In this document: positions 1-33,659 of the stretch, one piece after another
Position numbering within the stretch: the stretch's first letter is position 1
Layout: every line of letters starts with the position of its first letter
Assembly: GCA_012517255.1 (NCBI GenBank)
Contig: JAAYVH010000293.1
Coordinates: 1 to 33,659 of the forward strand
Origin: Chthonomonadales bacterium
Lineage (GTDB): Bacteria; Armatimonadota; Chthonomonadetes; Chthonomonadales; CAJBBX01
DNA length: 33,659 bases
Direction: 5' to 3'
Made by a program: the position numbers and the translations under genes
Notes under the pieces: model-generated
The model's input: only the letters and a program-made list of their open reading frames with translations
Told to the model about the DNA's origin: nothing
The model's database searches: none

Positions 1-477
1 ACCCGGCCCGCCAACCGAGAGATTCACTTCGCCGGTGATCTCCGAAGGCGGATAGCAGCTCCCCTCGTCGCACGCCTGGTAGCCAACGGCAACGCGGACG
101 GCATGGGTACCCGAGACACCCTTGGCCACTGCTAACGGCACCGTGACGCGCACATCCCCGCTGAATACCGGTATGAGCTCCCCGGCCGCCTGCTCCATGG
201 TGGCGCGCGGAAAATCGGCGTCGCCGACAGTGAAGCCCTGCGGAGCAGACACCTTCACGGTGGTCGGGATGTAGTTGGGCGCCGGTTTGTTCGACTGGAT
301 GTGATATCCCGGAGCGACTTGAATGGTCACCACGAGGCTGATCCGGGATCCGGCGGCAACCGACTCAGGCGCCTCAAGTCGCAGTTTCACGTGCTCGGAT
401 TGCGCGAACCCGACGACCGAGAGAGACGCGAGGACTGTCCCCACTATGGACGACCAAACCCACCCGAGACGACGCAC
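1..477 (-). CDS. DsbD-like thiol:disulfide interchange protein, N-terminal part (runs off left edge)
   Basis: This is the 5' end of a minus-strand gene; 159 codons are visible and the frame is open to base 1. The start is taken as the GTG at 477-475 because an AGGAGG on the minus strand (492-487) lies 9 bases upstream; another GTG at 483 is only 3 bases from it. Residues about 5-25 form a hydrophobic signal sequence. The mature part is an immunoglobulin-like domain typical of the DsbD N-terminus, including PGYHIQSNKP and the two-cysteine motif YQACDEGSCYPP, where DsbD-alpha carries its active cysteines. In the known family this periplasmic domain receives electrons through a membrane domain from cytoplasmic thioredoxin and passes them to cytochrome c maturation or disulfide repair proteins. 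The membrane and C-terminal thioredoxin domains are not in the window, so a shorter DsbD-N-only protein is also possible. Confidence 0.8.
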   Translation of the reverse strand, partial: MRRLGWVWSSIVGTVLASLSVVGFAQSEHVKLRLEAPESVAAGSRISLVVTIQVAPGYHIQSNKPAPNYIPTTVKVSAPQGFTVGDADFPRATMEQAAGELIPVFSGDVRVTVPLAVAKGVSGTHAVRVAVGYQACDEGSCYPPSEITGEVNLSVGGPG

Positions 478-621
478 GATCACATCCCTCCTGTGAACAG
501 ACATTCCCGTGAGCCGGCTTGCCATGCCCAGCCCGTGGCACGCCTAGACTCTGTCAGGGAACATACGCGCGCCGCCCAGCGCATGGTTGCATGGGTTCGG
601 TAGAGCGGCTATGGTCTCCGG

Positions 622-1026
622 TCAGGCAGCCGGCTCGACCGGCTCGTCCACGTCGGGCTCCGGGTCTGTCGCCTGTTCCGCGAGCATGAGCTCTTCCCCG
701 GTGACCTGAGGCCCCCGCAACGTCGCCAGGGCCTCGGATTCGGCATCCGCCGGTACCCACACAACGAACTCGGGGCTCACTCCAGCCACAGGATTGCCGT
801 ACTGAGGAAGGTAGGCATCGGGGGATCCTGTGTAGGCAGGAATGCCGACTGCGTTGAGCGTAGCCACCATGACGCTGGCTTCATGGGCTGTCGCAGCCCT
901 CGCCACAACGACAGCCGGCTTGCCCGGATCCTCCGGCGGCAGGCTCTCGACGAGTGCGGCGCCGCAGTCTGCGCATGCGGACACCGCCGGTTCGTACTCC
1001 ACTTTACACCTAGGACACCAGGGCAT
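622..1026 (-). CDS. Zinc-ribbon and DUF2007-type putative signal-transducing protein
   Basis: A 134-residue protein. The start at 1026 is preceded by AGGAGG six bases upstream; the longer open frame back to 1188 lacks such support and lies inside the CHAD gene. Residues 4-24 hold a zinc ribbon (CPRC ... CADC). Residues about 38-105 resemble the DUF2007 fold: VVVARAATAHEASVMVATLN, then GIPAY and a closing VVWVPADAESEALATL. DUF2007 proteins are small, PII-like and of unknown ligand. The C-terminus is acidic (DPEPDVDEPVE). Its ATG lies 17 bases inside the end of the upstream CHAD C-half gene, so the two are probably translationally coupled. Function unknown; family assignment is from motif pattern only. 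Confidence 0.75.
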   Translation of the reverse strand: MPWCPRCKVEYEPAVSACADCGAALVESLPPEDPGKPAVVVARAATAHEASVMVATLNAVGIPAYTGSPDAYLPQYGNPVAGVSPEFVVWVPADAESEALATLRGPQVTGEELMLAEQATDPEPDVDEPVEPAA

Positions 1027-1549
1027 GGGACACCTCCTGAGCCGGGCGCGTCGTCTCGCCGCCGCAAAGCTCGTCAAGAACGCCGGTCTTGCGGAGCTGA
1101 CGCCATGCGCGGACGAACTGACGATGCAGCGACCGCCGTTGCGCGTGCTTCCGCCGGCACAGGCTTGCCAGTCCGACAGCGCCGGCATAGTCCACGGACT
1201 GCCACGTCTCGGCCTGCTCGCCCGGACGCAACACCCGACGCAACTCGTCCACTAGCAGCGGCGTAAGGACATCCAGGTCATGGATGGCCCCAAGCAGTTC
1301 CTGTACCTCTTTCATCGCCTGTATGGCGCCCAAAACGGCCTTGCCCAGCGCAGGCTCGAAGATCTCGAGGGTGTACCGCAGACGCTTCGCCGCGATGCGC
1401 ATTCGATGAAGCTCCACAACCTGCTCCGGATGCCGCACGCAGCCCTCGCACTCGATGAGCTCATGCACTCGAGCTGCGATAATCAACTGGGCATTGTCGG
1501 CAATGGTCCCGTCCGGGTCCACTCCGTACACGATCGTGTCGCGCTTCAT
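1010..1549 (-). CDS. CHAD domain, C-terminal half, as a separate ORF
   Basis: A 179-residue protein beginning at an ATG that overlaps the stop of the upstream ORF (ATGA, 1549-1546). Residues 47-63 carry the second-half CHAD signature LHRMRIAAKRLRYTLEI with H48, R51, K55, R56 and R58, followed by VQELLGAIHDLDV, the usual ending of the second helical bundle. CHAD domains bind inorganic polyphosphate through these conserved His/Arg/Lys surfaces and are associated with polyphosphate granules. A normal CHAD domain has both halves in one chain; here the first half is the upstream ORF. The tail is basic (RRKHAQRRSLHRQF). The gene is followed by the zinc-ribbon gene, with overlap. It probably works as a heteromer with the N-half product; assembly is inferred. 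Confidence 0.8.
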   Translation of the reverse strand: MKRDTIVYGVDPDGTIADNAQLIIAARVHELIECEGCVRHPEQVVELHRMRIAAKRLRYTLEIFEPALGKAVLGAIQAMKEVQELLGAIHDLDVLTPLLVDELRRVLRPGEQAETWQSVDYAGAVGLASLCRRKHAQRRSLHRQFVRAWRQLRKTGVLDELCGGETTRPAQEVSHALVS

Positions 1550-2205
1550 TCGGCTGGCTCCACCGATTCGGCGTGTGTCTCCGTCTGGGCAGCAGGCTGT
1601 CCCTTGCCCGTCGCTCTCCGCTTGCCAGGCTGGGAACGCCGAGCCGACGCTTTGGGCGGCTTCGGCGCCGATGCGCTGTCGGCCGCCGTTGTGCTGCGCT
1701 CCTCGGATTGCGCAAGATCCTCGCAGATGCCTGCAAACATGGCGGCAACGTCGCGCTCGATCAGTCGGTCCAACGCCGCCACGACGTTGCGCTGCAGCTG
1801 CCTTCGCTCGGATGAACACGATCGGACGATCTCGCCGAGGGCTCCTCGCTGCGATGGCGGCGTCGAAGTGGCCTCGCGCCCGAGTTCCAGGACCATCACA
1901 TCGAGATCCCGCGCCCGGCTGAGCGAGTCGGTGACCTGCCTGATCTCCTTGCGCAAGCGCTCGTAGTCGGGATGCTGGAAGGCCGACTCGAACATGTCGA
2001 GCGCTGCCCGTAGTCTCCGCGATGCCACCCGCATATCGTGGACGGCCTCCGGGTCTGTGCCCCGGCGAACGCCTTTCACGTAGCCCAGGAGCCGCTGAAT
2101 CCGCTCAGCGATGACGTGCTCGCCGAAAGCTCGAAACGAGTCGTCGGGCGACCACGCACGTTTGTCGAGCCGGGCGCGCCTCATCGTTGCCGTCGTCGCT
2201 TCCAT
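1546..2205 (-). CDS. CHAD domain, N-terminal half, with basic low-complexity tail
   Basis: A 219-residue protein. Residues 55-70 hold the first-half CHAD signature VHDMRVASRRLRAALD (H56, R59, R63, R64, R66), and the bundle closes with LSRARDLDVMVLEL, equivalent to the usual LGxxRDLDV. From about residue 165 the chain becomes a Ser/Ala/Lys/Arg/Pro-rich tail (SAPKPPKASARRSQPGKRRA), likely disordered and positively charged. It ends in a 4-base overlap with the C-half ORF. The start at 2205 has no clear Shine-Dalgarno, but a TAGAAT -10 box sits nine bases upstream, so the mRNA may be almost leaderless; an in-frame ATG at 2184 is an alternative. Polyphosphate binding is known for the family and inferred here. 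Confidence 0.8.
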   Translation of the reverse strand: MEATTATMRRARLDKRAWSPDDSFRAFGEHVIAERIQRLLGYVKGVRRGTDPEAVHDMRVASRRLRAALDMFESAFQHPDYERLRKEIRQVTDSLSRARDLDVMVLELGREATSTPPSQRGALGEIVRSCSSERRQLQRNVVAALDRLIERDVAAMFAGICEDLAQSEERSTTAADSASAPKPPKASARRSQPGKRRATGKGQPAAQTETHAESVEPAE

Positions 2206-2214
2206 AGCAGGAAG

Positions 2215-2220
2215 ATTCTA
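2215..2220 (-). promoter_or_regulatory. Putative -10 box for the CHAD operon
   Basis: The minus strand reads TAGAAT (one mismatch from TATAAT) nine bases before the ATG at 2205. I see no convincing -35 hexamer at 16-18 bases spacing. The transcription start would fall two or three bases before the ATG, leaving no room for a Shine-Dalgarno. Confidence 0.4.
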
Positions 2221-2356
2221 CTCCGCACCGCCCATCTCCTTCACTCTTCTGCCGATATCCGTGCGTCATCCTAAGCCCGTCGGCGTGCGACACACGGCGA
2301 AAAAAAGAGTACTGGATGGCGGCAATGGCGAAACTGACGCGGCACAAGTGTGGTAT

Positions 2357-2380
2357 TGTTGAGTGAACGTTTAATCAACA
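2357..2380 (+). promoter_or_regulatory. Palindromic operator, probably for the TetR regulator, overlapping an extended -10
   Basis: A 24-base inverted repeat with outer arms TGTTGA and TCAACA and a perfect AACGTT core; 20 of 24 positions obey dyad symmetry (only pairs 2363/2374 and 2365/2372 break it). Its left arm overlaps a possible extended -10 (TGGTATTGT, 2351-2359), and it ends exactly where the AGGAG Shine-Dalgarno of the TetR gene begins (2380-2384). A repressor bound here would block transcription of the whole TetR-efflux operon. Length and position match typical TetR-family autoregulatory operators. Binding itself is inferred. Confidence 0.6.
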
Positions 2381-2392
2381 GGAGTTTGTGTT

Positions 2393-3067
2393 CTGAGCGG
2401 AACATCCGAGCAACGCCGACAGACGCCCGAACAGCGGCGTACCGAGATACTGCAAGCCGCCGTCCGCCTGTTCTGCGAAAAAGGCTACGAGGGGACAACT
2501 ATCCGTGACATCGCGCGCGCAGTGGGGGTCACGGAGGGTCTTCTCTACCATTACTTCCCCAGCAAGGCCGCATTGATCGAGGCATGCTGGCATGAGCATT
2601 GGTGGCATCCGCGGGCCGTAGCGCTCCTCCAGCAGGCCGCTGAGCGCCCACTGTCCGAGGTACTGCACGATCTTATTCGCGACCACCTTGCGACGCTCCG
2701 CGAGAACGCGCCGGGTTTCAGGATGCATGCCGCAGAGATGCTGCGCGACAGTGAACTGGCATCCATCAGCAGGCGCTACATCAGCGAAACCGTCCAGGCC
2801 ATCGTCGAGTATCTCGTGCGGCAGCAGGCAGCCAATCGGATCCGCGCCGACCTCGATCCACGCATCGTGGCCGATGTTATTCTCGGCACCGACACGACAT
2901 TCTTTGTCATTCACGGCCGGCTGTCCGACGCCGAGTGGGAGTCGCGGGCCGGATATCTCGCCGCAGAGCTTAGCCGTCTGCTGGCAAGGAGTCTGGAGCC
3001 GCCTTGCCACGTCAGCGCCGACTTGTCGGCCACTATCAAGGAGAGTTCACCATGTCGAAGCGTGTAG
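2393..3067 (+). CDS. TetR-family transcriptional regulator of the efflux operon, probable CTG start
   Basis: A 224-residue regulator. The helix-turn-helix lies at about residues 35-65 (TTIRDIARAVGVTEGLLYHY then FPSKAALIEA), a textbook TetR N-terminus; the remainder is the all-helical ligand and dimer domain. No ATG, GTG or TTG exists in frame between the upstream stop (TAA at 2372) and GTG 2522, which would cut away most of the DNA-binding domain. The best start is CTG at 2393, eight bases after AGGAG (2380-2384). The 3' end overlaps the tolC-like gene by 16 bases, so it is the first gene of the efflux operon. It probably represses its own operon from the palindrome at 2357-2380 and is released by a pump substrate; the ligand is unknown. 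Confidence 0.88.
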   Translation: MSGTSEQRRQTPEQRRTEILQAAVRLFCEKGYEGTTIRDIARAVGVTEGLLYHYFPSKAALIEACWHEHWWHPRAVALLQQAAERPLSEVLHDLIRDHLATLRENAPGFRMHAAEMLRDSELASISRRYISETVQAIVEYLVRQQAANRIRADLDPRIVADVILGTDTTFFVIHGRLSDAEWESRAGYLAAELSRLLARSLEPPCHVSADLSATIKESSPCRSV

Positions 3068-4485
3068 CAGTGTCCGCGCTCGTTGCGTCGCTTATCCTCC
3101 TCGGAGGAGGCGCACCGGCCGACACGTCGCTCAAGTCCAATGAGACGCAGGCGTCTGCGCAGACACGCGTTCTTAGCGTTCAGCAGGCCATTGAGACAGC
3201 GCTCCGCAACAATCCCGGTCTTCAGGCCTCGGCCCGAGACGTCCTCAAGGCTCGCGGCGCCGTCAACGAGAGCCGGGCGGCGTTCCTCCCTACCCTGAGC
3301 GCCGACCTGTCGCTAACGCATCTCGATCAGGGCGTCACGGCACAGCTCGGTCCGGAGACCTCGCAGAGCATCACGATCGTCAAGCAAGACCAGAAGAGTG
3401 CAACCGTTACGGCCGCCCTTCCGCTGGACGTCTTTGGCCTGATCGGCTCGGCAGCATCCCTGTCCGAATATCAGTATGTGATCGCGCGGCTTGAGTACAA
3501 CCGCCAGCGCAATCAGCTCGTTCAGGATGTCACCGTGGCGTTCTATGACGCTTTGCGAGCCGAGGCATTCGTTGCAGTCGCCACCCAGGCTGAGACCAAC
3601 GCACAGGACCGCGTGCGTATCTCGGAGACCCACCTCAAGGCGGGGACCGGCACGAAGTTCGATGTCGTGCGAGCGCAAGCCGAGCTTGCCAATGCCCGTC
3701 AGAGCGTCGTGAGCGCCCGCAACAGGGTTGCGCTCGCCCATGCTGCCCTTAACCGTCTGCTGGGTCTCGATCAGGCCACGCCTCTGAAGCTCGAAGGCGG
3801 TATCAGCGAGACGCCGCAGCGCTCGGCGCCTGACCTTGATGCGGCTCTGCAAGAAGCCTACAAGGCTCGCCCCGAGGTGCTTCAGGCAGAGACGGGCATA
3901 CAGGCCGCGCGCAAGGGCTATGCGCTTGCCAGCCGGAGCCAGCTCCCGAGCGTCGGCCTGGCCTGGAACCTCCAGTACACCCCGGACACCGGGGCATTCG
4001 GGAGGAAATCCTCATGGGCCGCGGTGGCCCGCGCATCGGTGCCGATCTTCGATGCCGGCGTCGCAACCGCGCGGCGCCAGCAGGCGCGAGCCTCGATCGA
4101 GGCCGCCGAGCTTGGCCGACAACAGGCTCAGGAAGGCGTCGCGCTCGACGTACGCCAGGCACTGATCTCCTATCAGGACGCGACCGACAGGCTGACCGTT
4201 GCCAACGCAGGACTGGCCCAGGCCGAGGAGGCCTACCGACTGGCGCAGGTGCGCTATCAGGCAGGCGTGACGCTCGTACCCGGAGGTTCGCCACTCCTTG
4301 AAATCAGCGATGCCCAGACGGCGCTGACGCAGGCCCAAACCAACCGGATCAACGCCCTCTACGACATTGAGACAGCCTTCACGCGACTGATGAGGGCGCT
4401 CGGCCGCTACGCCTACAACGGCGGGGCGGAACCGGGGCTGCCTAAGCCGCCGACTTCACAGAAACATGGAGCCAACAGCAAGTGA
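3052..4485 (+). CDS. TolC-family outer-membrane efflux channel
   Basis: A 477-residue outer-membrane factor. The ATG at 3052 has AAGGAG eight bases upstream; the longer frame from 3004 lies inside the TetR gene and would spoil the signal peptide. Residues 1-23 are a signal peptide (MSKRVAVSALVASLILLGGG, then APA). Two tandem OEP-type repeats follow: the first opens with LSVQQAIETALRNNPGLQASA, the second with LDAALQEAYKARPEVLQAETG, each running into long helices such as GTGTKFDVVRAQAELANARQ and LAQVRYQAGV. In the tripartite pump, three copies form the beta-barrel and periplasmic tunnel that receives substrate from the adaptor and RND subunit. The end overlaps the adaptor gene by four bases (GTGA). 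Confidence 0.92.
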   Translation: MSKRVAVSALVASLILLGGGAPADTSLKSNETQASAQTRVLSVQQAIETALRNNPGLQASARDVLKARGAVNESRAAFLPTLSADLSLTHLDQGVTAQLGPETSQSITIVKQDQKSATVTAALPLDVFGLIGSAASLSEYQYVIARLEYNRQRNQLVQDVTVAFYDALRAEAFVAVATQAETNAQDRVRISETHLKAGTGTKFDVVRAQAELANARQSVVSARNRVALAHAALNRLLGLDQATPLKLEGGISETPQRSAPDLDAALQEAYKARPEVLQAETGIQAARKGYALASRSQLPSVGLAWNLQYTPDTGAFGRKSSWAAVARASVPIFDAGVATARRQQARASIEAAELGRQQAQEGVALDVRQALISYQDATDRLTVANAGLAQAEEAYRLAQVRYQAGVTLVPGGSPLLEISDAQTALTQAQTNRINALYDIETAFTRLMRALGRYAYNGGAEPGLPKPPTSQKHGANSK

Positions 4486-6134
4486 GACCCAAGGACTTCC
4501 CAACCGCCGCTGATGCGGTTTCCGTAGAGCATGCTCGCCGACGGTTGTGGCGCAAAGGCGCCCCGAGCCGGCTCTGCGCCGCCCGAATCGACAGCCGGCT
4601 GGCTCTGGCCGCGGTGATGGCCCTGGCCGTGAGCGTCTCGGGCTGCGGACGCAGGCCGCAGATGGCGGAGCCAGCGTCTGCCGAACCAGCGGGCGTCCCG
4701 GTCACCGTCGAACCCGCCAGGAGCGGCACCATCGTTCAGTCGGTGGAAGTGACCGGCTCGCTGGTCGCCCTTCAGGATGTCACCGTGGGCGCTCGGCTTG
4801 CCGGCAAGGTTGGCGCCGTTCACCTTCGCGCAGGCGATCCCGTCCAGTCGGGTCAGATCGTCGCGATGATGGACGTTTCCGACTACCGCGCCCAGCTTGC
4901 ATCCGCTCAGGCCAGCCTCGAATCTGCGCTCACGCGTCAGGGGCAGGCAGACGCTCTCGCCGAACAGGCGACCAACCAGGTGAAGCAGGCGGAGACCAAC
5001 CTCACTCTGACCGACCGAAGCACGCGCGCAGGGTTGGAGGTTGCGAAGGCCGCGCTGGCCTCGGCCGAGCAAGCGCTGGCCGTGATCCGGCAAGGCGCTC
5101 GCGCTCAGGAGCGCGAGCAGGCAGAGCAGCAGGTGCGCGCTGCGCGAGCCAACCTCAACAAAGCGGCGGCGGATCTGAAGCGCATGGAGTCGCTCGCCAA
5201 TGAGCAAGCCATCTCGGCCAGTCAGCTCGACCAGGTTCGAACCGCCTACGAGGCGGCAGAAGCAAGCTATCGCTCGGCCCAGGAGACTCTGTCCCTCGTC
5301 AAGGAGGGCGCTCGGAGAGAGGACATCCGGCGTGCTGAGCTCGCAGTAGATCAGGCCAGAGAAGGTCTGAAGAAGGCGGAAGCCGATCGGGAGATGGTTG
5401 AGCTTCGCAAGGCCGATGTCGCCAACGCCAGAGCTGGGCTGCGATCCGCAAAGGCCGGCGTCGAAGCTGCCGTTCAGGCGGTCCGACAGGCTCGCGCTGC
5501 CGTCACGCTTGCCAACAACAACATGCAGGGCGCGTATGTGCGCAGCCCGATCTCAGGATACGTGGCCGCTCGCATGGCGGAGCCTGGCCAGCAGGTGGGG
5601 GCCGGTGCGCCCATACTGCGCATCGTGTCGCCTGAGTCGGTCTACTTCCAAGCGACACTCTCCGAGACACAGTATCAGGAAGTGCGGCCGGGACAGCGCG
5701 TCAACGTCACCATTGATGCGCTGCCCGACCTAAAGCTTACGGGCCGGGTGACGCGTATACTGCCCGTGGCTTCCGCTGCCGCTCGGAGCTTCACCCTCAG
5801 AGTGGACTTCGATCGGCACGACCCACGCCTGCGGCCTGAGATGTTCGCACGAGGATCCGTGGTGACCGGCGTTCACAGTGACGCCGTGCTTATCAACAAG
5901 GACGCAGTCGTGTTCGACGCTTCCAACGGCTCCGCGTCGGTGTTCGTCGTAGGGGATGCTTCCAAAGCGACTCGGCGGAAGGTGCGCCTGGGATACATCA
6001 ACAGCCATACGGCGGAGGTGCTGTCTGGCCTCAAGGCAGGCGAGTCGGTTGTCATCGTCGGCCAGAGCGGACTGCAAGATGGCGATGTCGTGGCAGTGAA
6101 GCAGGCCTCGGCAGGTCAGGCAGAGGACCGCTAG
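4482..6134 (+). CDS. RND-type periplasmic adaptor (membrane fusion) lipoprotein with an enlarged coiled-coil hairpin
   Basis: A 550-residue protein starting at GTG 4482, overlapping the tolC-like stop; GGAG lies ten bases upstream. A TTG at residue 22 is an alternative that gives a more usual signal-peptide length. The lipobox VSGC places the lipidated cysteine at residue 55. Residues about 72-133 form the first lipoyl/barrel strands (VGARLAGKVGAV, then GDPVQSGQIVA), 134-345 a very long coiled coil, then the second lipoyl half (GAYVRSPISGYVAARMAEPG) and beta-barrel and proximal domains. R234, L238 and S245 match the RxxxLxxxxxxS hairpin-tip motif used by adaptors to dock TolC. Residues 205-235 and 276-306 are repeats of each other (GAR...E...AE..V..AR..L.KA.AD). 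Usual family length is about 350-420, so the hairpin is clearly extended. Confidence 0.9.
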   Translation: MRPKDFPTAADAVSVEHARRRLWRKGAPSRLCAARIDSRLALAAVMALAVSVSGCGRRPQMAEPASAEPAGVPVTVEPARSGTIVQSVEVTGSLVALQDVTVGARLAGKVGAVHLRAGDPVQSGQIVAMMDVSDYRAQLASAQASLESALTRQGQADALAEQATNQVKQAETNLTLTDRSTRAGLEVAKAALASAEQALAVIRQGARAQEREQAEQQVRAARANLNKAAADLKRMESLANEQAISASQLDQVRTAYEAAEASYRSAQETLSLVKEGARREDIRRAELAVDQAREGLKKAEADREMVELRKADVANARAGLRSAKAGVEAAVQAVRQARAAVTLANNNMQGAYVRSPISGYVAARMAEPGQQVGAGAPILRIVSPESVYFQATLSETQYQEVRPGQRVNVTIDALPDLKLTGRVTRILPVASAAARSFTLRVDFDRHDPRLRPEMFARGSVVTGVHSDAVLINKDAVVFDASNGSASVFVVGDASKATRRKVRLGYINSHTAEVLSGLKAGESVVIVGQSGLQDGDVVAVKQASAGQAEDR

Positions 6135-6138
6135 CGCC

Positions 6139-9100
6139 ATGTGGCTCACCAATCTCGCCATTCGCCGACCCGTGTTCATTCTCATGCTCGTGTCGGCGCT
6201 CATCGTTCTTGGCCTGTTCTCGCGCAGCAAGATGAGCCTCGAGCTCAACCCTCAGGTAGACCTGCCGTTCATCGCGGTGATCACCGTGTATCCCGGGGCC
6301 GGCCCTCAGGAAGTGGAGAGCCAGATCACCAAGAAGATCGAGGATGCCGTCGCGAGCGTCAACGGTGTCAAGACCATCACCTCCACGTCGCAGGAAGGCC
6401 AGTCGGCCGTCACCATCGAGTTCAACATCGGCGTGTCATCGGACGTGGCAGCGTCGGATGTACGCGAGAAGGTCGGCGCCATACAGGCGGCATTGCCCGA
6501 GGACAGCACGACTCCCGTCGTGCTGAAGTTCGATGTCAACTCACAGCCGATCATCTACTACGGAATCGTCGGCAAGCGTCCGAGCCGCGACATCCGCGAT
6601 CTCGCTGATAACGTTATCAAACCGCGCTTGAGCAAGATCAGCGGTATCGCCGCTGTGACGGTGTCGGGCGGCGAGATTCGCGAGATCAGCGTGGGCGTCC
6701 GCAAGGAACGGCTCGACGCCTACGGTATCGGCATCCAGCAGCTTGTGGCGCTGATCAAGGCGAGCACGCTGAACTTCCCCGTTGGCAGAATCACGGAGGG
6801 CAATCGCGAATACAGCGTCCGTGTGGTCGGCGAATACCGCGATGTGGCCACCATAGCCGCGACATCCCTCAAGATGCCCGACGGAAGGACCGTTCGGCTT
6901 TCGGACATCGCCGACGTTCGCGACACGACCGAGGAGATGCGAGAGCTCAGCCGCATCAACCGCCAGGACTCGGTCGCGATTGTCATCCAGAAAACCTCCG
7001 AAGGCAACACCGTCGAGATCGCCAAACTAGTGCGGGCGGAGATTGCGCGGCTGGAAGCCGAACTCCCCAAAGACGTTGACTTCGTGCTGAACCAGGACCT
7101 GTCGGTCAACGTTGAGGACTCCGTCCACGACGTCGTCGTCAGCCTCATCCTGGGCGCGTTCCTCGCTGTTGCCGTTGTGTTCTTCTTCCTGCACAACCTC
7201 CGCGGAACGCTCATTGTCGCCCTCGCGATTCCCACATCGGTCATTGCGACATTCCTGCCGATGTACGCTTCTGGGTTCACCCTGAACACCATGACGATGC
7301 TGGCGCTGTCGCTTGCGGTCGGCATCCTCGTGGACGACAGCATCGTGGTGCTGGAGAATATCTACCGGCACCTTGCGCGCGGCGAGCAACCCGTGGAAGC
7401 GGCCATCAACGGACGCGGCGAGATCGGGCTAGCCGCCATCGCGATCACTCTGACCGACGTGGTGGTTTTTGTTCCGATCGCCTTCATGGGAGGCATCGTC
7501 GGCCAGTTCTTCAAGTCCTTCGGCATCACGATCGCTTCTGCCACGCTGTTCTCGCTGCTCATGTCCTTCACGCTCACGCCGATGCTCGCAGCGCGATGGT
7601 ACCGCGCCGGCGAGGCCGTCGAAGCTGAACGCGGCTTCTTCGGCCTAATCACACGCTTCTACCATGCGCTGGACCGCATCTACCGCTCGGTGCTGGCCTG
7701 GGCGCTGCGCTATCGGGGCGTCGTGGTCTACACCGGCAGCGGGCTTCTCGTGCTGGTGTTCCTGACGATCATCACCTCCGTGGCGCGGACGGCTATTGCG
7801 ACGTGGCTGCTTCCGCTTGCGGTTGGGTTCGGCGTGGTCGGCATTCTGTTGCTGTGGCGTTACCGCATACTCGGGCTGATCGTGACCGGCGCAGGCGTCG
7901 CATCGGTGTTTCTCGCGTTTGGCCTCGGCATGGCCGCCGGCAGGCCGCTGCTGAACTTCCGCTTCGCTCCCGACCAGGACCAGGGCACGATATCGGTGGC
8001 TGGCGAGTTGCCGGCAGGCACGTCTCTCGAACGCACGCGACGGGTCGCGCTCGCTATCGAAGACACCATCGTTACGGTGCCCGATGTAGAGAACATCTTC
8101 ACCAACATCGGCGCCACGAGCGCAGGTGCGCGAGGGGCGGCATCTGTCGGTACGCAGTACTTCACCGTAACGATCAAGCTTCGGCAGAAGATCAGTCTTG
8201 CCGAGTCGGTCAACCCCTTCGCCAAGAAGGAGGGCCTACGACGCCGTCCGGCCTCCGAGGTAGCCGACGAGGTACGCAAGAAGATCGGTTCGATCCCGGG
8301 AGCCACCATCAAGGTCTCCGAGGTCAGCGGATTCCGTGGCGGAGGATCTCCTCTGCAGATTGACCTGCTCGGCTCCGACTTCGGCAAGATGAATGAGCTC
8401 GCCGGTCAGTTGCTCGCCATGTTCCGCAAGACCCCGGGCGTCATCAACGCCGATGTCAGCAGCCGGATCGGGCGTCCGGAACAGCGGATCGAGATCGACC
8501 GCGACAAGTGCGCCTCCTACGGCCTCAGCGTCGCTCAGATCGCCCTGAACCTGCGCGCGTCGCTCGAGGGCGACACCAGCACCGTGTTCCGCGAAAACGG
8601 TAACGAGTACAAGATACGGGTCAACTTCGCCGAGAACTACCGCCGCAACACCTCAGAGCTCCCCACGATTGTCGTCGGCCAGGTTGCCGGCCCCGGCGGC
8701 CGCATGGAACCCGTTCGACTCGGCGACGTAGCCAGAGTGACGCTGGCAGAGGGCCCGACCTCCATCAACCGCATGGACCGCCAACGGCTCGTGTCGGTGA
8801 CGGCTGACGTGCGACCGGGCTACGCCCCCGGCAATATCCGGCTGGACATTGACCGACAGATCGCCGAGCAGAAGCTCGACTTCGGCGCCATCACCTATCA
8901 GTGGGGCGGCGAGAACCGCGTGCAGCAGCAAGAGGGTGTCTACCTGTTCGCCGCTCTGGGTCTCTCGATCGTGCTGGTCTACATGCTGATGGCGGCCCTG
9001 TTCGACAACCTGCTGTATCCGCTCGTCATCATGCTGTCGCTGCCTCAGGCTATGATCGGCGCGCTTCTCGGACTGATGGTAGCCGGCCATGCCCTGACAA

Positions 9101-9480
9101 TCGTGGCCATGATCGGTATCATCATGCTCGTGGGACTGGTGACCAAGAACGCGATTCTGCTGGTGGACTATACCAACACCTTGCGGGCTCGCGGCAAGGC
9201 ACGGAACGAAGCGCTCCTGGAGGCAGGACCGACACGGTTGCGGCCGATCCTCATGACCACCATTGCCATGGTGTTCGGCATGCTGCCCACGGCCCTGGGT
9301 CTGGGCCGCGGGGCTGAGTTCCGCGCACCGTTGGCGACGCCGGTGATCGGCGGCTTGCTCCTCTCCATGTTGCTGACGCTCGTCGTCATACCGTGCGTCT
9401 ACACGTACTTTGACGACGCCGGCGAGTTCGTGGCGAGAATGCGGAACCGTCTGCGACGCTCACCCCGTCCTCAGCCGTAG
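6139..9480 (+). CDS. RND efflux permease (HAE-1/AcrB-like) with extra membrane segments
   Basis: A 1113-residue inner-membrane proton-driven exporter, four bases after the adaptor stop. The N-terminus MWLTNLAIRRPVFILMLVSA is TM1. The proton-relay residues are D399-D400 in TM4 (GILVDDSIVVLENI) and K1003 in TM10 (GLVTKNAILLVDY), so the pump looks active. Two periplasmic porter/docking loops are present. Between TM6 and the DQDQG motif at 612-616 the chain has about 90 residues where relatives have about 40, with three hydrophobic stretches (about 528-547, 555-573, 577-599) in place of one. This suggests 14 helices instead of 12. The substrate cannot be read from sequence; drug or lipid-like compounds are as likely as metals, and no Met/His metal relay is obvious. 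Confidence 0.93.
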   Translation: MWLTNLAIRRPVFILMLVSALIVLGLFSRSKMSLELNPQVDLPFIAVITVYPGAGPQEVESQITKKIEDAVASVNGVKTITSTSQEGQSAVTIEFNIGVSSDVAASDVREKVGAIQAALPEDSTTPVVLKFDVNSQPIIYYGIVGKRPSRDIRDLADNVIKPRLSKISGIAAVTVSGGEIREISVGVRKERLDAYGIGIQQLVALIKASTLNFPVGRITEGNREYSVRVVGEYRDVATIAATSLKMPDGRTVRLSDIADVRDTTEEMRELSRINRQDSVAIVIQKTSEGNTVEIAKLVRAEIARLEAELPKDVDFVLNQDLSVNVEDSVHDVVVSLILGAFLAVAVVFFFLHNLRGTLIVALAIPTSVIATFLPMYASGFTLNTMTMLALSLAVGILVDDSIVVLENIYRHLARGEQPVEAAINGRGEIGLAAIAITLTDVVVFVPIAFMGGIVGQFFKSFGITIASATLFSLLMSFTLTPMLAARWYRAGEAVEAERGFFGLITRFYHALDRIYRSVLAWALRYRGVVVYTGSGLLVLVFLTIITSVARTAIATWLLPLAVGFGVVGILLLWRYRILGLIVTGAGVASVFLAFGLGMAAGRPLLNFRFAPDQDQGTISVAGELPAGTSLERTRRVALAIEDTIVTVPDVENIFTNIGATSAGARGAASVGTQYFTVTIKLRQKISLAESVNPFAKKEGLRRRPASEVADEVRKKIGSIPGATIKVSEVSGFRGGGSPLQIDLLGSDFGKMNELAGQLLAMFRKTPGVINADVSSRIGRPEQRIEIDRDKCASYGLSVAQIALNLRASLEGDTSTVFRENGNEYKIRVNFAENYRRNTSELPTIVVGQVAGPGGRMEPVRLGDVARVTLAEGPTSINRMDRQRLVSVTADVRPGYAPGNIRLDIDRQIAEQKLDFGAITYQWGGENRVQQQEGVYLFAALGLSIVLVYMLMAALFDNLLYPLVIMLSLPQAMIGALLGLMVAGHALTIVAMIGIIMLVGLVTKNAILLVDYTNTLRARGKARNEALLEAGPTRLRPILMTTIAMVFGMLPTALGLGRGAEFRAPLATPVIGGLLLSMLLTLVVIPCVYTYFDDAGEFVARMRNRLRRSPRPQP

Positions 9481-9497
9481 AACGAGAGGAAGGTACT

Positions 9498-9788
9498 ATG
9501 CGACTGACATTCATCGTATGTGAAGCCAGCGTTGATGAGCGCGTGATGGCGATGCTGACGGAGGCAGGAGCCAGCGGCTATACGCGGCTCACCGATGCGT
9601 TCGGCAACGGCTCCCATGGGAGGAGAGAAGGCTCCCCCATCTGGCCGGGGCTCAACTCGATCATCATGAGCGCCATGACCGACGAGCAGATTGAGACCAT
9701 GCGGCAACGCATCGAGGAGCTCGTGGCGGAACGAGAAGGCAGACTGGCCATACGGATGTTCGCGACGCCCGTCGAACAAATCATCTGA
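9498..9788 (+). CDS. PII-like small protein of the efflux operon
   Basis: A 96-residue cytosolic protein, 17 bases after the RND gene with a purine-rich Shine-Dalgarno (AGGAAGG). The pattern is PII/SbtB-like ferredoxin fold: a first strand MRLTFIVCEASVDERVMAML, GASGYTRLTDAFGNGSHGRR where PII proteins have the T-loop region, IWPGLNSIIMSAMTD as a further strand, and a last strand RLAIRMFATPVEQI. The segment G-x-GSHGRREGSPIWPG resembles a group of PII-like proteins I know as neighbours of RND pumps, whose ligand is not established. PII relatives sense nucleotides or small effectors and bind transporters, so a role in gating or sensing for this pump is plausible but inferred. Confidence 0.7.
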   Translation: MRLTFIVCEASVDERVMAMLTEAGASGYTRLTDAFGNGSHGRREGSPIWPGLNSIIMSAMTDEQIETMRQRIEELVAEREGRLAIRMFATPVEQII

Positions 9789-9791
9789 GAC

Positions 9792-9819
9792 GTAGGGGCG
9801 AGATGTCCATCGCCCCTAC
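9792..9819. repeat. Perfect 10-bp inverted repeat (REP-like palindrome or hairpin)
   Basis: GTAGGGGCGA (9792-9801) and TCGCCCCTAC (9810-9819) are perfectly complementary around an 8-base loop. The element begins three bases after the stop of the PII-like gene and ends 12 bases before the kinase ATG. No T tract follows, so it is not a standard intrinsic terminator; it may stabilise the 3' end of the efflux mRNA, partly end transcription, or be one copy of a dispersed palindromic repeat. Only one copy is in the window. Confidence 0.6.
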
Positions 9820-9831
9820 CCCATCCAACCC

Positions 9832-11649
9832 ATGGCGGTGACCACGGACATCATAGCGCGCAAGTACAAGATCGTCCGCGAGATAGCGCGGTCCAATGAT
9901 GTCGTCTACGAGGCCGTGGACATCACCATGGGGCGGCGTCTGGCCATCAAAGAGCTGTTGATACCGCCGAACCTCACCGGCGCAGCTCGAGCCGAGCGGG
10001 TCGAGCGCTTCAACCGGGAGGCGCGGGCAGCCGGCAAGCTCTCCCATCATAACATCGTCACGGTCTACGATTTCGGGGAGGACAACGGGCGGTACTACAT
10101 CGCCATGGAGTATCTGGAGGGCGGAACGCTCCGCGATACTCTTCAGGCTCGCGGGGCTCTTGCGCCCCCGGAAGCAGTCGATATCGGCAGCCAGGTTCTT
10201 TCGGCGCTCGCGCACGCTCATGCTCACAGCGTGATCCATCGCGACGTGAAGCCCGACAACATTCACATGCTTCCAGACGGGTTGATCAAGCTGACCGACT
10301 TCGGCATCGCCCGGCTCTCCGAAGAGGCATCCCTCACTGGCGATGGGCAGGTCTTCGGAACTCCCAGCTACATGTCGCCGGAGCAGATCGAGGGGCGCTT
10401 CGTGGACCACCGTTCCGATCTGTTCAGCCTGGGGGTCGTCCTGTACGAGATGGTGGCAGGACGCAAGCCCTTCACCGGCGACAGCGTCGTGAGCATCACC
10501 TACGCCATCATGCACGCTGAGCCGCCGCCCCTGATGGGCGTTCCCTATCCTCTCGAGCGCATCATCAGTCGTGCCCTGAGCAAGGACCCCTCGATGCGCT
10601 ACCAGTCGGCAGCCGAGATGCGCGCCGCTCTCAAAGACTCCCTCGCATTGCCGGCGGCTTTCAGCGCATCGCCCCCCCAGGCAGCGCAGGCCACGGTTCA
10701 CCCGAACGCCGCACCTGCGCCGCTCGGTTCTCCGTCAGCGTGGTCGCCCACTCCCTCTCCCTGGCAGCCCCCGGCGCCGGCAGGAACGGTTCCTCCGGTC
10801 TACACGGGCGCCGGACCTCAGCCACCCGCTCCCCAGAGCGGCGCCGTGGTTGGCCCCTTCGCCACATGGGGCTCGCCGCAGACAGCGGCGCCATCGCCCC
10901 AGGCGCCGCCCTCGGCCCCCTTTGTGCGCCCAAGGGAGCCGCTCATTGGTCCCGGTGTCCGAACCTTCCTGAACATCATGACGATCAGCTTCGTGCTGGC
11001 GGCTATTCTGCTCGGGTCTGTCTTGCTGTTCGTGCGCTCGTACGAACAGCACCGCAGCTACGGCGCAGTCCAGGCGCTTCAGATGATGATGGCTGAGGCG
11101 GCCGGTCTCGTGCAGTCGGGCGATCTGGAGGGAGCCGCCAGCAAGTATGAGCGCGTTCTCGCCGCATCGCCGAGGTCGCCCGAAGGCCGCGTGGCGAGAA
11201 CGAACCTCGCCACGGTTCTCAACCGACTGGGGATCCGCGCCGCAGACCTTGGGCGCCTCGACCAAGCCGCGGCGAGATTTCAGGCCGTGCTCGATCTGTA
11301 CGCGCGCCTGCCCGATGGGCTGTCGCAGACCGACCTGCAGGAGCTTGCCAACGCCCAGGAGAACCTTGACGCTGTAGTCCGGTTGCGTGGGCGATCAGGT
11401 GTTCCTAGCGGCGAGTCTGGCAGACTGGAACTCCGCGATGCGGAGACATCGCCGTCGACAGGCGCCCCGAGCCAAAGCGAGGCTCTTGCCCGAGAGTATC
11501 TGGCTGCGGGACTGCAGGCACAGGCGCTCGGGGATCTGGACGCCGCTCGCGAGTGTTGGACGCGAGCCATCGGGGCCGCGCCGGGGACGGAGTCGGCAAT
11601 GATGGCACAGCGGCTTCTGGATCAGACCACGACGCCGCCGCGATTCTGA
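9832..11649 (+). CDS. Membrane-anchored Ser/Thr protein kinase with C-terminal TPR-like sensor region
   Basis: A 605-residue Hanks-type kinase. The ATP-anchoring lysine is K40 (LAIKEL); the catalytic loop is HRDVKPDN with D138; the metal-binding DFG is at 156-158; the activation segment ends GTPSYMSPEQ. The glycine-rich loop is atypical: the usual GxGxxG is replaced by ARSNDVVYEA at 19-28, with no glycine. A Pro/Ala-rich linker (about 276-363) leads to one membrane helix at about 379-401 and an extracytoplasmic part with TPR-like helical repeats (GDLEGAASKYERVLAASPRS; LGRLDQAAARFQAVLDLYAR; GDLDAARECWTRAIGAAPG). This layout suggests an envelope sensor kinase; the substrate is unknown. No Shine-Dalgarno is evident; the hairpin at 9792-9819 lies immediately upstream. 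Confidence 0.9.
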   Translation: MAVTTDIIARKYKIVREIARSNDVVYEAVDITMGRRLAIKELLIPPNLTGAARAERVERFNREARAAGKLSHHNIVTVYDFGEDNGRYYIAMEYLEGGTLRDTLQARGALAPPEAVDIGSQVLSALAHAHAHSVIHRDVKPDNIHMLPDGLIKLTDFGIARLSEEASLTGDGQVFGTPSYMSPEQIEGRFVDHRSDLFSLGVVLYEMVAGRKPFTGDSVVSITYAIMHAEPPPLMGVPYPLERIISRALSKDPSMRYQSAAEMRAALKDSLALPAAFSASPPQAAQATVHPNAAPAPLGSPSAWSPTPSPWQPPAPAGTVPPVYTGAGPQPPAPQSGAVVGPFATWGSPQTAAPSPQAPPSAPFVRPREPLIGPGVRTFLNIMTISFVLAAILLGSVLLFVRSYEQHRSYGAVQALQMMMAEAAGLVQSGDLEGAASKYERVLAASPRSPEGRVARTNLATVLNRLGIRAADLGRLDQAAARFQAVLDLYARLPDGLSQTDLQELANAQENLDAVVRLRGRSGVPSGESGRLELRDAETSPSTGAPSQSEALAREYLAAGLQAQALGDLDAARECWTRAIGAAPGTESAMMAQRLLDQTTTPPRF

Positions 11650-11715
11650 CGCCTGACGGACACGCAAGTCCTTGCACACACCGTTTGTCGCCAATCCATG
11701 TCACCGGAGTAGACC

Positions 11716-12849
11716 GTGGCCAAACAGAAGCGCCAACCCCGAGCATCCCACGGACACACCGCCAGCTTCGCAGACGCTGAGGTGGCGTCCCTGTACAATC
11801 AGGCCGATGAATCGGCTGCGAACCAGCTCGCTGTCTTAGCGCACTCCGAGGCGCCGAGCCGTGCCAAAGATGCGCGGCGCGCACTGTTCCTCCTGCGTCA
11901 GCGAGGCATCCGCGCCGATGCATCGGCGGAACCCTCAGCGCCTCCGCAGGCTAACCGTGCGACTCCCAGAAAGCTCGAGGTGGCAGCCATGACGACGCTC
12001 GAGCCGCCCGGCAGGCGCACCATAGCGTTTGCGGCGACACAGACGAGTCAGCCTGTCACTGCCGTCGTTCTGGACATGTTCGGGGCGGTCGCGGCTTTGC
12101 CCCAGAACGTCGACACGATCGAGGAGCTCATTCAGCAGGACGAGGAGACAGACGATGCGGAGCCGCCATGCGCTGCCGTCGTACCCGTTGACTTCGCCCG
12201 GTTTCGCGTCCAGCAGGCGGTGCAGGTCAATCGCGACCAAGGCCTGCTCATGCCCATCGGTCTCTCGGCCGCGTTGGATCGCATCGGCCCGCCTGACGCG
12301 GAGTACCCCGAGCATCCCGCCTACGCCATGCTCGGCGGGTTGCCCTCGTCGTGGAGCAAGCCCTCGCGGGAGGACCATGTCTGGATGGCAACCATCACCG
12401 CGCTCATGGGGTCTGTGGACCGCCGACGTTTCGACGAGCTTGCCGGACAGGTTCGCGAAATGCAGCATAGCAGGGTCTTGCTGAGTCCGACCCAGGTCCG
12501 CGAGATGCTCGATCGCTCCATCTCAGAGGCCATCCCGAGTCTGTATCCCGCAACGATTCGGCAGTCGGTCATTCAGTGGCTTGAGGACGACGCCCTTGTG
12601 TGGCTTGGCGCGGGCAGGTCCGATCTAGCCATGCACAGCCTGGCTCTGGCCCACGACGGAGCCTGCGCGACGGAAGAACACTGGTGGTTCCTGAAGGAGG
12701 CCGTTCGCTTGCGACTGGCGATCTCGATCGTCCCGAAGGACAGAATGCAGCCCACGTCATCGTCGTCACCCATCATCACGCCTGATGAAGCGCTCGGCCC
12801 GATGAACGAGGGTGACGCCGACAGCGAGCCGCTCATCTGGCGTCCATGA
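11716..12849 (+). CDS. Conserved-looking protein of unknown function
   Basis: A 377-residue soluble protein starting at GTG 11716 with GGAG six bases upstream. I do not recognise the family with confidence. The N-terminus is basic (AKQKRQPRASHGHT) and leads into two helices (SLYNQADESAANQLAVLAHS; APSRAKDARRALFLLRQRGI) that look like a HEAT-type helical pair. A middle domain follows (TIAFAATQTSQPVTAVVLDM) and a helical C-terminal half with HVWMATITALMGSVDRRRFD and EEHWWFLKEAVRLRLAI. No signal peptide, membrane span or catalytic motif is visible. It overlaps the next gene by four bases (ATGA), so it is probably co-translated with the phosphodiesterase; coding is supported by that overlap, the ribosome site and length. 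Confidence 0.75.
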   Translation: MAKQKRQPRASHGHTASFADAEVASLYNQADESAANQLAVLAHSEAPSRAKDARRALFLLRQRGIRADASAEPSAPPQANRATPRKLEVAAMTTLEPPGRRTIAFAATQTSQPVTAVVLDMFGAVAALPQNVDTIEELIQQDEETDDAEPPCAAVVPVDFARFRVQQAVQVNRDQGLLMPIGLSAALDRIGPPDAEYPEHPAYAMLGGLPSSWSKPSREDHVWMATITALMGSVDRRRFDELAGQVREMQHSRVLLSPTQVREMLDRSISEAIPSLYPATIRQSVIQWLEDDALVWLGAGRSDLAMHSLALAHDGACATEEHWWFLKEAVRLRLAISIVPKDRMQPTSSSSPIITPDEALGPMNEGDADSEPLIWRP

Positions 12850-13649
12850 CTATGCGACTGACGATAGCAATGATCACGATGATGAGCGCCTGTTCGCTCG
12901 TTCCTGCAGTCACGTCGCCGAAGGCGCGACCGCCGGTGCTCGTCGTCGCCCATCGTGGCGGCGCCGGCGTGGCGCCCGAGAACACGCTCACGGCGTTCCG
13001 CAAGGCAATACGTTTGCGGGCGGACTACGTCGAAGTGGATGTAGGATGCTCGGCGGACGGACATCTGGTAGTCATGCATGACCGCACCGTGGACAGAACC
13101 ACGAACGGCACGGGCGACATCGCGAAGCTGACCCTGGCCGAGATAGGCAAGCTCGCCATACGGTCCGATCGCTTCCCGGACGTCCATGAGCGTGTCCCGA
13201 CATTCGAGGCGGTTGTGCGGCTATGCCGTGCGCGCATCGGGCTGTACATTGATCACAAGGATGCCCCGGTCGGCGAGGTGATGCGCGTGCTTGACGCGCT
13301 GCGGTTCGGCCGGAAGGCCATCGTCTACGGTTCGCCCGACCGCCTGGCGGAGTACCGGCGGCTCATGCCCGCGATGGCGATCATGCCGGGCCATCCCGCC
13401 GACCTGGCCGCAATGGACGCTCTGGTCAGCAGGCTGCATCCTGAAGCAATGGACGGTCACCTGCTCGAATGGACACGCGAGCAGGTGGACGAAGCCCATC
13501 GTCGCGGCGCGACCGTCTGGATGGACGTCATGGGAGACACCGACAACGAGGCCGGGTGGCAAGCTGCAGTGGACCTGGGGGCCGACGCGCTACAGACCGA
13601 CTATCCCGACCGACTGCTGTCCTATCTTCGCCGAAAGAAACTGCGTTAG
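12846..13649 (+). CDS. Glycerophosphodiester phosphodiesterase, probable lipoprotein
   Basis: A 267-residue GDPD-family enzyme that hydrolyses glycerophosphodiesters to an alcohol and glycerol-3-phosphate. The Ca/Mg-dependent active site is complete: H36-R37 with PENT (HRGG at 36-39, PENT at 44-47), E63 and D65 (YVEVDV), and H78 (DGHLVVMHD). Later family blocks are AIVYGSP and GADALQTDYPDRL near the end. The N-terminus MTMRLTIAMITMMSAC resembles a lipoprotein signal with C16 after MSA, slightly off the lipobox consensus; plain secretion is the alternative. It starts within the stop codon of the preceding unknown gene and is convergent with the membrane protein gene at 13676. Confidence 0.92.
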   Translation: MTMRLTIAMITMMSACSLVPAVTSPKARPPVLVVAHRGGAGVAPENTLTAFRKAIRLRADYVEVDVGCSADGHLVVMHDRTVDRTTNGTGDIAKLTLAEIGKLAIRSDRFPDVHERVPTFEAVVRLCRARIGLYIDHKDAPVGEVMRVLDALRFGRKAIVYGSPDRLAEYRRLMPAMAIMPGHPADLAAMDALVSRLHPEAMDGHLLEWTREQVDEAHRRGATVWMDVMGDTDNEAGWQAAVDLGADALQTDYPDRLLSYLRRKKLR

Positions 13650-13675
13650 CCGGTGTGCGCCCGCACGGACGGGTA

Positions 13676-14647
13676 TCAACGGCGAAGGAACGCGCCTGCG
13701 CCCACGATCGCCGCCACCAGAATCGCAGCATACAGCAACGCGAAGGCCTCACTGCGCGAATAGCGGAACCGGCGCCAATGAGCCGCCACCACCACGACCG
13801 CCATCGGCACCAGCGCCGGCATGCGCCAGCCGGTGATCAGTACGACGAGCATGTACAGGCCGAGCACCACTGACAGCGGCCAGACGGTTCGCGCGAAGCC
13901 CTCACGCTCTCCGGCAAAGCGACACATGGCGGCGACAAAGAAGGCGATAAAGAGGAAGTCGGCAAAGCCGACCACGGCGATCGGAGCCGCTCCCGCCGTC
14001 GTTGTCGGCAGCTTCACGGTCATCGCTTCCGCCACGCGCTGCGCAGCGGGCGCCTCGCTCTCCATGATCTGATGCACCGGTCCGCCCAGGGTCACGGTCC
14101 ACACATCCACGAGAGCCAACACTGCCGCAACCGGCGGCACCATGTTGGCGCTGCGAATCAAACGGGACAGCAGGATGCCGAGGCCAGCCCCGAGCGCGAT
14201 GAACGCGAGGTCTGCCAGGCCCGCAACGGACAGGAGCCAGCTCCACGGCGCCATGGGCTTACCCATCGCCACCATCAGTCGCAACGGTACCGCGGCGACG
14301 GTGGCGCAAACCGTCAGCGCCAGCGCCGCACGAAGGCTTCGGACCGCTCTGCCGTAGGAAGCAGCCAGGACGACGACGAGAACGAGGGAGACGAGGGTTG
14401 ACAGCACGACCGTGCCAATGCGCTCATCACGCACGCGCGGCGCGGCCTGCCAGTAGATGAGGTACGCGAGCGTCGGCCACAGCGCGCTGCGCCAGCCGGC
14501 TGGCGCACGGCTGTCCTTTGCAGACGCCTCATCAGCCTGGCGTTCCGAACGTGACGCGCTACCCAAATCGGTATTCCGTGTTCCCCTGATGTTGTGCAAG
14601 CCGTTGGTCGGGAGCGCCCTGGCGCCGAACGTTCTTTGACTTGGCAA
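13676..14647 (-). CDS. Polytopic membrane protein, candidate presenilin/SPP-like intramembrane aspartyl protease
   Basis: An integral membrane protein of up to 323 residues with about nine hydrophobic segments after an N-terminal polar stretch of some 50 residues. Numbering is from TTG 14647, which sits eight bases after a strong -10; a later TTG at residue 28 is an alternative start. Three features in the right order recall A22 proteases: an aspartate inside a helix (LALVDVWTV, D181), then GFAD within the next helix (IAVVGFADFLFIA, D230), then MPALVPM opening a later helix (P277-L279). Presenilin and SPP use a helix D, GxGD and PAL with about 50-60 residues between them; here the gaps are 49 and 47. 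The second glycine of GxGD is alanine. Protease function is inferred and unproven; an uncharacterised membrane protein is the fallback. Confidence 0.6.
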   Translation of the reverse strand: MPSQRTFGARALPTNGLHNIRGTRNTDLGSASRSERQADEASAKDSRAPAGWRSALWPTLAYLIYWQAAPRVRDERIGTVVLSTLVSLVLVVVLAASYGRAVRSLRAALALTVCATVAAVPLRLMVAMGKPMAPWSWLLSVAGLADLAFIALGAGLGILLSRLIRSANMVPPVAAVLALVDVWTVTLGGPVHQIMESEAPAAQRVAEAMTVKLPTTTAGAAPIAVVGFADFLFIAFFVAAMCRFAGEREGFARTVWPLSVVLGLYMLVVLITGWRMPALVPMAVVVVAAHWRRFRYSRSEAFALLYAAILVAAIVGAGAFLRR

Positions 14648-14665
14648 GCCCGCGTATTGTACAAT
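14636..14665 (+). promoter_or_regulatory. Sigma70-type promoter for the ANTAR regulator/kinase operon
   Basis: TTGACT (14636-14641), an 18-base spacer and TACAAT (14660-14665). Transcription should begin near 14672, giving a leader of about 200 bases before the response regulator. The -10 shares the palindrome ATTGTACAAT (14656-14665) with the opposing promoter, so RNA polymerase can open only one of the two at a time. Confidence 0.65.
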
Positions 14666-14684
14666 GATGCCCAGCGACGGTCAA
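14656..14684 (-). promoter_or_regulatory. Sigma70-type promoter for the presenilin-like gene
   Basis: On the minus strand TTGACC (14684-14679), a 17-base spacer and TACAAT (14661-14656). The expected start of transcription is around 14650-14648, at or just before the TTG start codon (14647), suggesting a leaderless mRNA if that codon is used. Its -10 overlaps by two bases the -10 of the plus-strand promoter at 14636-14665. Confidence 0.65.
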
Positions 14685-14708
14685 GCTACGATCATTCCCT
14701 CAACATCG

Positions 14709-14791
14709 CGGTCGCCAAGGGTGTCGACCGTGAATACACCGTTTCGCTCCCTCGTGGAGCGGCAGCAGGAGGTTCGCCGAACCTGCGTTTT
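14709..14791 (+). promoter_or_regulatory. Structured leader of the response-regulator mRNA: three tandem hairpins
   Basis: Three inverted repeats follow each other: CGGTCG/CGACCG (14709-14714 and 14725-14730), CGCTCC/GGAGCG (14745-14750 and 14756-14761, loop of five) and AGGTTC/GAACCT (14770-14775 and 14779-14784, loop GCC). The third is followed by GCG and TTTT (14788-14791), a weak terminator-like arrangement. None of the loops has the A1/G4 hexaloop of known ANTAR targets. Attenuation is possible but unproven. Confidence 0.35.
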
Positions 14792-14874
14792 CCCGACGCC
14801 CCCCAGTCTGCAGTACGTGCCGCGCCCCCTGCTCATTGCCTGACCGCCCTGAAGACCCTTTCGGAGTAGATACC

Positions 14875-15471
14875 GTGACAGAGACGCCACCATCGGAAAG
14901 ACAACTACGCATCGTGATCGCCGACGACGAGCCGCTGATCAGGATCGATCTCAAGAACACGCTCGAGGAGCTCGGCTATGCCGTCGTCGCGGAGGCGGCG
15001 GACGGCGTCAAGGCGCTGGAGGCAGTTCGCGCCTTGACGCCCGACGTCGTGATCCTGGACATCAAGATGCCGATCATGGATGGCATTGATGTCGCCAAAG
15101 CAATCCACGCCGAGCAGATCGCGCCCGTGCTGCTGCTGACCGCCTACTACGAGTCCGATCTGATTGACCGGGCCAAGGATGCGGGCGTGTACTACTACCT
15201 GGTAAAGCCCTTCAAGCAGTCCGATATTGTGCCGGCTGTGGAGATCACGCTGAGTCGGTGGCAGGAGCACCTTGCGCTCGAACGCGAGGCTCGCGACCTC
15301 GAGGACAAGCTGGAGACGCGCAAGTCGGTGGATCGCGCCAAAGGCATCCTGATGGACCAGTACGGCCTCAAGGAACAGGAAGCGTTCCGGCGTATCCAGG
15401 TGCAGAGCATGAACACCCGCAAGTCCATGCGCGACATTGCCGAAGCGATCATCCTGGCTCACAATGTCTAG
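14875..15471 (+). CDS. ANTAR-domain response regulator (PdtaR/EutV type)
   Basis: A 198-residue regulator beginning at GTG 14875, eight bases after GGAG; a TTG at 14836 in frame has no such site. The receiver domain (11-125) has the acidic pair D17-D18, phospho-acceptor D62 (VVILDIKMP), T89 and K111 (LVKPF). A helical linker (QEHLALEREARDLEDKLETR) leads to the ANTAR domain (about 137-195: VDRAKGILMDQYGLKEQEAF, then RRIQVQSMNTRKSMRDIAEA). ANTAR regulators bind paired RNA hairpins and prevent transcription termination when phosphorylated. The partner is the HisKA_2 kinase 65 bases downstream. The leader and a hairpin in the intergenic gap may be its own targets. Confidence 0.93.
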   Translation: MTETPPSERQLRIVIADDEPLIRIDLKNTLEELGYAVVAEAADGVKALEAVRALTPDVVILDIKMPIMDGIDVAKAIHAEQIAPVLLLTAYYESDLIDRAKDAGVYYYLVKPFKQSDIVPAVEITLSRWQEHLALEREARDLEDKLETRKSVDRAKGILMDQYGLKEQEAFRRIQVQSMNTRKSMRDIAEAIILAHNV

Positions 15472-15479
15472 GACTCTGA

Positions 15480-15497
15480 CCGAGCAGCGCCGCTCGG
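15480..15497 (+). promoter_or_regulatory. RNA hairpin with A1/G4 hexaloop, candidate half of an ANTAR target
   Basis: CCGAGC and GCTCGG form a perfect six-base stem around the six-base loop AGCGCC. Loop position 1 is A and position 4 is G, the two bases described as invariant in hairpins recognised by ANTAR proteins. It lies eight bases after the ANTAR gene stop and before its cognate kinase. A second matching hairpin is not evident: the next one (GCC/GGC around ATGCCT, 15500-15511) has A1 but C4, and no terminator follows. Confidence 0.4.
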
Positions 15498-15536
15498 CAG
15501 CCATGCCTGGCGCCGGCGCTATCAGATAGGCTCATC

Positions 15537-17363
15537 ATGTCATCGTCTTCTCGGGGCGGACGCTTCAAAGTTCGCTTTCGCAATATCTTCCGGCACCCGA
15601 CGACCGGCGAGACGCCGCTGCCTGCGGCTGATCTCGTGGCCTCCGATCCGGAGACCCTCCGCAGGGAGATTGAGGTGCGGGACGCCGCCTTGCTGAAAGC
15701 AGAGCAGATGATCCAGTCTCTGCGCGAGGAGCTCGACGAGAGACGGTCAGAAGCCGATGCGCTCCGGCGCGTGGGTGAGGCAACCGGCGCCGCCTTCGAT
15801 CTCGAGGACATGCTGCAGGTGACCGTGGAAGTGGCCATCCACGTGACGCGAACGGACTCCTGCCAGATATACCTGCTGGACCCCAAGACCAATGAGCTGG
15901 TGCTGCGCGCAGCCGATGAAACCGGCCAGTCCATGATCGGCAAAATCCGGCTCAAGGTCGGCGAAGGCATCACGGGCTGGGCCGCCAAGGAGAGGAAGCC
16001 GGTTGCCGTTCCCAAGAACGCCTATGAGGACGATCGCTTCCGATTCTTCCCGGAGATCCATGAGGAGCAGTTCGAGAGCATCCTGTCCGTGCCGCTGCTC
16101 TCGCGCGGCCGCGTTCTTGGCGTGGTGAACGTCCGAACGCGCGAGCCCCGCGAGTACACCAAGCATCAGATGCGACTGCTATCCGGCATTGCCGGACAGG
16201 TCGCCGGAGCCATTGAAAAGGCCAGCCGCACCCGCGATCTGGAGCGAACTGCGGTGCAGCTCCAGCAGTTGTCCGAAGTCAGTCGGACCATCATGTCGAA
16301 TGTCTACCTCGACGACATGCTGCTGAAGTTCGTCCAGCTCACGGCTCGGGCGATGTCCTATAAGATATGCACGGTCATGCTTGTCAACCATCAGACGCAG
16401 GAGCTGGTAATCAAGGCAACGTGCGGCTCCGATGGGCGCGCGCCGATCCCCGAGTACGTCCACAAACCGCCCATCAGGCTCGGCGAGAGCATCGCAGGCA
16501 GAGCGGTGCTGCAGGGCCGGATCATGACCGTGCCCGATGTCAAGAAGCATCCCCACACTCGCTTCCCTGACATAGCCGAACGAGCCGGGCTGACTTCGCT
16601 GGCTTCGGTACCGCTCATGATCACCGGCGAGGTGCTTGGCGTTCTGAACTGCTACACCGAGCGCGTGCACGAGTTTCCGCCGGAGGAGCTGGCCATTCTG
16701 CAGGCTCTGGGAGCGCAGGCGGCGTTAGCCATTCAGACAGCACGCTTGATGATGAAGTCCGCCGTCATTCAGGAGATGAATCATCGCGTAAAGAACAACC
16801 TGCAGCAGATCGCGAGTCTCGTGCGCCTGCAGATGCGGTACGGCGGATTCGCCACCGTCGAGGAGGCCATGAACGACACGCTCAGTCGTATCCAGGCGAT
16901 CGCAGCGGTCCATGAGCTGCTCCTCCGCGACGATCTCGACAGCGTCAGCATCGGGCGCCTTGCCGAGCACATTCTCTTTGCGACCAAACAGAGCGTCGTT
17001 GCGCCCGGAAAGAGCATCGTCACCGAGTTCGCGGGCCCCGACATTCGGCTTCCTCTGAGCCACGCCACGACGTTCGCCCTCGTCCTCAACGAGCTCGTGC
17101 AGAACGCCGTGGAGCACGGTTTCTCGGACCTCGACCAGGGGCGCATTCTGGTGGAGGCCCGTAAGACCGATGCGGAGATCACGGTCACAGTCCTCAACGA
17201 CGGTCACCCCCTCCCGGAGGGCTTCGATCCGTCCATGAAGGGCCGGCTCGGTCTACGCATCGTATCGGATCTGGTCCGCGGCGGCCTCAACGGCACCTTC
17301 ACCATGACCAGCGATCACGACGCCGGCGGTATCGTCGCTCGCGTTACCTTCCCGGTTCCCTGA
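15537..17363 (+). CDS. Cytosolic sensor histidine kinase, GAF-GAF-HisKA_2 (PdtaS/EutW type)
   Basis: A 608-residue soluble kinase with no membrane span. A short coiled coil (about 36-75, LRREIEVRDAALLKAEQMIQ) precedes a first GAF domain (about 85-225: VGEGITGWAAKERKPVAVPK, SILSVPLLSRGRVLGVVNVR) and a second (about 245-400: LGESIAGRAVLQGRIMTVPD, LASVPLMITGEVLGVLNCYT). The HisKA_2 phosphorylation motif is EMNHRVKNNLQQIASLVRLQ with H416, followed by the ATPase domain with N-box LNELVQNAVEHGF and a glycine box near GRLGLRIVSDLVRGG. GAF domains bind small ligands; the signal cannot be told from sequence. HisKA_2 kinases commonly phosphorylate ANTAR regulators, as in PdtaS-PdtaR. The ATG at 15537 has only a weak upstream ATAGG. 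Confidence 0.92.
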   Translation: MSSSSRGGRFKVRFRNIFRHPTTGETPLPAADLVASDPETLRREIEVRDAALLKAEQMIQSLREELDERRSEADALRRVGEATGAAFDLEDMLQVTVEVAIHVTRTDSCQIYLLDPKTNELVLRAADETGQSMIGKIRLKVGEGITGWAAKERKPVAVPKNAYEDDRFRFFPEIHEEQFESILSVPLLSRGRVLGVVNVRTREPREYTKHQMRLLSGIAGQVAGAIEKASRTRDLERTAVQLQQLSEVSRTIMSNVYLDDMLLKFVQLTARAMSYKICTVMLVNHQTQELVIKATCGSDGRAPIPEYVHKPPIRLGESIAGRAVLQGRIMTVPDVKKHPHTRFPDIAERAGLTSLASVPLMITGEVLGVLNCYTERVHEFPPEELAILQALGAQAALAIQTARLMMKSAVIQEMNHRVKNNLQQIASLVRLQMRYGGFATVEEAMNDTLSRIQAIAAVHELLLRDDLDSVSIGRLAEHILFATKQSVVAPGKSIVTEFAGPDIRLPLSHATTFALVLNELVQNAVEHGFSDLDQGRILVEARKTDAEITVTVLNDGHPLPEGFDPSMKGRLGLRIVSDLVRGGLNGTFTMTSDHDAGGIVARVTFPVP

Positions 17364-17419
17364 GAGCCCGACACGGAAGCACGCGCCGCGTAGTGCAAGC
17401 TGTTTCGCAGCAATCGGGG

Positions 17420-17425
17420 TATAAT
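17420..17425 (+). promoter_or_regulatory. -10 box of the rplJ-rplL operon
   Basis: A perfect TATAAT at 17420-17425 lies just upstream of the predicted L10 leader; transcription would start near 17432. The -35 region at 17-18 bases spacing (around CAAGCTG) matches the consensus poorly. Confidence 0.55.
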
Positions 17426-17431
17426 GTCCTG

Positions 17432-17665
17432 TCGCTCCCGGGAGGGAGCAGCCTGCCGAAGACAGCGGGAGCTCGGGCTCAAATGCGGCTGCATGTCGCG
17501 TCCCGCCGAGGGAGGGCACCACAGGCGTCATGTCGTCGCCTGTCTTCCCCCGACGTTGCCCCATTCTCTGTCTCGTCCTCGGCATGACCGGTCGTGCCGC
17601 ATCAGACCGTCGCTCCGTATACCGGGTCGGCTTCATGCCGTCCCTTCGAGGAGGTGAGACACAAC
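17432..17665 (+). promoter_or_regulatory. Ribosomal protein L10 leader (autoregulatory 5' UTR)
   Basis: A gene-free region of about 235 bases before rplJ with dense secondary structure: GCTCCC/GGGAGC with a GGGA tetraloop (17434-17449); GCGGGA/TCCCGC (17465-17470 and 17501-17506) enclosing about 30 bases, preceded by GCCGAAGACA; ACAGGCG/CGCCTGT (17521-17527 and 17537-17543); and an eight-pair stem with loop CCGG at 17580-17599. The CCGAAGACAGCGGGAGC stretch followed by a returning TCCCGCCGAGG resembles the conserved L10-binding portion of the L10 leader, where excess L10-L12 complex binds and represses its own synthesis. Recognition is from motif memory, not a covariance search. Confidence 0.6.
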
Positions 17666-18211
17666 ATGCTAAGAAAGGGCCCGCGCGCCGACAAGGTGGA
17701 GACGGTGGCAGCCATGCAGGCCACGCTGGACCGAGCGGCTTGCATCATCTTCACCAACTACCGCGGGCTGACGGTGAGCGAGATCACCGAACTTCGACGC
17801 GCCCTGCGGTCCACGAGCGGCGAGTTCCATGTCGTCAAGAACACGCTGTTCCGCCGTGCGCTGGGTGACGGCGCTCCTGAAGCGCTTCTCTCCCTGCTGT
17901 CCGGGCCGACCGCCGTCGCCATCGCGCTTGACGATCCGGTGGCGACATCGAAGACGCTCCTGACGTTTCTGCGTGATCTGCGCAAGCCCGATGTCGCCGT
18001 CAAAGGCGGTTGGCTCGATGGACGCGTCTTCAGCGCGGACGACGTGACCGCCCTATCGAAGGCGCCGCCCAAGCAAGTGCTCCAGGGCCAAGTGCTCGGC
18101 ACGCTTCAGGCGCCATTGTCCAACTTTGTCGGGACACTTCAGGGCGCGGCCAGTGAGTTTGTGAGGACGCTGCAGGCGCTCGCGGATCAGCGACAGGCGC
18201 AGGCAGCATAG
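17666..18211 (+). CDS. rplJ: 50S ribosomal protein L10
   Basis: A 181-residue protein. The ATG at 17666 has GGAGGTGA eight bases before it; the longer frame from 17594 runs through the leader. Typical L10 blocks are [20 protein letters not shown] near the N-terminus, [30 protein letters not shown] and [14 protein letters not shown], with a C-terminal helix ([20 protein letters not shown]) that binds L7/L12 dimers. L10 anchors the stalk to 23S rRNA next to L11. The start is unusual for its context: rplK and rplA, normally immediately upstream, are replaced by the sensor kinase gene. rplL follows after 16 bases. Confidence 0.95.
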
Positions 18212-18227
18212 GAAAGGGAAAACAACG

Positions 18228-18614
18228 ATGGCAGACATTCAAGGATTGATCGAGCAGCTCGAACAGCTCAGCGTGCTCGAGCTGGTTGAGCTTACCAAGG
18301 CTATCCAGGACAAGTGGGGCGTGTCGGCAGCGCCGGTCGCCGTGGCGGCAGCAGGTCCGGTCGCAGCCGCCGCTGCAGAGGCGGCGCCTGCGGAGGAGGA
18401 GAAGACCTCCTTCGATGTAATACTCAAGGCCGCCGGCGACAAGAAGATCAACGTCATCAAGGCGGTCCGCGAGGTCGTCTCGCTCGGCCTCAAGGAAGCC
18501 AAGGATCTGGTCGAAGGCGCTCCGCAACCCGTGAAGCAGGGCGTCAACAAGGAAGAGGCGGAGTCGATCAAGGCCAAGCTCGAAGAGCAGGGCGCGACCG
18601 TCGAGATCGTGTAG
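18228..18614 (+). CDS. rplL: 50S ribosomal protein L7/L12
   Basis: A 128-residue stalk protein with a purine-rich ribosome site (GGAAAGGGA) upstream. The N-terminal dimerisation helices are [20 protein letters not shown], then an Ala/Pro-rich hinge (about 35-58), then the globular C-terminal domain with [40 protein letters not shown] and a final GATVEIV, all canonical. It recruits translational GTPases to the ribosome. rpoB does not follow as in most bacteria; a hairpin and ispE come next. Confidence 0.97.
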
Positions 18615-18624
18615 TTGCATCGCG

Positions 18625-18650
18625 GGGCGCCGACCCGCCTGTCGGCGCCC
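18625..18650 (+). terminator. Hairpin after rplL, probable terminator without a T tract
   Basis: GGGCGCCGAC (18625-18634) and GTCGGCGCCC (18641-18650) make a perfect ten-base stem with loop CCGCCT. The bases after it (TCATCCTCAG) are only weakly pyrimidine-rich, so it may be a partial terminator or processing barrier that lowers ispE expression relative to rplL. Confidence 0.55.
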
Positions 18651-18672
18651 TCATCCTCAGTTCACGGACCCG

Positions 18673-19587
18673 ATGCAACCAAGGCGGGCAACCGCGCTGG
18701 CCTGCGCCAAGGTCAACCTCTCCCTGGACGTCGGGCCCCTGCGCCCCGACGGTTTCCATGATATCGTCAGTGTGATGCAGACGATCGGCCTCGCCGACAC
18801 CATCGTGATCGAGACTACCGACCGAGGCGACGTCGAGGTAACGTGCGATGCCTCAGCTATTCCCGAGTGGCGGAACCATATACCCACCGACCAGCAGAAC
18901 ACGGCATTTCGCGCGGCCGAGGCAGTGCTGCTTCGAGCTGGAGTTCCGATCGGACTTCGCATCCACATAACGAAGCGCATACCCGTCGAGGCCGGTCTGG
19001 GCGGAGGCAGCTCCGATGCTGCAGCAGTCCTCAGGGCCGCGGCGGCCCTCGTTGCTTGGAAGCCCGATCCCGATGCGTTGACTGCAGCGGCGGCCGAGAT
19101 CGGGTCCGATGTGCCCTTCTTCCTCCTCGGCGGCACTGCCCTGGTTCGCGGACGAGGCGAAATAATCGCCCCCGTACCATCATCGCCGCCCTTGCCGGTG
19201 GTCATTGCGCAACCGAACTGCGGCGTCTCCACTCGTGACGCGTACGACGCGCTCGATCGCGGCGGCGGGCGCCGACGGTCCGATACGGAGGCGGTGTGCG
19301 ACGCCCTCAGCAGCGGCAAGGTGTCGGCGCTGCGTGATGCCCTCGGCAACCACTTTGAAACGGTGATCTCCAATCTGGCGCCTGCAGTGCTCGACCTGAT
19401 GGAGGACATGGCGCGGGCGGGTGCGTCGCCGGTGCGGCTCTGCGGCAGCGGCTCTGCCGTCTTCGGCGTCGCCGATACCCAGGAAGACGCGCGCGCTATT
19501 GCCGATGGCCTGAGGACGGCCTATCCGTTCGCCGTTGCGTCGCAGTTCGTCGGCTCGACTGCAGCCCTTGCGATGGTCCTATCCTGA
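18673..19587 (+). CDS. ispE: 4-diphosphocytidyl-2-C-methyl-D-erythritol kinase
   Basis: A 304-residue GHMP-family kinase that phosphorylates CDP-methylerythritol in the MEP pathway of isoprenoid synthesis. Motif 1 is CAKVNLSLDV with K13; the ATP-binding glycine loop is PVEAGLGGGSSDAAA at 104-118; the catalytic aspartate is D146 (GSDVPFF); motif 3 near the C-terminus is VRLCGSGSAVFGV. Length is normal. The start at 18673 lacks a strong ribosome site. It follows the rplL hairpin and is tightly linked to the nucleotidyltransferase gene one base after its stop, so the two are probably one unit. Confidence 0.95.
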   Translation: MQPRRATALACAKVNLSLDVGPLRPDGFHDIVSVMQTIGLADTIVIETTDRGDVEVTCDASAIPEWRNHIPTDQQNTAFRAAEAVLLRAGVPIGLRIHITKRIPVEAGLGGGSSDAAAVLRAAAALVAWKPDPDALTAAAAEIGSDVPFFLLGGTALVRGRGEIIAPVPSSPPLPVVIAQPNCGVSTRDAYDALDRGGGRRRSDTEAVCDALSSGKVSALRDALGNHFETVISNLAPAVLDLMEDMARAGASPVRLCGSGSAVFGVADTQEDARAIADGLRTAYPFAVASQFVGSTAALAMVLS

Positions 19588-19588
19588 G

Positions 19589-20383
19589 ATGAACAGCTAC
19601 CGGGTGCCGGCAATCGTGATGGCAGGAGGCGCAGCCGACCCGCAGTTCTCCTCTGCCACGGGCTTGCGCCATCGCTCGCTTCTGCGCGTGCAGGATCCCG
19701 AAGCCGGCCCGGGCTCCCCCACACTCACCATGCTCGAGCTTGCCGTGAGGTCGCTCAGCAAGGCGCGGCGCATCGCCGATCTCTATGCGGTGACGGACCT
19801 CGATGTACCGGGAAGCGCCCATCGGATAGCCGACCATGGCGGCTTTGTGGACAACCTGTTCGCAGGCCTCGAGTCCTGCCGCGATGCCTCATGCGCCTGC
19901 ATCTGCACGGCAGACATGCCGTTTCTAACCTCGCACGCCGTGGACCGGTTTATGGACATGGCGCTGCAGGTTGACGCTGATCTGGTCTACCCGATCGTCA
20001 GGGCAGAGGTCTGCGCCAGAGCGTTTCCCGCCATGAAGCGCACCTCTCTGGCCACACGTCAGGGCCGCTTCACGGGCGGCAACATGGTCCTGGTTCGTCC
20101 CGCGGCTCTGTTGGCCGCGCGGAGCCATATCGAGGCTGCTCACGCCCATCGCAAGAGCCCCCTCCGGCTCGCCATGATGCTTGGGCTGGGGGTGACCGTC
20201 ATCGTCGGACTGAGTGTGGTAACGGGCGCGGGTCTGGTCAGCATCGGATCCCTCGAGCGCGCTGCATCTCGCCTGATCCGAGCGACGGCACGCGCGCTTG
20301 TCAGCGATGATCCGGCGATCGCTACCGACGTTGACCGTGTGGAGGACGTGGCAGCCATCCGCGAGCTTCAGCGCTCGGAGTAG
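19589..20383 (+). CDS. MobA-like NTP transferase-domain protein
   Basis: A 264-residue protein whose ATG directly follows the ispE stop (TGA-G-ATG), implying coupling. The start PAIVMAGG (7-14) and the later CTADMPFL (D109) match the nucleotide-binding and metal-binding strands of MobA/IspD-type nucleotidyltransferases, and FTGGNMVLVRPAAL fits the region that contacts the acceptor. The signature loop after MAGG is degenerate (AADPQFSSATGLRHRSLLRV in place of xSxRMGxxK). The C-terminal part (VIVGLSVVTGAGLVSIGSLE) is hydrophobic but includes the typical dimerisation and closing helices (TDVDRVEDVAAI). The substrate is unknown; placement after ispE suggests a housekeeping link, not necessarily in the MEP pathway. 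Confidence 0.8.
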   Translation: MNSYRVPAIVMAGGAADPQFSSATGLRHRSLLRVQDPEAGPGSPTLTMLELAVRSLSKARRIADLYAVTDLDVPGSAHRIADHGGFVDNLFAGLESCRDASCACICTADMPFLTSHAVDRFMDMALQVDADLVYPIVRAEVCARAFPAMKRTSLATRQGRFTGGNMVLVRPAALLAARSHIEAAHAHRKSPLRLAMMLGLGVTVIVGLSVVTGAGLVSIGSLERAASRLIRATARALVSDDPAIATDVDRVEDVAAIRELQRSE

Positions 20384-20389
20384 CTTCGC

Positions 20390-21424
20390 CTACCAGTCTG
20401 CAGTGCGGCCGACGGCGCCGCCGACGCGCGCGGCGGCCTGCATCAGCTCGCTGAAGCCCTCAGGCGTCAGCGACTGCTGGCCATCTGAAAGCGCTCGTCT
20501 CGGCTCCGGGTGAACCTCGACGATCAGTCCGTCGGCTCCAGCCGCTATCGCGGCCAGCGCGGCTGCCTGCACATAGCGTGCGTGGCCCGTAGCATGGCTG
20601 GGATCCACGATGACCGGCAGATGCGAGATCTCCTTGAGCACGGGCACCGCCGCAACATCGAGAGTGTTGCGCGTGTAGGTACGGTCCAGGGGCAGCACCC
20701 CCCGCTCGCAGAGCACAATCTGGTCGTTGCCCTCGTGAAGGATATACTCAGCGGCGAAGAGGAACTCATCTATCGTGGCGCTGGGCCCGCGCTTGAGGAG
20801 AATGGGCTTGCTGCTGCGCCCGGCGGCGACGAGGAGCGCATAGTTCTGCATGTTCCTCGCGCCGATCTGCAGCATGTCCACATGCTCGGCCACCGTGTCC
20901 ACATCATGGGGATCAATCACCTCCGTGACGGTGGCGAGACCGGTCTGCATGCCGACGTCGCGCATGATGCGAAGGCCGTCGCGCTGGAGCCCCTGAAACG
21001 AGTAAGGCGATGTGCGCGGCTTGAACGCGCCTCCGCGCAGCACTCGAGCGCCCGACGCCTTGACGGCCGTCGCTGCCGCCATGAGCTGTTCGTGGCTCTC
21101 GATCGCGCAGGGACCCGCCATCACGACGAGATCCCTGCCGCCGATGACGATATCCTTTACGGACACAAACGTCGAGGCCCGGTGAAACTCGCGTGACGCT
21201 AGCTTGTATGGTCGGCTCACGTGGACGACGTTGGATACTCCCGCCATGCTGCGCAACACGTCGGCCAGGCTCTCGCGCTCGTCGGGCGAAATGGCGCTGG
21301 CGATGCCGATCGCCGTGTGGTCGCCGCCCGGAAGCTGCAACGGCTTGAGCCCGCGATCGGCGATCAAATCGCTCACGGCCTGCACCTCAGATTCGCTTGC
21401 GCCCGCATGCATGAGTACAATCAT
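20390..21424 (-). CDS. aroF: 3-deoxy-7-phosphoheptulonate (DAHP) synthase with N-terminal regulatory domain
   Basis: A 344-residue enzyme of the AroA-beta type that condenses phosphoenolpyruvate and erythrose-4-phosphate, the first shikimate step. Residues about 1-75 are the ferredoxin-like domain that mediates feedback control in such enzymes ([20 protein letters not shown]). The barrel follows with [57 protein letters not shown] and [12 protein letters not shown], all standard substrate and metal-binding elements. No Shine-Dalgarno precedes the ATG; instead a TATACT box ends seven bases before it. The gene converges on the nucleotidyltransferase gene with a gap of six bases and diverges from the PIG-L gene across 55 bases. 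Confidence 0.95.
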
Positions 21425-21430
21425 GGTGGC

Positions 21431-21436
21431 AGTATA
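21431..21436 (-). promoter_or_regulatory. -10 box of aroF, six bases before the start codon
   Basis: The minus strand reads TATACT, GCCACC, ATG. With the usual spacing the transcript would begin at the ATG itself, that is, a leaderless mRNA. The -35 region is weak (TCGGAC at 17 bases). Confidence 0.5.
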
Positions 21437-21479
21437 GCATGCCCTCGGATTTCGTCCGACGGCGAAGGAGGTTAGGGCG

Positions 21480-22298
21480 GTGTATGTCCTGTGCGTAGGC
21501 GCTCATCCCGACGACTGCGAGTCGGCCATGGGAGGCACGGCCGCGCTGTTCGTGCGTCGCGGCGATACGGTCAGGTTTCTCTCCGTAACCAACGGAGACA
21601 AGGGCCATTTCGCGGAGGAGTACATCCGCAACCCTTGCGCGCTCGCCGAGCGAATGCGCGGCGAAGCTGCCGACGCTGCGGCGGCTATCGGTTGCGAGTA
21701 CCGGTGCCTCGGCCTGCATGACGGCGAAGTGTACGTCACCAAAGAGGTGACCGAAGCGATGATCCGGGCGATCCGAGGCTTCGGACCGATCGGTCATGGC
21801 CCGGACCTCGTGATAACCAATCGCCCTTGCGACTACCACCGCGACCATCGCTACACCGCCCAGATAGTGCTTGACGCGCTCTATATGCTCACCGTACCGC
21901 CCGCGTGCCCCGACACGCCGCACCTTCGCCGTCTACCCGTCGTGGCCTACTGGCAAGACGACTTCACCGAGTTCGGAGCCTTCCAACCGGACGTTGTCAT
22001 ACCAATAGACGCCGCCATAGCGCAAAAGGTCAATGCCGTGTCCGCTCATGTCTCGCAGTTCATGGAGTGGATTCCCTACAATGCGGGATCCCATGATGCG
22101 TTCGCGGATTTCCCGACGGATCCAGCGGCGCAGCGGCAGCGGATCGAACGCCTGTATCGAGAGCGAGCGGCACGCTGGGCTCAGCGTTGGCCCGACATGG
22201 TGCCGCCCGGCACGCAGTTCGCAGAGGCTTTCCAGATCAGCAACTACGGAAATCAGCCCAACGCTGAGCAGCTCCGTGCGCTGTTTCCTGTCTCATAG
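21480..22298 (+). CDS. PIG-L/LmbE-family deacetylase
   Basis: A 272-residue zinc-dependent N-deacetylase-like protein starting at GTG 21480 with AAGGAGG eight bases upstream. The zinc and catalytic motif is GAHPDDCE (H9, D11, D12) and the third ligand comes from DYHRDHRYT (H120/H123 region). GDTVRFLSVTNGDKGH is the typical second strand. Family members remove acetyl groups from GlcNAc-containing glycans, mycothiol precursors or antibiotics; the substrate here is unknown. No signal peptide is visible, so it is probably cytosolic. It is divergent from aroF and convergent, 15 bases apart, with the beta-helix gene. Confidence 0.9.
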   Translation: MYVLCVGAHPDDCESAMGGTAALFVRRGDTVRFLSVTNGDKGHFAEEYIRNPCALAERMRGEAADAAAAIGCEYRCLGLHDGEVYVTKEVTEAMIRAIRGFGPIGHGPDLVITNRPCDYHRDHRYTAQIVLDALYMLTVPPACPDTPHLRRLPVVAYWQDDFTEFGAFQPDVVIPIDAAIAQKVNAVSAHVSQFMEWIPYNAGSHDAFADFPTDPAAQRQRIERLYRERAARWAQRWPDMVPPGTQFAEAFQISNYGNQPNAEQLRALFPVS

Positions 22299-22313
22299 GG
22301 ATCCTGTGCGACC

Positions 22314-23663
22314 CTACAGATAGCCGCCCGCCGAGCCGAGGTTGTTGCGCTTGACGGTTTCGGTCGAGTCCTCTTCGCGGATGTTGGCTTCCACATTGCG
22401 ATGGAGGATGTTGCCCTCTATCGTCGTATGGTCGCACGCGTGCAGCTCGATGCCAACCCGGTTGTCCTGAATGTCATTGCGCAGAATCGCATGGTGATGC
22501 GGCCGGCATTCAGGCCTGCCCGACCCCTCGGGAGCTGCTGGACGGATGCCATGATCCTGGTCTGCGGCGATCCTGATGCCCTTGCCATTGCGAACCATGG
22601 TGTTGCCGACGATCTCCCATGCATAGCTCGTAAGGCTTGATGGGTAAAGCTCGGCGAACTGCGCAACGTAGACAGACCATAGCAGCATTCCGTGGCCGTT
22701 GGCCTGCATCGTGTTGCCGGTCACGCGGTACCCGTGGCCGTTCTCGACCGCGATGCCGGCCTGGCGGTTCATGATCATCCGGTTGCCTTCGATGAGCGTG
22801 TCCCACGAGAATCCCAGCCAGAAGCCGTAGTTGCATCGGTCGGCATAGTTGTTGCGGAAGACATTGCCGCGACAGAACGTCGCTTCGAAGGCAATGTTGG
22901 GGCTCAGCGAGCCGTCGTTGCCTTCGAACAGGTTATCATCGCAGCCGCACGGAGTCCCGTCTGGCGCGAGGCCCGCGAGGAAGAAACCGTCGCCTCCGAG
23001 GCGAGCAGCGTTGTTGCGAAACACGTTGCGACACGATCCATAGACGGCCACAAACCCCGCCGCGTCTGCCCCCATATGTCCGAAGTGCGGCCCGCCCTCG
23101 CGCGGCTCAAAGCGGCAGCAGTAGTCGGCGCAGTTCGTCTCGAACTCGCTGTCGCACGTTCCATATAGATGGAAGCCGAACCCGCTGTTGTAGGACGCAT
23201 GATTGCCCACGACCTTGAGGCCACGACAGGCGTAGGTCAGCAACCCGTTTTGCTGGTGCTGCAGCATACATCCCGCAACGCGACTTTGATGAACCCGATC
23301 CAGCAGAATCGCCGCGCCGTACGGATCGTCGGCAGTTCGCCATATGTCGAGGAAGACGGTGTTCGGCGCAACTTCGGCCGTGCCTGACACCTCACATCCT
23401 TCAACGATGATCTCGCTCGCATCACGCGCCGCGATCCCCCAAGCATAATCGGACAGTCTGAGACCGCGCAGGGTCACGCCATCCATGCCCTCGAGTGTCA
23501 GGCCGATCTCCGTCCGATTGACGCCCATGAGTTTCGCCCCGCCTCCATCCACGACAATGCCGGGAGAGCCGATCCGCATGCCATGCGGCAGCACATAGGT
23601 CCCTTCGGCGAAGCGGCAGCTCTCCTTGATCACCAGACCGTCGGACGGTGTAATCACCTTCAT
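22314..23663 (-). CDS. Right-handed parallel beta-helix (NosD/PbH1-type repeat) protein
   Basis: A 449-residue protein; ATG 23663 has GGAG eight bases upstream, better than a TTG two codons earlier. The whole chain consists of PbH1-like rungs of about 22-25 residues with N/G/D-rich turns: GVTLRGLRLSDYAWGIAARD, LKVVGNHASYNSGFGFHLYG, NVFRNNAARLGGDGFFLAGL, TLIEGNRMIMNRQAGIAVEN, TTIEGNILHRNVEANIRE. Such helices are found in polysaccharide lyases, hydrolases and surface proteins; no catalytic residues can be assigned. No signal peptide is present, which is odd for this fold, and there is a cysteine-rich patch (CADYCCRF, CGCDDN). It is the third gene after PBP1A and PBP2, 35 bases behind PBP2. Confidence 0.85.
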   Translation of the reverse strand: MKVITPSDGLVIKESCRFAEGTYVLPHGMRIGSPGIVVDGGGAKLMGVNRTEIGLTLEGMDGVTLRGLRLSDYAWGIAARDASEIIVEGCEVSGTAEVAPNTVFLDIWRTADDPYGAAILLDRVHQSRVAGCMLQHQQNGLLTYACRGLKVVGNHASYNSGFGFHLYGTCDSEFETNCADYCCRFEPREGGPHFGHMGADAAGFVAVYGSCRNVFRNNAARLGGDGFFLAGLAPDGTPCGCDDNLFEGNDGSLSPNIAFEATFCRGNVFRNNYADRCNYGFWLGFSWDTLIEGNRMIMNRQAGIAVENGHGYRVTGNTMQANGHGMLLWSVYVAQFAELYPSSLTSYAWEIVGNTMVRNGKGIRIAADQDHGIRPAAPEGSGRPECRPHHHAILRNDIQDNRVGIELHACDHTTIEGNILHRNVEANIREEDSTETVKRNNLGSAGGYL

Positions 23664-23698
23664 GGGCAAATCTCCAGTCTCTTATGAACCATGCTGTC

Positions 23699-25540
23699 TC
23701 AGTCTGCGGCTCCCGGGGCGCCTGACGGCTCGGCGGCTTTCACACCCAGGTACTCACCGATGATGGCTCGAGCTATGGGTGCAGCCGTCGCGCCGCCATG
23801 CCCGCCTTCCTCCACGAACACGCAGACGGCGATGCGCGGGTTCTCCACCGGCGCAAAGGCCACGAACCACGCATCGTCCACATACTCGCCGCGTCGCCTA
23901 CGTTGTGCCGTGCCGGTCTTGCCCGCGACCCTGATCCCGGGCAGAGAGCAGTGGGAGGCTGTGCCGCCCGGGTTCATGACCGCCTCCATGCCACGGATCA
24001 CGGCTGGCAGCGTTGAGGGCCGCAGTTTCAGGCGCCGCGCAATCCGGGGAGGGACCGGCGCGACATGCTCGCTGCCGTCGGGCTCGTGCTCGATGACGGA
24101 ACCAACGATCTGCGGCACGAGCACAGTCCCCCCGTTGGCGATGGCCGACACGGCTGTGCACACCTGCAGCGGAGTGCATCCGAGCATGGCCTGCCCAATC
24201 GCGTAGTCCACGGTGTCACCGCCGACCCACGGGCCCAGTTTGCGCCGCTGCTTCCATTCGGGGTCTGGGACTATGCCGGCTGCCTCGGCGGCCGGGAGAT
24301 CGATTCCGGTGGGCTGTCCGAATCCGAACATCCGCGCGTAGGCCGCCATGGTGTCTGGGCCCAGACGCTGGCCCAGACGGTAGAAGAACACATCACACGA
24401 CTTGGCGATGGCCTCAATCAGGTTCACCGAGCCATGCCCCGACCGCTTGTGGCATCGTTTGGGCCACCTGCCAAGGTGGATCACCCCGCTGCAATAGGCG
24501 CTGTCGTAGATGCCGGTCTTTCCGGTCTCCAATCCGGCCACTGACGTGAACACCTTGAACACCGACCCCGGTGCGCTCGCGCTTGATACCGCCCGATTGA
24601 TGAGCGGCCTCAGCGGGTTGTCGCGAAGCTTGCGCCAATCGGCCGCCGCAATGCCGCCCTCAAAGAGAGCGGGATCGTAGGATGGCACACTCACGAGGGC
24701 GAGCACGGCGCCCGTCTGTGGATCCATGGCTACGACCGCTCCGGGATGACCGCGCCGAGCCTGCGCCATCAGTTGGTCGTACGCGAGACGCTGCAGCCGC
24801 CCGACGATGTTCAGACGGAGCGTTGCGCCTGATACCGGATCCGTCGTCGCAAGCTCACCGGTGACCCTGCCAAGGGCATCAACCTCCACAGTGGTGCCGC
24901 CATCGCGCCCTCGCAGCTTGGCATCGAAGGGCCCGCCTTCGACGCCCGTCTTGCCACAGACGTCGCCGCGCTTGTATCCCGCGTCCGCCCGACGTTCGAG
25001 GTCCTCCTTCGAGCACTGGCCGACATAGCCGAGAACATGCCCATAGGCCGGTCCTGCAGTATACGTTCGAACGGGCTCGGGCCCGATCATCACTCCAGGA
25101 AGCGTATGGAGCCTCTCCTCGATGCGTGTGGCGACCTCGAGCCCCACATCCCATGACAGCCGGACCGGCTGTATCGAATCGATCTTGTTCTCGCGAAACG
25201 TTGCTTCCAGTTCGCTGCGCGGCCGTCCGACGAGCTTGGCCAGACGCGGAAGCAGCGTCTCGTCTTCCTCGACGGCTTCGGGCAATACGCTCAGCACGAT
25301 GCGCGATCGCACAGTGGCCAGCACATCGCCTTCCGCATCGAGAATCAGACCCCGAGGCGGCGGACGTCGGATGACGCGAGTTCGATTCTGCTCGGAGGCG
25401 AGGTACAGCTCGTCGCCGCGCATGATCTGCAGGTACCACAGCCGGGCGATGATCGCCAGACAGCCGGCCACCACAATGATCGAAGCCACTGCGAGCCTTC
25501 GCCTGTCCGGCGGAGGAGCCGGACGATCAACAAGCGACAA
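23699..25540 (-). CDS. mrdA: Penicillin-binding protein 2 (class B peptidoglycan transpeptidase)
   Basis: About 613 residues from TTG 25540, which has AGAGGA nine bases upstream and follows the PBP1A stop by two bases. A GTG at 25582 in frame is possible, but its GGAG is only one base away. A membrane anchor lies at about 17-36 (LAVASIIVVAGCLAIIARLW), then the class B dimerisation domain, then the transpeptidase with S326-x-x-K329 (SVFK), S381-C-D383, and K541-T-G. The segment YCSGVIH ... CHKRSGHGSVNL resembles the region that holds zinc in some PBP2 enzymes. PBP2 with RodA drives cell elongation; rodA is not in the window. Confidence 0.93.
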   Translation of the reverse strand: MSLVDRPAPPPDRRRLAVASIIVVAGCLAIIARLWYLQIMRGDELYLASEQNRTRVIRRPPPRGLILDAEGDVLATVRSRIVLSVLPEAVEEDETLLPRLAKLVGRPRSELEATFRENKIDSIQPVRLSWDVGLEVATRIEERLHTLPGVMIGPEPVRTYTAGPAYGHVLGYVGQCSKEDLERRADAGYKRGDVCGKTGVEGGPFDAKLRGRDGGTTVEVDALGRVTGELATTDPVSGATLRLNIVGRLQRLAYDQLMAQARRGHPGAVVAMDPQTGAVLALVSVPSYDPALFEGGIAAADWRKLRDNPLRPLINRAVSSASAPGSVFKVFTSVAGLETGKTGIYDSAYCSGVIHLGRWPKRCHKRSGHGSVNLIEAIAKSCDVFFYRLGQRLGPDTMAAYARMFGFGQPTGIDLPAAEAAGIVPDPEWKQRRKLGPWVGGDTVDYAIGQAMLGCTPLQVCTAVSAIANGGTVLVPQIVGSVIEHEPDGSEHVAPVPPRIARRLKLRPSTLPAVIRGMEAVMNPGGTASHCSLPGIRVAGKTGTAQRRRRGEYVDDAWFVAFAPVENPRIAVCVFVEEGGHGGATAAPIARAIIGEYLGVKAAEPSGAPGAAD

Positions 25541-25542
25541 CG

Positions 25543-27885
25543 TCAGCGATCCTCTCCCGGAGGCGGTCGGTGTCGGCGACACTCTCCGGGAACGTCACGG
25601 CGGGGCATGCTTCGCTCGATGGTGACCGGACAGTAATCAGTTGCCTTTCGCATCGTTTCGGCGCAGATTCGCACGCGCACTTGCTCGTCCCTCGGATTGA
25701 CCCGCGGCGGAGGCTGCGCACGTTCCGGCGGCGTGGCCGGCGGCGGAGGCGCAGGTCTCTCATTCACCGGTTCCAGAGGCGGCGGCTCATCAATACGCTC
25801 GTCACCCTGGATAGGAGGCGCAACCTCGGCGCCCGTTCCCGTCTCCGGCGCAGGTTCGCCCTGCACACCCGGCTCCTTGGCAAGCGGCTCGGTCTCCTCC
25901 AGAGCTTTGTCCTTCTTCGGAGGCGGCGTTTCCGTTGCGGCACGCTCGGCCTGCTCGCGTTCGGCCTCGCGCTGGAGCGGCACAGCCTTGCCCATGAACG
26001 CCGCCCAGATAGGCACGCACAAGCGTCCGCCCGTCATCCCTGGCATCTCACGGTAGCGAACGCGGCCGTTGGGAAGTCGTTCTTCTCGGGCGACCCAGAT
26101 TGCCGTGGTCAGCTCGGGCGTGTAGCCAACGAACCATGCATCGCGGTTGTCGCTGGTCGTGCCCGTCTTGCCATGGGCGTCGGGAACCGACGCAGCTCCT
26201 GTCGCCGTTCCTCTGAGTACGACTTCGCGCAGAGCCTCGTCCATCTGCTGGAGCGTCCCCAGACGGATGCCCGTCTCCTCGGTCTGTGACCCGAACTCGT
26301 CGAGAAGGACTCCGTTGCGCTCAAGAACGCGAAAGACGGGGGTTGGCACTGCGCGCTTGCCCTGGTTCGCAAACACGGTATAGGCGGAGCATAGCTCGAT
26401 GGGCCGTACCGCAGACGCTCCGAGAGCCAGCGGCAAATAGGGAGCCAGATCCGTGGTGATTCCCATCTTCCTGGCGTAATCGATGATCGTCAGCACGCCC
26501 GTTTCGTAGGCGACCTTCACGGCGACGGAGTTCAGGGAACGACGAATGGCGTCTCTCACCGTGACACTAGCATGGCTGAACGAGCCCCCGTAGTTCTGCG
26601 GCAGCCACTTGTCCCTGCCTCGCCACGGGTAGTTGCCATCGTCCCGATAGCGGGAGTTGAGATCGCACTTCCCCGTGTCGATGGCAGCCGTGTAGACAAT
26701 CGGCTTGAACGCCGAGCCCGGCTGTCGCGCGCCCTGCGTCACGGTGTTGAACTGGTCGCGATCATAGTCCATGCCGCCCACCATCGCGCGTATGCGGCCC
26801 GTGCGATTCTCGATGCAGATCAGCCCGCATTGGGTGGCGTAGGAGGACCGACGAACTCCGGATCGCACTGCATCCTCGGCCAGCTTCTGCATGCGCGAGT
26901 CGAGCGTCGTGTACACGCGCAGGCCGCTGCGCGTCTTATCCGCGCCGTAGAGCTGCGTGAGATGCTTCACAACGTAGTCAACGAAGTGATGCGCTCCCAT
27001 CACACGGTTGCCGGTCACCACCACACGCTTCGGATCGAGGCGCTCCAGCACAGCATCGTCGTGCTCAGCGCGGCCGATCATCTTCAGCTCAAGCATTCGG
27101 TCGAGAACCACGTCCCGACGCTTCATCGCGGCGTCGCGGTGGTTGGAGTAGTAGACCGGACGCTGCGGGAGTCCTGCCAGAAAGGCGGCTTCACTCAGAG
27201 TGAGCTTGGCGGCGGACTTGCGGAAATAGGCCCGCGATGCCGCCTCCGCGCCATAGGCGCCATTGCCAAAGTAGATCGTGTTCAGGTACAGCTCGAGGAT
27301 CTCGTCCTTGTCGAACAGCTCTTCGATGCGTCGCGCGAGGATCGCCTCGGCCACCTTTCGGTCCAGGAGCTTCTGGCGGGTCAGCCCCAACGACGAGATG
27401 TTGCGCGCGAGCTGCTGAGTGATCGTACTGCCTCCTTCGCCCTTGAGGTTACCGCCCGTCAGGTTACGAAACAGAGCGCGACCGATCCCGATGTAGTCCA
27501 CCCCCCGGTGCTGCCTGAAGCGCGTGTCCTCGATGGCAACGATCGCGTCTCGCAGGTAGGGACTCATCTGCTCGAGTTTCACCGGCCGTCGGTTGGCGGC
27601 TGCCAAAGCTGCCATGAGCAGAGGCTTGCCATCCGGCCCCGTGTCCGAGTAGTAGATCTGCGTGCTCTCCTCTGGGCTGAAGTTAGCAATGTCCGAGATG
27701 GAGGGCAGGTCTCTGGAGGTATCTACGAATAGTATCAAAAGCAACACAACGCCAGCGGCAATCGCCACCAGGATCAGCAACAGGAGAAATGCCAGCATCG
27801 TCTTGATCCGGTGGCTCCGCGAGACGCGGCGCGCGGGCCGGCTGGGTCGCCGTGATGGCGCTCGATCGAATCTGCTTCGTGCCAT
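25543..27885 (-). CDS. mrcA: Penicillin-binding protein 1A (bifunctional transglycosylase/transpeptidase)
   Basis: A 780-residue class A PBP. The start is ATG 27885, placed six bases after a strong -10 box; the frame extends to TTG 27921, but that is the -35 hexamer. One membrane helix lies at 30-53. The GT51 domain has the catalytic glutamate E119 (EDTRFRQHRGVD) and GEGGSTITQQLARN. The transpeptidase has S391-A-F-K394, S450-L-N452 and K573-T-G. The C-terminus is a Pro/Glu/Lys-rich tail of about 100 residues ending with a four-cysteine segment (CAETMRKATDYCP, GECRR), a common PBP1A ending. It polymerises and crosslinks glycan in the periplasm and is first in the operon with PBP2. Confidence 0.95.
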   Translation of the reverse strand: MARSRFDRAPSRRPSRPARRVSRSHRIKTMLAFLLLLILVAIAAGVVLLLILFVDTSRDLPSISDIANFSPEESTQIYYSDTGPDGKPLLMAALAAANRRPVKLEQMSPYLRDAIVAIEDTRFRQHRGVDYIGIGRALFRNLTGGNLKGEGGSTITQQLARNISSLGLTRQKLLDRKVAEAILARRIEELFDKDEILELYLNTIYFGNGAYGAEAASRAYFRKSAAKLTLSEAAFLAGLPQRPVYYSNHRDAAMKRRDVVLDRMLELKMIGRAEHDDAVLERLDPKRVVVTGNRVMGAHHFVDYVVKHLTQLYGADKTRSGLRVYTTLDSRMQKLAEDAVRSGVRRSSYATQCGLICIENRTGRIRAMVGGMDYDRDQFNTVTQGARQPGSAFKPIVYTAAIDTGKCDLNSRYRDDGNYPWRGRDKWLPQNYGGSFSHASVTVRDAIRRSLNSVAVKVAYETGVLTIIDYARKMGITTDLAPYLPLALGASAVRPIELCSAYTVFANQGKRAVPTPVFRVLERNGVLLDEFGSQTEETGIRLGTLQQMDEALREVVLRGTATGAASVPDAHGKTGTTSDNRDAWFVGYTPELTTAIWVAREERLPNGRVRYREMPGMTGGRLCVPIWAAFMGKAVPLQREAEREQAERAATETPPPKKDKALEETEPLAKEPGVQGEPAPETGTGAEVAPPIQGDERIDEPPPLEPVNERPAPPPPATPPERAQPPPRVNPRDEQVRVRICAETMRKATDYCPVTIERSMPRRDVPGECRRHRPPPGEDR

Positions 27886-27891
27886 GACTGG

Positions 27892-27921
27892 ATTGTATGC
27901 CGGAGGTGGCGGCGAAGTCAA
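27892..27921 (-). promoter_or_regulatory. Strong sigma70-type promoter for PBP1A-PBP2-beta-helix operon (leaderless)
   Basis: On the minus strand TTGACT (27921-27916), an 18-base spacer and TACAAT (27897-27892), then six bases (CCAGTC) and the ATG at 27885. Transcription should begin on or next to the A of the start codon, so there is no 5' UTR and no Shine-Dalgarno. Confidence 0.7.
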
Positions 27922-28022
27922 CTCGCAGAAGCGTTACGCCTGCGCGCCCTCCGCTGACGGAGGAACGGCTGATATTGCCGCCGAAAGACGACGATACTCC
28001 ATGCGGAACGAGGAGGATGATC

Positions 28023-30359
28023 ATGAAACCGATGTTGCTTATGTGTCTGATTGCGGTCGTGTGCACTGCCGCAACGGCAACGCCTCGAGCAAACGAGAGC
28101 GTGGCAAAGCTGGCGCTGGCGGCGCGCGGCAAAGCCAGAGCGGTGATCCTGACGCAGCCCGGGGCAGCGGAGCCTGAGCTGCTGGCCAGTCGGGAGCTGC
28201 GCGACCACTTGCAGGCCGTCACGGGAGCCCAGTTCGAGATCAGAGACGGCGGCAGCGTCTACGCTGGACCCGCTGTGATCATCGGCCCCGGCCCCGCCGC
28301 TTCGCGGTATTTCCCTGATCTGGATCTGTCGAGCTTCGGCGACGAGGAGCTAGTCATCCGGACAAGCGGCGACAAGCTGCTTCTTGCGGGCGGGCGCCCG
28401 CGTGGGACGCTCTATGCGGTATTCCGGTTCCTTCAGGATCAGTTGGGCATACGCTGGTGGACACCGTGGGCAACGAGAGTGCCCAAGAAGGCAACACTGA
28501 CCGTCGGCCCATTGAACGTCCGGCAGAAGCCGGCGTTCGAATCGCGCGACCCGTTCTGGTTTCCTGCTTTCGACGGTCTGTGGGCGATCCGCAACGGCTC
28601 GAATAGCCAGCACGCGAGGATCACTCCCGAGATGGGCGGCAAGATCGTCTACAAGGGGTTTGTTCACACGTTCTTCCCGCTCGTGCCGCCTGAGCAGCAC
28701 TTCGCGAAGCATCCGGAGTGGTACAGCCTTATCAACGGCCAGCGTCAGTATCAGGGGGCCCAACTGTGCACCACCAATCCGGAGCTCCGCGACTACCTCG
28801 TGGAACGAGTACGGGCTTGGCTCAAGGAAACGCCCGAAGCACGCATCGTCTCGATATCGCAGAACGACTGGATAGGTCCGTGCCAGTGCCCAAACTGCAA
28901 GGAGATTGACGATCGGGAAGGCAGCCACGCCGGCACGATGGTTGCGCTGCTGAACTACATTGCCGGCAAGCTGGGCCCGGAGTTCCCCAATGTCGCGTTC
29001 GACACGCTCGCTTACCAGTACACGCGCACGGCGCCCAAGAGCATTCGGCCGCTGCCGAACGTGATCATCCGGCTGTGCTCCATAGAGTGCAACTTCGCCG
29101 CGCCATTGACTGATCCGAGCAACGCGTCGTTCGCTCGCGATATCGTGGACTGGAATAGGCTTTGCGATCGGCTCTACGTCTGGGACTATACGACCAACTT
29201 CTCCCACTACGTGATGCCTCATCCCAACTATTTCTCGCTCGGGCCGAATGTGCGGTTCTTCCATCAGCATGGGGTCAAGGGGCTCTTTGAGCAAGGAGCG
29301 TACCAATCTTATGGGTCTGAGATGTCAGAGCTTCGCGCGTGGGTACTGGCCCAACTTCTCTGGAACCCGTACCAAGACGACCGCAAGCTCATAGACGAGT
29401 TCTTGACCGGCTACTATGGACGCGGAGCGGCAACCCATATTCGCGCCTACCTGCGGCTCATGGCGCAGGCTGCCAAAGGCTACTACATGGGCTGCTTTGC
29501 CTCCTCAGCCGGCCCCTACCTGAGCTATGACGTGCTGGTTCGCGCTGAACGGCTCATGGAACAGGCAGAACGCGCGGCAGGCGACGATCCCGATCTTCGA
29601 TGGCGTGTGCGCCAAGCGCGGCTGCCCCTCTGGTACGCCTGGCTGGTTCGCTGGCCGGTGCTTCGTCGCGAAGCTCTCGTGAAGGGCGGCGATTGGCCTG
29701 TGCCGGCATCGCGCAAGGCTCTCGCAGAGCAATGGCTCGCCGTCGCGACTGGTCCTGGCCCGGCGGGATGGTCACGCATGACTCACGTGAACGAGGGAGG
29801 CGTTACGCCGGAGCAGTTCGTCGCTCGGTTCGCGCAAGATCCCCCGGATCCCGATGTGAAGGCGCTGCCGAAGCGACGCACCCAGGCGTCGGCGCCAGCC
29901 GGATTGCCTGTTACCGGCGCGGTTGACATTCAGGACTCCCTGGTGCAACTCATCAACGAGTGGGTCTGGGCGGAGTTCCGCGGAGATCCGACCGCGAGCG
30001 ACGAAATCGCAGTGTTCATGCCTGCCAACCACCACGAATGGGCGTTTCAGGTGCACAGCGCGAGGATGCCGGCAAAGGCTAGGAAAGGGCGCTGGCAGGT
30101 GTACGCACTCGTTCGTGTGGACCGAAAGAACGCCAACGCAGGAGGCGTTGCTTTCACCGCAGGCATCTGGGACGGTGGCCGGTCCGCTGATATGGGCTCT
30201 ATCACAGTGTCGGTCGCCGACGTCAACACGACGTACAAGCCCTTCCTCATCGGCACATGGGAGGCCGGCGAGGGTCGCTACATCTGGCTGGCCCCCTCCG
30301 CCAACCCATCGCTGGACGGCATATGGGTTGACCGACTCTGGCTGGTTCCCGCCCCATGA
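28023..30359 (+). CDS. Secreted DUF4838-domain protein (glycoside-hydrolase-like)
   Basis: A 778-residue protein from ATG 28023, with AGGAGG six bases upstream; the open frame back to 27897 has no ribosome site. Residues 1-22 are a signal peptide (MKPMLLMCLIAVVCTAATAT). Residues about 35-155 form an alpha-glucuronidase-like N-terminal domain (ASRELRDHLQAVTGAQFEIR, AGGRPRGTLYAVFRFLQDQL, GIRWWTPW). DUF4838 follows: HTFFPLVPPEQHFAKHPEWY, the characteristic ISQNDWIGPCQCPNCKEID, and FHQHGVKGLFEQGAYQSYGS. The C-terminal region looks like a beta-sandwich (FMPANHHEWAFQVHSARMPA onwards). DUF4838 proteins are presumed to act on uronic-acid or amino-sugar polymers, but activity is unproven. The gene diverges from PBP1A. 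Confidence 0.88.
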   Translation: MKPMLLMCLIAVVCTAATATPRANESVAKLALAARGKARAVILTQPGAAEPELLASRELRDHLQAVTGAQFEIRDGGSVYAGPAVIIGPGPAASRYFPDLDLSSFGDEELVIRTSGDKLLLAGGRPRGTLYAVFRFLQDQLGIRWWTPWATRVPKKATLTVGPLNVRQKPAFESRDPFWFPAFDGLWAIRNGSNSQHARITPEMGGKIVYKGFVHTFFPLVPPEQHFAKHPEWYSLINGQRQYQGAQLCTTNPELRDYLVERVRAWLKETPEARIVSISQNDWIGPCQCPNCKEIDDREGSHAGTMVALLNYIAGKLGPEFPNVAFDTLAYQYTRTAPKSIRPLPNVIIRLCSIECNFAAPLTDPSNASFARDIVDWNRLCDRLYVWDYTTNFSHYVMPHPNYFSLGPNVRFFHQHGVKGLFEQGAYQSYGSEMSELRAWVLAQLLWNPYQDDRKLIDEFLTGYYGRGAATHIRAYLRLMAQAAKGYYMGCFASSAGPYLSYDVLVRAERLMEQAERAAGDDPDLRWRVRQARLPLWYAWLVRWPVLRREALVKGGDWPVPASRKALAEQWLAVATGPGPAGWSRMTHVNEGGVTPEQFVARFAQDPPDPDVKALPKRRTQASAPAGLPVTGAVDIQDSLVQLINEWVWAEFRGDPTASDEIAVFMPANHHEWAFQVHSARMPAKARKGRWQVYALVRVDRKNANAGGVAFTAGIWDGGRSADMGSITVSVADVNTTYKPFLIGTWEAGEGRYIWLAPSANPSLDGIWVDRLWLVPAP

Positions 30360-30448
30360 TCGCGGCCAAAGACGCAATCTGGTAGCGCGCAAGACGCCGC
30401 CGCGCTCCGATCGGCAGCTGAACATGGCGCGACATATGGGGGCGTCGC

Positions 30449-32599
30449 ATGAGCGGGTTGGATAAGCTCTTCAGTCGGCGCTCCCGTCGGCTCATAAGTG
30501 CGCTGACCGGCGCGGCGGTGCTCGGCGCGCCGGGGTTCGCCGTGGCCCAGGGATGGGGCACGTCTCGTCCGTCGTCGAGCCGCGCTCGGTCGGTTGTGCT
30601 ACTCGCCGTTCCTGGCCTGCGTCCGTCGGACCTGGCCCGGCCCGAACTCGGAATCGCGGACCGGATCGCGGCCGCAGGAGCCATCGGATGGATGAACTGT
30701 CGCTCCGGCGCGTCTGGATCGAAAGACGCCGATCCTGTGGCTTCGGGCTTTCTCTCTCTGGGAGCCGGGACCAGAGCGATGAGCCCCGGCGCGACGACCC
30801 TGCCGGACATAGGCACGCACGGACCTGCAACGATCCCCGACTTCCGAGGTCTCCAGCTCGCCAACGACGCTCTGCCCCATCGGGTGCATCTCGGCTCGCT
30901 CGGCGATGTATGCCGGATGGCGGGTCTGTCGCTTCACGTGGTCGGCGATGAGGGCGGCGGCTCGCCAGCGCTGGGGGGTGCGCTTCTCGCCTCCGACTCC
31001 GCCGGAACGGTGGATCGGCTAGACGCCGCCCTGATCCGAGACGAGACGGCGCCCTATGGTAGGCGCGCGGATCTATCGGCCTATGCGACGCCTGATGAAC
31101 AGTCCCTGACCGTCTGGGTGTTTGGCGATCTCCTCCGCGCGGAGAGCTACGCGCCGCTCTGCACTCCGGAGATGGCCAGATACCATCGCGAAACGGCGCT
31201 CCGGCGTCTTGCCGCCCTCCTTCGCGAACGATGGTTTCCCGTGGCCCAGCAGGCAGCCATGCGGGGCGGCCAAGCCTGGCTGTTGTCGCCCGCGACTTCC
31301 ATGGCTGCAGATCCGCTCGATCGCCTGACCCCCGTGGCGCTCATCGGTCCGGAAGTCCGCCCGGGTTGGATCACCTCGCCAACAACCCGGCGGCCGGGGG
31401 TGATCTCGATCGCCGACATCGTGCCCACCATCGCGCGACACCTTGACGTCCAGCCGCCGTCGGAGGTTGTGGGCAGACCAGCGCGCAGCTCCCGAGCTGG
31501 CGCACCCAAGGCGACGGATTGGCTCGCACTGCATAGTCGCCTGCTTGCCACGTCAACGATCCAGCGGCGGCTCGGGCCGCTGCCGATCGTGCGCCTGGCC
31601 GTCCTGCTGATCATCGGCCTGCAGACACTCCTCGCCTACCGATCCGCTCGATTCGGACACGCGCTGCAGTCACGCATCGCCGGACCCCCTGGCGTCGCCA
31701 TCGCAGCCGCGGCGATGCTGCAGGCCTGGTCTGGCGCGCTCCCGCGCATGGACGTTGCTGCAGGAGCTGTTCTGCTGGCAGGAACAGTCCTTGTTGCAGC
31801 GGGCGTAGGCTCTGTGACCCCTCATCTGGTCCGGGCCCTTATCATGGCCGCATGCGCCGCCACAATCGGCGCATGCCTGCTTGGCGTGCTCGGCTTCTCC
31901 GCGATCGTCACCGATGGCTGGCTGAGCTACAGCGTCATGGAGGCCGCCCGCTGGTATGGCATCGGCAATGAGATGGCCGGAGCCTTGCTGGCTGCGTCGG
32001 TCGCCCTGGCTGCTCAGTCCCTGCGCGCCGGGCGCTCGTGGACCTGTGTCGCAGCGTTCATCGGCCTAGGTTTGGCGCTGGCATGGCCATCGGGAGGCGC
32101 AAATCTAGGGGCCGCTGTCGCGGCGGCTACGGGCGCTGCATTCGCGGCATCCGCTGGCCTTCCGCGCTCAAGACGCATGCCCATTCTGCTCACGGTCTCG
32201 GCTGTCCTCGTGCTGTCCATTGTCGGGCTGGCGGTCCTCATGGACACGGGAGCCGCGGCGTCGCATATCGGACCCGCTCTGGGAAACGTCCGTTCTGTTG
32301 GCGACATTGCCTCGAGGAAAATCGCCCTGAACGCTCGTCTGCTTCTCATGAGCCCATGGTCGCCCTGCTTACTCGTGGGAGCGGCAATGACGGGCTTTGC
32401 GTTGAGGCAGGGCGCTCAGGGCGCCCTGCGCGCAGGCTTGACGATGCTGATGGTGGTTGCGGCGGCGCTACTGATTGCCAACGACTCCGGCGTTGTCGCT
32501 GCCGGCATGGCCTTCAGCGTCGGTCTGCCGGCGCTGATGGGAGCCTTCCCATACGAACCGACTCAGGCGAAGCGAGTTGCCGACGACGCAGACCGATGA
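30449..32599 (+). CDS. Alkaline-phosphatase-like domain fused to a multispanning membrane domain
   Basis: A 716-residue protein. A signal or anchor segment (about 15-34) precedes an extracytoplasmic domain resembling alkaline-phosphatase/phosphodiesterase-fold proteins: [14 protein letters not shown] at the start, [13 protein letters not shown], and [20 protein letters not shown] late, where such enzymes bind metal. The exact metal ligands are poorly preserved. From about residue 385 come some ten hydrophobic helices with [11 protein letters not shown] (501-511), [11 protein letters not shown] and [13 protein letters not shown] (N678-D679-S680-G681). I recognise the YGIGNE and NDSG motifs from unnamed envelope proteins of several phyla; function is unknown. 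The last 132 bases overlap a convergent P-type ATPase gene. Confidence 0.75.
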
Positions 32600-33659
32600 C
32601 AGTCCCATGGCGCCTGCGGCGAACATGGGATCGAGCAGCCCGAACGCAGCGAGCGGGATTCCGATCGTGTTGTAGATGAAAGCCCAGAACAGATTCTGCT
32701 TGATGATCCGCAGGGTGGTTCTGCCCAGTCTGATCACCGCGGGAACGCCTCGCAGATCGTCGCGCATCAGGGCCACATCGCCAGCCTCGAGGGCGATGTC
32801 GGTTCCCGAGCCCATGGCAATGCCCACATCGGCGGCGGCGAGCGCAGGGGCATCGTTGATCCCATCGCCGACCATGGCGACTCTGGCTCCCTGACTGCGG
32901 TATCGTTCGACGATGGCGGACTTGCCCTCAGGCGCGACGCGAGCCTCAATGTCCGTGATACCAACAGACTGCGCCACACGCCGCGCAGCGCTCTCGTGGT
33001 CGCCGGTAACCATGACGACTCGCAGCCCCATCTGCTGCATCATCTCCACCGCTCGCCTGGCCTCGGGAGAAATCCGGTCGCTGACTGCCACGACACCAGC
33101 CGGCCTGCCGCCGACCGCGACGACCGCTACCGCGCTGGAGCCCGTCACGCTGTCCGCAACGGCGCTCTGCAAGCCCGATGTTCCGAGCGACTGCTCGTCC
33201 ACAGTCCAGGCAGCCAATCCTACACGCACATCCTGGCCGTTAACCCGAGCGCTAACGCCCTTACCCAGCTCGCCGCGAAAGTCCGACGCCTCCGGCACAG
33301 CCACATTGCGTCGAGCCGCCTCCGCCCGAATGGCAGCCGCCATCGGATGGTCCGAGCCGTACTCGGCCGCAGCGGCGCAGGCGATTACCGCGTCTTCGGT
33401 CAAACCCGGCGCGGCGCGAACAGCAGTCACCGCCGGCTGCCCCCGCGTTATGGTGCCGGTCTTGTCCAGCAAAACGACGCCGACATGCGCAGCGCGCTCC
33501 AGGGCAGATCCATCCCGCACAAGGAGTCCGAGTTGCGCTCCCCTACCGGTGGCAGCCATGACGGCCGTCGGCGTCGCCAGGCCCATGGCGCACGGACAGG
33601 CGATGACCAGGACCGCCACCGCAGGCCAGAGCGCCTCCGAAACGGGCAGCCCCGCCCCC
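32468..33659 (-). CDS. P1B-type heavy-metal (copper-like) transporting ATPase, C-terminal part (runs off right edge)
   Basis: About 397 residues are visible; the frame is open to the right edge. It begins within the transmembrane segment before the metal-binding CPC ([12 protein letters not shown], about 33590-33598), followed by the phosphorylation motif [10 protein letters not shown] (D at 33466-33464), [10 protein letters not shown] (the HP motif of P1B pumps), [14 protein letters not shown] and [20 protein letters not shown], then two final helices with [19 protein letters not shown] and [21 protein letters not shown] with an MxxSS-type last helix fits Cu+ export (P1B-1). The chain continues 25 residues past the usual end (SRF) through the oppositely oriented neighbour. 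Confidence 0.93.

Follow-up and report, generated by a model that had tools for sequence, protein, structure and literature searches.

The proteases presenilin and signal peptide peptidase (SPP), which cleave proteins within the membrane and among which is the enzyme implicated in Alzheimer's disease, are described in the literature consulted from eukaryotes and archaea. SPP-type enzymes cleave transmembrane helices of N-in orientation (PMC7768045). Replacement of the second glycine of the GxGD motif by alanine lowers the activity of presenilin (PMC2947513), an effect that the title of a paper cited there extends to GxGD proteases generally. A literature search returned no paper joining Armatimonadetes and an intramembrane protease. 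The gene compared with these enzymes here lies in a stretch of 33,659 nucleotides from a Chthonomonadales bacterium (contig JAAYVH010000293.1; hereafter the window), and on sequence comparison and structural modelling it very probably belongs to a new bacterial family homologous to presenilin and SPP, of putative intramembrane aspartyl proteases. A family of this kind spread through a bacterial phylum bears on the origin of the presenilin/SPP enzyme class.

The gene and its motifs

The features of the locus that are used below are as follows.

13676..14647, minus strand: presenilin/SPP-like gene, encoding the window protein, of 323 aa if TTG 14647 is taken as the start
14105..14107, minus strand: codon of D181, the putative catalytic aspartate of the first motif, which lies towards the end of predicted helix 167-186
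13958..13969, minus strand: GFAD codons (G227-D230), with the second putative catalytic aspartate, D230, at the start of predicted helix 228-245
13805..13819, minus strand: PALVP codons (277-281), the PAL loop, preceding predicted helix 279-289
13967..14020, minus strand: codons 210-227, a predicted beta hairpin directly before the D230 helix (strands 210-212 and 225-227 by DSSP on models)
13748..13750, minus strand: codon of E300, usually within R-x-E in homologues, where the extra last helix (298-322) begins
14656..14684, minus strand: promoter-like TTGACC-17-TACAAT, near-consensus as judged from sequence, ending 8 bases before TTG 14647
14836..15471, plus strand: response-regulator gene (open reading frame as listed), a divergent and conserved neighbour
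15537..17363, plus strand: sensor-kinase gene, a divergent and conserved neighbour

In the window protein, D181 is found within LALVDVWTV, D230 within VVGFADFLF, and the third motif is P277-A278-L279-V280-P281; the two aspartates are 49 residues apart and D230 is 47 residues from PAL. The sequence-only reading had proposed a presenilin/SPP-like protease on the order and spacing of these three motifs, had pointed to the missing tyrosine of the first and the missing second glycine of the second, and had placed the gene alone, opposite signalling genes. These observations are borne out: the motifs lie where they were placed, the second is GFAD, and the divergent genes encode a response regulator and a sensor kinase. 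The motif set exceeds chance expectation: shuffling the window protein's own sequence 20,000 times produced the pattern D..Gx[GA]D..PAL at such spacings in 28 cases, and no open reading frame among 335 neighbours has it.

Because the promoter-like sequence ends so close to TTG 14647, the true start of the window protein is probably TTG 14599 or 14566, or else the message may be leaderless. Whichever start is used, the first helix modelled with confidence begins at residue 53.

Distribution and motif conservation

The open reading frame at 13676-14647 is a real, conserved gene, and the family is mostly single-copy and near-universal in its phylum. The window protein's single sequence retrieved no related loci; an alignment-based search found 29, mostly from Armatimonadota and including Chthonomonas and Fimbriimonadales. 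Homologues were present in 56 of 61 related genomes and, by profile search, in 233 of the 251 Armatimonadota genomes sampled (172/179 among those of good quality). No match was found in a plasmid search for the family.

The genome G087 carries two family members in tandem on the plus strand (locus L107, 838-1788 and 1813-2718), which suggests duplication and possibly specialisation. Five well-assembled genomes had no match to the family profile (G043, G056, G069, G184 and G187), three of them from one genus and the other two being 1.5-Mb genomes of another; these are possible losses of the gene.

Outside Armatimonadota the family is sparser. A sample that reached other bacterial phyla added two genomes, within whose own phyla 3/3 and 5/10 genomes were positive, and a mixed profile run against a wider bacterial sample matched 20 of 385 genomes, including scattered single ones. 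Nearly all of the homologues outside the phylum have canonical motifs, although one, L159, has GVAD rather than GxGD. The motifs of L157 read ADIYSVAQGP..GMGDFIIL..PLPALPF, and those of L170 VDFWSVSQGP..GVGDLIIL..IPALPVI; L157 was admitted to the family by its match to the family profile (~1e-20) and not by its likeness to presenilin.

Conservation was assessed in 71 divergent homologues from many families. D181, G227, D230 and E300 are invariant (71/71), P277 is found in 69, 51 have PAL and 12 PGL as the third motif, and an arginine follows D230 at a distance of 13 residues in 63; the motifs are kept down to about 25% identity. We know of no presenilin or SPP residue that corresponds to E300. 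D181 is preceded by V in 40 homologues, I in 14, M in 6, A in 5, T in 3, F in 2 and L in 1, and by tyrosine in none.

The GxAD variant

The tetrad at D230 is GFAD in 28, GPAD in 12 and GxGD in 31 of the same 71 sequences, so that GxAD accounts for 40. It is the normal state in the window protein and in every member of its order that was compared (27 of 27 rows in the clade). In a quick tree with an arbitrary root, glycine was the basal state and alanine was clustered, the best tree requiring four or more changes; GxGD looks ancestral on these sequences, and a single origin of alanine is possible, being compatible with the starred branches of the tree. Position and substitution are those of PS1 G384A, a familial Alzheimer mutation that is reported to slow catalysis. 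The GxAD lineages are naturally occurring counterparts of an active-site change that causes disease, and they pose a testable question, namely how an enzyme might compensate for the absent glycine.

The presence of GxAD instead of GxGD in the window protein's own lineage might also be taken to mean that the family keeps the presenilin/SPP fold and serves mainly as a scaffold, chaperone or ion-leak protein without proteolysis, and the title of a paper cited in PMC7997004 reports archaeal presenilin-like proteases also as channels. Such a role is unlikely, since pseudoenzymes usually lose catalytic residues, whereas here both aspartates are invariant, PAL is largely kept, and most of the distant homologues retain the full GxGD.

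Sequence similarity to A22 proteases

Taken alone, the window protein matched nothing in Pfam, NCBIfam or PDB, and none of the Armatimonadota members tested singly passed the cut-off of any A22 family in Pfam or NCBIfam, in keeping with the earlier remark that the protein is divergent and that ordinary profile searches may miss it. PF06550 was absent from the 61 Armatimonadota genomes, while the same search matched Haloferax and Methanosarcina; genome searches with PF01080 and PF04258 were also negative but, having been run without a positive control, carry little weight.

Profiles of the family are more sensitive. A 29-member profile searched against all PDB sequences had presenilin-1 as its sole match (E 0.18); with 70 members presenilin-1 was second (E 0.011), behind a nicotinic receptor (E 0.0072); and with 39 diverse members it ranked first of 177,635 sequences (E 3.3e-4), the next unrelated match having E 0.038. 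All three matches place GxGD of the family on GLGD of presenilin-1 and PAL on PALP. As a yardstick, a stretch of human SPP matched presenilin-1 with E 0.056, a comparison of single sequence with single sequence that is not strictly comparable. L157 matched Pfam Presenilin (PF01080) over the TM7-PAL part with E 0.0031, its score being below the curated cut-off.

Profile-profile comparison with hhalign, in which the A22 side consisted of three or four human sequences (PS1, PS2, SPPL2a), archaeal PSH not being among the matches of the PDB sequence searches, pointed the same way. The GxGD-PAL part of SPPL2a, PS1 and PS2 aligned to the family at 92.5% with a score of 43, and 300 column shuffles scored no more than 20. 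Against two family profiles, PS1 gave 85% and 94.6% and SPPL2a 59% and 68.7%, whereas decoys consisting of 28 E. coli proteins (mostly membrane proteins, with two GxGD prepilin peptidases among them) and reversed A22 sequences gave at most 2.6%. When TM6 of PS1 was joined to TM7-PAL, its loop having been shortened by hand and the registers left unconstrained, 100 columns aligned to the family with D257 on D181, D385 on D230, GP on GP and PAL on PAL; in this register YDLVAVLCPKGPLRMLVET falls on VDVWTVTL-GGPVHQIMES, LGLGDFIF on VGFADFLF and LPALP on MPALV. The probes for the PS1 TM6 and SPPL2a regions are identical to the PDB chains along almost their entire length (for PS1, from residue 255 on). 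In the reciprocal direction, a hidden Markov model of three human A22 sequences ranked family members 1 to 6 among 1607 open reading frames, with a modest best E of 0.018.

The same comparisons bear on kinship with the prepilin and preflagellin peptidases (A24) instead of A22, an assignment that GxGD and two membrane aspartates, common to A24 enzymes, would allow. It is very unlikely: E. coli GspO and PppA gave less than 1% in hhalign against the family profiles, compared with 85-95% for PS1, and Peptidase_A24 was absent among the matches listed for 70 members. To our knowledge, A24 enzymes also have no PAL loop.

Predicted structure and membrane topology

An AlphaFold2 model computed with 70 family sequences (pLDDT 86, pTM 0.83) has helices at 167-186, with D181 near the end, and at 228-245, with D230 near the start, separated by a loop of about 40 residues that contains a short helix (200-208) and short strands (210-212 and 225-227). 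Presenilin has a like arrangement, in which beta1 and beta2 pair with the substrate (PMC10290658). When the model was compared with PDB by Foldseek, the top 11 matches were all presenilin-1 or SPPL2a, with probabilities of 0.95-1.00; the best E was 0.0055, TM-scores were about 0.4 and rmsd was high. In view of the low TM-scores and weak E-values, the overall arrangement may differ from that of A22 enzymes, or the model may be partly wrong.

Low TM-scores would also be expected of an unrelated polytopic membrane protein, such as a transporter or polymerase, whose motifs resemble those of A22 by convergence, and hydrophobic sequences do yield spurious profile matches, as with the nicotinic receptor. 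Convergence is nevertheless quite unlikely, because the three motif regions align in register in an unconstrained profile comparison, shuffled, reversed and E. coli decoys fail, and the fold search independently puts only A22 proteins on top.

The model and hydropathy predict that the catalytic helices are TM5 and TM6, not TM6 and TM7 as in the nine-helix A22 proteins, so that the family would have one helix fewer before the first aspartate helix and one more after the PAL helix. Lysine and arginine, averaged over 70 members, amount to 1.5-2.2 per 10 residues in one set of loops (the N-terminus, 98-107, 160-168, 242-256 and 289-301) and 0.3-1.25 in the opposite set. By the positive-inside rule, this bias predicts that the loop between the aspartate helices, and with it the active site, lies on the outer side of the membrane, an orientation shared with SPP and the reverse of that in presenilin.

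Genomic neighbourhood

Next to the family gene in Chthonomonadales, and divergent from it, are genes for a response regulator and a sensor kinase of the GAF type, an arrangement kept in 16-17 of the loci compared. Most loci of this order have the pair, as do some other families. In other, deep-branching families (L131, L138, L145 and L150) a gene resembling leucyl-tRNA synthetase lies directly downstream on the same strand. The family gene of Fimbriimonadales is preceded by genes that look like ctaA and mqnE; all of these names were given by sequence recognition. Neighbours that vary in this way speak against a fixed substrate partner. The leucyl-tRNA synthetase-like neighbour is reminiscent of the ileS-lspA operons of other bacteria.

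SppA (PF01343), the usual signal peptide peptidase of bacteria, was absent from the three searched genomes of the window's own family (G000, G006 and G007) and present in most control bacteria; in the phylum, 34 of 61 genomes had a match above the cut-off. SppA was considered as a complementary partner and rejected, as its presence does not mirror that of the family. Its absence from several genomes of the window's own family suggests where the function may be sought.

Proposed identity and function

Motif conservation, profile and profile-profile comparison and the fold search, which were among the checks named with the original proposal, all favour a presenilin/SPP-like protein, and the product of the gene is most likely a homologue of presenilin and SPP that acts as an intramembrane aspartyl protease. 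It is not assigned to A22A or A22B, because two of the features examined for membership were found to differ, the first aspartate not being preceded by tyrosine and the catalytic helices not being placed at TM6 and TM7.

Such a protease would activate a water molecule between D181 and D230; the substrate helix would unwind, pair with the hairpin and the PAL loop, and then be cleaved inside the membrane. As the loop between the aspartates is predicted to face outward, its likely substrates would have N-in helices and may include spent signal peptides, signal anchors and single-pass proteins. That almost all genomes of the phylum carry the gene, mostly in one copy, suggests a housekeeping function in the turnover of membrane proteins. 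A more ambitious picture, in which the family is a bacterial sister of presenilin and SPP, is kept as a core gene by almost the whole phylum, has moved one helix from the N-terminal to the C-terminal side, has fixed the equivalent of G384A in a large lineage, and perhaps takes part in a circuit of regulated intramembrane proteolysis with the divergent kinase and regulator, is possible but doubtful. The bacterial family may provide small, single-protein models of gamma-secretase and SPP.

Comparison with known systems

The A24 enzymes (GspO, FlaK) resemble the bacterial family in being aspartyl membrane proteases of the GxGD type, but have no profile similarity to it. The archaeal presenilin homologue PSH (MCMJR1, PF06550) is likewise prokaryotic, of the GxGD type and a single protein of about 300 aa; unlike the bacterial family, it has YD, GxGD and PPL instead of PAL (PMC2947513).

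Presenilin (A22A; PS1 and PS2 of gamma-secretase) shares with the family a stretch after the first aspartate of the form D-x3-V-(2 to 4 residues)-G-P, which reads YDLVAVLCPKGP in PS1, VDVWTVTLGGP in the window protein and FDVWLVFVPEGP in L111. It also shares GxGDF-F, LPAL(P) and a predicted beta hairpin before TM7, and the Pfam match of L157, though weak (E 0.003), is in register. The bacterial family differs from presenilin in its predicted orientation, which is opposite, in having no long TM6-TM7 loop and in the missing tyrosine; the partners found in gamma-secretase are not expected for it.

The SPP family (A22B; human SPP and SPPL2a) differs from the bacterial one in that the latter is bacterial, has no Pfam match to Peptidase_A22B, lacks YD, has GxAD in the window protein's lineage, and is predicted to have four rather than five helices ahead of the first aspartate helix, with an additional one following the PAL helix. 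The two families are alike in having D and GxGD on neighbouring helices together with a PAL loop, an arginine 13 residues after the second aspartate (RF/RRFD; 63 of 71 in the bacterial family), a basic stretch of the WRR type after the PAL helix and an active-site loop that is predicted to face outward, and the bacterial protein, like SPP, probably acts without partner subunits.
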